64,000 nt of DNA, from positions 17,533 through 81,532 of the IMG/VR virus record IMGVR_UViG_3300008448_000036; one strand, 5' to 3'. This document shows, piece by piece, positions 1 to 64,000 of this stretch. Source of the DNA: a virus. Every line of letters begins with the position of its first letter. Position 1 is the first letter of the stretch. The notes beneath the pieces are model-generated. The model ran no database searches and was not told the origin of the DNA. It saw only the letters and a program-made list of their open reading frames with translations. A program made the translations under genes and the position numbers.

Positions 1-7
1 CTGACAT

Positions 8-16
8 AATTATACC
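8..16 (-). promoter_or_regulatory. Extended -10 promoter candidate
   Basis: The coding (minus) strand reads TGGTATAAT, a perfect extended -10 box. It lies just past a terminator and would drive a gene beyond the left edge. No good -35 is visible. The same TGnTAnAnT form recurs at 7911-7919, 12737-12745 and 17449-17457. Confidence 0.4.
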
Positions 17-30
17 ACACTTAATAAAGA

Positions 31-62
31 AAAAACCCACCTAAAATAGGTGGGTTTTTTTA
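31..62 (-). terminator. Rho-independent terminator (bidirectional)
   Basis: An 8-bp stem, CCCACCTA/TAGGTGGG (36-43 with 47-54), has a 3-nt loop and is flanked by an A-run on one side and a T-run on the other, so it can terminate in either direction. It closes the leftward unit ending with the genes at 86-1327. Confidence 0.85.
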
Positions 63-85
63 TCAATCTTTACTTAGAACCTTTT

Positions 86-358
86 TTAATCTTCTAAAAC
101 ATCTTTTAGAACATTCTGTACCATACCTTCTGGCAGATTTTCCATAAACGCTTCTAATGCTTCTCTTGGAATTTGAGATTCCTCTAAAACTTCTAGAAAA
201 TCTATAATCGCATCTTTAGAAACGAACTCTGCATCAGCATCTTCTGCATATCCATAGGCATAGCTTTCTACCAAAGTCTCTGTGTGATCTTTTTCTTTTT
301 CAACACGTTGGACTTCTTCTGCAATAATTTGCTTTAATTCGCCTCTTGTAATTTGCAT
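86..358 (-). CDS. Hypothetical acidic protein, possible virion protein
   Basis: This 90-residue acidic protein is not recognised. It starts MQITRGELKQIIAEE, an amphipathic helix of a style also seen at the start of the protein at 52979-53254. IIAE followed by E matches the (L/I)xE cleavage consensus of T4-type prohead proteases, so packaging into the head is possible but only inferred. An AAGGAA ribosome site stands 6 nt before the ATG. It follows the acidic/basic protein at 368-1327 by 9 nt and is last before the terminator. Confidence 0.6.
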   Translation of the reverse strand: MQITRGELKQIIAEEVQRVEKEKDHTETLVESYAYGYAEDADAEFVSKDAIIDFLEVLEESQIPREALEAFMENLPEGMVQNVLKDVLED

Positions 359-367
359 AGTGATTCC

Positions 368-1327
368 TTATTTGTGTTTGTTGCTACCTTTTCCAGTCAA
401 ACCGCTGGTTTTCTTGTGAGTTGTTGTATGCCCACCAGAAGATTTTAGAGGTGTCATTTCATGACCACCTTCACCTTTTTTAGACCACTTCATATTCTTG
501 TGTTTAGAATATAGTTTATCTTTATTCTTTCCCTTTGAAGCCAAACCAGAACCTGAAGATTTTCCATGTGTTACTTTGTGGCTTTTTTCTTCTTCTAGTT
601 TCTTTTTCTTAGCTTCGGCTTCTTTTTTCTTTGCCTGCATTTTCTTCTTAACGTCTTTAGCTTTTTTATCTTCTGGTTTTTTCTTGGCTTCTGCTAATAA
701 TCTAGCAGTTACTCTGCGTAATACATTTTCTACTAACTCAGATTTATTCATGAATCGAGATTCTTTTAGTTCTTCTTCATCCATCTCTTCTTCTTCATTC
801 ATTTCATCTTCTTCTTGATACATATCTTCTTCATTCATTTCATCTTCTTCGTCGCCTTCGCCATCTTCCTCATCGCCCATATCCATTTCGTCGTCGCCCA
901 TGTCTACATCGCCCATGTCGTCGTCATCCATGTCTACGTCAAACTCTCCACCTTCTTCGTCGTCTTCGACTGTTCCTTCAACGCCTAAAGCGTCTAGAAC
1001 AGCTTGAACAACTCTTTTTGCGACCTCTGGAGATACGGCACCAGATTCTTCATCAGAAAAATCTGCTCCTTCATCATCTCCAAAATCCATATCCTCACCG
1101 TCTTCAGAATCTTCTTCATCTCCGCCTAAATCTAATTCTTCGGCTTCTTCTTGTGTATCCATATCTGGACGGCCATATTTTTTAGCCACTTCGCTTTCTT
1201 TCATTTCTTCTTCTTCGTTATATCCCGGTCCTGATTCACTTAAGAATCTGTCGGTTAGTGGCTCAAGATTTGCAAGTCTCATAAACTTGCGAATTGTTGA
1301 TTCTTCTAGCAATTGTTTTTTACTCAT
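368..1327 (-). CDS. Acidic/basic two-part protein, candidate processed internal virion protein
   Basis: The 319-residue protein has three parts. Residues 1-45 form a helix-rich start (EESTIRKFMRLANLEPL). Residues 36-190 are extremely rich in Asp and Glu. Residues 193-213 hold a second amphipathic helix ending LLAE, and residues 214-319 are Lys-rich with Gly/Ser/His. LLAE|A at residue 213 fits the (L/I)xE cleavage consensus of T4 gp21-type proteases and lies exactly between the acidic and basic halves. That suggests a pro-protein whose basic half is freed inside the head, like T4 internal proteins; this is inference. A late-type promoter motif lies 36 nt upstream. I do not recognise a named family. 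Confidence 0.65.
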   Translation of the reverse strand: MSKKQLLEESTIRKFMRLANLEPLTDRFLSESGPGYNEEEEMKESEVAKKYGRPDMDTQEEAEELDLGGDEEDSEDGEDMDFGDDEGADFSDEESGAVSPEVAKRVVQAVLDALGVEGTVEDDEEGGEFDVDMDDDDMGDVDMGDDEMDMGDEEDGEGDEEDEMNEEDMYQEEDEMNEEEEMDEEELKESRFMNKSELVENVLRRVTARLLAEAKKKPEDKKAKDVKKKMQAKKKEAEAKKKKLEEEKSHKVTHGKSSGSGLASKGKNKDKLYSKHKNMKWSKKGEGGHEMTPLKSSGGHTTTHKKTSGLTGKGSNKHK

Positions 1328-1362
1328 ATAAGGTATCTCCTAAAAAGATTGATGTTCTTAAC

Positions 1363-1373
1363 AAATAAATAGT
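1363..1373 (-). promoter_or_regulatory. Late-type promoter motif
   Basis: The coding strand reads ACTATTTATTT, 36 nt before the ATG of the gene at 368-1327. It belongs to a set of ACTATTTAT motifs at 34844, 40251, 53406 and 61233, all 20-41 nt before structural-type genes. A further copy, ACTATTTATAG, overlaps the stop codon of the sigma-like gene near 1403-1413. Confidence 0.5.
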
Positions 1374-1403
1374 GTGTAAATCCTAGAAAGGATTTTATTT
1401 ATA

Positions 1404-1661
1404 CTATAAATAGTAAGAATCCTTCAAAGAGGCTTTTATTTTTTCTTTAGCTGTGTCTTCTATTTGTTTTACCCTAACAAAAGATAAGCCTATACGCTCC
1501 GATACCTCTCTCAGTGTCAACTCACCATATTTATCCGCCGCAATAACAGCGCAATTTAGATCATCTTCATAATTCATCCAATTTCTGCAATCTTTATTCG
1601 GGCATGATTCATCTAATTTAATGCAGGCTTCTGTACATGTTTTAAATTTATATTCACTCAT
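1404..1661 (-). CDS. Sigma-70 region 4-like protein, candidate late transcription factor
   Basis: This 85-residue protein carries a helix-turn-helix of the sigma-70 region 4 type at about residues 48-75 (LTLREVSERIGLSFVRVKQI, compare the bacterial LTLREIGERLGLTRERVRQIE pattern). Region 2, which reads the -10 box, is absent. The N-terminal half holds five Cys (residues 9-37, including CPNKDC) that could bind zinc. It resembles stand-alone phage sigma-like factors; in T4, late transcription uses the small proteins gp55 and gp33. It overlaps the next gene by 4 nt. Directing late transcription from the ACTATTTAT motifs is my inference. Confidence 0.75.
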   Translation of the reverse strand: MSEYKFKTCTEACIKLDESCPNKDCRNWMNYEDDLNCAVIAADKYGELTLREVSERIGLSFVRVKQIEDTAKEKIKASLKDSYYL

Positions 1662-2002
1662 AGGTCTGGATTCTCCATCGCTATAATATCAAAAATATCT
1701 TTAATCTCCTCTTCATTTAATCCAAAATTTTCTTCATTTTGTCTTAATTGCTTAAGATCTTTTTTTATATTTTTTTTACTTCTAGCACTTTTTTCTTTTT
1801 CAATTTTTTTATATATGAAAGACATAAACTCTTCATCTTTATTTTCATAAGCTTCCATACACATTCTAAAAAATTTAGCTTGCGCTAAATCATCATATCT
1901 TAACTGTATTCTAAATCTAGCATGAAAATTTTCATCAGCAAAAAATACTACCTTTTTCTCTCCGGGTTTATGCTTTCGAGAGAATGTGTGTCCAGCTTTC
2001 AT
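1658..2002 (-). CDS. Small basic protein, possible ribbon-helix-helix regulator
   Basis: I choose the start at 2002 ([17 protein letters not shown], 114 residues) because AGGA lies 5 nt upstream; an earlier ATG would extend further into the preceding gene. Residues 17-45 (VVFFADENFHARFRIQL, then helix) resemble a beta strand followed by two helices, as in ribbon-helix-helix DNA binders. A highly charged Lys-rich middle and an acidic C-terminus (FDIIAMENPDL) follow. It overlaps the GMP reductase-like gene by 35 nt and the sigma-like gene by 4 nt, so the three are probably translated together. The regulator call is tentative. Confidence 0.6.
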   Translation of the reverse strand: MKAGHTFSRKHKPGEKKVVFFADENFHARFRIQLRYDDLAQAKFFRMCMEAYENKDEEFMSFIYKKIEKEKSARSKKNIKKDLKQLRQNEENFGLNEEEIKDIFDIIAMENPDL

Positions 2003-3023
2003 GTTGTCCTGCCGTTGTTTGCTGGACGTATTTTGCGAGTCTTTTAAATTCATCAATGCTTCTTGCTCCAGTATATGAGAACCCACTTTTAATTCCTCCT
2101 ACGATATCCATAAATAGTGGCTCAAGTTCTCCTTTGTATGGAATAGTTGTAGAAATTCCTTCTGGTGCGGATGATTTACCTCTCCAATCATTCTGAGCTT
2201 CACGACTAGCCATACCACGATAAACTTTACGCATACCGTTTGCGGTTGAAAGCAATTCTCCTGGCGCTTCTTTAGTTCCGGCTAGCATCGATCCAAGCAT
2301 TACAAAATCAGCACCAACGGCTAAAGCTTTTACAATGTCTCCGCTATTTTTAATTCCCCCGTCAGCAATAATCGCAGGAGCTTTTTGTCCACATGCATAA
2401 AAGTAACTTTTCTTACTCCTAGCGCAATCCTGCAAAGCTGTAACACTTGGAACCCCATGACCAGTGTTTAACCTAGTGCTACAAATAGATCCGTTTCCAA
2501 TACCAACTTTAACTGAATCAGCTCCCCAACCAGCCAAATCTTCATATGCATCTGATGTTGCAACATTACCAGCCATAACGTGTTTAATATTTGAATTTTG
2601 TTTCAATTTATCAATTGCATTTTTCATATGCATATGATGACCATGAGCAATATCAATACAAATAAAATCAGCACCAGCGGCGGTTAGCGCAAATGCTCTT
2701 TCATCAAAATCCCCAGTTGCACCTACTGCGGCACCAACAAATTTTGTTCCATTACGTTTTGCTTCTCTAACCAGTGTAACTTGTTCTGGTATTGTGTTAT
2801 ACCTGTGTATAATAGCACAACCACCAAGTCTACTAATTGACTCTGCCATATCTAAACCAGATACAGTATCCATCGGAGCAGAAAAAATGGGAACTTCCAA
2901 CTCAATTTCATCAGAAAGTTTATTGGCTATTGATACTTCTGACCTTGATTGAATATCAGAATAATTCGGAATTAATAAAATATCATCATATGTTAGTGCT
3001 AGATTGTTTTTGCTGCAACTCAT
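1968..3023 (-). CDS. guaC: GMP reductase / IMP dehydrogenase family protein
   Basis: The enzyme interconverts IMP with GMP or XMP using a nicotinamide cofactor and a catalytic Cys. The family motif [11 protein letters not shown] with the active-site Cys is present, as are [10 protein letters not shown] and SAPMDTVSG near the N-terminus and [10 protein letters not shown] plus [12 protein letters not shown] towards the C-terminus. At 351 residues it lacks the CBS domains of most bacterial IMPDHs and matches the length of GMP reductase (about 347 in E. coli). I cannot choose firmly between the two activities. Start at 3023 has AGAGGAAA just upstream. It lies with dUTPase and would adjust purine pools during infection. 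Confidence 0.85.
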
Positions 3024-3240
3024 GTTTCCTCTTTTCATAACACTCGGGACAATATAAGTCCACTCGTTTTTGTTCGTTATATACCTCTACGAACCATGTC
3101 ATCACCATTTCTTTGTTAAGTTTATCATAACTTTTTTTACAAGTCAAGCACTCTGTGGGTATATTTAACATTAAATTTATTTTTTCTACATTTTCTTTGC
3201 CCATTTGCTTTTCTAGACTTCTTTTTTGTTTTCTATTCAT
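2986..3240 (-). CDS. Small zinc-finger-like phage protein
   Basis: This 84-residue protein starts MNRKQKRSLEKQMGKE with GAGGAA upstream at 3240. It has two Cys pairs, CLTC and CPEC, about 36 residues apart and separated by a hydrophobic stretch (MVMTWFVEVYN), consistent with one zinc-binding site. Basic ends suggest nucleic-acid contact. It overlaps the guaC-like gene by 38 nt. No function is assigned. Confidence 0.7.
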   Translation of the reverse strand: MNRKQKRSLEKQMGKENVEKINLMLNIPTECLTCKKSYDKLNKEMVMTWFVEVYNEQKRVDLYCPECYEKRKHELQQKQSSTNI

Positions 3241-3265
3241 ATGTTCCTCAAAAAAGCACATAAAA

Positions 3266-3293
3266 AACCCGTGGTGTTTTGGCACCACGGGTT
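3266..3293 (-). terminator. Rho-independent terminator after dUTPase gene
   Basis: An 11-bp stem, AACCCGTGGTG paired with CACCACGGGTT, has a 6-nt loop and, in the minus direction, is followed by a T-run. It starts a few bases after the dUTPase stop and ends about 26 nt before the next gene, so the downstream gene depends on read-through or on a very close promoter. Confidence 0.85.
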
Positions 3294-3297
3294 AATT

Positions 3298-3780
3298 TTA
3301 TCGGGTTCCTGTGCTACCAAAACCTCCCGAGCCACGCTTATCACCACTTACATCAAATTCCTCGACTTCCACCAATTGTGAGTTGTAAACTCGTTGAACT
3401 GTAAATTGAGCAATCTTATCATGATGCCCAATCCTAATTTCATCTTTTGTTCCATTATGGACAACAATACCCCAAGGGCCAGTATAATATGAATCAACTA
3501 GTCCAAGAATAACGAACTTGCCTTTACTGTTCATACCGCTACGACCACGGATATCACAAGCCCAGCCTTCAGGTGGCATAATAGCAATATTAGTTGGAAC
3601 AATAGTCGTTGCTCCTGAGATGATTAACATGCCTCCTGGGCAATCGGCATATAAATCCCATGCTGCATCTTCGTGATGTGCTTTTTGCGGGCCTTTAGCT
3701 GTTTGTGTTAATTTCTTCCACTGTAGACGAACTGATTGATCCATTAGAACATCTACTCCATCAATTTTAATGCTTCCCAT
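3298..3780 (-). CDS. dut: dUTP diphosphatase
   Basis: This trimeric-type dUTPase hydrolyses dUTP to dUMP and pyrophosphate, keeping uracil out of DNA and feeding ThyX. All five family motifs are visible in order: AAWDLYA, RGRSGM, GLVDSYYTGPWGIV, KIAQF, and the C-terminal RGSGGFGSTG that closes over the active site. The 160-residue length is typical. It follows the nucleotidyltransferase gene by one base and is the last gene before a strong terminator. Confidence 0.95.
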   Translation of the reverse strand: MGSIKIDGVDVLMDQSVRLQWKKLTQTAKGPQKAHHEDAAWDLYADCPGGMLIISGATTIVPTNIAIMPPEGWACDIRGRSGMNSKGKFVILGLVDSYYTGPWGIVVHNGTKDEIRIGHHDKIAQFTVQRVYNSQLVEVEEFDVSGDKRGSGGFGSTGTR

Positions 3781-3781
3781 T

Positions 3782-4183
3782 TTAATCCTTTCGGCTCAAT
3801 AGCCAAGATGAACTTTGAATTTTTGCACCTAAACCATCAATAATTGCAATACCTAATTCTCTACAAATTTTTGATTCGGGTATTTCATAGGTGTATCTAT
3901 CTCCGCCTTTGGCAAAAATATCAGGTCTAACAAGCCATAGCGTTTTACACACCGTAGGATCTACATCTGCTGATAGAATTGCCATGTCAACACAACTTAA
4001 AGATCTAACAATTTGTAATCTCTCTTGCTCATCCATAAACTCTTTAGAGCCTTTAAGTTTTACTTGAAAGTCATTATTGACGATAACAATAAGCTTATCA
4101 CCGAGAGTTTTAGCTCTCTCAAGATACTCTACATGTCCTTTATGTAGAGGATTGAAGTAACCACTTGCTGCTACGATTTTCAT
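3782..4183 (-). CDS. Cytidylyltransferase-like nucleotidyltransferase
   Basis: The 133-residue protein is of the HxGH nucleotidyltransferase superfamily. It shows SGYFNPLHKGHVEYL (HxGH box) at the N-terminus and IQSSSWLL at the C-terminus, the latter resembling the ISSS-type nucleotide-binding motif of RfaE/HldE and glycerol-3-phosphate cytidylyltransferases. The stretch GGDRYTYEIPESKICRELG also fits the HldE adenylyltransferase domain. It would transfer a nucleotide to a sugar-phosphate or similar substrate; the substrate cannot be told. It shares an ATGA overlap with the gene at 4180-4410. Confidence 0.85.
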   Translation of the reverse strand: MKIVAASGYFNPLHKGHVEYLERAKTLGDKLIVIVNNDFQVKLKGSKEFMDEQERLQIVRSLSCVDMAILSADVDPTVCKTLWLVRPDIFAKGGDRYTYEIPESKICRELGIAIIDGLGAKIQSSSWLLSRKD

Positions 4184-4410
4184 GTTTCTATCCTTTTATA
4201 GAAAAAGTATACTACTTTCTCCCTATTTGAATTTAGTTTTAAAGATTCTTGTATTTGAGTTTTTATACCCTCATTGGAGCAGTACAGATTTTTTTCTGAG
4301 ACTCCTTCAATATAAAAATCAAATTTTTCTTCTGGATATGGTTCTCCGACCACATATACATTAGATTCAATCTGTAAAAATTCCCATATTTCTTCGTTTT
4401 CTAACGACAT
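4180..4410 (-). CDS. Hypothetical protein
   Basis: A 76-residue acidic, aromatic-rich protein (MSLENEEIWEFLQIESN) of no recognised family. It has a strong GGAGG site 9 nt before the ATG and a 4-nt overlap with the nucleotidyltransferase gene, so translation is very likely. It lies between the polymerase and nucleotide-metabolism genes. Confidence 0.65.
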   Translation of the reverse strand: MSLENEEIWEFLQIESNVYVVGEPYPEEKFDFYIEGVSEKNLYCSNEGIKTQIQESLKLNSNREKVVYFFYKRIET

Positions 4411-4425
4411 TCATTTTGCCTCCAA

Positions 4426-7400
4426 TTATCCTAATAGTTTAAAATTATGCTTAATGCTTCTAGTGCTAAATCCCCAATCATCATGTTGAAGTTTTCCGAG
4501 GTATGGTCTATTTAACCAGACCTTATCTTTTTTAGGATCAACACCCCAGCATTTAATACTGGTCAGCTGATTTGTATTATCCGTAACTTCAAGTATCCAA
4601 TAGATTTTACCGTTTTTGGTTTTCTTTTCGGTATATTTACGTGGAATAAACCATACAACCTGGTTTAAGTCTTCATTTTCCTCAAACATGCTGATGGGTG
4701 GAATATACTTCTCCTCCAGTCGTTTTAAAGTGGGTGCATCCATAACAAGACTTATCGGATAAATACCGGATAATGATACCAAGTTTTCAATTTTTTCTTC
4801 AACAGAAAAATCTCCTTCTGGTTTATATTTTTGGATATTTTCATCCAATTTTTTCTTAGTTTTTGGTCTGTCCACTACAACTGCTGACCAGAAATGTTTT
4901 AATCCACTAAAACGATTATCCACTAATGAATTCATTGCTTCGGTTCTAACTAGAGCATCAAGAGCTTTTTTATTTACCTTACTATAGATAATTTCATCGT
5001 GAAATAATATTTCTTCAACTGTCTTAAATGGACGATATTTCATAATCTGATCAATGGCTACTTCACCGAGACCTTTAACCGAAGTCAAGGGCTGGATAAG
5101 AGTTTTGCCATCATCGCCAACTTCCCATTTAACTCCAGACGAGTTAATATCTAATCGACGAATATTATATCCATAGCCTTTAGCTGTAGCAATAGCCTGC
5201 TCTTTTCTATCTTCCGGTTCTTTATCTAGGAATGCAGCGAGCCATTCCGCTGGGTGATAATGAAAAAGATAGGCACACTGGTAAGATAGAATGGAATAAC
5301 AAACAGCGTGAGACAAATTGAACCCGTAACCAGAGAAAAATTCCATAGTTTTCCATAGATTTTCTGCATCGACTTTTCTAATGTTTTTTTCCATGCAGCC
5401 GTCCACAAATTTTCCATATAGTTTCTCCTTTACTTGGGCTTCCTTACCAGTACCTTTTTTAGTTAATACCTTACGAAGTTCATTACCTTCATCAAGCGAA
5501 ATATCTTTTCCAAGTTTATGAGCAAGCAGGCTCAATTGTTCTTGGAACACGATAAATCCATATGTCTCTTCTGTTACTTCTTTTACTACATCATGCATAT
5601 AGAAAATATCGCTTGGATTATTTTTTGCTTCGATGTATTTTGTATGTACGTTTGCAGAAAGTGGACCGGGACGATAGATAGAAGTAATGGCGGCAATATC
5701 TACAATGCTTTTTGGTTTTGCCTGCATACAAAACTTTTGAGCACCCATGTTAGTAAACTGAAATGTACCACAGAAGTTTCCCTCTCCAAATACATAATCA
5801 TAGACTTTTTGATCATTTAGATCAATCTTGTCTGGATGTAGATTATCACGATAATACTTCTTCACATCTTCAAACGTTGGATTTTTAATCCCATGTTTAC
5901 GCTTTAAGATGTGCTCAATACAAGTTTCGATCATCCTTAGCGATGCTAGACCAAGAATATCAAATTTAATGAATCCAAGAGGTTCCAAATGACGTACAGT
6001 TTGGCCCTCAGTCCAAGGAGTTTGTGTTACTCCACCACTATTAATCAACGGCATTTTTTCGTTGATATTTTCTGCAAATAGTACACCACCAGCATGACGG
6101 GAAATACTGCGAATCTGACCCTGTAGGTTCTCTACATGCGTAGCTACATCTGGATATCTCTCCAAATATCCACGGAGCGACGGAGAGTGCTCTTTCAGTT
6201 CTTCCCAAGTCGGAATATAAACACCAGCGGTAATTCCGTGAATACGTTTACATACAGGAATTGCCTCTGCTTGCATCTTGCTGGTTACTTCATTTACCTC
6301 TTGAAATGGAATATCGTAAAGCTTAGAGATATCCTTAATCAGTGAACGAATTTGTAGGGTGTTGTAGTTGGAGATTGGAACTACAGTATTTTCACCATAC
6401 TTTGCAATCATCAATTCTTTGATTGCCATTGGATCACTTACGTCGAAGTCAATATCAGGATAATCCTTTGCGTTCTTACGAATAAAACGTGAGAACTGAA
6501 GTTTATACTTGATTGGATCGACTTCTGTAATATCAAGAAGGTACGATACTAGAGAGCCAGCACCAGATCCACGACCACCACCACAAAGTTGTACATCTTT
6601 AGCGTCATTAGCAATATTTTTCATTGTTAGGAAGTAACGAGAAAAACCACGATCCTTGATCGTGTGAAGTTCTTCCTTTAGACGATCAACATATACATTA
6701 TCTTTGTGTAGTCCAGCTGCTTTTAGCTTTTCAATTGCAATTTTAGCTAGAGCAGAGTCGGCACTTTCGCCTTCTGGAATTACGAATGATGGCAATTTTA
6801 CTTCTGTATCTGGTACATAATTCTCGATACGATTTTTTACAATATCGCTAGTTCTCTCGATACTTTCAGCGATAAGATCATCATCGTATTTAAATCCTAG
6901 TTTCTTAGAAGTCTCTTTATAAAATTGAAATAGTTGATCACCGTTTTTTGGATATAGTTGATAAGCCATTTCTTCTAGAGAAACAGGGAGGTTGCCCATA
7001 GATAGCTCTTCTTTGTTTTTTCCAAGCCATCCAAGCATTTTGTAAATTTCACGATCCTTCCAAAGGTCTGGTGAAGGATAGTGGGCATCACAAGTTGTTA
7101 CAAGCTTAAACCCATATTGTTGGGAAAGCTTGATAATATATTGATTTAGGATATGCTGTTCTGGTGCCATAGCCCATTGAAGTTCGCCATAAAAACGATC
7201 TCCAAAGATGTTCATCATCTGTTGAACAGTTTTTTCCATAGCACTATAAACAGCGGTCTCACCAGCATCTCGGTTACGCCAATAATCATTAGCAAGAACC
7301 CCACCCAAACAGGCAGAGGAAGCGATGATTCCTTCGCCATGTTGACGAAGCATATCGTAGTCAATACGGGGGAAACGGTAAAAGTTGTCACCACTATAAC

Positions 7401-7863
7401 TGGTAGAAACCAGCTTAAAAAGATTGTTAAGACCTGTTTGGTTTTGGGCAACAAGAACAAGGTGGCTTCTTTGATTGAGGGCGCTTTTAATTCCTTTTTT
7501 TGTTTCAGATTCATCTTCGACAACCAAACCAATTTCATCATCAACCTGTTTTGCAAGTTTTGCATCATCTTCATATCTTTCCTTTTCTTTTTTCCAGTCT
7601 GGAATTGAAGGATGGACATAGGCTTCAATTCCATACATAACCTTAAAATCAGTTTTACCTTCGTCCTTCATTTTCTTTGACTTCATAAAGGCATAAGAAA
7701 AAGAGTTCATATTACCATGATTAGTAAATGCAATACCATCCAAACCATTACCGTAAGCATAATCAATATGCTCGTCGGGAAAGCCTAGACCATCGAAAAT
7801 ACTAAATGTATCGTGATTGTGTAGATTTGCGAACTTTAGGTTTGAATTTTTACGATCAGACAT
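4426..7863 (-). CDS. dnaE: DNA polymerase III alpha subunit (family C, DnaE-like)
   Basis: This 1145-residue family C replicative polymerase is about the length of E. coli DnaE (1160). An N-terminal PHP domain (residues 10-130) begins NLHNHDTFSIFDG. The palm follows, with GGGRGSGAGSLVSYLLD (428-444) and the catalytic PDIDFD at 469-474 (Asp470, Asp472, Asp474). Fingers follow, and then an OB-like C-terminal part (KNGKIYWILEVTD). No DEDD 3'-5' exonuclease domain is inserted, so it is not PolC-type. In the PHP domain the usual TDHG is TNHG (Asn48), which may weaken metal binding and proofreading. It is probably the phage's main replicase, in place of T4's family B gp43, which I do not see here. 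GGAG precedes the start. Confidence 0.95.
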   Translation of the reverse strand: MSDRKNSNLKFANLHNHDTFSIFDGLGFPDEHIDYAYGNGLDGIAFTNHGNMNSFSYAFMKSKKMKDEGKTDFKVMYGIEAYVHPSIPDWKKEKERYEDDAKLAKQVDDEIGLVVEDESETKKGIKSALNQRSHLVLVAQNQTGLNNLFKLVSTSYSGDNFYRFPRIDYDMLRQHGEGIIASSACLGGVLANDYWRNRDAGETAVYSAMEKTVQQMMNIFGDRFYGELQWAMAPEQHILNQYIIKLSQQYGFKLVTTCDAHYPSPDLWKDREIYKMLGWLGKNKEELSMGNLPVSLEEMAYQLYPKNGDQLFQFYKETSKKLGFKYDDDLIAESIERTSDIVKNRIENYVPDTEVKLPSFVIPEGESADSALAKIAIEKLKAAGLHKDNVYVDRLKEELHTIKDRGFSRYFLTMKNIANDAKDVQLCGGGRGSGAGSLVSYLLDITEVDPIKYKLQFSRFIRKNAKDYPDIDFDVSDPMAIKELMIAKYGENTVVPISNYNTLQIRSLIKDISKLYDIPFQEVNEVTSKMQAEAIPVCKRIHGITAGVYIPTWEELKEHSPSLRGYLERYPDVATHVENLQGQIRSISRHAGGVLFAENINEKMPLINSGGVTQTPWTEGQTVRHLEPLGFIKFDILGLASLRMIETCIEHILKRKHGIKNPTFEDVKKYYRDNLHPDKIDLNDQKVYDYVFGEGNFCGTFQFTNMGAQKFCMQAKPKSIVDIAAITSIYRPGPLSANVHTKYIEAKNNPSDIFYMHDVVKEVTEETYGFIVFQEQLSLLAHKLGKDISLDEGNELRKVLTKKGTGKEAQVKEKLYGKFVDGCMEKNIRKVDAENLWKTMEFFSGYGFNLSHAVCYSILSYQCAYLFHYHPAEWLAAFLDKEPEDRKEQAIATAKGYGYNIRRLDINSSGVKWEVGDDGKTLIQPLTSVKGLGEVAIDQIMKYRPFKTVEEILFHDEIIYSKVNKKALDALVRTEAMNSLVDNRFSGLKHFWSAVVVDRPKTKKKLDENIQKYKPEGDFSVEEKIENLVSLSGIYPISLVMDAPTLKRLEEKYIPPISMFEENEDLNQVVWFIPRKYTEKKTKNGKIYWILEVTDNTNQLTSIKCWGVDPKKDKVWLNRPYLGKLQHDDWGFSTRSIKHNFKLLG

Positions 7864-7880
7864 TTATTCTCCAATAAGAA

Positions 7881-7910
7881 AGCCACCGATAGGTTCAACT
7901 ATCAGTGGCT
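7881..7910 (-). terminator. Hairpin before polymerase gene, terminator-like
   Basis: The 12-bp stem pairs 7881-7892 with 7899-7910. One pair is U-G in minus-strand RNA but would be C-A in plus-strand RNA, so it evolved for the minus transcript. A T-rich tract (TTCTTATT) follows. It ends the small-ORF unit upstream and lies in the leader region of the polymerase gene. Confidence 0.65.
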
Positions 7911-7919
7911 ATTGTAGCA
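7911..7919 (-). promoter_or_regulatory. Extended -10 promoter candidate
   Basis: The coding strand reads TGCTACAAT, 48 nt before the polymerase ATG and directly beside the hairpin at 7881-7910. It matches TGnTAnAnT. If it is used, the hairpin would lie at the 5' end of the polymerase transcript. Confidence 0.3.
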
Positions 7920-7946
7920 CTGTAAATTCTCAGAGTCAAGAAGTTT

Positions 7947-8210
7947 TTACTCTTCCATATTATTTTTGCCCACGACTGCTGCCTCAATATTGCTGTTTTT
8001 TAGTAATGCTACTTCATCTTCTGTTTGACTAGATACTATCGTATTATATAAATACCTTTTATTTTTTGGCTTCCAAAACGCAATAAATTTATAAAGGTTT
8101 GAAAAAAAGATTGCCCAATTTATCCTATACATTCTTCTGTATTCTCTTTTTACTACAACAACTTCTTCTTTATTGAAGAGATCTTTCAATGTTGGTCCGA
8201 TAAAATTCAT
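7947..8210 (-). CDS. Hypothetical protein
   Basis: This 87-residue basic, aromatic-rich protein (MNFIGPTLKDLFNKEE) has GGAG 6 nt upstream. Residues 30-45 (INWAIFFSNLYKFIAFW) are hydrophobic but amphipathic rather than clearly membrane-spanning. It is the last gene of a run of short ORFs upstream of the polymerase. No family recognised. Confidence 0.55.
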   Translation of the reverse strand: MNFIGPTLKDLFNKEEVVVVKREYRRMYRINWAIFFSNLYKFIAFWKPKNKRYLYNTIVSSQTEDEVALLKNSNIEAAVVGKNNMEE

Positions 8211-8219
8211 AATTTTCTC

Positions 8220-8444
8220 CTATTCCCAAAGACCGTATCTTCGAACATCCACTTGACCATCCATATGTTGCTGGACATATTCTTTTCGAGCTTCTGAAGC
8301 ACCTTCTAGTGTTTTATGGATTGATAAAATTTTTATCAGACCTGTTAACTCATCTGGTTGTCTTGCAACAATATAAACTGTCTCTGGCGCTGTACTATTT
8401 CTAAATTTCCAATCATAATATAACTTTTTAAAAAATTTAATCAT
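8220..8444 (-). CDS. Hypothetical protein
   Basis: A 74-residue protein starting MIKFFKKLYYDWKFRN, with a perfect AAGGAGG ribosome site. It overlaps the preceding gene's stop by 8 nt, suggesting coupled translation. The middle (VYIVARQPDELTGLIKILSI) looks like alternating strand and helix. No family recognised. Confidence 0.6.
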   Translation of the reverse strand: MIKFFKKLYYDWKFRNSTAPETVYIVARQPDELTGLIKILSIHKTLEGASEARKEYVQQHMDGQVDVRRYGLWE

Positions 8445-8625
8445 TTATTTCTTCCTCCTTATACTCTCCTACTTTAAATCTAAGAGTAGACCACCAACAA
8501 TTATCATTTCTCATATCAGCATTTTTTTGCGCGTCATCTCTGTTTTCAAATAAAATAGGTTTTAAACTGCCGTCTGTTTCTATCCAGCTACCGGCATCAC
8601 AATATCTGATAATAACGTATTTCAT
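8437..8625 (-). CDS. Hypothetical small protein
   Basis: A 62-residue protein (MKYVIIRYCDAGSWIETDG) with AAAGGAAA upstream. The N-terminal beta-like strand followed by a helix (ENRDDAQKNADMRND) is typical of small phage accessory proteins that I cannot name. It overlaps both neighbours by 4-8 nt. Confidence 0.6.
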   Translation of the reverse strand: MKYVIIRYCDAGSWIETDGSLKPILFENRDDAQKNADMRNDNCWWSTLRFKVGEYKEEEIND

Positions 8626-8942
8626 CTATTTTCCTTTGATTTTTGATAGCATGAGTTTGAGCAATATTGCTTTTGTTCTCCTACACCTTCACCACAGGCA
8701 ATAAATGTACCAGGAATTATTTCTTTACATTGGTATTGTGAATCTACTTCAAACAACTCTAAATATTCATATGTAAGTTTAGCATTAAAAAGATAACTTG
8801 GGTAAAGATCACTATAACTGAAATCTGTTCCGCATGTTTCGTTTATTCTTTCTTTAAATTTTCCAAAAGAAATTTCTCCCCCATCTAAATACTCTTTAAG
8901 GGGTCCATTTATAAAATCCAGTATTAGTTTTTTTTTATCCAT
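8622..8942 (-). CDS. Hypothetical protein with Cys cluster
   Basis: The start at 8942 (MDKKKLILDFINGPLKEYL, 106 residues) is preferred because TGGAAA lies upstream and earlier ATGs would run deep into the previous gene in another frame. The C-terminus holds five Cys (from QCKEIIPGTFIACGEG to YCSNSCYQKSKENR), a possible zinc site. The function is unknown. It overlaps the genes on both sides. Confidence 0.6.
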   Translation of the reverse strand: MDKKKLILDFINGPLKEYLDGGEISFGKFKERINETCGTDFSYSDLYPSYLFNAKLTYEYLELFEVDSQYQCKEIIPGTFIACGEGVGEQKQYCSNSCYQKSKENR

Positions 8943-9126
8943 TTTGTTTCCATTTTTTGTATTCTTCATAAGCAAAAAATAAACCTGATAGTTTTTCATC
9001 ACAAATATAGCACCCATAGCCATCTTTTTTAAGATCATCAAGCTCTTCAAAAAGAACCATAAGTAATTCATTCTCTCTATGCATTTTTACAACTTTTTGA
9101 AAAATCTCTTCTTCCTCTTTTGTCAT
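8935..9126 (-). CDS. Hypothetical small protein
   Basis: A 63-residue, mostly helical acidic protein (MTKEEEEIFQKVVKMHREN) with one CYIC pair. It overlaps the gene at 9123 by 4 nt. No family recognised. Confidence 0.55.
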   Translation of the reverse strand: MTKEEEEIFQKVVKMHRENELLMVLFEELDDLKKDGYGCYICDEKLSGLFFAYEEYKKWKQNG

Positions 9127-9980
9127 ATCTTATCTCTTTTTTCTCCGATAAAAAGATCTTTATTTCTGACTAATTGTAAATTTTTACCTATAAAATTAGA
9201 ATATCTTTCCCAAGAAGAAATATCATAAAACCATGGTGATTCTACCACAGAAGAATTTTCTAAGTCAAGATTTTTAAATATATATTCTACACCAAGAGCT
9301 AAAGTTTTCTTCCTATGAGAAAGAGGTATATGCTCAGAATCTCCTGACCATGTATCTATTGCATATCTTTTTACTAGATCTCTAGCTTTTTTAAAATCAT
9401 TAGCATCAAATGTAAAATTTATATAAATACCGTCTTTTACTGTTTTACCTAGATTTGAAAATATAACCTGTTTTGGGCTTAATAACAATTTTCTATTATT
9501 TTTTATTGTGTCGTCATCGATTACTCCATAAGGAAATGAGCAAAAAAATTTTTCTGGAGTGACCCACTTACTTATCATTTTACATAAGCAGTAAGCTCTA
9601 TTAGCGCCGTATAGTACACTCCAACCTATTGAGTCTCTTCTATCTCTATCTTTTGGATGAACTGGTATGTAGTATATGTTAACTCTGCTCGACAGTTTTG
9701 CATCATCTCTCTCAGATATATTTACACTTATCGGTCTTACGACCGTATCTCCTATTCTTTTTCTAAGAAGAGGGATAGTACCCATGTGGCACACAATCCA
9801 AACTGTAGAACACCCCGCTAATACACATTCCCAAATAGATTTTTCAACAGCTAAATAATCTTGTGCTATTGGCATCATTGCATCAGGCCATGGCATATTA
9901 AAATCCAGAGGTTGTCCAGCAACTGGTACTATACCCGCTAAATGATATACTGTATTGTCTGATTTTATTAGGCTTTCCAT
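9123..9980 (-). CDS. Nucleotide-diphospho-sugar transferase-like (GT-A fold) protein
   Basis: The 285-residue protein begins with a pattern like sugar nucleotidyltransferases: HLAGIVPVAGQPLDF, then MPIAQDYLAVEKSIWECVL and AGCSTVWIVCH, matching the GxPxAG / secondary-helix / strand layout of a GT-A fold. A later GWSVLYGANRAY and FPYGVIDDD resemble the mid-domain where metal-binding Asp residues lie. The N-terminal lysine-bearing loop of active enzymes is not obvious, so catalysis is uncertain. It overlaps the Rossmann-like gene at 9968 by 13 nt; from memory, similar pairs occur in T4-like marine phages, but I could not check this. Substrate unknown. Confidence 0.6.
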   Translation of the reverse strand: MESLIKSDNTVYHLAGIVPVAGQPLDFNMPWPDAMMPIAQDYLAVEKSIWECVLAGCSTVWIVCHMGTIPLLRKRIGDTVVRPISVNISERDDAKLSSRVNIYYIPVHPKDRDRRDSIGWSVLYGANRAYCLCKMISKWVTPEKFFCSFPYGVIDDDTIKNNRKLLLSPKQVIFSNLGKTVKDGIYINFTFDANDFKKARDLVKRYAIDTWSGDSEHIPLSHRKKTLALGVEYIFKNLDLENSSVVESPWFYDISSWERYSNFIGKNLQLVRNKDLFIGEKRDKI

Positions 9981-10735
9981 AATCTGCTTTCTATAAAGTT
10001 TAGATATCTATCTTCTACTTTTGGACCACCTAAGATTTTTTCATGGGAATCCGTTAAAATAGAAATATTGTCTGGAAATTCATAAATATTCTTGCCTAAA
10101 GGATATATTTCTCTCCTAATGTGTTGTAAGGTTTGCATATTCTGATATATCCGATATAACCTTAGTCGCATGTAAGACTCTGAGAAGTCTATTTTTTCTA
10201 ATTCTTCATCCGACAATAGCGAATTTATTATTAAATTCTTAAACTGTTTAGTTCCAGAAACATAAGTACCTGGGTAATATATTGTTCTTGGACAGTCATT
10301 GCTTGTGTCTCCCATAAATTTTAATACGTATGTATCTGCTATTCCAAAATAATCAATTACACAATTACTATAAGATGTTTTATCTTTTACCGGTGGAAGT
10401 CCTTCCACTTTATAATCATCACTTATTATTAATTTATTATATTTAATCTTAATTAGACAATTAGTATTTGTTGTTACTCTTAGCATATTTTCTTCGTCTA
10501 ATCTTATAGATTGAACTTTGTCTGATAAAGGACAATATCTATTTATTGATAGCATATAAAACATATGTTCGTATATTTTTAATTTTTCTTCATAATCAAA
10601 ATCAAATCCATATTTATATGGTTTTAATCTACGAATATATATAAACGGAACTTTTTGGGCATAAGAAAAAGAAAGCGCACTCAGATCTGCGCCTATAACA
10701 ATTGTGTCATAGTGTAAATCTAGAGTGCGCTCCAT
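9968..10735 (-). CDS. Rossmann/FAD-binding-like protein of unknown function
   Basis: The 255-residue protein opens YDTIVIGADLSALSFSYAQK, a beta-alpha-beta start like FAD/NAD(P)-binding folds, but the GxGxxG loop is degenerate (GADLSA). A later LIISDDY could be the second strand of such a fold. It could be a non-catalytic binding protein or a divergent oxidoreductase. GAGGA precedes the ATG. It is translationally coupled to the GT-A-like gene, suggesting a joint role, perhaps in nucleotide or DNA modification; that is inference. Confidence 0.55.
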   Translation of the reverse strand: MERTLDLHYDTIVIGADLSALSFSYAQKVPFIYIRRLKPYKYGFDFDYEEKLKIYEHMFYMLSINRYCPLSDKVQSIRLDEENMLRVTTNTNCLIKIKYNKLIISDDYKVEGLPPVKDKTSYSNCVIDYFGIADTYVLKFMGDTSNDCPRTIYYPGTYVSGTKQFKNLIINSLLSDEELEKIDFSESYMRLRLYRIYQNMQTLQHIRREIYPLGKNIYEFPDNISILTDSHEKILGGPKVEDRYLNFIESRLWKA

Positions 10736-10737
10736 TT

Positions 10738-10923
10738 TTATCCTCTATCGTAGTGTTTAAGGAATGCAATAAAGTATAATGAAAATCTATGTATGGGTCC
10801 GTCATACCAGTCTTCAGTATATCCCCAATCACGGCAAGTTGGATGATTCCAACCTACATAATATGCCATATCCTTATATACAAATCCAAAATATTTAGAT
10901 TCCCAACTACCTATAAATTTCAT
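10738..10923 (-). CDS. Hypothetical small aromatic-rich protein
   Basis: A 61-residue protein unusually rich in Trp, Tyr and Phe (for example MKFIGSWESKYFGFVYKD and GYTEDWYDG). GAGGGG lies upstream and the start abuts the previous stop. Probably a compact beta fold; no family recognised. Confidence 0.55.
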   Translation of the reverse strand: MKFIGSWESKYFGFVYKDMAYYVGWNHPTCRDWGYTEDWYDGPIHRFSLYFIAFLKHYDRG

Positions 10924-11150
10924 TATCCCCTCAAAATTAATTCTGCATCAAGAAGTATTACTAAACTAGTATCTGAAAAATGACAAACACATCCGTCACT
11001 AATACAAACAGAATTAAATTTTAAATCCTCTTCTGGATGTAGAACTTCTTCAATTTTAATATAACAATTCATATTCCATTCAAAAACTTGTCCTAATGTG
11101 ACTTCTTTAAAGTTTAATTTATGTATTGATGATTTTCTTGTTATTTTCAT
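10923..11150 (-). CDS. Hypothetical small beta-barrel-like protein
   Basis: A 75-residue protein whose middle (LGQVFEWNMNCYIKIEEV) and following strands (NSVCISDG, HFSDTSLVILL) look like the small SH3-like barrel proteins common in phage accessory regions. CGGAG lies upstream. Function unknown. Confidence 0.55.
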   Translation of the reverse strand: MKITRKSSIHKLNFKEVTLGQVFEWNMNCYIKIEEVLHPEEDLKFNSVCISDGCVCHFSDTSLVILLDAELILRG

Positions 11151-11152
11151 AT

Positions 11153-11308
11153 TTACTCCGAAGTAGTCTCCCTAAAACGATCTAATTCTTTCATATCTTC
11201 TTGAACCCACTGCATATAACAATTACAACGGTATATGTTTTTTTCCCATGATAAACAATTATAATGATGAGTTAGAAGCATTGGATCTTTTGTCATGCGT
11301 TTATTCAT
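11153..11308 (-). CDS. Hypothetical small Cys-containing protein
   Basis: The frame is open from 11395, but the apparent hydrophobic N-terminus there is read from a different frame of the zinc-ribbon gene at 11301-11432, so I place the start at 11308 (MNKRMTKDPMLLTHHYN) or 11296. The 51-residue protein contains NCLSWEKNIYRCNCYMQW, which may bind metal. No strong ribosome site is visible; translation may be coupled to the overlapping stop upstream. Confidence 0.45.
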   Translation of the reverse strand: MNKRMTKDPMLLTHHYNCLSWEKNIYRCNCYMQWVQEDMKELDRFRETTSE

Positions 11309-11432
11309 ATTCGTCGCAACTGCATTTGAGACACCCAACCATCGGTGCATGATAAACAATACTGTGACCACAATAACTACAATCCCCAATAGCATTTTTT
11401 ACCTTAGTTTCTTTAGATTTATTTTTCTTCAT
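11301..11432 (-). CDS. Small zinc-ribbon-like protein (43 residues)
   Basis: This short gene reads M-KKNKSKETKVKNAIGDCSY, then CGHSIVYHAPMVGCLKCSCD and ends EYE. The CxxCGH...GCLKCSC arrangement is a convincing zinc ribbon. AAGGA lies 8-9 nt before the ATG and the gene overlaps the ThyX stop by 14 nt. The length is 132 bases, and the same DNA in another frame gives a misleading hydrophobic peptide. Confidence 0.7.
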   Translation of the reverse strand: MKKNKSKETKVKNAIGDCSYCGHSIVYHAPMVGCLKCSCDEYE

Positions 11433-12159
11433 GAGATGGATTCCTTACTTCATAATACGCTTTAATTGTTTCTGGATAAAGCTGCTCAAGGATTTTGAGC
11501 ATCGCATCGGCAACTTTCTGAATTTCCCATTGTGCGCCATCGTGGCTCCTTAAATCAATAAACTTTAGGATATTATTCAAGTTTGCACTTGCATAATACT
11601 CTGTATACATATTTTGTGGCAATACACCACGGGCTTGTTCACGGCAAACTCCAGCTTCCATTAACTGGTTATATGTTCTAACGGCATCGTCGTGTAAGTC
11701 TCTGACAATATCTGATGCTCGTCTTCCTTGAATCCATTGATCTGGTTCTTCGATCCATGGATTAATTTGCTCGTCGTTATTACTTGCTTGTCTGTTATTA
11801 GAATGCTGAGTTCTAAACTCTGTAGGGGCGTAAAACTCAAGATTTTCCGGCGTATAACGCCTACTGATTTCATTGTAACTCCATGTTCGGTGTCTGTGAT
11901 GTTGTGATCTAATAAATAATGGTACTTTTACACGGAAAGTAACAAAACAGTGCTCAAGAGTTGAAGTATGCCTATGCTTAATAAGATATCTAATGAGCTT
12001 ACGGTCTTTATCTTCCAGTTCGGCTTTGTGAACTCCAAAACTAACCCTAGCAGAGTTAACAATTGTAAGATCACTTCCGACATGATCAACAAGTTCCACT
12101 TTTCCAATTCCGTCATGATATAAATTAATACTCAATTGATTCTTTGTAGTCTGGTCCAT
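11419..12159 (-). CDS. thyX: Flavin-dependent thymidylate synthase ThyX
   Basis: ThyX makes dTMP from dUMP with methylene-tetrahydrofolate, FAD and NADPH. The signature RHRxxSxNExSxRY is exact (RHRTWSYNEISRRY), preceded by the STLEHCFVTFRV strand and followed by helices ending in YYEVRNP. I choose the start at 12159 (MDQTTKNQLSINLYHDG, 246 residues), with GGAG upstream, over an ATG 63 nt earlier that lies inside the GroES-like gene. It forms an operon with the genes at 12125-12701 and works with dUTPase and the ribonucleotide reductase. No TS of the ThyA type is present here. Confidence 0.95.
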   Translation of the reverse strand: MDQTTKNQLSINLYHDGIGKVELVDHVGSDLTIVNSARVSFGVHKAELEDKDRKLIRYLIKHRHTSTLEHCFVTFRVKVPLFIRSQHHRHRTWSYNEISRRYTPENLEFYAPTEFRTQHSNNRQASNNDEQINPWIEEPDQWIQGRRASDIVRDLHDDAVRTYNQLMEAGVCREQARGVLPQNMYTEYYASANLNNILKFIDLRSHDGAQWEIQKVADAMLKILEQLYPETIKAYYEVRNPSHEEK

Positions 12160-12427
12160 TTTTAAAAACTCCATATACTGCTGATTCTGGAATGATTGAA
12201 TACTTTTTCCCTTCATGGTCAAAAGTTTGCATCATATGTGCTTCAAATAACACATAGCTTCCAACATCATGTTGAAATTGACCAGATTGTGCATCTATAA
12301 CTTTTGCAACTTTTAGTCTAGAAGCTGCTTTTACATAATCATCTGGTAGAAAAACACCGTTTTGTTGCTGTTGTTTTTCATCTTCTACTTCAATTACTAG
12401 ATTTCTATTTCTAGAATAGAAATTCAT
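12125..12427 (-). CDS. GroES-like co-chaperonin
   Basis: The 100-residue protein has the GroES beta-barrel pattern: GVFLPDDY, KVAKVIDAQSG, VGSYVLFEAHM and KYSIIPESAVYGVF, corresponding to the strands around the mobile loop and the C-terminal strand. T4 gp31 performs the same task, replacing host GroES on GroEL to fold the major capsid protein. The sequence around QQQQNG may form the mobile loop. AAGG lies upstream; the gene starts one base after the gene at 12429. Confidence 0.75.
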   Translation of the reverse strand: MNFYSRNRNLVIEVEDEKQQQQNGVFLPDDYVKAASRLKVAKVIDAQSGQFQHDVGSYVLFEAHMMQTFDHEGKKYSIIPESAVYGVFKNGPDYKESIEY

Positions 12428-12428
12428 G

Positions 12429-12701
12429 CTATACCTTCTTTCCTGTAACCTTTTTGTACATAGAATCTAATTCGGTCATATCGGTTTCATCTTTCATTAA
12501 ACGATATGCCTTTAGTGCCATCTTAATATCATCTTTTGATAGCCAATTATTGCTAACGTAACTTTTCTTAAGATCTGTTTTTTGATCTTTGAATGGCTGA
12601 ATAGCTTGTTCAATTGCTACAAGCGACTTTACAAAATCTCTTACTCGATCCTCTTTAGTTTTTTCATCTTTCGTACCGTTTAATGACATTACTGAACCCA
12701 T
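12429..12701 (-). CDS. Small helical protein, possibly GapR-like
   Basis: A 90-residue helical protein (VRDFVKSLVAIEQAIQPF then KTDLKKSYVSNNWLSKDDIK and a C-terminal helix). The layout of one long coiled helix, a short turn with a residue run like 'G-D-K', then a helix recalls GapR/DUF2312 DNA-binding proteins, but the match is loose. It is the first gene of the groES-thyX unit, with GGAG before the ATG and an inverted repeat just upstream. Confidence 0.5.
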   Translation of the reverse strand: MGSVMSLNGTKDEKTKEDRVRDFVKSLVAIEQAIQPFKDQKTDLKKSYVSNNWLSKDDIKMALKAYRLMKDETDMTELDSMYKKVTGKKV

Positions 12702-12714
12702 TTTATCTCCATTC

Positions 12715-12729
12715 TTGTACCAAGTACAA
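12715..12729. promoter_or_regulatory. Inverted repeat, possible operator
   Basis: TTGTAC-N3-GTACAA is a perfect dyad between the extended -10 at 12737-12745 and the ATG at 12701, so it falls at or near the expected transcript start. A repressor site is plausible but unproven. Confidence 0.3.
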
Positions 12730-12736
12730 CGAACAT

Positions 12737-12745
12737 ACTATAACA
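12737..12745 (-). promoter_or_regulatory. Extended -10 promoter candidate
   Basis: The coding strand reads TGTTATAGT, 36 nt before the ATG at 12701, after the terminator of the upstream gene. It fits the TGnTAnAnT set. Confidence 0.45.
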
Positions 12746-12775
12746 CACAAAAATATTGTGTGCAAATAAAAAAAT

Positions 12776-12800
12776 ATACGCCGTTTTTTAAGCGGCGTAT
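12776..12800 (-). terminator. Rho-independent terminator
   Basis: The stem ATACGCCG/CGGCGTAT (12776-12783 with 12793-12800) is followed, in the minus direction, by a run of T residues. It lies 20 nt after the stop of the gene at 12820-13848. Confidence 0.85.
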
Positions 12801-12819
12801 AAAAAATTATAAATTTTAT

Positions 12820-13848
12820 TTATTTAACAAAAGCCCTTATATTATTCATCAAACTAAAAAATGCTGTTTTATACTGGGAAGGGTCGCCTGTTACATGTTT
12901 CTTTTTTAGTAATGCAGTTACAATATCTTTTAGATGTTGAGCATCAACCTCACCAGTGTATCCAGCTTTTTTAAGCGCAGCTAATAATTCTGCTTTAGAA
13001 TGAATAGCTGCTACTGTTTCTCTGCCAGCAAATTTTGCTGCTTCTTGCAAATATTGAGCACTTTGCTCTGCGGTCGCTTGTGTGGCATCAATTAAACTAC
13101 CCATTCTGTCTAGAACCTCTGGCGATTTTAGAACCGCATCTGATTTTAAATGTTCATGCATGGCAGTAAACATATTATTAAATTCTGTCATATCTGACAC
13201 ATCAAATGTTTTCTTTGATCTTATAAATGCATCTAGTTTTTCTACCATCTGAGGAGAAAGATCTACTCCCATTTTATGCATAGCGGCTTTATTATGTAGT
13301 AAGTTTAGCATCGCTTGAGAATCCGATGTTAATCTAACCTTTTCTCCATAATCGCTATAAACAACATCAGCTTTTGCAGTTCCAACCATAGAATTATATA
13401 CTAAATATGCTATAGCTGCCCAAAAAGCCACTTTAACAACCAGTGCAACTATACTATAAAGAGTTGGATAATTTTGTTTAAATTTTTCAACTAAACTAAA
13501 GACTTTTTGTATTAAGCCAAAGACAGCACCTGCACCCTTAATAGCTAATTGTAGCACTTTAATGCCCATTTCGTTAATTTTATTAACGACTGCATCTTTT
13601 ATTCCCTTTAACGCTCCAACAGCTTTTGTTAGGATTCCTTCATTTATAAATTTTAAATCATTTTCTATAGATTCTGCTAATATCTTAATATATTCTTCTC
13701 TTGAAATTCTGTTTAATGATAATTCTTCATTTAGAACATCTAACTTGAAAGAGCCAAATTTTGTTTCTAACAATAAATCAGTAGATTTTTTTTCTACATC
13801 ATTTGAAAAATTTCTCCAATTTTCCATGATAAGCTGCATATCTCTCAT
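12820..13848 (-). CDS. Candidate internal virion protein with one membrane-like segment
   Basis: The 342-residue protein starts MRDMQLIMENWRNFSND. NWRNF is also found near the N-terminus of the Nudix-fusion protein at 40791-42029, and I recall similar leaders in marine T4-like phages, where they could act as capsid-targeting tags. LLLE|T (residues 25-28) and VLNE|E fit (L/I)xE cleavage sites. Residues 70-135 are helical, and about 128-152 (IVALVVKVAFWAAIAYLVYN) form one strong hydrophobic segment. The rest is soluble and helical. It has its own terminator and start region between metabolic genes, so it may be expressed late. Function unknown. Confidence 0.6.
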   Translation of the reverse strand: MRDMQLIMENWRNFSNDVEKKSTDLLLETKFGSFKLDVLNEELSLNRISREEYIKILAESIENDLKFINEGILTKAVGALKGIKDAVVNKINEMGIKVLQLAIKGAGAVFGLIQKVFSLVEKFKQNYPTLYSIVALVVKVAFWAAIAYLVYNSMVGTAKADVVYSDYGEKVRLTSDSQAMLNLLHNKAAMHKMGVDLSPQMVEKLDAFIRSKKTFDVSDMTEFNNMFTAMHEHLKSDAVLKSPEVLDRMGSLIDATQATAEQSAQYLQEAAKFAGRETVAAIHSKAELLAALKKAGYTGEVDAQHLKDIVTALLKKKHVTGDPSQYKTAFFSLMNNIRAFVK

Positions 13849-13866
13849 ATTAATTCCCCTAATAAA

Positions 13867-13899
13867 ACTCCGATAATACTTAAATAGTATTATCGGAGT
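13867..13899 (-). terminator. Terminator of nrdJ with promoter-like loop
   Basis: A perfect 14-bp inverted repeat (ACTCCGATAATACT, 13867-13880, with 13886-13899) and 5-nt loop is followed by TTTATT in the minus direction, 13 nt after the ribonucleotide reductase stop. Its tip reads TACTATTTAAG on the coding strand, close to the ACTATTTAT late motif and 33 nt from the next ATG, so terminator and promoter may overlap. Confidence 0.8.
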
Positions 13900-13912
13900 G
13901 TATTAGTAAAAT

Positions 13913-15772
13913 TTATTTAACTGGGCAAGCACCACCAGCACATTCCATAGAATCTTCTAGTTCACCATCACCAATATTTTGGTCGTTAATAGGCTTAATT
14001 TTTGCTGATAGTTTCTCGTATTGATCTTTTGTAATGGTTTCTTTTGGAGCTTGTTTGAAACCGTGTTCGCTATGACATAGGAATGAAATAGTTTTTAGAT
14101 ATTTCAAATTATCATTTAGCCATACCTTTAATTGTTCAATATCTTCACGCTTATAATATACTGTAACTGACACGGATTGATCTGCCCAGTGTTTTTGGGC
14201 CATCTTTACAACATCTAATTGTTTCCAAGTTGTCCAATCTTCATCTGCAACAGGCGCATCGTCTGGTGCTGCAACATAGAAATCAACAACAAGAGTGTTG
14301 TGATCTAAGCTACCGTCGAATCTTACCACAGGCTCCATGTAATGTCCAGCTTCTTTTAGGAGTGGAATTAATGAATCATTTGCTGAGAATCGTACACGCT
14401 GAATAATATAGCGTGAATATCCTGGATGTACTCCTTCATAGCAATCAAATACCTTAGAAATAGTTCCAGAAGGCTTAATAACTGTGGTACGAATACTTTC
14501 TGGAATTCCTAGTTCGCGTGAATATTTTACGTTCTCGTCTTGGATTGCAGCATATGCACGGTCAAGAACATCTGGCGTAAATAATGGGCTTTGTAGGCAA
14601 CCAGTAATACCAGTTCCAATTCTACGATTACGTTTTACAACCGCATCACATTTAGGCTGATGATATTTTTCTGTTGTTACACGCTTACCCCAACGGTGCA
14701 TAAGACGCGCAGCTTCAATAAACTCTTCTTCATTTTTTAGATTGGGAAGAGCAATTTCTTGAAGATTACATGGCTCACCATCTTCTAGAGTTGCCTCTGC
14801 ACATGGATTAACACCAATAGCTGTATCTGGCTTTAGTTCACCCATGCGAGCAAATTTTTGCATATTCTCACGGTTTACAATACCAAATGGTTCACCTTCT
14901 TCATAGGTTTTCCAGAATAGTGGATGTAAATCTTGTGCATCATCTACAACAACTGAGAAGTTAGCCATAGCTCTTTGGGTTGGAATATTACCAAGATCCC
15001 AGCGTTTAGCCTTTAAGTACTCTTTATCCCAACAATCACCGAGAATAATAATAGCTGAACGACGAACATTACCGGCAACGACCATCTCAGCAATTGAACA
15101 CAAGATATCAGATGCGTCAAGAGGTTTGACGTGTTTTCCGCCTCTGGCGTTGAGAATTCCGCATAGTTTTTCAACAAACGAGATAAGAGGCTTTGGCCCT
15201 GACGAAGAACCTCCGAAACCGCGTATAGGCTCACCAGCAGGACGAATGCATACAGTACTATAGCTAAAAGACTTACCAGTAACAAAGTATGACTCCAAAA
15301 TACGACGAGTTAGCTCGTTCCAACCTTCACGACTATCTGGTACAATAAAATCAGCATCGTGAGTGTCTTTATTGACAATTTGTACTTCTTTCTTAACTTT
15401 TGGTAACTTGCTGACATATCTGTGCTCAACAGACATACCAACACCGCCACCTAACATAAGTAGATCTTGAGCAAGTACAAAATTGGTCCAATCATCACCA
15501 GCAACGAACCAACAGTTATTTAATGCAACACCACCGAGCCGCTTATGAGATGGAGCACCTGAATACCACCAACCACGACCAGCGGGACCAGCTTTACGTT
15601 GCATTAAATAGTATCGTAGACGATTAATTTCTTCTTCGCTTACATTATGACCAACTACATTTCCATGTATAACACGTTCTACGGTGTCTTCCCAATTTTC
15701 TAACGCGCCATAATCTTTACGTGCGTATGTTCTTTTATATACAACTTTAGCTAGATTGGACCAATTTGACAT
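13913..15772 (-). CDS. nrdJ: Adenosylcobalamin-dependent ribonucleotide reductase (class II)
   Basis: This 619-residue monomer-type class II enzyme reduces ribonucleotides to deoxyribonucleotides using a B12-generated radical. Visible residues include Cys87 (NNCWF), the thiyl-radical motif NPCAE with Cys324 and Glu326, Cys335 (GEPCNLQEI) as the partner of Cys87, and PSGTISK in the phosphate-binding loop. The C-terminal swinging pair Cys611/Cys616 (ECAGGACPVK) is reduced by thioredoxin, whose gene is immediately upstream. It is shorter than the Lactobacillus enzyme (about 740). Use of host cobalamin makes it oxygen-independent. GGAG precedes the start; a terminator follows the stop. Confidence 0.95.
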   Translation of the reverse strand: MSNWSNLAKVVYKRTYARKDYGALENWEDTVERVIHGNVVGHNVSEEEINRLRYYLMQRKAGPAGRGWWYSGAPSHKRLGGVALNNCWFVAGDDWTNFVLAQDLLMLGGGVGMSVEHRYVSKLPKVKKEVQIVNKDTHDADFIVPDSREGWNELTRRILESYFVTGKSFSYSTVCIRPAGEPIRGFGGSSSGPKPLISFVEKLCGILNARGGKHVKPLDASDILCSIAEMVVAGNVRRSAIIILGDCWDKEYLKAKRWDLGNIPTQRAMANFSVVVDDAQDLHPLFWKTYEEGEPFGIVNRENMQKFARMGELKPDTAIGVNPCAEATLEDGEPCNLQEIALPNLKNEEEFIEAARLMHRWGKRVTTEKYHQPKCDAVVKRNRRIGTGITGCLQSPLFTPDVLDRAYAAIQDENVKYSRELGIPESIRTTVIKPSGTISKVFDCYEGVHPGYSRYIIQRVRFSANDSLIPLLKEAGHYMEPVVRFDGSLDHNTLVVDFYVAAPDDAPVADEDWTTWKQLDVVKMAQKHWADQSVSVTVYYKREDIEQLKVWLNDNLKYLKTISFLCHSEHGFKQAPKETITKDQYEKLSAKIKPINDQNIGDGELEDSMECAGGACPVK

Positions 15773-15787
15773 TACTTATTTCTCCTA

Positions 15788-16036
15788 TTATAGAATTTCT
15801 TTTAACTTGGTGACATTTGCACCACCAACCACTCTTTGTACCTCTGTGTTATTTTCTAATACAACAAATGTTGGAACCCCCGCTACACCAAAATTAGTAG
15901 CCATTACTGGGTTTTCGTCAACGTCAACTACTTCAAATTGAACTCCCTGTACTGACTCTTTTAATTGATTAAATACGGGCTTTGCTTGACGACATGGACC
16001 ACACCAACTAGCTGAAAACATAATTACTTTCTTCAT
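15788..16036 (-). CDS. Thioredoxin
   Basis: An 82-residue small thioredoxin with the active site SASWCGPCRQAKPVF and the cis-Pro loop GVAGVPTFVVLE. It lacks the N-terminal strand and helix of full-length (about 105 residue) thioredoxins. It probably recycles the C-terminal Cys pair of the class II ribonucleotide reductase encoded next, and could also serve other phage enzymes. TAGGAG lies before the ATG. Confidence 0.92.
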   Translation of the reverse strand: MKKVIMFSASWCGPCRQAKPVFNQLKESVQGVQFEVVDVDENPVMATNFGVAGVPTFVVLENNTEVQRVVGGANVTKLKEIL

Positions 16037-16037
16037 T

Positions 16038-17426
16038 TTATTCTCCTACGGCTTTTCGTTCCTTACGAAAGCTCTTGTATTTTTGCTTTAAGTTCTCTTC
16101 TTGCTTTTTTGTAGCACTTTCAATAATTTCACTTGCTGTTTCCGTACTCTGAGATAGGACTTTAATCTTAACATTGCTTGTATCCATAAAAATAGGGAAT
16201 ACTAAACCATCGGGACCATTTCGATTCTTAGCAACGAAAATACGTCCCTCGTTTGTGTTCTTATCTTTTATTGTTCTGGATACGGTAAAGATGAGGTCTG
16301 CAACGAAACACTTGTTAAAGGCTTCGCTAATTGACTCCATTGTGATGACTTCTGCGTTAAGCCCGCTTCGATTGGTTTGCGAGGCGGTCCATAATGTACA
16401 ACCATATGTTTGTGCCAACCCTCTAAGTTCTTCATAGATGCTCTCCAACTCATTTCGTTTCTCTTTTTGTGCAGAGATAGGTTTAAGTAGATCGCCGTAG
16501 TCCACAATGACCATATCAATTTTAAAATCTTTACGTTTTAATTTCTCAAGGTGATTTTTAATTGTATTTGTCGATGCAGATTTTGTAGGATACTCTTTAA
16601 TAATAAGCTTACCCTGTACGTCTTTTACACCTTCCCATACCTGATCTTTTTGTTCTTTTACATCAGATAATTGAATACCAGTAATACATGAATCGTAACG
16701 TAAAGCTACAACTTTATCTTGAAGCTCCAGAGTGTAATGTACCACGTTTAAACCTGCCTGTAAAGCCATCGCACCTAAATGTACAAGTGCCATAGATTTA
16801 CCTGCGCCGGTTGGAGCAATAACTACACCTAGTTCGCCTCTGCCTAATCCACCTTTTGTAATATTATCAATTAGATCCCAGCCAGTTGTAATTGGATTAC
16901 GAGCTACAATATCAAAACGCTTTTCAAAGTCAACAATAAAATCGTAACCATGATCATTGTCTGTGCCTAGTTTTAGAGCATCGTTGATAATTTTACTAAT
17001 CTCATCATAAGATGAGTTTTGAATTAATCCAACACTTTTAATCATAGCTTCTTTTAGTTTCTGCTTTTTGCAGAAATCCAAAGATACGTCTTTAATGTGC
17101 TGTTCACCATCAAGTGAAAATTCATTAGATTGAATACGAGCATAGAAATCACGAACTTGTTTCTGTAATAGTTCATTCTCTTTCTCAATATCTGACCTAA
17201 GTATGGTTGTCATAGTATCGCGTGATGGGTGCGTACCATATTTTTTTCTATATGCAAAAACTTTTTCTACGAAAAGACGTAGATATTTTACATCTAGAAA
17301 GTTGATATCTAGAACTTCACTAATTTGATCACAAAACTGTCTATCGTCCAACATAAGTTGGACTAGGTTCTCTTGAAACTTTGTTCCAAATTTTTCAAAT
17401 GTAGCTTTTTCATTAACAAATGACAT
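16038..17426 (-). CDS. Replicative DNA helicase (DnaB family, T4 gp41-like)
   Basis: This hexameric 5'-3' helicase for fork progression has a RecA-like C-terminal domain with Walker A (APTGAGKSMALV), Walker B (MVIVDYGDLL), the sensor SQTNRSG and a C-terminal arginine-finger region (FVAKNRNGPDG). The N-terminal third is helical, as in DnaB/gp41. I start at 17426 (MSFVNEKATFEKFG, 462 residues), where GGGAGA lies 6 nt upstream, rather than at the ATG 24 nt earlier. An extended -10 promoter lies 23 nt before this start. It sits directly after the FEN nuclease gene. A primase was not recognised in this window. Confidence 0.93.
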   Translation of the reverse strand: MSFVNEKATFEKFGTKFQENLVQLMLDDRQFCDQISEVLDINFLDVKYLRLFVEKVFAYRKKYGTHPSRDTMTTILRSDIEKENELLQKQVRDFYARIQSNEFSLDGEQHIKDVSLDFCKKQKLKEAMIKSVGLIQNSSYDEISKIINDALKLGTDNDHGYDFIVDFEKRFDIVARNPITTGWDLIDNITKGGLGRGELGVVIAPTGAGKSMALVHLGAMALQAGLNVVHYTLELQDKVVALRYDSCITGIQLSDVKEQKDQVWEGVKDVQGKLIIKEYPTKSASTNTIKNHLEKLKRKDFKIDMVIVDYGDLLKPISAQKEKRNELESIYEELRGLAQTYGCTLWTASQTNRSGLNAEVITMESISEAFNKCFVADLIFTVSRTIKDKNTNEGRIFVAKNRNGPDGLVFPIFMDTSNVKIKVLSQSTETASEIIESATKKQEENLKQKYKSFRKERKAVGE

Positions 17427-17448
17427 ATATTTCTCCCAAATCATGTAC

Positions 17449-17457
17449 ACTATAGCA
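17449..17457 (-). promoter_or_regulatory. Extended -10 promoter candidate
   Basis: The coding strand reads TGCTATAGT in the 38-base gap between nuclease and helicase genes, 23 nt before the helicase ATG. It matches the TGnTAnAnT set. Confidence 0.45.
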
Positions 17458-17464
17458 CAGGAAA

Positions 17465-18445
17465 TTAGCAGTTCTCAAGTACAATCTTTTTTAGGTGAAT
17501 AAAAAGGTCGTCCAAATTTAAAGATGGGAATCCATCTTGTATCATCATACGGACAATATCTAATTTATTAAATGTACATTCACTATTCTCTAATGCATAA
17601 TCTATTTTTTGTGAATCCTGAATAGAAATATTGGGAATAGCTAACTGCATAATTTTGTAATTGTCTCTAATTTTATTTTGTTGCTCAAGAACACTACTAT
17701 ATGCTTTTACTTTAGATTCTGCGTTTACACAAAAATCTACTAATTCATCCACAGTATATGTTTTTTCTTCAGCAAGAATAGGAAAACGTTTGGCAACAGT
17801 TGGCAATCCAACTCCACCAATGCCTTCAATATTATCTGATTTATCCCCAGATAAAGCTCTAGCCAAACAGAAGTTATTTGGATGAATTCCATATTCTTCT
17901 ATTATTTTTTTCTTGTTAAGAACTTCATGCTGGACAGGACGGTACAGAACAGTCGAATTATCACATAACTGAATAAAATCTTTGTCACTAGATACAATTA
18001 CCTTATTGTAGTTAGTCAATGTTTTATGATTAACTACGGCTGATATAATATCATCTGCCTCAACACCGTCAAGCAGAAGTTGTACAATAGGCATAGCATT
18101 GATATATTCTACCAATCTAGTCATTTGCCAAATTTTATTATCTATTTCTTCATTTTCAGATAGATTTCTAATATTTCTATTTAGTCGAATCGGACTTCTG
18201 CCTTCTTTATATCCCTTATTCATGGATTTACGTTTAGAAGACCCACCTTTTCCATCCCAACAAATTACAACCCTGTTTGGGTTTGTTTCCCTAATTAATT
18301 TTTGTAAAATTTTTACAAAACCAGTAATTCCCCCAACAGGTTGACCATTGGAGGAAACACTTGGATCTACAACATATGCTCTAAAATAGTTATTATTACC
18401 ATCAATTATAAGGACTTTTTTCTTATCCACTAATACCTCAAACAT
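17465..18445 (-). CDS. 5'-3' exonuclease / RNase H (FEN family)
   Basis: The protein removes RNA primers from lagging-strand fragments, as T4 RNase H does. FEN motifs seen are VLIIDGNNNYFRAY (first metal Asp), VVICWDGKGGSSKRK, DGVEADDIISAV (acidic cluster), VIVSSDKDFIQL and LSGDKSDNIEGIGGVG (helix-hairpin-helix-like metal site). The length of about 320 residues is normal. Two starts are possible: ATG at 18445 (weak site) or GTG at 18430, which has GAGG 5 nt upstream and shares its G with the TAG of the small lipoprotein gene; I keep the longer form. It is followed by the helicase gene. Confidence 0.93.
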   Translation of the reverse strand: MFEVLVDKKKVLIIDGNNNYFRAYVVDPSVSSNGQPVGGITGFVKILQKLIRETNPNRVVICWDGKGGSSKRKSMNKGYKEGRSPIRLNRNIRNLSENEEIDNKIWQMTRLVEYINAMPIVQLLLDGVEADDIISAVVNHKTLTNYNKVIVSSDKDFIQLCDNSTVLYRPVQHEVLNKKKIIEEYGIHPNNFCLARALSGDKSDNIEGIGGVGLPTVAKRFPILAEEKTYTVDELVDFCVNAESKVKAYSSVLEQQNKIRDNYKIMQLAIPNISIQDSQKIDYALENSECTFNKLDIVRMMIQDGFPSLNLDDLFIHLKKIVLENC

Positions 18446-18570
18446 TCATCTCTATGAATGTCACGTTGTAAAGTATTTCTACAAACTGAAGGAATTTCTT
18501 CCCTTCTTTCTTGTTTTTCTGTAGTAGCACATGAAAAAAATACAGTCAATAAAAGCAAATATTTAATCAT
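18430..18570 (-). CDS. Small lipoprotein (46 residues)
   Basis: The short gene starts MIKYLLLLTVFFSCATTEKQ and ends RDIHRDECLRY. A charged start, a hydrophobic core and FFSC before small polar residues fit a lipoprotein signal, with Cys14 as the lipid-modified residue, so the mature form would have 33 residues, two of them additional Cys. GAGGAAA stands 5 nt before the ATG, which overlaps the previous stop by 8 nt. Small outer-membrane lipoproteins act as outer spanins in many phages, but this one lacks the usual Pro-rich tail, so superinfection immunity or envelope change is equally possible. Confidence 0.65.
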   Translation of the reverse strand: MIKYLLLLTVFFSCATTEKQERREEIPSVCRNTLQRDIHRDECLRY

Positions 18571-18757
18571 TATTTTCCTCAACAACGATAAAAGTTAAAT
18601 CTGGGTCCATGTTTGAGGCCATCCTATTGTTCCTCTCGCTAACCTCAAGTTCAGCATATCTTTTTTCTGTATATCTAAGTGGTCTACCATCATAACTTTT
18701 AAGAGTTAAAAGATGCTCACCTGTATTTTTTGAATATAGCACTACATTATATAACAT
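18563..18757 (-). CDS. Hypothetical small protein
   Basis: A 64-residue protein (MLYNVVLYSKNTGEHLLTLK), start at 18757 chosen because GGAG lies 7-8 nt upstream; an ATG 54 nt earlier lies inside the previous gene. The N-terminal strands and acidic C-terminus give no family hint. Confidence 0.6.
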   Translation of the reverse strand: MLYNVVLYSKNTGEHLLTLKSYDGRPLRYTEKRYAELEVSERNNRMASNMDPDLTFIVVEENND

Positions 18758-18768
18758 TATTCTTTCTC

Positions 18769-18960
18769 CTATGAAACTGGCATAACTTCTATAAACCCAT
18801 ATCCATCCCATTTAACAATTCTAAATGGTGAATTTTCTGGGTGTGTCCTATTAACACGCTCAAGAACATGATTTAAAGTACTTGGCGGTAATCTTGCATT
18901 ACAAGCGTCTACAATGTCTCCATCGCGATCAATGACCATATAACATGGATTTAATACCAT
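18769..18960 (-). CDS. Hypothetical small protein, paralogue of 19001-19159
   Basis: A 63-residue protein starting MVLNPCYMVIDRDGDIVDAC with AGAGGA upstream. It aligns with the next protein through PCYMVIDRDGDIV / PFYLIVDKWGNII and FRIVKWDGYGFIEV / YKVFKWTGYTFIEW, so the two arose by tandem duplication. Function unknown. Confidence 0.6.
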   Translation of the reverse strand: MVLNPCYMVIDRDGDIVDACNARLPPSTLNHVLERVNRTHPENSPFRIVKWDGYGFIEVMPVS

Positions 18961-19000
18961 TTTAATATCCTCTTTTCTTTCATGTACTCTATAAAAATAT

Positions 19001-19159
19001 TTAAGAACCATTATCTTTACTCCACTCTATAAATGTATAGCCGGTCCATTTAAAAACTTTATAGGGTGAAACATCACTTGGTTTCCAATCACAATCTCTG
19101 TACGCAATTATATTACCCCATTTGTCCACTATCAGGTAGAATGGTTGTTTTGGACTCAT
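19001..19159 (-). CDS. Hypothetical small protein, paralogue of 18769-18960
   Basis: A 52-residue protein (MSPKQPFYLIVDKWGNIIAY), start at 19159 with GGAG 8 nt upstream. It overlaps the zinc-site protein gene at 19113 by 47 nt. It shares VDKWGNII and FKWTGYTFIEW with its neighbour at 18769. Confidence 0.6.
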   Translation of the reverse strand: MSPKQPFYLIVDKWGNIIAYRDCDWKPSDVSPYKVFKWTGYTFIEWSKDNGS

Positions 19160-19601
19160 TTTCTTTTCTCCAACGGCGCTGTTCAGCATGTTCATCACAA
19201 AGAGTGATCATCCAACCATCATCTCTTGTTTTACCTTTTTGACCACATGTTTCACAAATTTTTCTGGACATGGCTTCCGCAGTAAATATCACGCCACGGT
19301 CAAATTCGTCACCTCCAGATACATAAAAACGTAGTCCACCAAACTTTTCTTTAATCTGAACAGCTTTTACTGGATAATACTCTTTTGTTTCTTGCTGCTT
19401 TCCCATTTTAATCAGAAGTTTTGTATTCGCTTCGTGACGTTTTTGGTTTGAAATTACACCATCACAAATAGTAGTAATAAGATCATACCAGCCATCACCA
19501 ATATCTAGGTAACATTTGGTTACAATTCCTGTGACTTCGCAGGTATCAGTAAGTACTGTAGGAAATTTATCGTATAGTTCGTTTGCTAGTTCTTCTTTCA
19601 T
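19113..19601 (-). CDS. Conserved-type phage protein with zinc site
   Basis: The 162-residue protein has an N-terminal helical part, then IKEKFGGLRFYVSGGDEFD, and a C-terminal metal site CETCGQKG...LCDEH (two Cys, then Cys/His). This fold pattern (FGxLRFY followed by a treble-clef-like CxxCG...CxxH) is seen in small proteins of many phages, but its role is not known to me. It overlaps both neighbours by more than 30 nt. Confidence 0.65.
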   Translation of the reverse strand: MKEELANELYDKFPTVLTDTCEVTGIVTKCYLDIGDGWYDLITTICDGVISNQKRHEANTKLLIKMGKQQETKEYYPVKAVQIKEKFGGLRFYVSGGDEFDRGVIFTAEAMSRKICETCGQKGKTRDDGWMITLCDEHAEQRRWRKENESKTTILPDSGQMG

Positions 19602-19956
19602 CTTTTTTCTCCGCTTTTCTTATGATCATTTGCTGAATAGCAAGAATCATCTGACCAATATCAGATGTTCCATTCATATATATTTCCTGTTTTTTATTTT
19701 TCTTAAAACAGTCGTCGCATGGAACATATCCCCATTGATCTAGCTTACGCTGATCTTTTTCAGATAGCTGTTGTTTGTACTCAAAATATGTTCTACCAGC
19801 AACAAAAACTTCCACACAACAGTCTGGGATGTTTGAGTAATTTCCTTCTATTCTGTTAAATGCGTCTGTTAGAAGTAATACTGTATCTGCTAAATTTTTG
19901 TCGTCTGACAAAGACGGCTTAAGATGCTTTCTCATGATTTCTTTAGACTTTGACAT
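19567..19956 (-). CDS. Hypothetical protein
   Basis: A 129-residue helical protein (MSKSKEIMRKHLKPSLSDDK) with four Cys (CC near residue 46 and CDDC near 80) and a basic C-terminus (KKDERRTSKRTIR). It overlaps the UV endonuclease gene by 14 nt and the next gene by 35 nt. No family recognised. Confidence 0.6.
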   Translation of the reverse strand: MSKSKEIMRKHLKPSLSDDKNLADTVLLLTDAFNRIEGNYSNIPDCCVEVFVAGRTYFEYKQQLSEKDQRKLDQWGYVPCDDCFKKNKKQEIYMNGTSDIGQMILAIQQMIIRKAEKKDERRTSKRTIR

Positions 19957-20872
19957 TAAAATCCTCTCGTAGTTTAAAAATTGCCAAGTTCTTGCTTTTT
20001 GCTTCTACATCAATATCTACAGTATCATCTCGCATATATTGCAACTGAAAGTCGGGAACGTAATGGATCATTTGCGAGTGCGCTCTTCTATCGTTAAAGC
20101 CAGCATTTTCTTTGCCTGGTTCGGTGTTGGATAGATGTTGCAGACCTTTAATCTTACCCCATGTAGAAAGCGCAAGATTAGATGCATCAATAGGTGTAAG
20201 ACCTCCAGTATTGAAATTATGATGGTGAGAATCAAATACAACAGGCACACCGCAATGATTATGAATCTGAACAAGATCAGTAACGGTATAGCTTTTTTCA
20301 TCGTTTTCTAACGTTAGACGACTCTTTACAGACTCGGGTAATGACTTGATTACACTAATTAGCTGTTCCTTACGATTCGCTTTACCGCCATGAATGTTGA
20401 TTGCATAGTAAGGTGTCCGATCAAAACCCATTTGGTCAAAAATCCACGCATGATATTCTAGCTCCTTGATTGAGTTTTCAACTACTTGTCTTTTATCGGA
20501 AGACAACACCGTGAATTGACCTGGATGGGTGGTGACGCGGATTCCAGATTCTTTAAATAGCCTTCCAAGGCTGGCAAGTCCTTGTAGTAGCTGCTGATCA
20601 TTTCGTGCAAGTTCTGCACAGAACTCAAAAAGCGGGAAGAGGCTGCTTGACAAGCGGAAAGACTTGATGCCTCCTTCAAGGATCTTAGGTAGAATTCGCA
20701 AGTGTTCATCGACATTATTTCTATACGTGTCAATAATTCTTTCTCTAGTGTACTTGCCATTTTTGTACGCTCCAAGTTGTAAGCTTTTTTCATCAATATT
20801 ATTTTCGTACACAATTGTGCCATCTCGTTTTTTACGAGGTTCTAGCCATTGACAACATAAACCTAAACTCAT
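19943..20872 (-). CDS. uvdE: UV damage endonuclease (UvdE/UvsE family)
   Basis: UvdE nicks DNA 5' to UV photoproducts and abasic sites, starting repair without photolyase or T4 endonuclease V. The 309-residue TIM barrel shows the family order: MSLGLCCQW start, FRLSSSLFPL, RVTTHPGQFTVLSS, YYAINIHGGKANRKEQ, RLTLENDEKSY, VPVVFDSHHHN and HLSNTEPG, supplying the His/Glu/Asp ligands of the three-metal site. Length is normal. GGAG lies before the ATG. It helps the phage in sunlit water, which fits a marine or surface habitat. Confidence 0.95.
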   Translation of the reverse strand: MSLGLCCQWLEPRKKRDGTIVYENNIDEKSLQLGAYKNGKYTRERIIDTYRNNVDEHLRILPKILEGGIKSFRLSSSLFPLFEFCAELARNDQQLLQGLASLGRLFKESGIRVTTHPGQFTVLSSDKRQVVENSIKELEYHAWIFDQMGFDRTPYYAINIHGGKANRKEQLISVIKSLPESVKSRLTLENDEKSYTVTDLVQIHNHCGVPVVFDSHHHNFNTGGLTPIDASNLALSTWGKIKGLQHLSNTEPGKENAGFNDRRAHSQMIHYVPDFQLQYMRDDTVDIDVEAKSKNLAIFKLREDFNVKV

Positions 20873-21132
20873 TATTGCTCCTTATAAGACTTTACGTAAG
20901 TCTCATCAATAACATCCCATGCTTTTGAAAAACCTAACACAAAAAATCTGCGTTCTGCTGCTGAACGAAAATGATACACGTTACCAACCATCATAACGCT
21001 TATTTCTTCCTCTTCAAGATTGTATAACCATTCAGTAAATTCATTCCAATTTTCTATATTGTCTAGAACGTAAAGAGAGGCTTTGCCACCATGTGTAGAT
21101 GGATTTGGCCCTATCTTTTGAATTTTAATCAT
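20872..21132 (-). CDS. Hypothetical protein
   Basis: An 86-residue protein (MIKIQKIGPNPSTHGGKASL) with mixed strand/helix pattern ending GFSKAWDVIDETYVK. GGAG precedes the ATG, and a terminator lies upstream, so this gene begins a new transcription unit with uvdE. No family recognised. Confidence 0.6.
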   Translation of the reverse strand: MIKIQKIGPNPSTHGGKASLYVLDNIENWNEFTEWLYNLEEEEISVMMVGNVYHFRSAAERRFFVLGFSKAWDVIDETYVKSYKEQ

Positions 21133-21149
21133 AAAAACTCCAATAAAAA

Positions 21150-21179
21150 ACCCACTGTGGCTATAGTACCACAGTGGGT
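21150..21179 (-). terminator. Rho-independent terminator
   Basis: An 11-bp stem, ACCCACTGTGG with CCACAGTGGGT, has an 8-nt loop and a T-run after it in the minus direction. It ends the uvsX / small membrane protein unit, 20 nt after the stop at 21199. Confidence 0.9.
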
Positions 21180-21198
21180 CCGCAGGGTCAAGAACTTT

Positions 21199-21366
21199 TT
21201 ATTTTTTATTTTTGTACCTTCTTATTTTTTTTTTAATATTTTCTACCTTCTTCTGCATCTCTAGTTTTTCTTCCATAATTTTTTGTTTTTGTTGTTCTGC
21301 TTTAATTCTTTTTCCTAATAAGAATACAATCAAAAAAAATATAACTATGGTTACTAGAGTAGTCAT
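21199..21366 (-). CDS. Small membrane protein with coiled coil (55 residues)
   Basis: The short gene starts MTTLVTIVIFFLIVFLLGKR, a clear membrane segment, and continues as a charged helix (IKAEQQKQKIMEEKLEMQKK) ending in a very basic tail. GGAG lies 8 nt before the ATG. The shape (N-terminal anchor plus coiled coil) matches an inner-membrane spanin in miniature or a membrane adaptor. It sits between uvsX and a terminator, not with the lysis-like genes at 61266-62306, so a link of the recombination complex to the membrane is another possibility. Confidence 0.65.
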   Translation of the reverse strand: MTTLVTIVIFFLIVFLLGKRIKAEQQKQKIMEEKLEMQKKVENIKKKIRRYKNKK

Positions 21367-21396
21367 TCTATTTTCTCCATTTTTAGGAGTAAATAG

Positions 21397-22527
21397 TTAC
21401 TCTGTCAGTAATTCTTGTTCCTCTCCTTCAATATTATAAAAAGATTTTGAATCTCCTTCTCTTGTATCAAACTTAACAACAACTTCTTGCTCCATAAGAT
21501 CAAGAACTGCTTTTTTGAAAGCCTCATCTGTTTTCATTAATTCTTCCCAACCAGCTTGTTGGAATTTTTTAGGTTTACCATTTACCTCAATTTCATACCA
21601 AGCACCAGATTGTTTAATAAACGGTTTAACCGCCTCAAAAATACTCTCTTCATCTAAGATACCATACTGGTCTGCCCACATAATACGGAATAAACACTCA
21701 CGACCTTGAGTACCGAATCTACTTTTTTCCAGTCTTGCTTTTACTTCTGATCCGATACGGTATCCACGCGAATCAATTACATAACTATCCTTGGCTCTAC
21801 GACCAGTTAGCCAAACTCTTAGGCTATATGAATATGTAAGGGCTTTTCCACCAGGAGTTGTATATTTTTCGCTATCTGTAGCATATTTTGGATTTTGTAC
21901 ATTAAGATTTGTTTTAAGTTGATTCAGGATTAATAATGTTGCTTGCTTATTTGCAATAGGTTGAATTAATTTTGATAAACCTTTAGCCAAAATACGTGGT
22001 TTTACCGCCATAGATGACTGTGGATCAAAATCTCCTTCAAGATCTGTCTTACTTGGAGTAAGAGCCATTGAGTCCCAAACAAATAGAAATTTATCATCTG
22101 TAGTTTTTAACAAGTCTTCAATTGTTTCTAACACAAACTCTACAGATTCTGCTTGTAAATAAAGCAGATTTTCCATATTACATCCAATTTTACTCAAAAA
22201 CTCTGGATCGATGGCACTTTCTGAGTCAAAGTAGACTACTGAAATTCCTTGCTTCTGAGCATTTGCAGCTATTTGCGCTGCCATATAGCTTTTACCGCTT
22301 GAACTCTCACCTGCAAGTTCACTAATTTTTCCTACTGGAATTCCTGCTAGTTTTCCCCTACAAATAATAGAATCCAACCAGCGTGAACCCGTAGAGATCC
22401 AATCAGTTACCTCCGTAGGATTTTCCTCTTGAAGATCAAATGCTACTTCACGACCTGCTTTTTTGTTAATCATAGCACGCATATCTGCAATGCTTATTTT
22501 TCCTGCTGTTGTTTGTTTTTTTGCCAT
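21397..22527 (-). CDS. uvsX: UvsX/RecA-like recombinase
   Basis: This strand-exchange ATPase for recombination-dependent replication and repair has Walker A GESSSGKSYMAAQ, Walker B FLFVWDSMALTPS, the L2-region NQLKTNLNVQNPKY and the C-terminal domain of UvsX length (376 residues). An acidic C-terminus (EGEEQELLTE) fits regulation of nucleation. It stands next to SSB, as partner proteins of the same filament-loading system; a UvsY mediator was not recognised. GAGGAAA precedes the ATG. Confidence 0.93.
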   Translation of the reverse strand: MAKKQTTAGKISIADMRAMINKKAGREVAFDLQEENPTEVTDWISTGSRWLDSIICRGKLAGIPVGKISELAGESSSGKSYMAAQIAANAQKQGISVVYFDSESAIDPEFLSKIGCNMENLLYLQAESVEFVLETIEDLLKTTDDKFLFVWDSMALTPSKTDLEGDFDPQSSMAVKPRILAKGLSKLIQPIANKQATLLILNQLKTNLNVQNPKYATDSEKYTTPGGKALTYSYSLRVWLTGRRAKDSYVIDSRGYRIGSEVKARLEKSRFGTQGRECLFRIMWADQYGILDEESIFEAVKPFIKQSGAWYEIEVNGKPKKFQQAGWEELMKTDEAFKKAVLDLMEQEVVVKFDTREGDSKSFYNIEGEEQELLTE

Positions 22528-22548
22528 ATTTTCCTCGGGTTAAAAAAA

Positions 22549-22576
22549 GAGGGAGCCGACACTTGCCGACTCCCTC
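22549..22576 (-). terminator. Rho-independent terminator after ssb
   Basis: A GAGGGAG...CTCCCTC stem extends inward by further pairs that are U-G on minus-strand RNA, and is followed by seven T residues in the minus direction. It lies 27 nt after the SSB stop and just before the uvsX ribosome site. Confidence 0.85.
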
Positions 22577-22602
22577 AGTTATACTACACTAAATTTTGAG
22601 TG

Positions 22603-23382
22603 TTAAGAGTCTAGTAATTCATCAAATGCAGCATCGACCGCATTCTTTTCAACCTTCTTAACAGCAGGACGACCAGCTGGTTTAGCACCAAACTTTGCGG
22701 TTTCTGTGCTGTGTTCTTCTGCATCACCTTCACCAGCAAGGTATTCGTCAAGAATTACACCAACTTCATCACTTGACTTACGAGTATGCAGTTTCTCAAA
22801 ATCAGGTAGTGACTCTAATAGCTCTTTACAATCTTCGCTTGAACCTTGGCAAAGCTTGCTTGTTTTACGAGCAGGTGTAATTTTTGTAGTTGGAAACGAT
22901 TGACCAGGATTTTTGCTTGTTGAAAGCGTTAGGTCTGTTCCCTGTTCAGGGTCGGTGATATCACCGTAGTCAGGATTTAGTACAAGATTGATCAGATCTT
23001 GATACGCATTCTTACCATAACCCCAAACTTTTACGCCTTCCTTCTCTTCACCACGAACTACAACTGGTGAAAAGAATCGTTGACGAGGAAGGAACTTTTT
23101 AGCCATCTTGGCTGATTCTTCGTTCTTTTCCTTGTACAACTTGCTTGCAAAATCGCAAGCAGGACAGGCATCAGCAAAGTTCTTTTTTGGACATAGGAAG
23201 CCACCTTGTGACCCTAGTTCATAATGGAACCAATACTCCTTAAATGGATCACCATCGGGAGTAGGAACAATACGCACTGAGTAACTATTACCCTCTTTAG
23301 GACTCCAAAAAGAGGTCTTGTTACCACCCTTGTTAGTTAGTGCGTTCAGTTTTTGCTTCATCTTGTTAATATCAATAGCCAT
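22603..23382 (-). CDS. Single-stranded DNA-binding protein (gp32-like)
   Basis: The 259-residue T4 gp32-type SSB coats ssDNA in replication and recombination. It has a basic N-terminal segment (MKQKLNALTNKGGNKTSFW), the OB core starting YSVRIVPTPDGDPFKEYWFH, a zinc-like site (CPKKNFADACPACDF) and an acidic C-terminal tail (VDAAFDELLDS) that recruits partners. It is encoded with UvsX, the PolA-like protein and the tubulin-like protein. A stem-loop in its leader (23433-23459) may take part in expression control. Confidence 0.9.
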   Translation of the reverse strand: MAIDINKMKQKLNALTNKGGNKTSFWSPKEGNSYSVRIVPTPDGDPFKEYWFHYELGSQGGFLCPKKNFADACPACDFASKLYKEKNEESAKMAKKFLPRQRFFSPVVVRGEEKEGVKVWGYGKNAYQDLINLVLNPDYGDITDPEQGTDLTLSTSKNPGQSFPTTKITPARKTSKLCQGSSEDCKELLESLPDFEKLHTRKSSDEVGVILDEYLAGEGDAEEHSTETAKFGAKPAGRPAVKKVEKNAVDAAFDELLDS

Positions 23383-23432
23383 TTGTATTACTCCTATTTG
23401 TCGGTCGGTAAATCTCCCGCCGAACTGTTGTG

Positions 23433-23459
23433 AACTCTACCATGTCATAATGTAGAGTT
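23433..23459 (-). promoter_or_regulatory. Stem-loop in SSB leader
   Basis: AACTCTAC...GTAGAGTT is an 8-bp inverted repeat with an 11-nt loop, without a T-run, 50-77 nt before the SSB ATG. The minus strand also reads TGGTAGAGT there, a weak extended -10. T4 gp32 controls its own translation through leader RNA structure; whether this hairpin does likewise is unproven. Confidence 0.35.
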
Positions 23460-23700
23460 AAAGTACAAAATTAATTTCTTTTTCTACGACTTCACCAATA
23501 ACCGTGGTCATATTAAAAATTCTAAACTCATTTAGATCAACATCCCAAACTAAACGTAATCCATCTTTTAGCGGTGGTGGGCCACTGTTACCCTTTATCT
23601 TACCAGCTAAAAATCCCGCTGGCAAGTCTTTTAATTCTGCAAAATTAATTTCACGAAGAGTGCCGTCTTTTTTTCTAAAAGTCGCATTGTAAACTTTCAT
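23458..23700 (-). CDS. SH3-like small barrel protein
   Basis: An 80-residue protein (MKVYNATFRKKDGTLREINF) with a strand-rich layout: FAELKDLPAGFL, GLRLVWDVDLNEFRIFNMTT, VIGEVVEKE. The arrangement resembles the WYL_2/Sm-like SH3 beta-barrel proteins common in phages and bacteria, of unclear role. It lies between the tubulin-like gene and SSB. Confidence 0.6.
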   Translation of the reverse strand: MKVYNATFRKKDGTLREINFAELKDLPAGFLAGKIKGNSGPPPLKDGLRLVWDVDLNEFRIFNMTTVIGEVVEKEINFVL

Positions 23701-23708
23701 ATATTCTC

Positions 23709-24536
23709 CTATTTCTGTATTTGCGAACTAGATGCTGTGATTATACAGTAATTTTGTTCCGACTTTGTAGAGTGTATTATATACGAAATTTTAATACTGT
23801 CAACAGTTTTCTTTTTTAGGTGATTTTTTATTTCTTTATAAATTTTTCCATCTGTTTTTAATTGTTCTTCATTAATAAAGAAATAATAACATTTAAAGTC
23901 TACATTCTCTAGTTTATAAAAAAGTTTTTCATTATCATCTTCAAGTGTATATGCACCATACGTACTAATACAAGATATATCTTTTGGTGGAGTAAAATTA
24001 TCTACTACAGCTGGTCTTCTACCAGACATATCTAATCCATAAATGGTTCGAAATATAGTGTTATTTATCTCTTTAAAGTGATTTATCACGGGAACATCCC
24101 CATTTATTTCTTCAATACACAAATTATCAATTAATATTAATGATCTAAACATTCCAGATCTTGCATATTCTTGTAATACATTAAAAACTACTTTTTCATG
24201 TAAGATGTTTTTTATCAACATTGGCTCTGGTCTTACATATACCACAAAAACATTTTTTCTATCTCTTAGATGATAAAGAACTTTTAAAGATGCAGCACTT
24301 ATATTTCCACCACCACCTATAAATATCATTATATTTGAATGACAATCTTTTAAAAAGTTTGAAACATCTGGAAAATCTTGCTCACATTTTTCTGGGTCGT
24401 CATATTTGGGTACAGAGAAACAGTTTGGTCCTTCTATCTCTGAATCAATTAATTTAATCTGATAAGATGGATCATTTAGATCTTCATATAATTCTGCTAT
24501 ATTACACCCAGCTTGTCCTAATCCTATAATTGTCAT
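23709..24536 (-). CDS. Tubulin/FtsZ-superfamily-like protein
   Basis: The 275-residue protein begins MTIIGLGQAGCNIAELYEDL, matching the first strand and T1 loop of FtsZ/tubulin (GxGGxGxN). Residues 70-84 (IMIFIGGGGNISAAS) sit where the GGGTGTG nucleotide signature should be, but are altered. VRPEPMLIKN, a helix and LILIDN follow, as in the FtsZ TRPF...N region. It may bind nucleotide weakly or not at all. PhuZ tubulins centre phage DNA in jumbo phages; here the gene lies between a polymerase and SSB, so a replication role is also possible. Start has AAGG upstream. Confidence 0.6.
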   Translation of the reverse strand: MTIIGLGQAGCNIAELYEDLNDPSYQIKLIDSEIEGPNCFSVPKYDDPEKCEQDFPDVSNFLKDCHSNIMIFIGGGGNISAASLKVLYHLRDRKNVFVVYVRPEPMLIKNILHEKVVFNVLQEYARSGMFRSLILIDNLCIEEINGDVPVINHFKEINNTIFRTIYGLDMSGRRPAVVDNFTPPKDISCISTYGAYTLEDDNEKLFYKLENVDFKCYYFFINEEQLKTDGKIYKEIKNHLKKKTVDSIKISYIIHSTKSEQNYCIITASSSQIQK

Positions 24537-24537
24537 A

Positions 24538-25746
24538 TTATACCTTAAGTTTTAATTTTTTCATGTCGCCGTAATTTTTACCAGCTTTTACATTTACTAT
24601 AAATTTTCCGAATTGGGTATCTTGTACTATTTGTACAAGATCAATAATATATTTTTTTTCGTCGTCACTAACATCAAATACAGCTTCATCGTGTAATAAA
24701 AATGCTACAAAAGATTTTTTATTTTCTAAGAAATCATCAGTTTTTATAATTTGTCTATGGAATAGATCAATAAAAGTACTTTGATTTATATATGGAATAG
24801 CATGATGTTCATCACTTTCAATTTTTCTTCCATAAATTGTTTTAACGTGAGTACCATCCCAATGATTATTTCTTAATTCTTCTTTTTTGAAGATACTATC
24901 TAATCCATCAGAATATTGTAAAGCATAAGGATTGCTTGAACCATAAAGCCATGAAATTACGGCATCTTTTGCTTCAGATCTAGATATAGAAGTGTTAAAA
25001 ACATCTCGATTTATCATATCATAAACATCTTCATCTGGTTGTTTTCCACCCACAAGGCCAATTGCTGTTCTTAATTCAGCAGCATTGATATCAAATGATA
25101 CAAACCAATCATTTTGTGGTTTCAATACGTTACGATAAGCTTTTGGAAAATTTTGTATTGGAAAACTTTTACGATTTGTAGATATTCTTCCCGTTACAGC
25201 ACCAAACATATTGTAAGAAATATATTTTGTAATATTTAAAAATCTTCTGTAGTAGGAAAGATCTTTATCTTTTTCAATATTTTTCTTCATTAGTTCATAA
25301 TCTAAATTTAGATCTCTATATCTAATATCCGTAAGAAGCTCATTAAATCTTCTATAAAATTCATATTCTGCGGGACGAGAGTAAGTATTTAGTACGTGTT
25401 CTGTAACTTTATTTTTCACTTCACAGTATTCAATTAAAAAATTTTTAGGAGTTAGATCAAAAAAACAATTTTCTGATAAAGAAACTTTGGCTTCTACAAA
25501 AGAAGAGATAAAGGCTTTCATACGATTAGAAATTTTTTGCCAATCTTCTTTTAAGTAATCTGGTACTACATTTTCTATTTTTTGTCCCTGTGCATAAATT
25601 TGTGCATATTCTATATTTTTATTTTTTAAATATGGTGAATATGACCATGTTTTTGTTAAGTCGTCAGGTATGGTTTTAAAATTTAACTCATTATTACAAT
25701 ATATCCCTACGCATTCTTTTTTATCGTCTAAAGTTTGAAAAATCAT
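24538..25746 (-). CDS. Short family A (Pol I-like) DNA polymerase
   Basis: The 402-residue protein carries the full set of Pol I palm/fingers motifs: TGRIST...FPIQNFPKAYRNVL (185-207), motif A FDINAAELRTAI with Asp219, Glu224 and Arg226 (compare DYSQIELR), motif B RSEAKDAVISWLYG (Arg256, Lys260, Tyr268), an AIPYINQSTFIDLF counterpart of NxPIQGTAAD, and motif C LLHDEAVFDV (Asp353, Glu354). There is no 3'-5' or 5'-3' exonuclease domain. Active-site acids are present, so DNA synthesis is likely. A second polymerase beside the family C enzyme suggests a repair, translesion or gap-filling role. It abuts the tubulin-like gene. Confidence 0.8.
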   Translation of the reverse strand: MIFQTLDDKKECVGIYCNNELNFKTIPDDLTKTWSYSPYLKNKNIEYAQIYAQGQKIENVVPDYLKEDWQKISNRMKAFISSFVEAKVSLSENCFFDLTPKNFLIEYCEVKNKVTEHVLNTYSRPAEYEFYRRFNELLTDIRYRDLNLDYELMKKNIEKDKDLSYYRRFLNITKYISYNMFGAVTGRISTNRKSFPIQNFPKAYRNVLKPQNDWFVSFDINAAELRTAIGLVGGKQPDEDVYDMINRDVFNTSISRSEAKDAVISWLYGSSNPYALQYSDGLDSIFKKEELRNNHWDGTHVKTIYGRKIESDEHHAIPYINQSTFIDLFHRQIIKTDDFLENKKSFVAFLLHDEAVFDVSDDEKKYIIDLVQIVQDTQFGKFIVNVKAGKNYGDMKKLKLKV

Positions 25747-25752
25747 TTTTCC

Positions 25753-27063
25753 TCACGGTGCAAATCTGATAATTTTTTCTTCTTGCTCACCCGGTGGAAG
25801 ATTTATAACATCTTCAAATTTTGAAGTAAAGTACTCTTTTTTTAGTAAAATATTTTTGTATCCATTAAATATTCTATTTGTCTCAAAGACAGCTTTTTCT
25901 AATCCATATGAATTAGAAATATTTTTTATTTTTTTTTGTAATAAATATAGTTGTTCATCATTTAATTTAGATTTGTTAGATGATGCTCTTAAAAATACAT
26001 ATAATTCTAACCATTTTTCTAAAGGATTTGCTCTATAGTATTCTTCTATTGTTAGGTTTTCTCTTTTAAATGTTTTTATTTCTTCGCCGCATCTTGTAGG
26101 AGATATATCCACATATTCTGGTTTTTCACTTACCAACTTTTTATATATTCTAATATAGGATTCTCTAAGATAGAACAAATCATATTCATAAGATTTTATA
26201 AACTGCTTCTTAAAGGTGTCTTCCGTGTTTGAAAGATTATATTTTTTCATGTATGGAACCATATTACTGGATCCTATGTTTGCTATTAATCTCCAAGGAG
26301 CGTTTCTATCTATAAAAAATCCATATCTTTGGGCGGATTGTACGAAAAATTCAAAGTTTTTATCATTTAGATATTTTCTACATTTAACTAAATCATCTGT
26401 AAAATCATCAACAGCTACTTCAACAACTAATCCACTTATATTTGGTGATGCATATCTGGAAAGAATAAAATCACTAAAAACTATTGAAGAATTTTCATCA
26501 TAGTTTATCATATATTTTGTTAATATCTTAGTAAAGTCATTAAAATTTTTAATCTTATTAGAATCTATATTTTCAACAAATTTATCTCTAAAGACATAAT
26601 ACAACTTATAAATAAATTGATCAAACTCAAAAGTTGGAGAAGACCAGCCTACAACTGGCGCTAGATTACTATATGGACCCTCTCTAGATAGGTTTGTTAA
26701 GATGTTGCAGCTTTTATTAAAGTAATCTGCCATATCTTCAAAAGCGTCAACAACAAAATTCATTGCAAATAAATTTTTTGGAGTATTACTAAATTTTTTT
26801 ATAAAAGAGTTTTCTTGAAAATCTACATCATTTATTCTCGAAGAAGGTGATTTTCCTATCTTCTTACCAGTAAATACACTATCAGATTTATCATCAATTC
26901 TTCCATAGAATGGTTTATCTACTGTTAAATCTATATGCGGAGATAAAATATAATTATGAGGAGCTTCCAGTGGAATAGGCATAACTCTAGTGTCGTATGC
27001 TTTTCTGTTTCTAAATGATTTTAGGGCATTTTGAGAATTATTTCCTCTTGAATAAAAAGCCAT
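25753..27063 (-). CDS. Probable virion (tail/baseplate) protein
   Basis: The 436-residue protein begins MAFYSRGNNSQNALKSFRNR and has YILSPHIDLTVDKPFYGRID early on, followed by a Tyr/Phe/Asn-rich helical body and a short IIRFAP end. No enzymatic motif is visible. It is the last gene of the tail module, just before the PolA-like gene, with tail proteins on its other side, so I infer a tail or baseplate component. Confidence 0.55.
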   Translation of the reverse strand: MAFYSRGNNSQNALKSFRNRKAYDTRVMPIPLEAPHNYILSPHIDLTVDKPFYGRIDDKSDSVFTGKKIGKSPSSRINDVDFQENSFIKKFSNTPKNLFAMNFVVDAFEDMADYFNKSCNILTNLSREGPYSNLAPVVGWSSPTFEFDQFIYKLYYVFRDKFVENIDSNKIKNFNDFTKILTKYMINYDENSSIVFSDFILSRYASPNISGLVVEVAVDDFTDDLVKCRKYLNDKNFEFFVQSAQRYGFFIDRNAPWRLIANIGSSNMVPYMKKYNLSNTEDTFKKQFIKSYEYDLFYLRESYIRIYKKLVSEKPEYVDISPTRCGEEIKTFKRENLTIEEYYRANPLEKWLELYVFLRASSNKSKLNDEQLYLLQKKIKNISNSYGLEKAVFETNRIFNGYKNILLKKEYFTSKFEDVINLPPGEQEEKIIRFAP

Positions 27064-27074
27064 ATAATTATCTC

Positions 27075-29678
27075 CTACTTCTTACCGTACTTTTTAGCTC
27101 TTAATTGTTCAATAGTCATTCTATGAACAGGGGTATTAATTAATCTTCCATAGTTTACAAATCTTGCATCTAACTTACTTGTTATTTCACCTCTAGCAAC
27201 ATGCGTGTCTGTTTTTAAAATCATATATACACCACCTAATCCTATTTGACTTGCAAGCTGTTTAACGGCTTGAGATGGATTAGTTTTAGAATAAAATATT
27301 GGATTTATAATAACTAAATCTCCCGGCCTAAAAAAACAAGGACCGTACATATCTATATCACTGTTATAGACACCTCTAAACATACCAGGGATATTTCCTC
27401 CTTCATTTACAATTCTAGCCTCTCTAACACCTGGTATATCTTCTGCTTTATAAGATATTTTTCTAAGTAGTCCAACATTAGATCCAACTGTGAAAGTAAA
27501 TAATCCTTTTTCATCATTTCCTGCAAGATCTGTAGTATCAATATCATCTTTATGAAGAGCAGGTATGTATATAAATATAATGTTAGAAGTTTTTCCAACG
27601 CCTTCAGTACCTACACCTCTAACGTGCTCATCTGATCCATTAATTGCATTTTTTAATAATGTGGTAGAAATAAAATCTTCTGGGTGGTAATTTGTTAAAA
27701 AATCACCAACCTTAGAACTTACAGAAGAAGCTAAAATTCTTGGTGATGAATTTTCTGTTCCGTGTAATCTAGTTCCAAAAACTCCAATTATAGATAGTCT
27801 AGCAAGATCTAAAATATCTGTCAAGAACTGTTTCAGAGTCCACTCTAAAATACCAGCCTGTACAATTTTTTCCCAAAACCACTTATTAAAAAACTCCAGA
27901 GAAATTGGCAAATATCCAATGTTATGACTATAAAATTTTATACCTGGATCTGTATTAGCTTTTGTAGCAGTAGCAGATCTTAACATGCTTTGATCTGAAT
28001 TATGCATACTTTCAATAAATTGTTGATAAGAACCGGCAGTTGGAACTATAACATCACCTATAAAAAGGTATATATCATCAAATTTTAAATCAGTACCAAG
28101 TTGTTTAGAACATAACTCAATTAAATCTTGTAGAAACATAAAATTTATTGTAGTAGGGGCAGCTTCGGCACCAAGTGCTTCGTTTGTGGGAATTCTTGTA
28201 TCAGTTGGAGTAACGGAGGCAGGCCCAGTACCCTCTGAATTTCTATCATTTTGAGCATCAGGCGGTTTTTTTGCTTCTGCAGCAACTTGAGCTTCGCGAG
28301 CATTTTGAAACGCCATAGATCCAACTAGCTTACCGATAGAAGCCGCTAGTGATTCTTCAGTTCCTAGAGTATTATAAGTAAATTCTGATGGTTGACTATC
28401 AGCTCTTTGAGCTTTTCTAGCTTCACTACCATCTACGTCTATTTCATTCCTAGAATCACTTAAGCCTAACTCTGCGGGCGTATATGTAATAGATCTTATA
28501 ATTTTTCCACTATAAAGTCCAAAAGTAAATGCTTGCCATATACTTAAGCCTAAATCTCTTTTTTCTGTATCTGCTGCTTCATCTAATTCTTTTGCTTTCT
28601 TTTTACCCGCTTCTTCGACTTGTTGTTCGGATTTTCCTGAATCTTTTGCATCTTGTTTAGCTTTATCTATTAATTTTTGTCTATCTTTCTTTTTTAATTT
28701 ATAAGATTGAACTTTTGCTCTTGTTTCTGGACTGTTGGTTAGTATGTTAGATTCTGATAAAATTAATGTACTCTCTACCGCTCCGTGATAATCTATAGTA
28801 ACATCTATAGTTTGATTATCATTAAAAGATATATCATGCCTTACAGGATATAAAAATAACATATTTGTAGTATCATCAATGGCATCTTGTAGTTGTTTTG
28901 CAAAAACCTTAAGAGATGTCTGTCCTGATTCAACATTAAAGACGTTATGTCCTGTATTACCAAGTAAATCAATTATTTGAGCATAAGAGAGAGGCATATA
29001 GCCAACTTTTACTTTAATTCTATAATAGTGAGGATCACTTCTTAGCGCACTGTTAAATAAATCAGAATAGTAGAATACAGTTTCTTGTCCGTCTTTATTT
29101 CTTAATCTTCTTGGTTCCAACAAAGAGTCTATTGATTGAAACTTTAATTTTAATTTTGCTGTAATTGCTGAATTTGCCTCTGCTTGATTTTGTCCTATAT
29201 ATTGATAATCAAAAGAAACTATGTTAGCTAAATCTATTGTTCCTTTCCTGTTTGCACTCAATACATCATCAGCATCTTCATTTCCACCAACTCTATGAAT
29301 TCCATGATCAAAAGGAATTCTAAATATTTCTTCAAATGTATGTCCGCCTCTATTTGCAATTCCGTTTGGATAATCAACTTTATAAAGCTCTAATCTTGGT
29401 TGAAGTGCAGCTAAAATATTTGGTGGAATTTTTCTTAATGTAGTTATATTTTCGCCTTTACTTAAGGCAGAGATTAAACCTGCATTACCTTTTCCATCGT
29501 TTCCTGTTTTTCTAACTCTTCTACCAAGAGCAGCATAACCAGGTCTTCGATCTAACATCAAATCCCCAGCTGCCGCAGCTTTTTGTAATATTGCAGGTAA
29601 TCTATAGATAAGATAATGTTGATAATCTTGTACTAAAGCTTCATAACCCTGTGGTGTATTAATTTCTACTACTGCCAT
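27075..29678 (-). CDS. Large tail/baseplate protein, hub-like
   Basis: The 867-residue protein has an N-terminal region (IPPNILAALQPRLELYKVDY), a Lys/Glu helical linker near residues 325-375, a Gln/Ala-rich middle, and a C-terminal part with LRKISYKAEDIPGVREARI, PGDLVIINPIFY and GGVYMILKTD. That C-terminal pattern recalls baseplate hub or late-control proteins of contractile tails, where residues near the end contact the central spike. The family is not certain. It follows the LysM baseplate gene directly. Confidence 0.55.
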   Translation of the reverse strand: MAVVEINTPQGYEALVQDYQHYLIYRLPAILQKAAAAGDLMLDRRPGYAALGRRVRKTGNDGKGNAGLISALSKGENITTLRKIPPNILAALQPRLELYKVDYPNGIANRGGHTFEEIFRIPFDHGIHRVGGNEDADDVLSANRKGTIDLANIVSFDYQYIGQNQAEANSAITAKLKLKFQSIDSLLEPRRLRNKDGQETVFYYSDLFNSALRSDPHYYRIKVKVGYMPLSYAQIIDLLGNTGHNVFNVESGQTSLKVFAKQLQDAIDDTTNMLFLYPVRHDISFNDNQTIDVTIDYHGAVESTLILSESNILTNSPETRAKVQSYKLKKKDRQKLIDKAKQDAKDSGKSEQQVEEAGKKKAKELDEAADTEKRDLGLSIWQAFTFGLYSGKIIRSITYTPAELGLSDSRNEIDVDGSEARKAQRADSQPSEFTYNTLGTEESLAASIGKLVGSMAFQNAREAQVAAEAKKPPDAQNDRNSEGTGPASVTPTDTRIPTNEALGAEAAPTTINFMFLQDLIELCSKQLGTDLKFDDIYLFIGDVIVPTAGSYQQFIESMHNSDQSMLRSATATKANTDPGIKFYSHNIGYLPISLEFFNKWFWEKIVQAGILEWTLKQFLTDILDLARLSIIGVFGTRLHGTENSSPRILASSVSSKVGDFLTNYHPEDFISTTLLKNAINGSDEHVRGVGTEGVGKTSNIIFIYIPALHKDDIDTTDLAGNDEKGLFTFTVGSNVGLLRKISYKAEDIPGVREARIVNEGGNIPGMFRGVYNSDIDMYGPCFFRPGDLVIINPIFYSKTNPSQAVKQLASQIGLGGVYMILKTDTHVARGEITSKLDARFVNYGRLINTPVHRMTIEQLRAKKYGKK

Positions 29679-29680
29679 TT

Positions 29681-30022
29681 TTACCCTCTATCTTTTACCA
29701 TGAACGATACAAACAATTCTAAATCTATAGGTATTTTTATCATATCTCCAACTTTTATTAAAGTTTCGCAACCTATTTTATTAAAAGTTAATATCATCCA
29801 CCAATTTTCAGCGCCACCTGCATACTTTTCGGCAATTTTATAAATTCTATCTCCAACTCCCCAAATATATTCTCTGTATGCTATCTGGTTTATTTCTTTT
29901 TCAGTTGGATAAACAATAGTTTTAGTCCCATAATATTCTATATGCTTAGTTGATCTTTCTTCTAACATATTACTATATTCATCTGTGTCGTTTATTAAAA
30001 TTCTTCTTCCTGAATGTCTCAT
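29681..30022 (-). CDS. LysM-domain baseplate wedge protein (gp53-like)
   Basis: The 113-residue protein includes IVYPTEKEINQIAYREYIWG then VGDRIYKIAEKYAGG, ENWWMILTFNKIGC and KVGDMIKIP, the pattern of a LysM fold preceded by a wedge segment, as in T4 gp53 and its short marine-phage equivalents. Such proteins clamp baseplate wedges around the hub rather than digest peptidoglycan. It lies between the two large baseplate proteins. Confidence 0.75.
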   Translation of the reverse strand: MRHSGRRILINDTDEYSNMLEERSTKHIEYYGTKTIVYPTEKEINQIAYREYIWGVGDRIYKIAEKYAGGAENWWMILTFNKIGCETLIKVGDMIKIPIDLELFVSFMVKDRG

Positions 30023-30032
30023 TAGCTTCTCC

Positions 30033-32027
30033 TTATCTCCTTAATATATTAAAATGATAAGGAAACATTACATTTGTATTAAAAGTATGTCCCCCACCGG
30101 CCTTAACTTCTGCAGCTTCTGCACTTGAATCTAAGTCATTATCACCAACTGTGCTTACATGATAACCAAGCCTGTGAGTGTGTAATATATTTAATTCTAA
30201 AGATATCTTAAATGATTGAAAACCTATCATATCTGGTCTAGAAATTGTAGCAGCGGTTACACCAGTATTTGAATGAAAGTGAAAAATAGGAGAATTCATA
30301 TCTGGCTCATATTTTACTGATGGTATGTAACATAATAGTCCGTCCCTATCACTTTTTGGATCTGTATTATCTATTAAATTATTAAATCTTACCTGCATTA
30401 GAGGTGGAGATGAAATACTATATACTTGTAAACCAGCTGAAAGTGTATATGTTGGGTACATGTAGGTCATCAATTTTGAAAGTTTTTGATGATTGATATA
30501 ACCCTCATTATGACTAGCAGCAGGAACACTAAAACTTACATTAATTTTTCTAGATGTTCCCTTATATTGTGCAGTTGGATCCATCCTACCAAAAACTTTT
30601 TCCGATGACCATTCTGCATCAACGCTATCAGAAAAACTTTCTATAAATGCTCTAAATGCAACCTTTTTTCCTGTTGCAATGTGAGTAAAAGCTATTTGAA
30701 GATTTGGTCCTTCAGCATTTGTTCTTGTTTTAGAAGCTGCTCCCGGCGCTTCTCCTATTAATAAATTTTGTTGTCTTCTTGCTTCTCTTAAAGCTGCTAA
30801 TTCTCTTCCGAGAGCCTCTCTTTCTGCAAGGTTACTAGCTCCTTTTATTCTGGCTTTTAATAGATCTTCTGCTGCATCTAATCTTTTAGTTCTTTCTTCT
30901 TTTGTTTCACCTTGATACGCAAATCCAGCTGCCTCTAATAATCTTACTTGTCTATCAGTTAATCTTGCAGATGTTGGTTCAGCTTTTACCGCAGCAAGAA
31001 CTTCAGCCTTGTCAAAACCAGCTACAGAAGGGTTAGAAGGATCAGAAGCAGCAGCAGCTTGTGCTGTGCCGGCTCTTCTTGCTCTTGTTTCTGCTACGGC
31101 TGCATCTTGTGCTGCCTTTATTGCTTCAGCATCAGCTTTTGCCTGTGCATCTCCAGCATCTAAATTTACTTCTCTTCCTGACGCTCTTTGCTCGGCTGCA
31201 TATTTTTCTGCAGCGGCTTTTCGCGCTGCCTGTTCTTCTAATACTGCTTCAGCAGCAGTTGCTTGTCTAATTTCTATTGCTAGTCTTGTTTGCTCATCGT
31301 CTAAATTGGGGTTTCTTCCGGCAGCTTTTTCTTCTAGAACAAATTCTTCTGCTGCTTCTTTTCTAGCTGCATCAACTTCCGCTTTTGCTCTAAAATCGCT
31401 AGCAGCTTTTTCACCAGCGGCTCGAAGCCTTTTTTGAGATTCTTCTTCTTTTAGAACGTCTTCTGGTTTTTTACCAGCTGCTTTAGCTTCTGCATTTATT
31501 ACTTCTTCTTCTGCCTTTGTAGCCTCAGTTCTAGCAGTTTTTTCTCCTATTGCGCGTCTACCAGCTTGTGCTTCGGCTAGATCTTCAGTAGCATCTCTAG
31601 CACCTTGACTAGCACTACCTAATACTTCAGTAGCTACTCTTTCTGCCTCTCTCCTTGCTTGAGCAGCTGCTAATTGATCTCCACTCTTTTCTGCGGCTTC
31701 AGCAGCTTGTTCGGCTTCTCTTATTCTTGCAGCATCTTCTCTTGATATTTTTTTTCCATTAATAACAACGGAACCATCATCTAGTTCTGGTGGAGTGGGA
31801 GCATCAGTTTTCACTTCAACTTTTTTTTCTGCCTTTTTACCTGCGTCCTTACTGCCTTTTTTACCCTCTTTACCACTACCCTTTCCTGATCCCTTACCAG
31901 ATCCACTACCTGTTTTACTCGATGCTTTTCCACCACCAGTCTTAGCAGCTGGTTTAGCTTCCGTTTTAGCAGCCGGCTGACCTGGAGATTTAATTGGTTC
32001 TGCGTGTGATGTTCCGTTGTGTGCCAT
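30033..32027 (-). CDS. Virion structural protein with long Ala/Glu coiled coil
   Basis: The 664-residue protein has a Lys/Gly/Ser/Pro-rich start (1-70), a very long Ala/Glu/Arg helix (about 85-430) broken by repeats such as AAEKYAAEQRASGREVNLD and AEEFVLEEKAAGRNPNLD, and a folded C-terminal domain (430-664). The latter contains KVAFRAFIESFSDSVDAEWS, VFGRMDPTAQYKGTSRKINV and a final MFPYHFNILRR. A domain of this type recurs in tail proteins of large phages. The helix could form a fibre or a rod joined to the baseplate. Confidence 0.6.
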   Translation of the reverse strand: MAHNGTSHAEPIKSPGQPAAKTEAKPAAKTGGGKASSKTGSGSGKGSGKGSGKEGKKGSKDAGKKAEKKVEVKTDAPTPPELDDGSVVINGKKISREDAARIREAEQAAEAAEKSGDQLAAAQARREAERVATEVLGSASQGARDATEDLAEAQAGRRAIGEKTARTEATKAEEEVINAEAKAAGKKPEDVLKEEESQKRLRAAGEKAASDFRAKAEVDAARKEAAEEFVLEEKAAGRNPNLDDEQTRLAIEIRQATAAEAVLEEQAARKAAAEKYAAEQRASGREVNLDAGDAQAKADAEAIKAAQDAAVAETRARRAGTAQAAAASDPSNPSVAGFDKAEVLAAVKAEPTSARLTDRQVRLLEAAGFAYQGETKEERTKRLDAAEDLLKARIKGASNLAEREALGRELAALREARRQQNLLIGEAPGAASKTRTNAEGPNLQIAFTHIATGKKVAFRAFIESFSDSVDAEWSSEKVFGRMDPTAQYKGTSRKINVSFSVPAASHNEGYINHQKLSKLMTYMYPTYTLSAGLQVYSISSPPLMQVRFNNLIDNTDPKSDRDGLLCYIPSVKYEPDMNSPIFHFHSNTGVTAATISRPDMIGFQSFKISLELNILHTHRLGYHVSTVGDNDLDSSAEAAEVKAGGGHTFNTNVMFPYHFNILRR

Positions 32028-32035
32028 TTTTTATC

Positions 32036-34816
32036 CTATCCTGCTATTAAAGTTCCTGTTTTAATTTCTATACCTGGAGCTACTTTTTTAACTAGTTCTG
32101 CAAACATTCTTTCATCAACTTTAATTACATATGATCCGCCACCTCCAGAATTAGCACCAGCACTTGTCATCTTGCTTCTTGCATCGCCAACAATTTCAAC
32201 TATCTTAGATAATAATTTAACAACAGGATCATCTTCCACTTCATTTTCTGAAACACTTACAACATATTCCTTTGCTTCTTTTAATAATCTAATTGTTGGG
32301 TCTATATTATCGGAAGATATTTGTTTTATCTCACTTAATACTTGTTTTAAGTTATCATTAGAGACTTTAAATCCTATTGCTTTTTCTGCTGGATATTCGT
32401 CATACGCTTCATTAATATTCTCAATCGCACTAGCTACTGCTTTTGACGCTAACCATGCAGGACCGGCAGCAATTGCCAATCCAGCAAAAGATAATGCTAA
32501 GGCACCAATTCCACCAGCTAATATCCAAACACCAGCTGAAAGGGCTAATATTGTTGGAACTATACCATCAACTTGAACTAATTCAACAAATTTTTCTACC
32601 AGTAGTGATAAACCAGCAGCAGCTACTCCAATACCTATACCTATCATAAGTACTGCAGCACCAAATGCCAACATTGGTATCGCTGCAACGCCAGCTGTAG
32701 TTGCAACTGCAATAAGAGCTGTAGCCATTAAATACATAACGCCGACAAGTAATCCTATTGCAACAACTGCTCCTATTATTTGTTCACCAGATAAACCACT
32801 AAACGCTTTAACTAATTCAGCCATACCAGTAGCTGCTAACCAAACAGCACCACCTATTTCTAACATTGCAAAGCCAAATGCTATAGCAGGTTTAATTAAT
32901 GGCTCTAATGCTTTTCCTATAGCGTCAAAAGCCATAGGTAAAGTAGTAGAAAGAGTATCGGTAAGAATAGGAGAATGTGGAACTGATAACACATCATGAA
33001 CATCATGGAAAGATTCCCACAACATCATTATAAGAGGTATTAAACTAATTAAAGTGCCTATAAATCCACCCATAGATATGTTAGATAATGATTTTGCGCC
33101 TGCTTTTACAGAAGAGAAAAATCCCGTACCAGCTGCTCTAGCAGTTGAAAATGCAGTTCTAGCCGCAGACATATTTGTTCTTATTGCTGAATATGAAGAT
33201 TTCATACTTTCCCAAACACTTGTACGCATATCATTAAATGCTGGTATTAATTTTGAAGAAATCATTTTTGCTAGCAATAACCCAACTATAATTATACCTG
33301 CACGACCACCTGTTTTATCATTAAATTCCATAAATTTTGTTACAACCGCATCTATAACTTTAACAAAAGGCATAACAACACCAGTAACAACCTGAAACAT
33401 CGCATGAATTTTTCCCATGACATCAACTGCTTGTTCTTGCAATTGATTCATTTGTTTCTGGGATGCCTCTTCTTTTTCTCTAGCCTTTCTAACTTGATCT
33501 GTCTCTTGACCTAACATTTTCATCATTTCTGCTTCATTACCACCAGCGAGAATATTAGCAAGAGCCTGTCTTTCTTGTTTGTTCATTGTTGCTACGTTTT
33601 TTCCTGTAGCTTCCATACTTCTTTTAATAATTTCTGTACGTTGGCTTTCGTCTGCATTTAGAAGTTCTATTGAATTTAAATAATCTCCACCCATGAATGC
33701 ATTAAACTTACCAGCAGCAGATGCAGCACCTTCAAAGGTATCCATCTGTTTTCCAACAATGTTCATCAATGAACTAACTTCCATACCTAAAGCTTTAGAT
33801 TGTTTTGCTAGATTTTCAAATACTGTTACAGATTGTTTACCTTGTGCTGCCAAAGAGGGTCCAACTGCTGCATAATCTGCTAACATTTTTTTCGTAGATA
33901 TACCAGAAGCATATGCCACTCTAGATAATTTATTTGTAACCGCAGCTGCCTCTGCACCTGTAAATCCAAGAGCACTCTTTAGGTGATTTAATATTGGTCC
34001 TTGTTCTGAATAAGAAGCGCCAAGTTTTTCTAGCTGTGCGGCTTGACCAACCATTATTTGTTTATTTCTTTCAGATTCATTTGAGAAAGAAGTCATAGAA
34101 TCTCTTAAGCCGATATTTGCGGCCATTAATTCTTTCGCTCCTATACCAAATCTTGTAAATGTAGTTCGTACCTCACCGTTTAAACTTCTTGTTTGTCCTA
34201 CAAATATACCTAAAGATTTATTGGATTCTCTAAAAAAATCACTAAAAGGAGCATATGTATCATCTATTGTAGCCCCAGAAAGAACCAACTCTTTACGCAT
34301 TTGCATAAATTCACCAGCAATTTGACCTAAACCCTGTGGTGAAAGCATGGACATAGCAGTTTGTATGCCCATAAAATTTCCTATGGACTCCACCATTTGC
34401 TGGTTTAATTGTTTTGAATCTTCTAATTCTTTCTTTCTATCTCTTGTTTCTTGTTCTTTTACTTTGAGTCGTTTAAGTTCTAGCTCATATTCTTCTAGAG
34501 ATAAATCATGCGACTCTAATCGTTGCTTTAAAATTTGTTTATCTAAATCAAATTGTAGTTTTGCTATCTTTTCTTTATTTTTTTCTATTTTTTGAATATC
34601 TTCTTCTAATACAGCCGTTCTCTTTAACGCTTCATTTTTTTCTTTTAAAGCTTCTATCTGGGCTTCTATAGCTTTAGAATTGACAGGCGCAGAAGGTGTT
34701 GCCCCAGCTGGAGGTGTGGTAGATCCCCCGCCGTCGTCAGAATCGGAAGATCTTTTATCTGCTAAGTTTTCTATAGCCTTTAATAGGTCTTGGAGTAATT
34801 TTGAATCTTCAGCCAT
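32036..34816 (-). CDS. Tail tape measure protein
   Basis: The 926-residue protein is largely helical. A Glu/Lys coiled coil (residues 45-145) is followed by amphipathic helices, then several hydrophobic segments from about 505 to 790 (for example IIVGLLLAKMISSKLIPAF and VAIGLLVGVMYLMATALIAV) as expected for a tape measure that enters the host membrane. At about 1.5 angstrom per residue it would set a tail near 140 nm (inference). It follows the gp26-like/frameshift gene, the usual position, and has its own late-type promoter at 34844-34855. Start has TGGAAT upstream. Confidence 0.85.
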   Translation of the reverse strand: MAEDSKLLQDLLKAIENLADKRSSDSDDGGGSTTPPAGATPSAPVNSKAIEAQIEALKEKNEALKRTAVLEEDIQKIEKNKEKIAKLQFDLDKQILKQRLESHDLSLEEYELELKRLKVKEQETRDRKKELEDSKQLNQQMVESIGNFMGIQTAMSMLSPQGLGQIAGEFMQMRKELVLSGATIDDTYAPFSDFFRESNKSLGIFVGQTRSLNGEVRTTFTRFGIGAKELMAANIGLRDSMTSFSNESERNKQIMVGQAAQLEKLGASYSEQGPILNHLKSALGFTGAEAAAVTNKLSRVAYASGISTKKMLADYAAVGPSLAAQGKQSVTVFENLAKQSKALGMEVSSLMNIVGKQMDTFEGAASAAGKFNAFMGGDYLNSIELLNADESQRTEIIKRSMEATGKNVATMNKQERQALANILAGGNEAEMMKMLGQETDQVRKAREKEEASQKQMNQLQEQAVDVMGKIHAMFQVVTGVVMPFVKVIDAVVTKFMEFNDKTGGRAGIIIVGLLLAKMISSKLIPAFNDMRTSVWESMKSSYSAIRTNMSAARTAFSTARAAGTGFFSSVKAGAKSLSNISMGGFIGTLISLIPLIMMLWESFHDVHDVLSVPHSPILTDTLSTTLPMAFDAIGKALEPLIKPAIAFGFAMLEIGGAVWLAATGMAELVKAFSGLSGEQIIGAVVAIGLLVGVMYLMATALIAVATTAGVAAIPMLAFGAAVLMIGIGIGVAAAGLSLLVEKFVELVQVDGIVPTILALSAGVWILAGGIGALALSFAGLAIAAGPAWLASKAVASAIENINEAYDEYPAEKAIGFKVSNDNLKQVLSEIKQISSDNIDPTIRLLKEAKEYVVSVSENEVEDDPVVKLLSKIVEIVGDARSKMTSAGANSGGGGSYVIKVDERMFAELVKKVAPGIEIKTGTLIAG

Positions 34817-34843
34817 ATTTATTCCACCATTTTAGTAATTTAT

Positions 34844-34855
34844 AAATAAATAGTA
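34844..34855 (-). promoter_or_regulatory. Late-type promoter motif
   Basis: The coding strand reads TACTATTTATTT, continuing ATAAATT, 28 nt before the tape measure ATG and after a terminator. It belongs to the ACTATTTAT set. Confidence 0.55.
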
Positions 34856-34866
34856 TATACAAAAAA

Positions 34867-34889
34867 AGTGAGTGGAAATTCCACTCACT
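34867..34889 (-). terminator. Rho-independent terminator after the gp26/frameshift gene
   Basis: A 9-bp stem AGTGAGTGG/CCACTCACT with a 5-nt loop is followed in the minus direction by seven or more T residues. It begins 4 nt after the TAA of the frameshift ORF and about 180 nt after the zero-frame stop, which supports that ORF being real. Confidence 0.9.
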
Positions 34890-34892
34890 TTA

Positions 34893-35088
34893 TTATTTGC
34901 TCCTACTGGATGCTTTCTTAATTTGATCCGCTTCTGCTTTAATTTGTTCTGTTAGTTTTTCTACAAACCATTTTCTCAATGGTACTGGTAAATTGTAACA
35001 TTCAAATAAACTCCAACCACCATAGTATTTGAGATAAAAGAACTGCTCATATACATTTTCTTGGTATTCATCACTTAGGCCAAAAAAA
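34893..35088 (-). CDS. Frameshift extension of the gp26-like tail assembly chaperone
   Basis: This ORF, in the +1 frame relative to the gp26-like gene, runs 62 codons after a run of seven T residues (35082-35088, minus strand) and has no ATG or usable GTG start. The product would read GLSDEYQENVYEQFFYLKYY and later GGWSLFECYNLPVPLRKW, a coherent folded sequence. A tRNA-Phe on TTT can slip +1 onto another TTT and continue with GGC. It is placed exactly like the GT part of the phage G/GT tail chaperones, directly before the tape measure gene. Fused product inferred. Confidence 0.7.
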
Positions 35089-35934
35089 TTCAGCGGTTAG
35101 AGGCACCTCCATAACCTCTTCATGATCACATGATTTGCAAGTGAAAGTATTTTTTAAATCTAATCCTGGAATTCTTTTATCATATTCTTTTCTTAGGAAT
35201 CTTGAATCCGACGCAGGCATAACCTCTAATGCTTTTTCAATGATTGCTCTATCAAATACTCCATTTATTGAAACAACTAATAAATTTAATTGTTGCATTA
35301 ATGTCATATTTTCTTTTGTTTTATCCGTTATATACGCAACAATCTTTTTTTCATCATGACCAGATAAAGCGCGACATTCAATTTTCCAACCAGTAGAAGG
35401 TAGATTTAAATAAAATGTTCCCTGTTCAGTTATTTCAGAAACAACTTCTTGATCTTCTTCTAAAGATTCCTCTAATTTTTCCAAAAGATCAAATGTATAT
35501 TTTGTTTTAGTCTGGCATGATGGACAAATTATTGATGTTACATAACTTTTTCCATATGCCGAAATTCTTGCAGAAACTAAGATAGCATTTCTATCAGAAA
35601 TTAACATATCTCCTGGATTAACGCGTTTATCTACTATAAGAGATTCAAGTAATCTCTCCAAGGCAACACCTTTTTTTATAAAAGATCTATTAGTTAATAT
35701 ATCTTCTTCTTTTGCCGTCATCTGTTTTATTTCTACATTAGAAACATCTCTTAAAGGATGACCGTCAGGATAAAATTTACCTTGTGAAGGCAGTTCTATA
35801 AATTCTGTTGGAGCAACAAAATTTAAATTTAAACCACCAGAACTATTTTGAACTTTACTTTCTAAAGCTAGAATTTCATCATTTTGTTCTAAACTTTTTT
35901 TAGATCCCAGTCTTTCTTGATTATTTCTCATCAA
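35071..35934 (-). CDS. T4 gp26-like baseplate/tail assembly protein
   Basis: This 287-residue member of the T4 baseplate protein family (gp26) contains FIELPSQGKFYPDGHPL, then IKQMTAKEEDILTNRSF, and a beta-rich C-terminal domain with two Cys pairs (IICPSCQTKTKY, FTCKSCDHEE) that probably bind zinc. The family acts in assembly of the baseplate hub and tail initiation. It ends EFFWPK, and the TTTTTTT of that region is the presumed slip site leading into the ORF at 34893. Neighbours are tail tube and tape measure genes. Confidence 0.85.
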   Translation of the reverse strand: MMRNNQERLGSKKSLEQNDEILALESKVQNSSGGLNLNFVAPTEFIELPSQGKFYPDGHPLRDVSNVEIKQMTAKEEDILTNRSFIKKGVALERLLESLIVDKRVNPGDMLISDRNAILVSARISAYGKSYVTSIICPSCQTKTKYTFDLLEKLEESLEEDQEVVSEITEQGTFYLNLPSTGWKIECRALSGHDEKKIVAYITDKTKENMTLMQQLNLLVVSINGVFDRAIIEKALEVMPASDSRFLRKEYDKRIPGLDLKNTFTCKSCDHEEVMEVPLTAEFFWPK

Positions 35935-35951
35935 TTCCTCTACTTTCTGTA

Positions 35952-36545
35952 TTATTTACCATCGCTAACAAGAGTTTGGCCTGCTGCATCATCTAGTGTA
36001 GCATAGTCGTATTTAATTGTTACATCTATATTTAATATATCTTCTGCTGAATAGTCTAATGAATCAAATTTTACTTCTGTAAATAAACAATTCCATAAAT
36101 ACCAAGTTTCAATGGCAGTACCTCCAGCATCTAGAAGCTTTAAACCTATTGATTTTCCACCAGCGGCTGACGCGGGAGCCTCTGGTGTACTTGTTGTTCC
36201 ACTTGTTAATTGAGCGATTGCATTGGCTTTACTTATTGTACCCCATTCATTATCTTTAGTAGGATAAATATATCCAGCAGTTATTAGAGCATCAATTAAA
36301 GTAGAATCTCCAAGTGCTGCATCGTTTGCTGTAACGGTTGAAGCAAACGTAACTGATATTGGATCCCATTCAAGTCTACCTGGATAGTAATAGAAATGAT
36401 TTAAATATTTATGAGTAACTTCAGAAATTTTCATGGTCGGTCTGGAGGCTTTCTTAAGAGCATATCTCATTCCAGCTAGCTTTCCGTCAAATTCCATAAC
36501 CCATCTATATTGTCTTAGTGGTTCTTTTCCTTCATTCCAAAACAT
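35952..36545 (-). CDS. Tail tube protein
   Basis: This 197-residue tube subunit starts MFWNEGKEPLRQYRWVMEFD and shows ALKKASRPTMKISEVTHKYL, then YYPGRLEWDPISVTF, the pattern of gp19-type tube proteins in marine T4-like phages. It forms the inner channel inside the contractile sheath. A paralogue lies just upstream at 36603. A 57-nt gap with GAGGAAA separates them. Confidence 0.88.
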   Translation of the reverse strand: MFWNEGKEPLRQYRWVMEFDGKLAGMRYALKKASRPTMKISEVTHKYLNHFYYYPGRLEWDPISVTFASTVTANDAALGDSTLIDALITAGYIYPTKDNEWGTISKANAIAQLTSGTTSTPEAPASAAGGKSIGLKLLDAGGTAIETWYLWNCLFTEVKFDSLDYSAEDILNIDVTIKYDYATLDDAAGQTLVSDGK

Positions 36546-36602
36546 CTTTTTTTCCTCTTTTGAATATAGATTGTTCGCGTTGTAGCTATAGTAACAATAT
36601 TA

Positions 36603-37184
36603 TTATGTTGGGCGCGCTGCTGCTTTTGCAACAGCACCAACATTTGATGCAAGTTTTGCAGTATCATATCTGATTGTTACTTCAATATCAATAACTTCTT
36701 CGCTTTCATAAGATAATTCACCAAATTTAATATTTGTAAAGAATGGGTGAGTTAACGTCCAAGTTTCTAATGTGGCACCTGCAGCATCAATTTGAATTAT
36801 TTCTATAGCTCCAACATTTGATGTAAAACCAGCTTTTGAAACTCCTCTTAAAGCACCCGCTTCGGTAGAAGGAACTATATATCCAGCTGTATCTCCTGAT
36901 GCTGTTCCCTTTAATATTCTTAAAAGTCTATGATCTAATTTTGGAACCGCAACAAAAGTTACGTTAATTGGATTCCATTCTACTCTACCAGGATAATAAA
37001 AATTATAGTTTCCAAATTTATGTGTTATGTCTGAAACTTTAAAACTTGGCTTATCTACTTTTTTTAGCGCATAAGTATATTGATCACCAGTTCCACCACT
37101 CTTAGTTTCGTCTTTAAAATTTGGAATATTCATTTTCCATCTATTTTTTCTTAACGGTTCAACTTGACCTTCCCAGAATGCCAT
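36603..37184 (-). CDS. Tail tube protein, second copy
   Basis: The 193-residue paralogue of the protein at 35952 starts MAFWEGQVEPLRKNRWKMNI and shares the ALKKVDKP...VSDITHKFGNY block and YYPGRVEWNPINVTFV. The two are clearly related but diverged in the middle and C-terminus. One may be the main tube protein, the other a tube-initiator or terminator ring. It is the first gene after the sheath. Confidence 0.85.
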   Translation of the reverse strand: MAFWEGQVEPLRKNRWKMNIPNFKDETKSGGTGDQYTYALKKVDKPSFKVSDITHKFGNYNFYYPGRVEWNPINVTFVAVPKLDHRLLRILKGTASGDTAGYIVPSTEAGALRGVSKAGFTSNVGAIEIIQIDAAGATLETWTLTHPFFTNIKFGELSYESEEVIDIEVTIRYDTAKLASNVGAVAKAAARPT

Positions 37185-37227
37185 TTTTTTTTCCTCTGTT
37201 TAACTTAATTAGATAGAAATTTAATTT

Positions 37228-40209
37228 TTAATCGTCAAAAGAAGCGCCAGTATTTGTTAATATAAAGTCTACTGCGATAAATTCAATTGCTCTAGCAGGT
37301 TTTAAGAATACTTTTGCGTATACTATATTTCTATCTATTAGTTCTGGAGTTGTTGTAGTCTCGTCTAATGTAACTCTATATTCAGTAATACCAAATCTTG
37401 ATTGAATTCCATTTAGGAAAGGCACTACTTCATTTAAGAATCTTGCCCAAGTTGTTGAAAGGTTAGGATCAAATAAAATTGAGGTTGCAATTCTGCTAAC
37501 TTCTTTTTTAACATATATCATCAAACGACGTACATTGATACGATCTAGAGCGGTAGGTGTTGCTTGAAGTGTCTTTTGTCCAAACACAACAATACCTTCT
37601 GCTGGGAAACTTGCGATAGGGTTAATATTAACTTCATATAGTCTATCACGATCTTTAGAAGTTAATTTACTCTTAACACCTACTACTGGGAATCCAGCTG
37701 CACCATTTGATAATCCACCGCGATTAAATCCTGCTGGTGCAAACCATAATTCAGATGCAGTTTCACTACTTCCCATTACACCTAGAGCAACTACAGAAGA
37801 AGGAAGTGCTACAAGTGCATTTGCTGCTGTATCTGTTGCTAAAACAGCAGGGAAGAATGTACAACCATAAGAGTTATTAATTCCTCTAGATCTCATCTGT
37901 AATACAGCTGTGTCTACATCTGGTTTTACTTCAACATTTGCGCTGTTATATGATTCCCAAGAAGACTTAAAATCTCCTGGGATATCGATAATTGCTAATG
38001 CATCACCTCTTTGTTCACATACTTCCATTAATTTATTTGTTAATACTACGTTTTGTACTCCAGGAATTGTCATAATATTTGTTTCTACAACTTCTGGGTC
38101 GCTTACGGAATCAATTGCTACTTTTATAGAATTTACAGCATAGCTTGTTGTTTCATCTTTATCAGTACCAGAATATGCTCCTAATGGTCTTCCGCTTCCT
38201 TCAGAAAATGGTTCTTTTTCTGTAATATCAAATCCATTAAATCCTCCAAATAGAGGCATTGTAAATCTTGCAACTCTTTGGAAGTTTGTTCCACCGAGAC
38301 CATATTGTGCTCCTGAGCCGGTTAAGAATCCATTTTTTGCTGTTACAGAAGAACCAGCTAGGCGGCTTCCTACTGCCCAATATGCTGTATTTAAATTGGA
38401 ACCAGTAACTTCATCTGAGCCTGTGTTAGAAGGACTATTTTTAAATTTAACGTCATCTAGAGAGAATAATGTTGAATAGGTTAATAATCCAGAAGTATCC
38501 TCATTGATATTTTGTGGATTAACTCTAACGATATCTGTAAATTGTTGGTCAAATAATTTTGTGCTACCAATCTTGGTCTTTAGACCGAAAAATACTCTGT
38601 CAATAGAAGTTGCAGAAGAGTCAACAGTTGAGTCTTCAACAAATGGTAATTCTGGGAATGCTAAACTTGCTGTATAAACAGCGTTTCCACTGATTGATGT
38701 TGCAGATGTTAATAGTGAGTTAAAGAACACAGTATTCATAAATACTGGGCCTGCTGAAGATGTAGCAACACTGTGTGTTCCGGTTCCAGATCCAGATACT
38801 AAGATTGTATTAAATTTCTTAGGACCATAGAAACCAAATGGTAGTAAGTCCGCTAAATCATCACCAGCGCCTGCATCAATAGCACCATCTACTTCTACAC
38901 GAACAAATTTTGATAGATTTTGATAAGTTCCGTATTCAATAAACATTTTCTTATCATAATCCCAAGTAGAATAAACATCACCAATTCTTTTAGCGATATA
39001 ATTTGGAGATACTGGGTTAAGGTTTACATTAGAAAATACTTCTAATGGTTGCATATTTTGATCATCATCATCAACCTTGCGGATCATTACAGTAAATGTA
39101 CCATATTTTTCATATCTAGTAGGAGATGGTTTAATATCTGTAATTGAAGTTTTGATATTATTTTGATTCCATTCACCTTCAGAAAGACTTACAAATCTAA
39201 ATAATTTCTGTACTGGATATTCGCCTCTTGAGTTAGGAACAAAGTCTGTATGTAAACCTTTGTGTTGTCCAATTACCCATCCTGAGTTGGAAGATGCTGC
39301 ATTTTGTCTAAAATTACCACCATCTTTTGCGATAGAATCTGTATCTGTACCTTTTAATGCTACAATTGTTGCTGCATAGCTTTGATTGGTTCCAGCAGAA
39401 GCAGTTACTTGTCTAGTAACAAATGTTTCAAAAGATTCACCTAGGAAGTAATCTTTTTTATTACTTGTAGAGTTAATAGCAGAATTTATGGATGCTGGAT
39501 TTGTGTTAAATACGTTTCTAATAAATTTCTTACTTGATGGATCAAAATTAAAGTTTGTAGTTGTTGTAGCTCCAGCACTGTCAACAACTCTTAGTTTAAA
39601 CTCCATATTGCCATGAACAGAAGAACGTACCCAAGTTGCACCGCTACCTGTAATACTTTCAGATGATCCTGAAAGAGGAGAACCAACTAAACCAACAGTT
39701 CCGTAGTTAACATAAAATACAGCTGCTAAAGCACCAGTTGTAGGTGGCATTGCATAAGTATTAGCAGAAGATGATGTTATACTTGTTACAAATAAACCAT
39801 AAGCGCCTGCATTTGCAGCAGCAGTTGTAATTGATGTTGGTAGAGCGTTAATTTGCCATCCAGCAAAACCAGTAGACGATGCATATTTATTTTGGAATCC
39901 ACCCAATCTTACGAATGTTACAGGCCCATTAAAAGCTAAATATGCTTTTGCAGCATACGCACCATATGCTGGTGCTTGTGTTACTGCGGCTCTCCAAACA
40001 TCTCCATTATAACCACCTGGATTTGGCTCACCAAATACTTCAACAAAGTCTGCGTAAGAATCAACCCTAATAGGTCTCATCATTGGTCCCTTCACGGAAC
40101 GACCAATAATAGTTGGACCCATTGCTGGTGCTTCGGTTGGTGTTCTAGATTTATCTATTTCTTTTACATATACACCAGGTGATACAAATTTAAATCTTGA
40201 GATGGACAT
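37228..40209 (-). CDS. Tail sheath protein (gp18-like)
   Basis: The 993-residue contractile sheath subunit has the family start FVSPGVYVKEIDKSRTPTEA and the conserved C-terminal domain (INVRRLMIYVKKEVSRIATS, TTWARFLNEVVPFLNGIQSR and ARAIEFIAVDFILTNTG) that inserts strands into neighbours. The long Ser/Thr/Gly-rich middle makes it much larger than T4 gp18 (659), implying extra surface domains. It has its own promoter motif 42 nt before the ATG. Start has GGAG upstream. Confidence 0.95.
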   Translation of the reverse strand: MSISRFKFVSPGVYVKEIDKSRTPTEAPAMGPTIIGRSVKGPMMRPIRVDSYADFVEVFGEPNPGGYNGDVWRAAVTQAPAYGAYAAKAYLAFNGPVTFVRLGGFQNKYASSTGFAGWQINALPTSITTAAANAGAYGLFVTSITSSSANTYAMPPTTGALAAVFYVNYGTVGLVGSPLSGSSESITGSGATWVRSSVHGNMEFKLRVVDSAGATTTTNFNFDPSSKKFIRNVFNTNPASINSAINSTSNKKDYFLGESFETFVTRQVTASAGTNQSYAATIVALKGTDTDSIAKDGGNFRQNAASSNSGWVIGQHKGLHTDFVPNSRGEYPVQKLFRFVSLSEGEWNQNNIKTSITDIKPSPTRYEKYGTFTVMIRKVDDDDQNMQPLEVFSNVNLNPVSPNYIAKRIGDVYSTWDYDKKMFIEYGTYQNLSKFVRVEVDGAIDAGAGDDLADLLPFGFYGPKKFNTILVSGSGTGTHSVATSSAGPVFMNTVFFNSLLTSATSISGNAVYTASLAFPELPFVEDSTVDSSATSIDRVFFGLKTKIGSTKLFDQQFTDIVRVNPQNINEDTSGLLTYSTLFSLDDVKFKNSPSNTGSDEVTGSNLNTAYWAVGSRLAGSSVTAKNGFLTGSGAQYGLGGTNFQRVARFTMPLFGGFNGFDITEKEPFSEGSGRPLGAYSGTDKDETTSYAVNSIKVAIDSVSDPEVVETNIMTIPGVQNVVLTNKLMEVCEQRGDALAIIDIPGDFKSSWESYNSANVEVKPDVDTAVLQMRSRGINNSYGCTFFPAVLATDTAANALVALPSSVVALGVMGSSETASELWFAPAGFNRGGLSNGAAGFPVVGVKSKLTSKDRDRLYEVNINPIASFPAEGIVVFGQKTLQATPTALDRINVRRLMIYVKKEVSRIATSILFDPNLSTTWARFLNEVVPFLNGIQSRFGITEYRVTLDETTTTPELIDRNIVYAKVFLKPARAIEFIAVDFILTNTGASFDD

Positions 40210-40250
40210 ACTTTATTTCTCCTTGAGGGATAGAGATTCGTGATAATTTA

Positions 40251-40262
40251 TTATAAATAGTT
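40251..40262 (-). promoter_or_regulatory. Late-type promoter motif
   Basis: The coding strand reads AACTATTTATAA, 42 nt before the sheath ATG, in the gap after the neck protein gene at 40285. It belongs to the ACTATTTAT set. Confidence 0.55.
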
Positions 40263-40284
40263 AACTGTGTTTGCAAATGTCATT

Positions 40285-40788
40285 TTATTTTGCATTAAAC
40301 ACATTCTCTCTTGCTCTAATACACTTAGCATCAATTTGAAAAGAGGTATCTTGACCGAATAAAACTCTAGACTCATTTAGTGTTACTATTTCGTAGTATA
40401 AACCATCATATAGAAGAAAATCTCCTTCTCTTACATATAAATCTTGATCTTCTACTAATCTACGTTTATGAAATTTAACAGTTAATGATATTCTTCTATC
40501 GATACCAAATGAATCTAAATTTGTTCCTGAACCTTCCCAAGTTACTAATACAAATACCCTAACAGGCGAAAGAAATGTTTTTTGCATTGCTTCACCATAT
40601 ACTGGGTGGTAATATGTATTTTCTCTGCTAATTGGATAATATATAATTTCTTGACCTATAACTCTTTCCAGAAGTTCATCATTTACCTGTTTTACTAAAT
40701 TTCTTTCTTTCTGCCCAAGAAATAAAGGTGGGGGAGGTGAATCTGGTGGTATTTCTACTAAATTTTCTTCTTTCTTTTTTCTAGCCAT
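40285..40788 (-). CDS. Head-tail connector/neck protein
   Basis: The 167-residue beta-rich protein begins with a Lys/Pro-rich tail (MARKKKEENLVEIPPDSPPP) and contains LLERVIGQEIIYYPISREN, then VREGDFLLYDGLYYEIVTLN. The alternating strands and the position between sheath and connector genes suggest a head-completion or neck protein (like T4 gp13/gp14 or gpFII-type joiners). The exact family is not certain. Confidence 0.6.
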   Translation of the reverse strand: MARKKKEENLVEIPPDSPPPPLFLGQKERNLVKQVNDELLERVIGQEIIYYPISRENTYYHPVYGEAMQKTFLSPVRVFVLVTWEGSGTNLDSFGIDRRISLTVKFHKRRLVEDQDLYVREGDFLLYDGLYYEIVTLNESRVLFGQDTSFQIDAKCIRARENVFNAK

Positions 40789-40790
40789 CT

Positions 40791-42029
40791 TTATACTCCC
40801 AATTTATCTATAGCATCTTGAATAATTTGATTATGATCAAAAGCTAATTTGGTTGATAAGGCTTTTTCTACTGAAACCCATCCCGCTTCTTCTGCGTCAT
40901 CTCTTCCCGCTACTTTTTGATTAATATCTTCCGGTAATAAAACTGCAAATGCAGTAGTTCTTGACCAAGATTCTTCGTTATCTCTAGGATCCCTATTATT
41001 TCCTTCGTATTTTCCAACTTGGATCATCGATCTATTTAAAGAAGGAATATATAAACCAGTTTCTTCTGTTAATTCTCTAAAAGCTGCTTGTCTAGCAGAC
41101 TCTCTATCATCTTTCCATTGTTTTCCTTTGGGCTGATTTGTGTCATGAAAACCACCAGGTAATGCATAAAATCCTGGATACGCTTTACTTGAGGTATTTC
41201 TTTTTATTAGTAATATCTTTAGAGTATCGTCAAATTTTTTAAATACAGCTATATCGACAGTTGGATTAGCACCTGGTCTCCAGAATGGCTGTTCATCACT
41301 TCCCCAATATTCTACAGGTTTAGATATTTGACCATATGATCTATTCATATACCTTCCAATTAATTCGTAGGAAGAAGGGACTAAAAATACTGCCTGTGAA
41401 GACTGTAAAATATGAATATTTGAACCTTTATCAACTACAGCATCGTATCCCATATCTCTTAAAATTTTATTCCATATAATAGTAGATCTTTTTGTATATT
41501 GACCAACTCTAGATTGATCTGTTTCTGCTATCGCTTGAGATACCCCCCAAATTTCTGATGCTTGATTGTCATATTTATAAAGATCTGCATTTTGTTTAAC
41601 ATCTTCTACAAACTCTTCAAAATTTTTTCCCACCTTCTTCTTTATACTCTTTTCATATACATCTTTTAAGAAGTTTATATCTTTTGAATAATTTGCATAA
41701 GACGATAAATTTAACACTCTATCTGTATTTAATCTTATTAGATTAACATATTTTCTATCATCTCCAAAAAAACGATCTCCAGATACCCAATCTTGCCATA
41801 AATCTTTTAAATTATAAGCATAAACGCCAATTGGAGTTGAAAATCTATTATTTGGGTTAACACCTATTTTTTCTAAATCTGTAAAACTGACAAAATAATT
41901 ATCATCATCAGAAAATCTTTCTAGCCTCTTTAAAATAGGGATATTTACATTCTCTGGCCTCTTTTTCTTTTCTGTAAGAAAATTTCTCCAATTAGAAAAT
42001 AAATCATAAACTTGTTTTTCTTTAGTCAT
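40791..42029 (-). CDS. Possible ADP-ribosyltransferase-like domain fused to Nudix hydrolase
   Basis: The C-terminal part (residues 255-405) is a Nudix hydrolase: YALPGGFHD, then ESARQAAFRELTEETGL, with Glu310, Arg318, Glu319, Glu322 and Glu323 in the Nudix box. NNRDPRDNEESWSRTTAF resembles ADP-ribose/NAD-type Nudix enzymes. Residues 42-225 (YFVSFTDLEKIGVNP, TPIGVYAYNL, LRDMGYDAVVDKGS, SSQAVFLVPSSYE) look like a phage domain resembling the ADP-ribosyltransferase fold, but I cannot confirm it. The start, MTKEKQVYDLFSNWRNFLTE, ends in LTE, a prohead-protease-like site. A packaged, injected effector like T4 Alt is possible. Confidence 0.7.
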   Translation of the reverse strand: MTKEKQVYDLFSNWRNFLTEKKKRPENVNIPILKRLERFSDDDNYFVSFTDLEKIGVNPNNRFSTPIGVYAYNLKDLWQDWVSGDRFFGDDRKYVNLIRLNTDRVLNLSSYANYSKDINFLKDVYEKSIKKKVGKNFEEFVEDVKQNADLYKYDNQASEIWGVSQAIAETDQSRVGQYTKRSTIIWNKILRDMGYDAVVDKGSNIHILQSSQAVFLVPSSYELIGRYMNRSYGQISKPVEYWGSDEQPFWRPGANPTVDIAVFKKFDDTLKILLIKRNTSSKAYPGFYALPGGFHDTNQPKGKQWKDDRESARQAAFRELTEETGLYIPSLNRSMIQVGKYEGNNRDPRDNEESWSRTTAFAVLLPEDINQKVAGRDDAEEAGWVSVEKALSTKLAFDHNQIIQDAIDKLGV

Positions 42030-42032
42030 TTT

Positions 42033-43304
42033 TTAACCTACAAATATTAAGTTTGGAATAAAAGTGTTAACTTTCTGAGCGTCTTCTGCTATCTTAGCGT
42101 TGTCTTCACCGAGTTTAGCATAAGTCATCTCCGCTAGTTGAGTTTTTAATTCTTCTCTTAAATCTTTTTGTTCCTCTTTACCTTCTGCAATTAATTTATC
42201 GCCATTTAAAGTTACGCTTTCTCCTGGAATTGGTATAGTACCAAATTTACTTCTAACTTGTCCTAGCATTTCTTTGGAGATAGCTAAGGCAAATCTACGG
42301 ATCCATTGTTTTCCAATCGAATTAATTTTATCATATGGTAAGTTTTCAAATGGTAAAGTATTCATATTATTGATTCCATCTACATTAGTAGTAGAATTAC
42401 TCTCTCCAGAATCCCAACCATTTTGCTCTATAGTAAATTCAAACCAAAAACGATTTGCACTGGATGCCTGTGGTACTGGAAATAATCTAAGGACGTTATT
42501 TCTTAGTTGATATGACCAGTCGCTAACTCTAGTTTTTATTGCATCTTTATAAGCCATGGCCTGTAATTTATTTTGCCACACTGGAATTATCTCAAATGTA
42601 CTGTCATCTGCATATTGTCCATAAGTTGAAAGATTTCCTACTACGTTTAATCCTCCGAAATATCCATAAAAATTCCAAGATGCTCCAGCTGTTTTATAAT
42701 ACACTTTTCGTATATTTATACTTTTTCCCTCAATATCCCATCCATATTCATCAGCAGAAGAACTTACTGCATTTATTAGATCATAGTCTTGCTGCCCAGG
42801 ATTTATATCAAAAGAAGCAGAATATATTGGCTGACCGCTGTTTAGTAATGCCTCTGTTGCTGTAAATAATCCAACATTTTTTGCATATCCTAAACTAAAT
42901 TTTGGTAATTTTAGGCTGATATTATCGGGTAAATCTGAACCAGTTAATTGACCATTGTTATCAAATGTACCCGTAGCTTGACCTATCAAAAATGGTAATG
43001 CATTTTTAGATTGATGTAAGTTTATTAAATAAGAGTATTCTAAACATGCTTCTTCATACGCAGCATGTACTTGTGTTTCCACTAACTCAATATCTAATAT
43101 GTCTCCACCTAGTTTTTTATATACATACGATACCTGTTCGGCAGATCCACTTTTATATAAACTAATCTGAGAAGAATTCCAATAATCAGAATTTACATAA
43201 ATGCCAAAAGGAAGTGTTTGTGAAGTTACATTTGAAATACTACCAGTAGATGGTAAAATTACTTTACTCATCATTGATACTGGTGTTAAAGTTGGTAATG
43301 ACAT
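42033..43304 (-). CDS. Neck/head-completion protein
   Basis: The 423-residue protein starts SMMSKVILPSTGSISNV and contains YVYKKLGGDILDIELVE, followed by EEACLEYSYLINLHQSKNAL, a helical segment conserved in connector-type proteins of marine T4-like phages. It lies after the capsid gene and its terminator and before the Nudix fusion. The Tyr/Asn-rich middle is probably beta-structured. A role in joining head and tail is likely; the exact T4 counterpart (gp13 or gp14) is not assigned. Confidence 0.6.
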   Translation of the reverse strand: MSLPTLTPVSMMSKVILPSTGSISNVTSQTLPFGIYVNSDYWNSSQISLYKSGSAEQVSYVYKKLGGDILDIELVETQVHAAYEEACLEYSYLINLHQSKNALPFLIGQATGTFDNNGQLTGSDLPDNISLKLPKFSLGYAKNVGLFTATEALLNSGQPIYSASFDINPGQQDYDLINAVSSSADEYGWDIEGKSINIRKVYYKTAGASWNFYGYFGGLNVVGNLSTYGQYADDSTFEIIPVWQNKLQAMAYKDAIKTRVSDWSYQLRNNVLRLFPVPQASSANRFWFEFTIEQNGWDSGESNSTTNVDGINNMNTLPFENLPYDKINSIGKQWIRRFALAISKEMLGQVRSKFGTIPIPGESVTLNGDKLIAEGKEEQKDLREELKTQLAEMTYAKLGEDNAKIAEDAQKVNTFIPNLIFVG

Positions 43305-43371
43305 ATTATTTCCTCAGATGCGTTAAATCCTTTCTTATTAAGTAGTTTTATTTAAACGAATAATCAAAAAA

Positions 43372-43401
43372 AACCCCGCTAATCTTTCGACTAGCGGGGT
43401 T
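43372..43401 (-). terminator. Rho-independent terminator after the capsid gene
   Basis: The AACCCCGCTA/TAGCGGGGTT stem (43372-43381 with 43391-43401, one bulged base) has a 9-nt loop and a long T-run in the minus direction. It is GC-rich, as suits an abundant transcript, and lies 21 nt after the capsid stop. Confidence 0.92.
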
Positions 43402-43421
43402 CCAATTAACTTATAGGTTAA

Positions 43422-45221
43422 TTAGCCTTGTAGATCTTGTACAACAACTAGGCCGTACATGTCTGGACGAACCATTGCTTTACCATAACGAGTCATAACA
43501 GCTTTGCGTGGTGCAAAAGTGTTTGGATCGAAGATGGTTGGGGTGCTTTGTAGTGGTACATATGGAGCATAAACATAACCACTTTCTAGGAAGCTTCCAC
43601 CTTTACGTCCTACTAAGATTACGTTACGTAGGAAGTATGGATGAACAATGATATCCCATTTCTTGTTTAGATCACCTACTTTAACAGCACCTACTGAACC
43701 TTTTTCATCAGTTGCAGTTACTGAAGCGCGGAATCCAGAAGTAAATTCTAGGATGTTTGCAACTTCTGGTCCGCAGACTAAGAAGTTAGCACCACCACGT
43801 AGAGTTTTACGGTGGATAGCTGCTGATACGTCGTTGATTGTTTCAACTAGGGTTTCATACCACATTGAAACGTTACCGGTGAAGTCTGGTGGTCCTGCAT
43901 ATGAATTAGCAGTACCAACTTCGGCACCAGAAGAACGATCTAAGAATTTACCTGGACGGCGTGACCAGTATTTGACACCGGCAGTTTGTCCCTTAACTAG
44001 ATCGTTTAGAATTTCTTGATCAATTTCTAGACCAATTTGTTCTGATAACATAGAAGTTAATTCAACTTCAGCATCTAGGTTGTGGTAAGCATTTAGATCT
44101 TGACCTAATTCTGGAGTCCATGCAGCCTTTAGCTTACGAGTACGAGCTGTAATGCTGAATGAATCTACTTTTAGCTCTACTTCTGGGATTGCTGAAGAGC
44201 CTTCAAATGTCCATGGAGATGTACCAGCTAATGCACCTAGAGCACTTGCTCCTACGTTAGCTAGATTATCTTTAATTGGGAAGGTTACAACAGCTTGTGA
44301 AGCACCAGAGAATAGGTTTGCTTTTGTTGGAGAGGTAGAGGTAGTAGCTACTACGAATGATACTGTACCAGCTGCCTTGTTTACTGTTGTTAGACGGCGA
44401 ATTACTTTTGCACTTCCACCTAGAGCACCACCACCTGTGTAATCTCCAGCTGAATCAACTGCAGATGAACCAGTTACCAATGATGCAGCAAATACGTCTT
44501 GTTCTGCAATCAAAGCAGCGGCTCCACCGCTAAATCCTAGATCAGAAAGATTAAATGTTACAACAGATGCTGAAACATATGGAGTTGCATCTCCACCAGC
44601 TAATAGATCTGCATCATAACGAATTGCAGATAATTGAGCGGCAGTTGCATTTGCTCCCTTGCTTTCTAGATTGAATGGAGTTGCTACTGTTACGCTAGCA
44701 GTTGCAACTGATTTTGACCAACGTGATGTGTTGTAACCGTTAGCTAAGTTGTAGAAACCTTTTTCAGCATAATCTACACCATCTACACGTACACCACCAG
44801 TGATTTCAACACCTAGACGATCACCGAAGAAAGAGCTAGATGCTGGGAATACAACGTCACCTGTGCTACCTACGTTAGTTCCTCTACGGAAGTCCATAAA
44901 GAATACTAGACCTGATGGTAAGCTCATTGGTTGTACTGAAACTAGATCATTTGCGATCAAGCCAGCAAATACACGACGGACGATTGGGAACGCAACAGCG
45001 GCAAAGCCTTGTACGTCACCTGCAGCCATTGTGGTTGCTTCTTTTAGTAATTCAGCAGCTTGGTTTTCTAACAAGCGTGCCATTGTGCTCTTTTGACGAG
45101 CAGATGATAGTCCTTCTAATAGACCACTTTTTTCCCATTTAGAAACTAGAGTTTCAGTTTCTTTTAGTAGGTTTCTTTCTACCATACCTTCTGTTAATTT
45201 TTCTAATACATTATTACCCAT
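43422..45221 (-). CDS. Major capsid protein (gp23-like)
   Basis: The 599-residue capsid subunit has a helical N-terminal propeptide (LVSKWEKSGLLEGLSSARQK), then GDVQGFAAVAFPIVRRVFAG and LVSVQPMSLPSGLVFFMDFR, the gp23 landmark. LLKE|ATTMA at residue 61 fits the gp21-type cleavage consensus and the position of cleavage in T4 gp23 (after residue 65). The C-terminal RKAVMTRYGKAMVRPDMYG is also typical. The gene follows the core protein by 22 nt and ends before a strong terminator. Confidence 0.95.
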   Translation of the reverse strand: MGNNVLEKLTEGMVERNLLKETETLVSKWEKSGLLEGLSSARQKSTMARLLENQAAELLKEATTMAAGDVQGFAAVAFPIVRRVFAGLIANDLVSVQPMSLPSGLVFFMDFRRGTNVGSTGDVVFPASSSFFGDRLGVEITGGVRVDGVDYAEKGFYNLANGYNTSRWSKSVATASVTVATPFNLESKGANATAAQLSAIRYDADLLAGGDATPYVSASVVTFNLSDLGFSGGAAALIAEQDVFAASLVTGSSAVDSAGDYTGGGALGGSAKVIRRLTTVNKAAGTVSFVVATTSTSPTKANLFSGASQAVVTFPIKDNLANVGASALGALAGTSPWTFEGSSAIPEVELKVDSFSITARTRKLKAAWTPELGQDLNAYHNLDAEVELTSMLSEQIGLEIDQEILNDLVKGQTAGVKYWSRRPGKFLDRSSGAEVGTANSYAGPPDFTGNVSMWYETLVETINDVSAAIHRKTLRGGANFLVCGPEVANILEFTSGFRASVTATDEKGSVGAVKVGDLNKKWDIIVHPYFLRNVILVGRKGGSFLESGYVYAPYVPLQSTPTIFDPNTFAPRKAVMTRYGKAMVRPDMYGLVVVQDLQG

Positions 45222-45243
45222 TTGAGTCTCCTGTGAATGATAT

Positions 45244-46617
45244 TTATCTAATACCAGCTAACGCTTTCATGCGATCTGCCATTAAAGAATCTAAACTCGC
45301 TGGTTGTTTAGATCTTGTTAAGAAAGGCGTTGATCCACGATTGATTGCTTCGCTTAGTGATTTTGGTGTTTTTTCTTTAACACTCTGCACTGTGCTTTGA
45401 AGAGTTTCGTAGATTGTTTTTGCCTCTATAACACTTTCAGCCTTAGTAATGTTTTCGACAATTTGAGATTTTTGTCGCTCATTCAAGGAGACATTACTTA
45501 GAACTTTATTCGTGTACAACAATTTAGCATTTGAAATATTGATCTTATCTAATTGATCCTTTAAACTATTAACTGCTTCTAATAATTTTTCGTTTGTAGA
45601 GTTTAATGAATCAGTTTTTTCTTTTTCTTTAAGAAGCTTTTTATCCATAATTTTTAAAGATTCTTCTAAGTCGGAAAGATTCTTTTTAGCATATTCCCTT
45701 CTAGAAACTTCTTTATCGCCTCTAGCTTTTGCATAAGCTACTTTTTTGGATTCTCTTTCTTCTCTTTTATTTGTTCCCATATATCCATCTGGAACATTTT
45801 CCATGTCAACCATTAAAGACTCTTCTAGTTCTAGAAGCTCTTCTTCTGTTAACTCTACTTCTTCGTTTACATCGGAAGCAACAGGTGCAGATTCTGCTGG
45901 TGATTTTTCACCTTTCTCTTTTGCAATTTTTTCAGCTTCTGCTTTTGCAGCTGCTCTTGCTTTATCACTCTGTTGTTGAATTCTTGCTGCCTCTTCTCTT
46001 TTTTTAGATGCTTGCATTGATAAATCATCTGCTGCTTTATTAGATGTTTCAACATCTTCATCTAATTCAAGTTCAAGTTCTAACTCTTCCTCTTCTGCTT
46101 GAGATCTATGATAAGAAGTACCAGGATTATCATAACTTTCTTTAAATTTAATTCTTAAAGCCTCAGCCATTGGTTGTGGTTCTGCTGCTGGTGCTGGTGC
46201 AGTAACCGCAGGAGGAGAGGAAAGCATTGTTACTTGTGAAGTCGATGGTTGTGCTTTTAGCTGATCAAAATTAATTGTTATTAATTCGTCATCATCTCCA
46301 TCTAAATTAAAAAAGGCTGTTTTAACATTTTTAAATGGATCTTTTTTATCCATACCAATACCTGTTCCTGTTGCCATCGGAGTAACTGGTGCAGGAGGAG
46401 TTACTGTTGGACCTGTTGGATCCGCAGCATTAGCAGACGCAGTTTCTTGATCAACTTCTGCTGGTGGAGGGGTTTCTTCCTCTTGTTCTAGCAATTTTTC
46501 AACTTTTTCTTTAAATTCTTTCGAGTACTTCTCAATTAGTGAAGCTTCAGCACTTTTCATTGCTGTTTCTCGGAGAGCAGCTGCATCTATAATTGCTTGT
46601 TCTAACATTGTTGACAT
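45244..46617 (-). CDS. Prohead core/scaffold protein (gp22-like)
   Basis: The 457-residue protein is acidic and helical: a start helix (MLEQAIIDAAALRETAMKSA), a Pro/Thr/Ala linker, an Asp/Glu-rich stretch (EEEELELELELDEDVETS) and a long coiled coil (DKKLLKEKEKTDSLNSTNEK and on), ending LDSLMADRMKALAGIR. This is the build of T4-like scaffold proteins, which are later degraded by the prohead protease. It directly precedes the major capsid gene. Promoter-like AT-rich DNA lies upstream. Confidence 0.8.
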   Translation of the reverse strand: MSTMLEQAIIDAAALRETAMKSAEASLIEKYSKEFKEKVEKLLEQEEETPPPAEVDQETASANAADPTGPTVTPPAPVTPMATGTGIGMDKKDPFKNVKTAFFNLDGDDDELITINFDQLKAQPSTSQVTMLSSPPAVTAPAPAAEPQPMAEALRIKFKESYDNPGTSYHRSQAEEEELELELELDEDVETSNKAADDLSMQASKKREEAARIQQQSDKARAAAKAEAEKIAKEKGEKSPAESAPVASDVNEEVELTEEELLELEESLMVDMENVPDGYMGTNKREERESKKVAYAKARGDKEVSRREYAKKNLSDLEESLKIMDKKLLKEKEKTDSLNSTNEKLLEAVNSLKDQLDKINISNAKLLYTNKVLSNVSLNERQKSQIVENITKAESVIEAKTIYETLQSTVQSVKEKTPKSLSEAINRGSTPFLTRSKQPASLDSLMADRMKALAGIR

Positions 46618-46719
46618 TAACTATTCTCCCAATACAGGAATACTTTATACTTTTTAATTAATTAGTGTAATACAGAACGAAATGACAAAATATTATAATT
46701 TAAATATTATTTAAATCAT
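46618..46719 (-). promoter_or_regulatory. AT-rich intergenic region, likely promoter
   Basis: The 102 bases hold no gene. The coding strand contains ATAATATTTAAATTATAATATT, given here as two overlapping palindromic halves around 46670-46700, with TATAAT-like boxes, then GGGAG before the scaffold ATG. No terminator hairpin is visible. It is the widest gap in the capsid block, so a promoter for scaffold and capsid genes is likely. Confidence 0.35.
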
Positions 46720-46995
46720 TTATCGGCTTTTTTTCTTCTTAGAATCCGATTCAATCTCTGAATTTAACTCTAAATTATAATTTTTTGCATTTCTTTTATA
46801 TTTACTTCTTTTTAGTCGTTCTTTTACACTTTTTTTAACAAATCTTCTTGTATATGAACATTCTTCATAAAGATATTGTACTAAAGATTCCTTGCTACAC
46901 TCCTTAAGAAACTTTTTAATTAATATATCCGTAGATTCCTGAGAAGGGCTTACACCTTGAGGTAATCTTACCTCTAATAATACTGCTCTAGACAT
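46720..46995 (-). CDS. Small basic protein resembling ribosomal protein bS21
   Basis: The 91-residue basic protein contains ESTDILIKKFLKECSKESLV, then RRFVKKSVKERLKRSKYKRN, which fits the bS21 pattern (an LxxFKxxxxKxG-type helix followed by a basic helix with RxxxK repeats). It carries a longer C-terminal tail (LELNSEIESDSKKKKSR) and an N-terminal strand. Phage-encoded bS21 homologues are known from aquatic phages and may redirect host ribosomes. The match is based on pattern only. It sits between the scaffold gene and the gene at 46999. Confidence 0.55.
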   Translation of the reverse strand: MSRAVLLEVRLPQGVSPSQESTDILIKKFLKECSKESLVQYLYEECSYTRRFVKKSVKERLKRSKYKRNAKNYNLELNSEIESDSKKKKSR

Positions 46996-46998
46996 TTT

Positions 46999-47409
46999 TT
47001 ACCTATTTCTCTTTCCCTCGAGTAATTCGAGTTGTTGATTCCATGAGTTTATCATGTTTTTGTCAAATAATTTATCAACATTTACACCTTCTTGTCCTTT
47101 TGCTTCCACCGAATCTATATCCTCCGTCCCAGCAAAAGGATCAAATCCTGAAAATGATGCTGCTTTTTTAACTTCCTGTATTGCTTGCTTTTTTTCCTCT
47201 ACAGATTCTTTTTGTAGAGATTTAATAACAGATTTTGTTTCTGGCATTGGTCTTTTTTGTATAGAATTTTGTGTCTGTTGAGAACTTTCATTCAAATTAT
47301 GCTCTTTTAACATACGTATTAAGCCTTCTTGAAGCATTATTTCATGCAAACACTCTTTAATTAGTGGCTTAATTATTGATTTCATTTGCTTTTTTTCTTC
47401 TTTATTCAT
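46999..47409 (-). CDS. Hypothetical virion-assembly-type protein
   Basis: The 136-residue charged protein starts MNKEEKKQMKSIIKPLIKEC, an amphipathic helix like those on other candidate packaged proteins, followed by a disordered Gln/Ser/Lys stretch and SGFDPFAGTED, then WNQQLELLEGKRNR. IKE and LQE sites fit the prohead-protease consensus. It precedes the bS21-like gene by 3 nt. Function unknown. Confidence 0.55.
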   Translation of the reverse strand: MNKEEKKQMKSIIKPLIKECLHEIMLQEGLIRMLKEHNLNESSQQTQNSIQKRPMPETKSVIKSLQKESVEEKKQAIQEVKKAASFSGFDPFAGTEDIDSVEAKGQEGVNVDKLFDKNMINSWNQQLELLEGKRNR

Positions 47410-47435
47410 TTTAACCTCTATTTTTTTATAATTAG

Positions 47436-47885
47436 CTATCTTCCTAAATAAAATCCTGTTATCATAACAGATATAATAAAACTTGTTGCAGATATCGATG
47501 AAAGACCATCACGAATAAGTGGGTTATCACCGGGCAAAAGATAAGGATTAGCAGATAATGTTGGAATCCACCAACTACCTACAGTTCCATTTCCTGGGCT
47601 TAACCAAGTTACGGCACTGGTATCGACATGGATTGTATTATTTGTAGAAGATCCCCTCATGCGAAAATTTCTATTACTCCCTGACCATCCAACTTGTGAT
47701 ACAAGTCTATATCTTACATCTGTAATAACAAATCTTCCAAAGTGAAGAGAAGTTCTTATTGATGATACAGTATATTCTGTTTGTGAAGCTGGTGCGTTAA
47801 TATTACCAACCAAGGTAACTAATTCAGAATTTCTAGTAGAGCCAGAAGCGGTTGGTTGAAAATTTAATAATGTTCTATATGACAT
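47436..47885 (-). CDS. Hypothetical beta-rich protein near tail fibre
   Basis: The 149-residue protein (start at 47885, MSYRTLLNFQPTASGSTRNS) is a likely beta sandwich with LHFGRFVITDVRYRLVSQVG and a hydrophobic end (ISVMITGFYLGR). It is one of three small beta-rich proteins following the tail fibre gene, suggesting attachment or decoration roles. GGAT lies upstream. Confidence 0.55.
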   Translation of the reverse strand: MSYRTLLNFQPTASGSTRNSELVTLVGNINAPASQTEYTVSSIRTSLHFGRFVITDVRYRLVSQVGWSGSNRNFRMRGSSTNNTIHVDTSAVTWLSPGNGTVGSWWIPTLSANPYLLPGDNPLIRDGLSSISATSFIISVMITGFYLGR

Positions 47886-47889
47886 ATTT

Positions 47890-48321
47890 TTAATCCGCGT
47901 AAGATTCATATCCAACTAAACACAAAGTACCCGTTAGCTGACCACTAAATGGATTAGAATTAAATCTAAAATAGACATTTTGTGCCGACGAAGAGATCGC
48001 TAAATCATTTGAATTTGCATTAACGAAATTCTGAATTGTAACACAATTTGTTGCTCTAGAAACAACGTCTATAGCGCCGCTTGTTATATAATCACTGTAA
48101 CTAATTGCAGAATTATATCCAAGATTATAAGTTACAGAAGAACCAAAGCTACCAGCATAAGTATCATAATGTATGATTAATGTTAATGGTATAAATCGAT
48201 TTGTACTTTTTGAAACATTAAATGGAACTAGGGGATAAATAGACCCAACAGAACTACTAAAAGTAGTTTTATATACTTTTATAGTGTCGAGCGTTTCAAA
48301 CTGATTTACAGAATAGGTCAT
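47890..48321 (-). CDS. Hypothetical beta-rich protein near tail fibre
   Basis: A 143-residue protein (MTYSVNQFETLDTIKVYKTT) rich in Ser, Tyr and Asn, with alternating strands (FIPLTLIIHYDTYAGSFGSS, VYFRFNSNPFSGQLTGTLCL). It overlaps the next gene by 4 nt. Possible relation to 47436 and 48318, but divergence is high. Function unknown. Confidence 0.55.
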   Translation of the reverse strand: MTYSVNQFETLDTIKVYKTTFSSSVGSIYPLVPFNVSKSTNRFIPLTLIIHYDTYAGSFGSSVTYNLGYNSAISYSDYITSGAIDVVSRATNCVTIQNFVNANSNDLAISSSAQNVYFRFNSNPFSGQLTGTLCLVGYESYAD

Positions 48322-48713
48322 ACTAATACCCCAGTTATATAAACTCTTATTGTAACAGTACCAGATCCAGCAGAAAAAATTAATCTACCGATCATACTTT
48401 CTCCCCTTCCAAAAGATGTTCTAGAAATAGCTGATGCTGCTATGATTCTATTGGCCCAAACTGTTGCTGCGCCTACAGATACAGCAGCAGACCAATCAAC
48501 ATAGGCGCTACCAACTTTTCCAAAAGACAATGTTACTGTTGCTGGATTTGCTATAACATATGTTGCTATGCTATATGGAACAAATCTTCTATTTGGATAA
48601 TTATTTGTAAATATTGTATTGTTAGTTGTAGCAGTATTTGAAAATTCTGATGCGTATGTTATAATCTCTTCAGATAACTGTCTAGAACTACCATGATGTG
48701 TAAAAGGAATCAT
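48318..48713 (-). CDS. Hypothetical beta-rich protein near tail fibre
   Basis: A 131-residue protein (MIPFTHHGSSRQLSEEIITY) with strands such as RRFVPYSIATYVIANPATVT and a valine-rich end (TIRVYITGVLV). It overlaps the tail fibre stop by 4 nt and is cotranslated with it. Possible fibre tip or adaptor protein. Confidence 0.55.
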   Translation of the reverse strand: MIPFTHHGSSRQLSEEIITYASEFSNTATTNNTIFTNNYPNRRFVPYSIATYVIANPATVTLSFGKVGSAYVDWSAAVSVGAATVWANRIIAASAISRTSFGRGESMIGRLIFSAGSGTVTIRVYITGVLV

Positions 48714-51700
48714 ATTATTAACCAGTTCGTGTTATCAGATAAAAATGTATATGATGTATACTGACCGTTTATAAATACACCAGTTGTTGATCCATCTATT
48801 CTTGCGGTAGAGGATGTAACAAACACTGAAGAAGTATGAAGATTTTTAATAACTAATACAGTTCCTAGATTATTTGCTGCATCTGGAAGCGTACCTGTCA
48901 ATGCACTTCCGCTAAACGAAATAACATAATCACTTGATGCTGTGAGAGTATAATTATTAGTCTTGGCAGAATAAGCAATTTTAACACCACCATCAAATTC
49001 TGCTTGTGTCACAACATGTAAGTTACTTCCAGTTAAACCAATTGATGCAGAAACTGTTGTGCCTGAAAATGTGCCTCCACTAAATCCAGTAGAAGCTGTA
49101 ACTTGTGTTCCGCTAAATGATCCGCCACTAAAACCAGTAGATGCAGTAAGCGTTAAATATGTAGAATCAACATTAGTTCCATAAGGATTAGCTAATATAC
49201 CACTACCAGTTAAATTTCCTGCAATATATATTGATGCAGGAGGAACATTTGTTAAATTTGTTGCATCTCCATATAAATAAGACGCTGAAACAATACCAGA
49301 TGCAGTTATATTTGAAGCCGTTACATTTGAAGCGGTCAGATTTGAAGAAACTGCTAAAGATCCACTAACAACAACGCTTCCTGTGTAAACTTCCAATATA
49401 TTACTTCTTGCATTATCTGCAGTGCCATTACCAACAAGCATTAATGCAGTTGAGCTTGTTGCATTATATTTGCCTTGAACGTGTTGATGGCTTGCAGAAG
49501 CAATTGTCCAAAGACCTTCTGCGTGAGAATAATTTGCTGATGCTGTTGTCCATTGTCCTTCCGCATGTGAAGCAGTTGCTGATGCTAATGTACCGCTACC
49601 TTCTGCGTGGGCATAAAATTGAGTTGCTCTGGTTACATATCCTTCGGCGTGTGCGGCCCAATTTGTTGCTAATGTACCGTCACCTTCGGCATGTGCATTT
49701 GAGCCATTACCAGAACCTATATTAGTTCCCTGAGAAAAACTTCCATTTACAGATAATTTTGCAGTGGAAACTGTCAATCCGATCATGACATTTCCAGCAG
49801 CATCAATAATAAATGGAGTTGCATCTGGGTTTGTTGTGTCTTCAATTCTTACCGCATCTCCAAGTCCTCTTTGTGTAACTCTTAATGCGGAATTTGAAGA
49901 ACTTACATCAAATATATTATTTCCACTTCCGCTAGTATAAAATCCTTCAGAAGAAGTTATTTGAGAGCCGCTTATAACAGAGGAGACATACAAAGACCCA
50001 GTTACTGTTTGATTAGCACTAAAAATATTAGCAGTTGCTAATCTAGCATATGATGCCGTTAGATCTGTTTTTAAACCAAACGAACTGGATACATCTAAAC
50101 TCTTAGCATAACTAGATAAATTAACTGCAGTAGCGGGAATATTAGTTAATTGAGATCCGTCGCCACTAAATCCAGTAGAGGCAGTTATCTGAGTAAAAGA
50201 AGATGGCGCGGAAGCAGTTAAGCTACCAGATACTTTTAGTCCTGGGAATATTTCAAGTTGATCATTTGTGGCATAATATCTAACATATGCCATTTCGCCT
50301 AATGGACCTTGGGTTGGATCTCCGACTGCTCCACTACCCCATAATATACCAGATCCATCTAGAGTAGGATGATCGACAGCGCCACTTAAAATTATTATAT
50401 ATTTATCACCGATTTGTAGGGATGTTTGGTTGACTGTTTCAAGTAATCCAACGCTTGCAGTACCATTAATTCTTACATCTCCGCTAATAAATGCGCTAGA
50501 TCCCGTAAATGCGCCTAAAGTATTAACTCCAGTAAATGTATTATTAGCAGATAGTCTTGGAAAATCAGAGCTATCATATCCATCTAACTTATCTGAATCT
50601 AGAGCATAAGATGCGGTTCCAAACAATCTACCATAATAACCAATAGAAGCAGTATATGAACTACCGGTAAATGAGCTAGCTGTTACGTATTGACCTGCTC
50701 TAAATTGATCACTATATGTCATTCCGTTTACATAAAGTGCAAACGAAGGAGCAATAATAGACGCAGAATTTACTAATATACCAACCCCACCCTGTTTATC
50801 AATTAAAAATCCAGTACCATCAGGTGATGTTTGATCTTCTGCAAAAAAAACAGGACCAGTTCCAAGTTGATTAATTTTTAATGCTGGTGTAGTTGAATTT
50901 ACATTAATACTTTGAGTGTTATTAAAGTTGTAACTACCACTTAAATTTTTTGTATTCTTCCACAATCCATCAGTATCACGAACCAATAAATCATAGTTTT
51001 GCGGCGAGGAATCAATAACATCGTGCAATTCGCCTATTTCGTATCCATTTTGAATTTTTACGAAAATAGAACCTACAGAGGAGTTACCTTGTCTAATAAC
51101 CTGTCCAACTATAACTAAATGATTTGGAGCAACGGCTTTAACATTAGAAAGTCCACCAGATCCAGAAAGATATAATATATCCCCAGAATTAAATCCGTTT
51201 GTGTCGATGCCTTCAACAAGCCCAGATATAACTACATAACCTTCTCCACCTTGAAGAATATCATTATTTGTTATGCCAAGCGTATTTGCTGATAAATAAT
51301 CACTTGTCCAATCCGCAGCAATAATTCTTGGAACTGGTTGATTGTTTGAACCAGTTAAATGAACTACAGTGCCTTTTGGAATTGTTACGCCAGTATTGTT
51401 ATGTGCGCGTGTTACAACTTGTTGTCCAAGTTTAATGTGAACATTTGGAACTTCTGTCCATTGACGTAATTCATAACTTGCTGAATCTTGCCAAACAATT
51501 CCTCTATCTTGCGTTGGAGCAGTTGTAAGAGGAACAAAATCAACATAATCAAGATTTGCTCCAGAGCCGGTATAATAAGAGGCGGTTACTGTTGTAAATG
51601 TTACATCATCTTTTGTATTTAATGGATCGCCAGATGTTCCACTACCTGTTATATTTCCAGTAGTATATATTGTACCAGCACCACCTGAAGAACTTATAGC

Positions 51701-51937
51701 ATATTGATCTCCAATTTGATTTATGGTAATGTTTGTGCCAGCTAAAAATACCGATCCTACATCTTGATTAAAATTATCTATATTAGAAGCTGTTAAACTA
51801 TTTATTAAGCGACCACTACCGCTAAAAGAGCCAGTAATTCCCAAAGACGAACTAATGCTTCCGGTAACATTTGCGCTACCAGAAACATTAATTGATCCAG
51901 ATATATCTAAATTATTTAAAGTTCTAACATTTCTCAT
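48710..51937 (-). CDS. Tail fibre protein with YadA-like head repeats
   Basis: The 1075-residue protein is dominated by Ser/Gly/Thr/Asn repeats with the recurring unit TASTGFSG and similar. Near residues 745-820 five HAEG units occur with a strict 14-residue period (HAEGDGTLATNWAA and so on), the mark of a YadA/Hep_Hag left-handed beta-roll trimer. The end (TLPDAANNLGTVLVIKNLHT) is a compact C-terminal domain. Host receptor binding is the probable role. The gene lies between the protease and scaffold genes, not with baseplate genes. Confidence 0.85.
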   Translation of the reverse strand: MRNVRTLNNLDISGSINVSGSANVTGSISSSLGITGSFSGSGRLINSLTASNIDNFNQDVGSVFLAGTNITINQIGDQYAISSSGGAGTIYTTGNITGSGTSGDPLNTKDDVTFTTVTASYYTGSGANLDYVDFVPLTTAPTQDRGIVWQDSASYELRQWTEVPNVHIKLGQQVVTRAHNNTGVTIPKGTVVHLTGSNNQPVPRIIAADWTSDYLSANTLGITNNDILQGGEGYVVISGLVEGIDTNGFNSGDILYLSGSGGLSNVKAVAPNHLVIVGQVIRQGNSSVGSIFVKIQNGYEIGELHDVIDSSPQNYDLLVRDTDGLWKNTKNLSGSYNFNNTQSINVNSTTPALKINQLGTGPVFFAEDQTSPDGTGFLIDKQGGVGILVNSASIIAPSFALYVNGMTYSDQFRAGQYVTASSFTGSSYTASIGYYGRLFGTASYALDSDKLDGYDSSDFPRLSANNTFTGVNTLGAFTGSSAFISGDVRINGTASVGLLETVNQTSLQIGDKYIIILSGAVDHPTLDGSGILWGSGAVGDPTQGPLGEMAYVRYYATNDQLEIFPGLKVSGSLTASAPSSFTQITASTGFSGDGSQLTNIPATAVNLSSYAKSLDVSSSFGLKTDLTASYARLATANIFSANQTVTGSLYVSSVISGSQITSSEGFYTSGSGNNIFDVSSSNSALRVTQRGLGDAVRIEDTTNPDATPFIIDAAGNVMIGLTVSTAKLSVNGSFSQGTNIGSGNGSNAHAEGDGTLATNWAAHAEGYVTRATQFYAHAEGSGTLASATASHAEGQWTTASANYSHAEGLWTIASASHQHVQGKYNATSSTALMLVGNGTADNARSNILEVYTGSVVVSGSLAVSSNLTASNVTASNITASGIVSASYLYGDATNLTNVPPASIYIAGNLTGSGILANPYGTNVDSTYLTLTASTGFSGGSFSGTQVTASTGFSGGTFSGTTVSASIGLTGSNLHVVTQAEFDGGVKIAYSAKTNNYTLTASSDYVISFSGSALTGTLPDAANNLGTVLVIKNLHTSSVFVTSSTARIDGSTTGVFINGQYTSYTFLSDNTNWLII
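49471..49703 (-). repeat. Tandem 42-bp coding repeats (HAEG units) in tail fibre
   Basis: Six degenerate units, five HAEG and one HVQG, each 14 codons apart on the minus strand (first near 49700, last near 49475). They are repeats at protein level with drifted DNA, so they are structural and not a CRISPR or recombination array. Confidence 0.75.
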
Positions 51938-51942
51938 TAAAT

Positions 51943-52368
51943 TTATCCGATTCCAGCACTACCAGAGTAAGAATCTGTTAATTTATAACCAGATATACCA
52001 GTTAATTCTGCAGCAACATATGATCCACTGCAAACATTAGTAGCGTCGTGACTTAATAGAAAAATTCTGTCAGTTCTAACTCTTAATTCAACATAGTCGT
52101 TGTTTTTTCCAGAATTTGTATGAGGTTCAACTAACCAATAATTACTTCCTTTTACTCCGTTGGCACTAAAACCTACTCTTAATCCATAATTTGAATCGTT
52201 GTTATGAACTTTAATCATTTGAGTTACGGAAGGAAAAATTAATTCTAAAGGAACTGCGCCTGCTGATGCACTAGGTGCAGACATTGAAGCAGTAACATAT
52301 GGGATGCCACTTATTGTATAATTTCCAACGTTATGTAACCCCGCATTTAAAGTATTATATCCACTCAT
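51943..52368 (-). CDS. Virion structural protein (decoration or fibre related)
   Basis: A 141-residue protein starting MSGYNTLNAGLHNVGNYTIS, then YGLRVGFSANGVKGSNYWLV and VELRVRTDRIFLLSHDATN. This layout resembles small virion proteins found in marine T4-like phages beside capsid genes, from memory only. The beta-rich build suggests a capsid decoration protein or fibre subunit. It lies between the tail fibre and protease genes. Confidence 0.55.
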   Translation of the reverse strand: MSGYNTLNAGLHNVGNYTISGIPYVTASMSAPSASAGAVPLELIFPSVTQMIKVHNNDSNYGLRVGFSANGVKGSNYWLVEPHTNSGKNNDYVELRVRTDRIFLLSHDATNVCSGSYVAAELTGISGYKLTDSYSGSAGIG

Positions 52369-52371
52369 TTA

Positions 52372-52977
52372 TTATTTCTCCACTATATCATTTAATAATC
52401 TGTTTAACCTATCTGCTTTGCTAAATATTTCATTTATGTTACGTTTTTTATTCTCACTCATCATAAATGCACCGGGAGTACTTGGTTCTTGAACGAAATC
52501 AAAGCATATTAATTGAAAATCATCTTCTACTATTGTTTTACCATTATCTTTTCTAGTAGATCCCAAACCGCGAGAACTGATTCCTAATTTAATTCCACCC
52601 TTTACAAGAGATTTAAGAATATTACCAGATGGCGTATCTAGTACCTTTACTTTTCCCATAACAGAATTTCCTTCCCACCAGCACTTTGTTACAACATGAG
52701 AAACATTTTTTAAATTAATTATAGAATCATCAGGGTGATCTAACTCTCCTAACGCTCTATGATCTTCAACCATTTTTTGATAATTATCTATTTCTCTTTT
52801 TAGGATTTTTTCTGGATATATTCTTCCATTTCCATTCTGCTGATCGCATTTTTGCATAATGCCAGTAAGCATAACACCACCAGATTTAACAAATATTTTT
52901 TCTTCTTCTGTTAAAAGATCGGGACAGTATCCACCTTCACATAATTCATAAAATTCTCTTAATAGCTCTTTTGACAT
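52372..52977 (-). CDS. Prohead protease (gp21-like)
   Basis: This 201-residue serine protease of the T4 gp21 / U9-type fold cleaves scaffold and capsid propeptides after (L/I)xE. It shows GRIYPEKILKREIDNY, the HxD-type block LGELDHPDD and the catalytic-Ser region IKLGISSRGLGS, with the conserved FVQEPSTPGAFM end of the fold. Length matches T4 gp21 (212). Gene order with portal upstream is as in T4. Confidence 0.93.
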   Translation of the reverse strand: MSKELLREFYELCEGGYCPDLLTEEEKIFVKSGGVMLTGIMQKCDQQNGNGRIYPEKILKREIDNYQKMVEDHRALGELDHPDDSIINLKNVSHVVTKCWWEGNSVMGKVKVLDTPSGNILKSLVKGGIKLGISSRGLGSTRKDNGKTIVEDDFQLICFDFVQEPSTPGAFMMSENKKRNINEIFSKADRLNRLLNDIVEK

Positions 52978-52978
52978 T

Positions 52979-53254
52979 TTATTTTACCTTGACTCCCAAA
53001 GATTGTAACCATGGTTTTAGAGCCGCATATTGAGGGTGTTTTGAAGTAAATAACATATCAGCGAAAGATTGGACCACTGGTAAACCTGCTGCTGGTAATC
53101 CACCTGCAGTTGGTTGAGCGCCAACTGGTGCTGCAGCTGTTGCCGGAGCAGCTGCAGGAGCAGCAGGAGCGGCAGGAGCAGCAGGGGCAACCTCATTCAT
53201 CTCTTCTTTTACCTCTTTTATTAGTTTTAAAATTTCAGATTTAGAAATATTCAT
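52979..53254 (-). CDS. Hypothetical Pro/Ala-rich small virion-type protein
   Basis: The 91-residue protein has an N-terminal amphipathic helix (MNISKSEILKLIKEVKEEMN), a Pro/Ala repeat linker (residues 23-52) and a folded C-terminal segment (FTSKHPQYAALKPWLQSLGV). IKE near residue 13 fits the protease consensus. It is encoded just before the prohead protease, whose product could process it. Function unknown. Confidence 0.6.
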   Translation of the reverse strand: MNISKSEILKLIKEVKEEMNEVAPAAPAAPAAPAAAPATAAAPVGAQPTAGGLPAAGLPVVQSFADMLFTSKHPQYAALKPWLQSLGVKVK

Positions 53255-53275
53255 TTTTTTACCTCGATTAGTTAC

Positions 53276-53304
53276 AGCCCTCTAGATTTTTTCTCTAGAG
53301 GGCT
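53276..53304 (-). promoter_or_regulatory. Strong stem-loop after the micro-ORF
   Basis: An 11-bp perfect stem (AGCCCTCTAGA/TCTAGAGGGCT) with a 7-nt loop lies 4 nt after the stop of the 25-codon ORF at 53309. There is no T-run in the minus direction, so it is unlike the other terminators here and could be an RNA processing or attenuation element. Confidence 0.5.
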
Positions 53305-53308
53305 ATAT

Positions 53309-53386
53309 CTAGCTACCTGCACAACATCTACGAACTGGTTGTAACATATATCTACGTACAAATGTTACTTCTTCTGTAAGACGCAT
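53309..53386 (-). CDS. Micro-ORF (25 residues) with strong ribosome site
   Basis: The ORF reads MRLTEEVTFVRRYMLQPVRR then CCAGS. AAAGGAG stands 7 nt before the ATG, a stronger site than most genes here, and a late-type promoter motif lies 20 nt upstream. The product is basic with a CC pair near the end. It may be a leader peptide for the genes that follow (protease unit) or a functional micropeptide. The stem-loop at 53276 follows at once. Confidence 0.5.
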   Translation of the reverse strand: MRLTEEVTFVRRYMLQPVRRCCAGS

Positions 53387-53405
53387 GATTTTCTCCTTTG
53401 CTAAA

Positions 53406-53417
53406 TTATAAATAGTG
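53406..53417 (-). promoter_or_regulatory. Late-type promoter motif
   Basis: The coding strand reads CACTATTTATAA, 20 nt before the micro-ORF ATG, between it and the membrane protein gene at 53422. It belongs to the ACTATTTAT set. Confidence 0.55.
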
Positions 53418-53421
53418 TTCA

Positions 53422-53712
53422 TTATTCATTTTTTCTTACTATTCTGAATCCTTCATCTAAAACTATTTTACTTAAAAAGTAAGAAGTACCAGATGAGACA
53501 CAACCAGCTAAAAAACTGCCAATAATTATACTATCAAATATATTTTTATTTAATAAATACATTAAAAAATTTACAACTACTCCAACCCAAAAACCAGTAC
53601 ACATAGTACAGTGAAAAAAATGATGTTTTGGTCTTATTTTTTCAAATATCTTGCCATATACAAGGGTCATTGTCATTCCGTAACAAGCTAGAATAAAAAT
53701 TAATAAATTCAT
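53422..53712 (-). CDS. Membrane protein, DUF1360-like
   Basis: A 96-residue protein with three hydrophobic segments (MNLLIFILACYGMTMTLVYG, TGFWVGVVVNFLMYLL and SIIIGSFLAGCVSS). HCTMCTGFWVG matches the CxxCxGFW signature of the DUF1360 family, small membrane proteins found in phages and Gram-positive bacteria. The role is unknown. It is flanked by head genes, and may act at the host membrane late in infection. Confidence 0.65.
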   Translation of the reverse strand: MNLLIFILACYGMTMTLVYGKIFEKIRPKHHFFHCTMCTGFWVGVVVNFLMYLLNKNIFDSIIIGSFLAGCVSSGTSYFLSKIVLDEGFRIVRKNE

Positions 53713-53720
53713 GTATCCTC

Positions 53721-54245
53721 TTAGTAATTGTAACGATAAATTCCGCGAGTTGGAAAACCGTATTTTGGAATAGATCCTTTAAATGGTTCTTGAGGAATTT
53801 CTCCAAGTTCAGTTGATTCTTCTGTATCTGGATCTAGCAAAGATTTTTCCATTTCTTCTTCATAGGCTTTTTCATAGGCAATAGTAGGACGTTGTTGTTC
53901 AATATAATCAGCTAAGTTATATATAACAACCTGTAATGGATCTTCTCCACCAGCTGCCTGCGCTGGATATGTTGCCTGAAGTGATCCAAAAACATTTCCA
54001 CCAGAAATCGCATCAGCAGAAATAACACCCTTTGATGCTAGTTGTTTAAAAATTTCTTCTTGTGTATGATAGACATAATCATTTTGCTGTTCTTTTGGTA
54101 AAAGAAGAATTTTTTGTTTTTGTGGCATTACAACAATATCCACTTCTGGGTGTTCCCTCATAATATAATCGCCAGAGAGAGTTTTTGCGATTTGCATTTC
54201 TTTCTGAATACCAGTTTGTTTATCTTTAATTTTAATTGTCAACAT
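53721..54245 (-). CDS. Conserved-type head-region protein, unknown
   Basis: A 174-residue protein starting MLTIKIKDKQTGIQKEMQIA, then VDIVVMPQKQKILLLPKEQQ and a C-terminal PFKGSIPKYGFPTRGIYRYN. The acidic middle (EESTELGEIPQE) is disordered. It shares one base with the stop/start of the gene at 54245. Placed between portal and protease genes, it may be an assembly factor. No named family. Confidence 0.55.
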   Translation of the reverse strand: MLTIKIKDKQTGIQKEMQIAKTLSGDYIMREHPEVDIVVMPQKQKILLLPKEQQNDYVYHTQEEIFKQLASKGVISADAISGGNVFGSLQATYPAQAAGGEDPLQVVIYNLADYIEQQRPTIAYEKAYEEEMEKSLLDPDTEESTELGEIPQEPFKGSIPKYGFPTRGIYRYNY

Positions 54246-55048
54246 TAGTTATTTACCTCATGCACAAGTTGTTGGACTTTTAAAATCTTCTCTAGCATAT
54301 CTTTTGTTATTTCTCTGGCGTCTTTAAAATCATTTAGGAATTTATTGACTTCTTTAGCTTTAAATTCCATATTTTTATCACTTTTAATCTCTTCGGAATT
54401 TAATGCTTTCCTTATTCCCTCTTTTAGTCTCTCTAGTTCTTCATTTAGAAAAATTTTAAGTTCTAGTCCGTTATCTGAAAAAGAAGAGACATATCTTGTA
54501 AGTAGTTCCTTTTGTTCTATTAATAAGTCAGAATATTTTTCATTAAATTTTCCAACAAAAGACTTATAAACAATATTATCTACCGGTCTTAGATCTTCTT
54601 TGATATTGGAAGTTTTAATTTCATTGACTATCGTTTGTTCTAGAAGAATTTTTTCTTTTATAGGTGTGCTTGGGTTAAAAATTTGTGCTATCGTAGCTAT
54701 ATTTTTATAATTTGGAACGAAATGATTATAAACAGAATGACCTATCTTTTTATTTATTTTATTTATAAGAGTGGATTGTTCATTAAATATATTTTTCTTA
54801 TCTAATTTATCGTGTCTGTTTTTTACTTCTTGTAAATATCTATCAGCCAATTTCTCTTCTATTTTTTTCTCTAAAGCTTTATATAGTTTTAGTTCTTTAC
54901 CCATTTCGGTTTGTGGATTAAAATATTCAAAGATAACAGCTTTAACGTACTCTGCATGTTTTAAATTTTCGTTTAAAATTGCTACTGTTGCTTCTCTAGA
55001 GAGTACCTCAAAAAGAAAAGCGGTATTTCTTTTCTTATTATGTGCCAT
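54245..55048 (-). CDS. Conserved-type helical head-region protein, unknown
   Basis: A 267-residue mainly helical protein (MAHNKKRNTAFLFEVLSREA) with Lys/Glu-rich coiled segments (EKKIEEKLADRYLQEVKNRH). I recall that proteins beginning NTAFLFExLxxE occur next to portal genes in marine T4-like phages, so it is likely an assembly protein or internal component. No function assigned. Confidence 0.55.
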   Translation of the reverse strand: MAHNKKRNTAFLFEVLSREATVAILNENLKHAEYVKAVIFEYFNPQTEMGKELKLYKALEKKIEEKLADRYLQEVKNRHDKLDKKNIFNEQSTLINKINKKIGHSVYNHFVPNYKNIATIAQIFNPSTPIKEKILLEQTIVNEIKTSNIKEDLRPVDNIVYKSFVGKFNEKYSDLLIEQKELLTRYVSSFSDNGLELKIFLNEELERLKEGIRKALNSEEIKSDKNMEFKAKEVNKFLNDFKDAREITKDMLEKILKVQQLVHEVNN

Positions 55049-55050
55049 TT

Positions 55051-57021
55051 TTATTCCTCGCTTTTAGCTTTTTTAAATAAAGCTGTTTCTAAAGATCTTA
55101 GTTTCTGATCTACTTCTAATAACATTTTTTCATCTCTATCATAAATATTAGTAACTTCTTCTCTTATACCTATAGAAAATGTGTCTAAGTCGCTTTTTCC
55201 TGCAAAAATACTTCTTTCGGTAGCGCCGGATACTGATTCTGGAGTATGAGTAGTTTTTGTGTGTCTAGTAAAAGCTCCTCTACCTCTCATATCGCTAACT
55301 ACTGGCTTATACCATTTTCCTTTTGAGCCGGGCGTTAAATGTGATCCATCTTTTCTTTTAGCAGGTGCTGCTAGTAGCGTAGATTCTTCGCCACCCCCTT
55401 CAGGAGCGGCTTCTGGGGCGGCTTCTGGAGCTGCCCCGCCTTCTGGCGGCATTCCTTCAGCTGGTGGCGCTCCTTCTGCTGGTGCTGCACCTAAGTCACC
55501 CATTCCACCTCCACCACCCGCTGCTGGCGCTGCTGCTGCATCTGGTTGAACAGATTCAAGATTTTTTGCAAATTGAGTATCATACAATAAATCTCTTTGA
55601 ATTCTAACAAGCTCTCTTTTATTAATTTTAAATACATTATCAAAAATCCATCTCTTACTAAATCCTTGCTCTTTTGCAGTACCAGCAATCTCTAATTGAG
55701 CCTTAAAGTGTTCAATTTCTTGAAGTTCTGCGATTCTTGAAGGATTGTTTAAAGATAATTTAAATTTTACAAGATCTTCGTTTCTAAATCCTAGAGTATA
55801 TAAGTGAATCATACCAATTTTTTCTAATTCACTAATAATGGTTCTCTGTAATCTTTGGATTGTGCGAGCAAAACGAATATCTTTTTGTGCAAGAGTGCTT
55901 TTATCTTCTGTTGCACCTTCGCCACGGGCAAGGTATGCTTGAGGGATTTTAATAGCAGAAAATAGCTTGTCTCTTAGATATTTAATATCGTCAATTGCGC
56001 TAGTGAATTGACCACCTGGTAAATTTTCTATCTTTGTACCAGTCTGTTGACCGCGAACAGGGATATAAAAGTCTTCATCAATACTCATCGGATTATAACG
56101 AAGATCAACACGCCCAGTTGAAGGATCAACTATTTGATTACGCTTCATTTGCGTAATAATTTTTTGCATATACTGCTCTATTTCTTGAGGAGGAATATTT
56201 CCAGTATCAATATAAAATACACGGCGTTCTGGACTTCTTACAACACGATATGCCATCATCGCATCTTCCATAAGAGTTAATTGACGCCAAATACGACGTG
56301 CTGGCTCTAAGATAGAAGTTCCATATGGACTATATTTATCTTGCCCTAAAATTCTAAAGTGAGCAATTTGCCAGTTTTCAAAAGTCATACCAGCACTATT
56401 CCATTGAAATTGAACATAATTTGCGTTTGTTTCATCTTGTCCTTCCAATCTTTCTACCTCTGGGGAAGGTAATCCTAAGACGCTTTTAACACCAAGTTGT
56501 TCATCTATATCAAGATAAAGGAAAAAATCTCCAAATTTAACCATAGTCCTGCACCAACCAAATAAGTTTGATTCAAGATTTAGAGTGCTGTAATATAGTG
56601 TATTTAATATTTGTTTTATTTCGTCATTTTGACAATCAATGTTAATAACTTTTCTAAAATGATTACTTGTTGTCATTTCATCAGCATAAATATCAAGTGC
56701 AGATGCTAATTCTGGCATAAATTCCATTTGATCAAAGTCGGAATACCTTTCTGCGCGACTTTGATTTGCCATAATATTACTTTGTATGGCTTCAAAGGGA
56801 TTATAACTTTTCTTTTTAAAACTTTGTCCGCTGGCAGATGTAAATTTAAAACGGTCTAGATCTCTTCTTTTAAATCTTAATTGTGAAGTAGATCTAAAAT
56901 TAGATAAAGGACCGGAAAAAAGCCTAGTTAATCCCAAATATAGAGGTGATTCACTATTTCTAGGATTTTTTTCTGTTTCTGTTTTTTGAATTTTATTTCT
57001 ATTACCGTTATCTGCTGCCAT
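55051..57021 (-). CDS. Portal protein (gp20-like)
   Basis: The 656-residue portal subunit forms the dodecameric vertex ring for DNA entry and tail joining. Family marks are RYSDFDQMEFMPELASALDI, GTSILEPARRIWRQLTLMED and VVRSPERRVFYIDTGNIPPQ, followed by LRDKLFSAIKIPQAYLARGE. The C-terminal third carries a Gly/Ala/Pro-rich linker (residues 490-545) and a terminal helix, an extension relative to T4 gp20 (524). It follows the terminase by 4 nt. Confidence 0.95.
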   Translation of the reverse strand: MAADNGNRNKIQKTETEKNPRNSESPLYLGLTRLFSGPLSNFRSTSQLRFKRRDLDRFKFTSASGQSFKKKSYNPFEAIQSNIMANQSRAERYSDFDQMEFMPELASALDIYADEMTTSNHFRKVINIDCQNDEIKQILNTLYYSTLNLESNLFGWCRTMVKFGDFFLYLDIDEQLGVKSVLGLPSPEVERLEGQDETNANYVQFQWNSAGMTFENWQIAHFRILGQDKYSPYGTSILEPARRIWRQLTLMEDAMMAYRVVRSPERRVFYIDTGNIPPQEIEQYMQKIITQMKRNQIVDPSTGRVDLRYNPMSIDEDFYIPVRGQQTGTKIENLPGGQFTSAIDDIKYLRDKLFSAIKIPQAYLARGEGATEDKSTLAQKDIRFARTIQRLQRTIISELEKIGMIHLYTLGFRNEDLVKFKLSLNNPSRIAELQEIEHFKAQLEIAGTAKEQGFSKRWIFDNVFKINKRELVRIQRDLLYDTQFAKNLESVQPDAAAAPAAGGGGGMGDLGAAPAEGAPPAEGMPPEGGAAPEAAPEAAPEGGGEESTLLAAPAKRKDGSHLTPGSKGKWYKPVVSDMRGRGAFTRHTKTTHTPESVSGATERSIFAGKSDLDTFSIGIREEVTNIYDRDEKMLLEVDQKLRSLETALFKKAKSEE

Positions 57022-57025
57022 TTAT

Positions 57026-58603
57026 TTATCCTTTTATTACCCATGAATAATTTTTATAGACTTCTGCTTGTTTTGACATATCCTGAGACTTTTCATATCC
57101 TCTCATACCCTGTATGGAAGAATTAAAAGTGTTTCTGCTAGTAAAAATTGAATTCAAGAATACCTTAGAATACTCTAAATTTCTGTCGTTGTTAATTAAA
57201 GCAGTATCTCTTACCCAACAAGCTATTGCCATTGCCATAACTAAATCATCATTATACCCTTTTTGTGCCTCTGGTTTTCCATTGTGCCAAATAAAAGTAT
57301 CTAATTCATTAATTAGTCTTTGAGAATTGATTTTTAGTAACTTGTTTCTTACAAATTCTTCCAATTTAGCAATTATTAAAGGTCTAGATTTCATGGTCGT
57401 AGAAAACCCAGGTACAGAATTACTAGTGTAGGAAGCTTCTGTAGAATCTAGAAAATCACCACTACCTTTTGTTGAATAATATATATTTGGGTATGACATT
57501 TCTATTAATTTAGTTAATACAGCAAATCCAACGTTATTATTTTCCACTACTATCATACAGTTACCGTATTCTCTTCCTGTGTCAAATAATAATTTAGAAA
57601 AACTATCAATATCTATTTTTCCTTGGTATTCCGCAACTTGTTCCATTGTCCTAGTGTTGATAACGTGGAATACAGAAAAATCGCGCCCGTCACCCCTAGC
57701 AACGTCAGCAGAGAGTACATAAGAGCCTCCATTATTAAACTCCTCCCAAACGTAATAATTTCTATCAACCCAAGTTTTATATTTTGCTTCCTTAACTAAT
57801 TTTTTAAGAGACTCCAGATCATGAGGAGCTATTACTGTCTCTCCAGATGCATTAAAATTACATTCATATTCTTGCGCTATGTCTCTAGAAGACATATTTT
57901 TAGTCATGTTTTTAAACCATGCATCGTCATATTCTGGATGTACGTTCCATGGTAATTTAGAACATTTAAAATTATTTGCGTGACTTTCAGCTTCGACGTA
58001 AGTTTTATGAAACCAATTTCCTACACCATTTGGTGTAGATAAAGCAATACACCTACCTCCAGTGGATACTGTTGGATATAAACCAGTCCAAAGTTCGTCC
58101 ATATCATCAACGTGTGCAGCTTCGTCTATTACAAGCAAAGACAATGCTTGACCACGACCAGCATCTTTTGATGTTGGAGTTCCTTGTATTTTTGAACCAT
58201 TACTTAATTCAAATTTAGTTTTATTATTTGTTTTAACGGTTGCAATTTTTAACCAATCAGGAACAGATTGAATAATATCTCTAACTTTATCAACTATTTC
58301 TATGGCAGTATGTAGTTTTGTTGCCATAACAAGAATATTTTTCTCTTTATAAAACAACATCATCCAAGAGATATAACCAGAAACAATGGTAGAAATACCA
58401 AGTTGGCGTCCCTTAAGGATGATGTTGTATCTATAATCGTGAAAATCTTTTAAAAGAGTTTTTTGAAAGTTATATGTCTTAAAAGGTATTATTCCTCTTT
58501 CTTGATGAACAATTCTTGCATAGTTATCTAAGAAGTAAGCTGGATCTTTTCCACACTTTACTATCTCTCTTGTAATCTCCTGTTTAGATAACTCATAAGA
58601 CAT
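57026..58603 (-). CDS. Terminase large subunit (gp17-like)
   Basis: The 525-residue packaging motor has Walker A-type ILKGRQLGISTIVSGY, Walker B with catalytic Glu (SLLVIDEAAHVDDM), coupling motif ALSTPNGVGN and a C-terminal RNase H-like nuclease with acidic residues in LSADVARGDGRDFS, MIVVENNNVGF and KGYNDDLVMAMAIA. It cuts and translocates concatemeric DNA into the prohead through the portal. It is about 85 residues shorter than T4 gp17 (610). The small terminase is not recognised nearby; 58612-59109 is one candidate by position. Confidence 0.95.
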   Translation of the reverse strand: MSYELSKQEITREIVKCGKDPAYFLDNYARIVHQERGIIPFKTYNFQKTLLKDFHDYRYNIILKGRQLGISTIVSGYISWMMLFYKEKNILVMATKLHTAIEIVDKVRDIIQSVPDWLKIATVKTNNKTKFELSNGSKIQGTPTSKDAGRGQALSLLVIDEAAHVDDMDELWTGLYPTVSTGGRCIALSTPNGVGNWFHKTYVEAESHANNFKCSKLPWNVHPEYDDAWFKNMTKNMSSRDIAQEYECNFNASGETVIAPHDLESLKKLVKEAKYKTWVDRNYYVWEEFNNGGSYVLSADVARGDGRDFSVFHVINTRTMEQVAEYQGKIDIDSFSKLLFDTGREYGNCMIVVENNNVGFAVLTKLIEMSYPNIYYSTKGSGDFLDSTEASYTSNSVPGFSTTMKSRPLIIAKLEEFVRNKLLKINSQRLINELDTFIWHNGKPEAQKGYNDDLVMAMAIACWVRDTALINNDRNLEYSKVFLNSIFTSRNTFNSSIQGMRGYEKSQDMSKQAEVYKNYSWVIKG

Positions 58604-58611
58604 TTAACCAC

Positions 58612-59109
58612 CTATTTTTTAATATTCATTAGCCAACGTTTTGCTACGTCTTCAAAAGAAGCATTGTCTGCTTCAATCTTTTTTTGAATTTTTAAATCTT
58701 TTAGATTACCAATTTCATAAGCTTGATTTGCCGTTACAACAGCTGTTCTACGATTTACTGTCTGAACAAGAATATTAACATCTCCATACTCTGTTAAGGA
58801 TAGAGAACCTTTTGTAACTTTTTTATATTCTGTCTTGATAAAATTTGAAATTTCTTTCATAATATGACGAATATCTGTTTCAAAATTTTTATCATGAATA
58901 TCGCAAAGAGGAACTTCGCTATTGTATTTAACGATTAATTTATCGTTCATAAATTGAATTCCAAAACCATCCATAACTCTTCCGTCGTAAAGAGAAACAC
59001 CCTGTACAAGATCTTCCATTTCTCTTCTTAGGCCAATTTTTGCTCCACCATGATGTTTAGCGTGGACAGCTTGAGAAATTCCATTTACTACTTCCATGAC
59101 TGTTGCCAT
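58612..59109 (-). CDS. Hypothetical protein beside terminase
   Basis: The 165-residue protein (MATVMEVVNGISQAVHAKHH) contains KIGLRREMEDLVQGVSLYDG and VNILVQTVNRRTAVVTANQA. It has a mixed alpha/beta build without the long oligomerisation helices expected of T4 gp16, so small-terminase identity is only positional. It precedes the large terminase by 8 nt. Function unknown. Confidence 0.55.
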   Translation of the reverse strand: MATVMEVVNGISQAVHAKHHGGAKIGLRREMEDLVQGVSLYDGRVMDGFGIQFMNDKLIVKYNSEVPLCDIHDKNFETDIRHIMKEISNFIKTEYKKVTKGSLSLTEYGDVNILVQTVNRRTAVVTANQAYEIGNLKDLKIQKKIEADNASFEDVAKRWLMNIKK

Positions 59110-59445
59110 TTATTTATCCTCTATTTTACATAAGTAACACTTATAACAAGCATTAAATTTTTTTATGTAAATATCATCTCTTCTATCGAATGAATATTTT
59201 TTACAGATTTTACAATTTCTATCTTCTTTGTTCATTAAAACATTTTTTGATACCATTATTCCGTCTACTTCTATTCTTTCTTTAGAGTCTTGAGATACAT
59301 ATTCTTTTTTTATTACTGCTTTTGTATCTTCTATATAAGTTTTTTCTTTTTCTTCATCCCAAAAATGCTTAGGATTCATAGTGGCAACTTCGCCATATTT
59401 TTCTTTTATAGCTTTTTCTAAAGCTTGAATATATTTTATATCCAT
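59110..59445 (-). CDS. Hypothetical zinc-finger-like protein
   Basis: A 111-residue protein with an N-terminal helical part (MDIKYIQALEKAIKEKYGEV) and C-terminal CKIC...ACYKCYLC motifs, about 20 residues apart, suited to one zinc site. It shares an ATG/stop base with the gene at 59445. It lies in the packaging module, so a DNA-binding or packaging accessory role is possible. Confidence 0.55.
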   Translation of the reverse strand: MDIKYIQALEKAIKEKYGEVATMNPKHFWDEEKEKTYIEDTKAVIKKEYVSQDSKERIEVDGIMVSKNVLMNKEDRNCKICKKYSFDRRDDIYIKKFNACYKCYLCKIEDK

Positions 59446-60191
59446 TATCTACGATAACCATAAGGTAATAGCGAAGGATGACGAATAATTTTTTGTTGTC
59501 TTCTAGGGTTTATATATTTTTTAGATTCCTGTAATTCTTCATCTCTGGAATCATTTCTGGCGTATGGATTTCTGTCTTCATCATCGTCAGAATATGCTGG
59601 TTGTTTTGGAGCAGCAGAAGGTTCTTCGCCTAAATCATCTAAACCTGTTAATAGTTTAGACATATCCATTTGTATATTTTTGGAAGAAGCCCAAGAAGCA
59701 ACTTTTTGTGCTAATGCTTCTACCTGTTCCCTAGATTTTAGACCAGATGCTTTTGCAAATCCAACAAAATTACTTAAATCTACTTCTTCTTCCTCTTTTG
59801 GTTCTTCTGTAGCTGGGGCGGTTGGAGCGGTTGGTTCAGCTTTTGGGGCTTCCTCTTCATCGTCTTCTATTGTTCCACCTAGTGAAGCAGAACTTGGTCT
59901 TCTTTGCGGGGCTGCACCTTGAGCAGCATCTGCTTCTGGCTCTGAATATTGTGGTTGAGCCATAGATGCGCCCGGTGCCGCAGGAGCAGCAGGAGCGGCA
60001 GAAGATGTTGGGGCTGCAGCCGCTGGTTTTCCTCCTCTTCTTTGTGCATCTAAACCAGCTTCCGTATTTTTAATATCGTCTGCTACGTCTTGTAATTCAC
60101 CTTCTTCAACATGTTTGCTTTTTTTGACAGATCCATATCCTTCTGTCATAACAAATTTTCCATTTACGAATTTAAAAATATTATTTGGCAT
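59445..60191 (-). CDS. Hypothetical virion-type protein, low complexity
   Basis: The start at 60191 (MPNNIFKFVNGKFVMTEGYG, 248 residues) is chosen because GGGAAAA lies upstream and the previous gene stops at 60193. The middle is Ala/Pro/Glu-rich and disordered; a folded helix pair (KASGLKSREQVEALAQKVAS) and a basic end (RRQQKIIRHPSLLPYGYRR) remain. The basic tail could contact DNA or capsid. Family not recognised. Confidence 0.55.
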   Translation of the reverse strand: MPNNIFKFVNGKFVMTEGYGSVKKSKHVEEGELQDVADDIKNTEAGLDAQRRGGKPAAAAPTSSAAPAAPAAPGASMAQPQYSEPEADAAQGAAPQRRPSSASLGGTIEDDEEEAPKAEPTAPTAPATEEPKEEEEVDLSNFVGFAKASGLKSREQVEALAQKVASWASSKNIQMDMSKLLTGLDDLGEEPSAAPKQPAYSDDDEDRNPYARNDSRDEELQESKKYINPRRQQKIIRHPSLLPYGYRR

Positions 60192-60192
60192 T

Positions 60193-61209
60193 TTATTTTT
60201 TCCCAATTCTTCTGCGGTTAGTAAATTTTTTGCTTTCAGAAACACCAGTAACAGATCTTAATTTATCACTTCTTACGTCTGTTGCTTTTTCATCAGCAGA
60301 GCCAGCAATAATACTAGCAAATTTAAACCAATTTCCATCTTTATCAAATAAGTCTTTTAATTCTGGTAGTTGTGCATATAAACTTCCAGATCCTTCTTTG
60401 CTTGCAATAATTGACATCATATCAATATTTTTAATTCCATCAACAACACTAGACATTTCTGCTAGATGTGTTTCTAAAGCTTCTGCAAATTTAGGACTTC
60501 TTTCTACCTCTTCTGCATGAGTTTCTCTAATGCTAGCGTAGGCATCTATAATAGCTTGTAACTTATCTGCAATAATTTCTGAAGGTTTTGGATCCATTGC
60601 AGCTGCGGCTTCTGGGTCTTTTACTTTTTCAGTTAGATCAGATACAACTCTTCTAAATTCATTTCTAGCCTCTGAAACGTCTTCTAAATATTTTTCAAAA
60701 TCATCTTCTGAGATTTCTAAAGGAGGATCGCCTTCAAGAACTAAAGAAGTACCGGGTACAGCTTCCGCTTCTCCAGCTGGTGTACCAGATTCGTCGCCAC
60801 TACCAGATAAATCACCATCAAGTTCTCCACTAACTTCACCATCTGCCGCTGGGCCGTCTTCTCTACCAGCTAGAGCAGCTGCGGGATCTCCAACTTCTGG
60901 TTCTCCTTCAGAACCGGCGTCTGGGGTGGCTCCATCAGCACCGGCAGGTGCTGCGGCTGCTGGGGTGGCAGGTGCTTCGGTAACGCCAGCAGCGGCGCGT
61001 AGACCTTCATCAGCTCTTTCAAAAACTTCACTAGTCATTCCAAGCCATTCTCTTAATTTTGGGAATAATTTCAACAGAACACCCATAATTAGAGCGCCAA
61101 TACCAACAGAAAGAGGATCTAAAAATTCTCTAAGTGGCTTTAAATGTTTTTTCTTAATTGGGGAATTTTTTCTTTCCTGTAAAACTCTACGTCTGATTAT
61201 AACTCTCAT
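60193..61209 (-). CDS. Hypothetical virion-type protein with basic start
   Basis: The 338-residue protein begins with a basic segment (MRVIIRRRVLQERKNSPIKK) followed by PLSVGIGALIMGVLLKLFP, a hydrophobic helix, then an Ala/Gly/Asp/Glu-rich disordered stretch (residues 70-165), and a helical C-terminal part (residues 165-338). VLQE fits a protease-type site. A late-type promoter motif lies 24 nt upstream. It could be an internal head protein; this is inference. Confidence 0.55.
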   Translation of the reverse strand: MRVIIRRRVLQERKNSPIKKKHLKPLREFLDPLSVGIGALIMGVLLKLFPKLREWLGMTSEVFERADEGLRAAAGVTEAPATPAAAAPAGADGATPDAGSEGEPEVGDPAAALAGREDGPAADGEVSGELDGDLSGSGDESGTPAGEAEAVPGTSLVLEGDPPLEISEDDFEKYLEDVSEARNEFRRVVSDLTEKVKDPEAAAAMDPKPSEIIADKLQAIIDAYASIRETHAEEVERSPKFAEALETHLAEMSSVVDGIKNIDMMSIIASKEGSGSLYAQLPELKDLFDKDGNWFKFASIIAGSADEKATDVRSDKLRSVTGVSESKKFTNRRRIGKK

Positions 61210-61232
61210 AAAATTTCTCCTAGGTATTTATT

Positions 61233-61244
61233 TTATAAATAGTC
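61233..61244 (-). promoter_or_regulatory. Late-type promoter motif
   Basis: The coding strand reads GACTATTTATAA, 24 nt before the ATG of the gene at 60193, followed by AGGAG. It belongs to the ACTATTTAT set. Confidence 0.55.
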
Positions 61245-61265
61245 TTTTGCTAATTCAATGGCATA

Positions 61266-61703
61266 TTATTTATTAGCAATAATAAATCCAAAAATTATTC
61301 CGGCTCCAACACCAGCAGCTACATATCCAACTGTTTTGATATTATTCCAAAAAGCCTCTGATTTATAAGAATCAATGACTCTTTGTTTAGCTAATAACTG
61401 TTCTTCAAACATTTCTCTTTGTATTTTTAATTCTATTTGTTTTGACTCGTTACACTTTTGAAGATCTAATTTTATTATAGAAAGTTCTCTTTGTTTATCT
61501 AATATAGCTAATTTAATTTTTTCATCTATGGCAAGGTATAAATTTGCCATACCAGGTTCAGAGAAGAAAAAACCATCAGTTTTTACGCACTCACCTGCTG
61601 GTAGGTATTCGTAATCAGATGGTTTATCTTCTGCATAAGCTTTATTGGTTGATACAAAAGTAAAAATCAACAATATAAGTACTGATAATATTTTATTTTT
61701 CAT
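61266..61703 (-). CDS. Secreted coiled-coil protein with C-terminal membrane anchor
   Basis: The start at 61703 (MKNKILSVLILLIFTFVSTN then KAYAEDKP, 145 residues) is preferred over one 21 nt earlier; AAAGGAAA lies upstream. The N-terminus is a Sec signal peptide with AYA|E as a cleavage site. Residues 40-115 form a coiled coil, and GYVAAGVGAGIIFGFIIANK is a C-terminal membrane segment. This periplasmic, inner-membrane-anchored design could be a spanin-type lysis factor, but it lacks the lipobox of unimolecular spanins. It overlaps the gene at 61693 by 11 nt. Confidence 0.6.
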   Translation of the reverse strand: MKNKILSVLILLIFTFVSTNKAYAEDKPSDYEYLPAGECVKTDGFFFSEPGMANLYLAIDEKIKLAILDKQRELSIIKLDLQKCNESKQIELKIQREMFEEQLLAKQRVIDSYKSEAFWNNIKTVGYVAAGVGAGIIFGFIIANK

Positions 61704-62061
61704 TTGATTTTCCTTTAGTGCCAACTAAGGCATCAAATTCTTTAATAAATGCTCTAACATCTTTTTTTATTTGTTCTGTTACTTTAGTTTGTTTCTGTAT
61801 TTTATCTATCAATATCTTACTTTTTTCTAATTCTATCTCTAAATCTACTATTCTTTTTTTTAATTCCGTTTCTTGATCTAATTTTTCTGTTTCACACTTT
61901 AATTGTATTTCTGCTACAGTTTTTGCATTTCTTTCGTAAACTTCTTGCATTTTTTTTGATGTTTGATTATTTATATACTTTTGAACAGATGTAATTAATA
62001 TTACACATAGTAAAAATACCCCAGAAGCTTTTAAGAATAGTTTCCAATTAATAGTAATCAT
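61693..62061 (-). CDS. Inner-membrane spanin-like protein
   Basis: A 122-residue protein with one N-terminal membrane segment (NWKLFLKASGVFLLCVILIT) and a long periplasmic coiled coil (residues 30-105) resembling inner spanins (Rz-type). The start at 62061 is part of an ATGA overlap with the holin-like gene. Rz-type proteins help fuse inner and outer membranes after the wall is cut; an outer lipoprotein partner is not found next to it. Confidence 0.6.
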   Translation of the reverse strand: MITINWKLFLKASGVFLLCVILITSVQKYINNQTSKKMQEVYERNAKTVAEIQLKCETEKLDQETELKKRIVDLEIELEKSKILIDKIQKQTKVTEQIKKDVRAFIKEFDALVGTKGKSNEK

Positions 62062-62306
62062 TTTCCTGCGCCTCTCCATTTAATAGCTATGTCGGCAAAA
62101 CCTTCTATACCAACATATCCAAGAGTTATTGCTACCCATTCATCTGGTCCAATTTTTCCCAAAAACAAAAGGGTGCTAGAAACCACCCAAACGAGAAATT
62201 TGCGACTAATCGCTTTCTCGGTGATGATATCCAGCACCCCTTTATCATTATTGCGTTCTTTTATTTCTTCTTTTACTTCTTTTTTTACGTCTTCAATTAT
62301 TCCCAC
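62058..62306 (-). CDS. Holin-like small membrane protein
   Basis: An 82-residue protein with a charged N-terminal helix (EDVKKEVKEEIKERNNDKGV) followed by two hydrophobic segments (RKFLVWVVSSTLLFLGKIG and EWVAITLGYVGIEGFADIAI) and a basic tail. Size and topology suit a holin-type pore protein. It is the first gene of a three-gene membrane cassette that follows the gp46-like gene. No endolysin is recognised nearby. Confidence 0.55.
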   Translation of the reverse strand: MGIIEDVKKEVKEEIKERNNDKGVLDIITEKAISRKFLVWVVSSTLLFLGKIGPDEWVAITLGYVGIEGFADIAIKWRGAGK

Positions 62307-62318
62307 CCATTTTTCCTC

Positions 62319-64000
62319 CTACTGATTTACATATGCATAATCGTCCTTTCTTTCGATACTGATTTGCATATCCACACAGTCTTTTAGGCTGTCTAAGTGA
62401 GAGATAAGTAAGACAGTCTTGAAGTATGACTTAATTAGTTCCAAGATACGCACAAAACCATCAAGATTTTCTTCATCAAGTGCCGTTCCTGGTTCATCCA
62501 TGATGAAAATATCGCCTCTTGGTAGTGTTGTAACATTTAAAAGTGCCAATCTAATTGCTGTTGAGGCTAGTGTTTTTTCAGCACCACTTCCCATTTCAAG
62601 CGGTCTTGCATCATATTTTGGATGTTTAATCATGATATCTAATTTATCATCATCATTTACTAAATAAATAGAGAAGTCAACAACATTTGAAAGAATTTTT
62701 GCAATTTCTTGGTTAATTATTGGTAGTTTTTTCTTAATAATCTCATAAGAGATACCGTTTGAATGCATACACACTTGATATAGATCATATGCTGCATATT
62801 CTTTCTGGGTATTAGAAAGATCTTCCTTTAATTTCTTCAAGTTTTCAATTTTTTCTGAGTATGATCCTTGATACTTGTAAAGGTTGATTAACTCTCTATT
62901 ATGATTATCAATATTTGAACAAGTAAGACTAATTGTGCTCTCTAATTGCTCCTTTTTAAGTAATTTTTGCGTGTAATTTTCAATTACTTCACGATTTTGA
63001 TCATAAATTGAGATACTTCTTTCTAAATCAGAGATAATTTTGATCGCTTTTTCAATTTGCACCTTATTTTTCTCTATTTCAATCTCATAACCCATCTTTT
63101 TAGAGACAGCATCGTTCTTTTTACGAGTTGCTTCAGACATTTTATTGTGTAAATCAGCTGTTTTAGCATCAAGCTCATTATAGCGAGCGTCAATGCCGCT
63201 ATAATAGCTCTTACGATCCAACAATATTCCTTCATCTGTAGCCATTTTTTCTTTAGCTTGGAAGGCGTCCTTAATGAACTTGCAACTGGTGAATTGATTG
63301 CCACAGGGAATATCCTCTAGGAGTTTTAGTTTTGTTTTATATCCACTAATATTTGTTTGAAGATGAGTTATCTCTTTTTCTAGAGAGATCATTTGCTCAT
63401 TTAGCAGCTCTGATTCCTTTTCATCCAACTTTAATTTATCTTTATCAATTAAAGATAGAAATTTTTCTACTTTAGAAATAAGTTCGGATAATTTCTTACA
63501 ATCTTCTTCAAGAGATACGTTTTTTTTCTGCAAAGCATCTTTATTACCTATTAATATATTTAGATTCTTTACGGTTTTATCATAGTCAATAATTTCTGCG
63601 GGCATGTTTTTTAATGCCTCTTTGACTTTTTCTAATTCTTCCTTGGAGTCTTCAACATATTTTTTGCAATACTCTAGTTCATTTTTTGTATTCTCTATCT
63701 GAATAGAATTATTTTTTTCCTGTAGTTCAACAACCGCAATCTCTCTATCATAATCAGATCCTTCTAATTTCTTTAGAAGTGCCTTTAACTGTGCGCTTTC
63801 TTCTTTCGCCATCTTAAATTTCTTCTCAAACATTTCAAGATCTAGAAATTTTGCAAGAATAGATTTACGATTAGTAGAACCTTCACCAATAAATGAAAGA
63901 TAACCAAATTGACTTGCCATAGAAGTCAAAAAGAAATCGTCTACAGTCCCAAAATATTTACGGATACTTTTATCCGTATCATTTCTAGCTAAACCATTAA
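62319..64000 (-). CDS. gp46/SbcC-like recombination ATPase (partial, runs off window)
   Basis: The reading frame stays open to the right edge: codons before the ATG at 63929 read KYFGTVDDFFLTSMASQFGY, so the true start lies beyond 64000 and only the C-terminal two thirds are seen. A central coiled coil contains a CGNQFTSC segment comparable to the zinc-hook region of Rad50/SbcC. The C-terminal lobe has the ABC signature-like MGSGAEKTLASTAI, Walker B DIFIMDEPGTALDEEN and the switch His in VLLISHLDSL. With gp47 (outside) it resects DNA ends for recombination-dependent replication. Confidence 0.88.
   Translation of the reverse strand, partial: NGLARNDTDKSIRKYFGTVDDFFLTSMASQFGYLSFIGEGSTNRKSILAKFLDLEMFEKKFKMAKEESAQLKALLKKLEGSDYDREIAVVELQEKNNSIQIENTKNELEYCKKYVEDSKEELEKVKEALKNMPAEIIDYDKTVKNLNILIGNKDALQKKNVSLEEDCKKLSELISKVEKFLSLIDKDKLKLDEKESELLNEQMISLEKEITHLQTNISGYKTKLKLLEDIPCGNQFTSCKFIKDAFQAKEKMATDEGILLDRKSYYSGIDARYNELDAKTADLHNKMSEATRKKNDAVSKKMGYEIEIEKNKVQIEKAIKIISDLERSISIYDQNREVIENYTQKLLKKEQLESTISLTCSNIDNHNRELINLYKYQGSYSEKIENLKKLKEDLSNTQKEYAAYDLYQVCMHSNGISYEIIKKKLPIINQEIAKILSNVVDFSIYLVNDDDKLDIMIKHPKYDARPLEMGSGAEKTLASTAIRLALLNVTTLPRGDIFIMDEPGTALDEENLDGFVRILELIKSYFKTVLLISHLDSLKDCVDMQISIERKDDYAYVNQ

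What the first reader, a model, noticed from the sequence alone, without database searches (positions are those of the whole stretch)
40791..42029. Nudix hydrolase fused to an ADP-ribosyltransferase-like domain in the head-tail gene block, with a possible packaging tag
Seen: a complete Nudix box (Glu310 to Glu323) follows a 200-residue domain and an N-terminal segment ending LTE, a protease-like site. The gene lies between neck genes. Known: T4 packages Alt, an ADP-ribosyltransferase with an N-terminal segment removed by gp21, and Nudix enzymes can cleave ADP-ribose or NAD products. Inference: a virion-injected enzyme that both adds and removes, or exhausts, ADP-ribose/NAD to take over or defend against host NAD-based immunity.
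Basis: partly seen in the sequence, partly recalled or inferred. Interest (0 to 1): 0.8.

Follow-up and report, generated by a model that had tools for sequence, protein, structure and literature searches.

The report
Tagged phage ART-fold–Nudix enzyme
A large T4-like phage encodes a two-part protein, one part shaped like an ADP-ribosyltransferase and one an ADP-ribose-cutting Nudix enzyme, behind a short tag that probably loads it into the virus head so that it enters the bacterium with the DNA; it belongs to a widespread but unannotated family of such tagged phage proteins.

Summary
ORF 40791-42029(-), 412 aa, carries a significant Nudix domain (residues 258-405; Pfam 1.1e-12; best fold match NrtR with ADP-ribose), a ~200-residue N-terminal domain, and an LTE|K site after residue 20.

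The N-terminal domain has no Pfam, PHROG or NCBIfam model. One DNA motif found at least 120 stretches of relatives in uncultured viral contigs, and none in 84,980 prokaryote species. An AlphaFold2 model (pLDDT 91) matches ART-PolyVal proteins, a cyanophage ejectosome protein and, weakly, NADase and PARP ART domains, not neck proteins. The catalytic triad is atypical: S/T-Y-Q instead of H-Y-D or R-S-E. Both close Nudix-fused members also replace a near-invariant Glu by Gln.

Capsid targeting is well supported: L/I-x-E sites are conserved family-wide, the phage has its own gp21-type protease, and its WR(N/K)F N-terminal tag recurs on three unrelated proteins of the same phage. A 50%-identical relative shares a different tag with two adjacent genes beside the head genes.

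Best reading: a head-packaged, injected enzyme acting on NAD/ADP-ribose compounds. Whether the ART-fold half is a NADase, a transferase or only a binder is open. New variant of a known kind.

The parts
40791..42029 (-). 412-aa ART-fold-Nudix protein (stop codon included)
41970..42029 (-). residues 1-20, predicted capsid-targeting propeptide (LFSNWRNFLTE), predicted gp21-type cleavage after E20
   Evidence: L/I-x-E rule from PMC9026906; tag shared with three unrelated proteins of the same phage; PHROG 13235 weak match to residues 6-30
41334..41897 (-). residues 45-232, ART-fold domain; candidate site residues S48, Y70, H206, Q209, Q212
40815..41258 (-). residues 258-405, Nudix domain of ADP-ribose type
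41052..41171 (-). residues 287-326, extended Nudix box (GG 292-293 ... E310-x7-RELTEETG)
42033..43304 (-). upstream neighbour, Ad2-type head-tail adaptor
   Evidence: PHROG 211
43422..45221 (-). major capsid protein Gp23
   Evidence: PF07068 5.6e-71
52372..52977 (-). head maturation protease (gp21 type), the presumed processor of the tag
   Evidence: PHROG 207 2e-56
12820..13848 (-). 342-aa protein with the same N-terminal tag (LIMENWRNF) and a hydrophobic segment; predicted co-packaged

Best explanation
A virion-carried effector. Residues 1-20 target it into the prohead core; the phage's gp21-type protease cuts after E20; the mature protein is ejected with the DNA. In the host the ART-fold domain binds and most likely cleaves NAD+ or a related ADP-ribosyl compound (the Gln at the catalytic-acid position resembles NAD glycohydrolases more than transferases), and the Nudix domain splits ADP-ribose or ADP-ribose derivatives into AMP and a ribose phosphate. 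Net effect: removal of NAD-derived immune signals, or of NAD-derived products, in the first minutes of infection. Shown by computation: Nudix type, ART fold, shared tag, site motif, gene context. Inferred: packaging, injection, substrates, purpose.
For: Nudix; best fold matches are ADP-ribose enzymes or sensors (NrtR with ADP-ribose, TRPM2 chanzyme, NadM). ART fold: model pLDDT 91; PDB best hit is a cyanophage pre-ejectosome protein (1.4e-5), then weak ART-fold hits, NatT NADase and PARPs (E 0.3 or above); BFVD hits labelled ART-PolyVal at 4e-6, 2e-5 and 1e-4. Tag: 48 of 63 members picked without using that position have L/I two residues before the conserved Glu; 57 of 100 against 14% of 544 other ORFs have the site in the first 28 residues; tag sharing with other ORFs of the same locus exceeds permutations (12 pairs scoring 40 or more, permutation mean 1, maximum 4); three consecutive genes in L043 share MKSK(D/N)xxLLExAY beside portal, gp21 and MCP; in this phage WRNF occurs three times in 68,298 ORF residues, always at residues 10-14, and a WRKF variant sits at residue 11 of a fourth protein, with unrelated bodies. 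Gln at the catalytic position with NADase activity has precedent in AfNADase (PMC7955114). A second, separately built fusion of this domain to a Nudix domain exists in L028.
Against: No experiment. ART assignment rests on structure; profile-profile match to ART-PolyVal is weak (E 0.065, 37 columns). Catalytic residues are non-canonical, and the near-invariant Glu at 209 is Gln in both close Nudix-fused members, so the ART half may be inactive. The Nudix substrate is inferred; Nudix enzymes are versatile. LxE is a short motif. Some tag-sharing pairs are divergent relatives, not unrelated proteins.
Confidence: 0.55

Rival explanations
1. The ART-fold half is a pseudo-enzyme used as a ligand-binding or delivery module; only the Nudix half is catalytic, and the protein is simply a packaged ADP-ribose-signal hydrolase.
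For: E209 replaced by Gln in both close Nudix-fused members although 75 of 78 rows keep Glu; the closest solved structure is an ejectosome component, fitting a delivery role.
Against: Q212, H206, D200 and Y72, which the search pattern did not fix, stay near-invariant, which argues for a working site; window and L043 keep them.
Confidence: 0.25
2. A true mono-ADP-ribosyltransferase that marks a host protein or RNA, as T4 Alt does, with the Nudix half trimming or reversing the mark.
For: ART fold and T4-like context; ART-PolyVal enzymes, several with similar tags, occur in the same phages.
Against: Neither the R-S-E nor the H-Y-D triad is present; no sequence relation to Alt.
Confidence: 0.15
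3. An unpackaged late protein: the N-terminus is an ordinary helix and the gene only happens to sit between structural genes.
Against: Tag recurrence on unrelated proteins in the same genome, three tagged genes in a row in L043, family-wide L/I-x-E.
Confidence: 0.1

Closest known systems
T4 Alt and internal proteins IPI-III (capsid-targeted, gp21-processed)
   Same: Short N-terminal propeptide ending L/I-x-E, one tag type on unrelated cargo, gp21-type protease present, T4-like head genes
   Different: No sequence similarity to Alt; different catalytic residues; fused Nudix; propeptide sequence differs
ART-PolyVal (PF18760) of phage polyvalent proteins
   Same: Fold (BFVD E 4e-6), phage origin, often tagged N-termini, LGYDG...VF.P core
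   Different: Not recognised by Pfam; S/T-Y-Q in place of H-Y-D; extra GINPxSxYxTPxG loop; weak profile match
NrtR/NadM-type ADP-ribose Nudix domains
   Same: Box, RDPR loop, best sequence and fold matches
   Different: Insertion in the box; no DNA-binding or adenylyltransferase domain; far below the curated equivalog cut-offs
[quoted passage not shown] KptA-Nudix in Bodo saltans virus (PMC7824862, PMC9503650)
   Same: NAD/ADP-ribose-making or -binding domain joined to a Nudix degrader; packaging predicted for phage ART and Nudix proteins
   Different: Unannotated ART-fold clade, explicit capsid-targeting tag, different fold partners
TNT/AfNADase NAD glycohydrolases
   Same: Gln at the ART catalytic-acid position (PMC7955114)
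   Different: No homology shown; other triad positions differ (R-F-Q there)

Membership tests
Nudix hydrolase | Nudix fold and box GX5EX7REUXEEXGU | tested here: met
   Pfam 1.1e-12; E310-x7-RELTEETG complete, with an insertion between the Gly and E310
Nudix hydrolase | Hydrolysis of a nucleoside diphosphate linked to X | not testable with these tools
   needs an enzyme assay
ART superfamily | Split beta-sheet ART fold | tested here: met
   Fold searches, (viral library significant; PDB ART hits weak)
ART superfamily | Canonical R-S-E or H-Y-E/D catalytic residues | tested here: not met
   S48-Y70-Q212; Y70 was fixed by the search pattern
ART-PolyVal PF18760 | Match to the Pfam model | tested here: not met
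   profile-profile E 0.065
T4 Alt family | Sequence homology to Alt | tested here: not met
Capsid-targeted (CTS) cargo of T4-like phages | N-terminal propeptide of about 7-20 residues ending L/I-x-E, shared between cargo proteins, gp21-type protease encoded | tested here: met
Capsid-targeted (CTS) cargo of T4-like phages | Presence of the processed protein in the head | not testable with these tools
   needs virion mass spectrometry

The most novel reading that the evidence does not exclude
An unrecognised, widespread ART-fold clade with an S/T-Y-Q site is a tagged, head-packaged NAD-cleaving effector family of uncultured T4-like and jumbo phages; in one branch it is joined to a Nudix enzyme so that one injected molecule turns NAD+ or an NAD-derived immune signal into AMP, alongside co-packaged 2H-phosphoesterase-like and kinase-like proteins bearing the same tag.
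Probability: 0.3. Interest if true: 0.8.

Novelty: new variant of a known kind. Interest (0 to 1): 0.6.

Why it matters
If right, phages of the T4 kind use one short tag to load a set of NAD- and nucleotide-acting enzymes into the head, so they reach the host before any phage gene is expressed. That makes a testable case for pre-emptive counter-defence. It also gives a sequence handle (the tag plus the GINPxSxYxTPxG ... DxGxGIIHxxEPxQAVFF signature) for finding injected effectors that current family libraries miss.

Tried and rejected
Pfam, PHROGs, NCBIfam, PADLOC and PDB sequence searches of the N-terminal domain: no usable hit. T4 Alt homology: none. Phormidium Pf-WMP3 gp26, a structural hit: no sequence match. 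Prokaryote contigs: no match to the fusion linker or to the family motif. 2H-like protein in PDB, Pfam and phage records: no match, so that label rests on its two His-x-Thr motifs only. Invariance of N58, P59, F/Y63, T65, P66, G68, V/I69 and Y70 is not counted as evidence, because the search pattern required these residues. Consensus promoters near the gene are no more frequent than in shuffles.

Full report
Observation. The ORF at 40791-42029 on the minus strand encodes 412 residues. Residues 258-405 are a Nudix domain (Pfam 1.1e-12; PHROG 1198 6e-17). The same insertion is present in the relative L043 and in a standalone Nudix protein of the huge phage LR745206. The closest curated and solved relatives act on or sense ADP-ribose: NrtR, NadM, TRPM2 chanzyme.

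N-terminal domain. Residues 24-232 have no model in Pfam, PHROGs or NCBIfam. tblastn gave one weak relative in a 735-kb uncultured phage. None was found among 84,980 prokaryote species with a slightly longer form of the pattern, and named phage records hold almost none, one partial and degenerate relative being in the cultivated Alishewanella phage Slickus01. Because the pattern fixed N58, P59, F/Y63, T65, P66, G68, V/I69 and Y70, their conservation is by construction; Y72, G194, D200, I205, H206, E209 and Q212 are independent and near-invariant.

Fold. AlphaFold2 on 78 sequences gives pLDDT 91 and pTM 0.88. Against PDB the only strong hit is the cyanophage A4 pre-ejectosome protein (1.4e-5); below significance the list holds NatT, an NAD phosphorylase toxin of the ART-fold RES type (PMC11535050), and PARP catalytic domains. 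Against viral models there are 18 matches at or below 1e-3, three of them named ART-PolyVal or PolyVal ADP-ribosyltransferase. No neck family appears. By eye, Q212 falls six residues before the proline of the xxVFxP element, where ART-PolyVal carries its acidic residue (inference); Y70 fits the strand-2 Tyr and S/T48 replaces the strand-1 His of the H-Y-D triad described for polyvalent ARTs (PMC5512222). A Gln at this position is used by the NAD glycohydrolase AfNADase, where its mutation kills activity (PMC7955114). Only the window protein, L043 and one misaligned row lack the Glu at 209.

Tag. T4 gp21 cuts after L/I-x-E and internal proteins bear 10-19-residue capsid-targeting propeptides (PMC9026906). 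Family N-termini look like M(K/R)xFxxxLxE|ARRNP. Among 63 members chosen without using that position, 48 have L or I two residues before the Glu. The site occurs in the first 28 residues in 57 of 100 members against 76 of 544 other ORFs of the same loci. Tags are shared with other ORFs in the same locus more than permutation allows, although some of those ORFs are divergent relatives. In L043 the ART-Nudix gene is the middle one of three consecutive genes that begin MKSK(D/N)xxLLExAY, flanked by portal, gp21 and MCP. In the window's own phage (G001 is the same virus, 100% over 13.1 kb) the tag (I/L)(M/F)x(N/G)WR(N/K)F begins four proteins: this one, a 342-aa protein with a hydrophobic segment, a 339-aa P-loop kinase-like protein (GPPSVGKST), and a 156-aa protein with two His-x-Thr motifs like 2H phosphoesterases; outside the tag their bodies show no meaningful similarity. 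The phage encodes a gp21-type protease. Elsewhere in the family, gp21-, capsid- or portal-type genes lie in the short flanks of several loci.

Fusion. The same architecture as in the window was found only in L043, 50% identical over 396 residues. A third protein, L028, joins the family domain to repeats, a canonical Nudix (6e-14) and a YHGT-type ART-like C-terminus, so association with Nudix seems to have arisen more than once. Other members carry ankyrin or pentapeptide repeats.

Interpretation. Packaging and injection are likely (about 0.8), ART fold likely (about 0.85), an ADP-ribose-type Nudix likely (about 0.8); what the ART-fold half does is open. The mechanism I commit to is NAD or ADP-ribosyl cleavage or binding followed by Nudix hydrolysis to AMP, to pre-empt NAD-based immunity. 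Reviews have already predicted packaged ART and Nudix proteins and NAD-domain/Nudix fusions as toggles or signal degraders in large phages (PMC9503650, PMC7824862), so the idea is not new; the clade, its site residues and the explicit tag evidence are.

Noticed in passing
L136 1078-1548(-); G001:C1:134571-135038: 156-aa protein MSLDKLMEGWRNFLKED... with HHMTIV and PHITAM, looks like a 2H phosphoesterase bearing the same tag; lies just outside the window.
   Followed up: partly
G001:C1:128733-129749 (L145): 339-aa P-loop kinase-like protein (GPPSVGKST, NRDDI) with tag MKNMKIIMENWRKF.
   Followed up: partly
L028 2292-5594(-): 1223-aa polyvalent protein: family ART-fold domain, repeats, canonical Nudix, and a second YHGT-type ART-like domain.
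   Followed up: partly
L150, L153, L154, L161: ART-PolyVal or YHG-type proteins in the same phages that also begin with LxE-type or similar tags (MKFKQWLIIES, MKPFKQFITEA, MKTSSWRKFLLEQ).
   Followed up: no
L024, L032, L048, L083: Tandem or multiple paralogues of the family in one phage record (3 to 5 copies).
   Followed up: no
L117, L069: ORFs with tag-like N-termini leading into FTFGRFNPPTxGHEKL, a nucleotidyltransferase signature (MKSYKKFMTEQ..., MQKFFEFMEAR...).
   Followed up: no
window 43403-43370(-): Strong terminator-like hairpin (15 pairs) just after the major capsid gene, before the adaptor/ART-Nudix genes.
   Followed up: no
L167 5836-6633 and 7835-8329: Cultivated Alishewanella phage Slickus01 has a degenerate family member and a 2H-like protein beside neck genes; a possible laboratory system.
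   Followed up: partly
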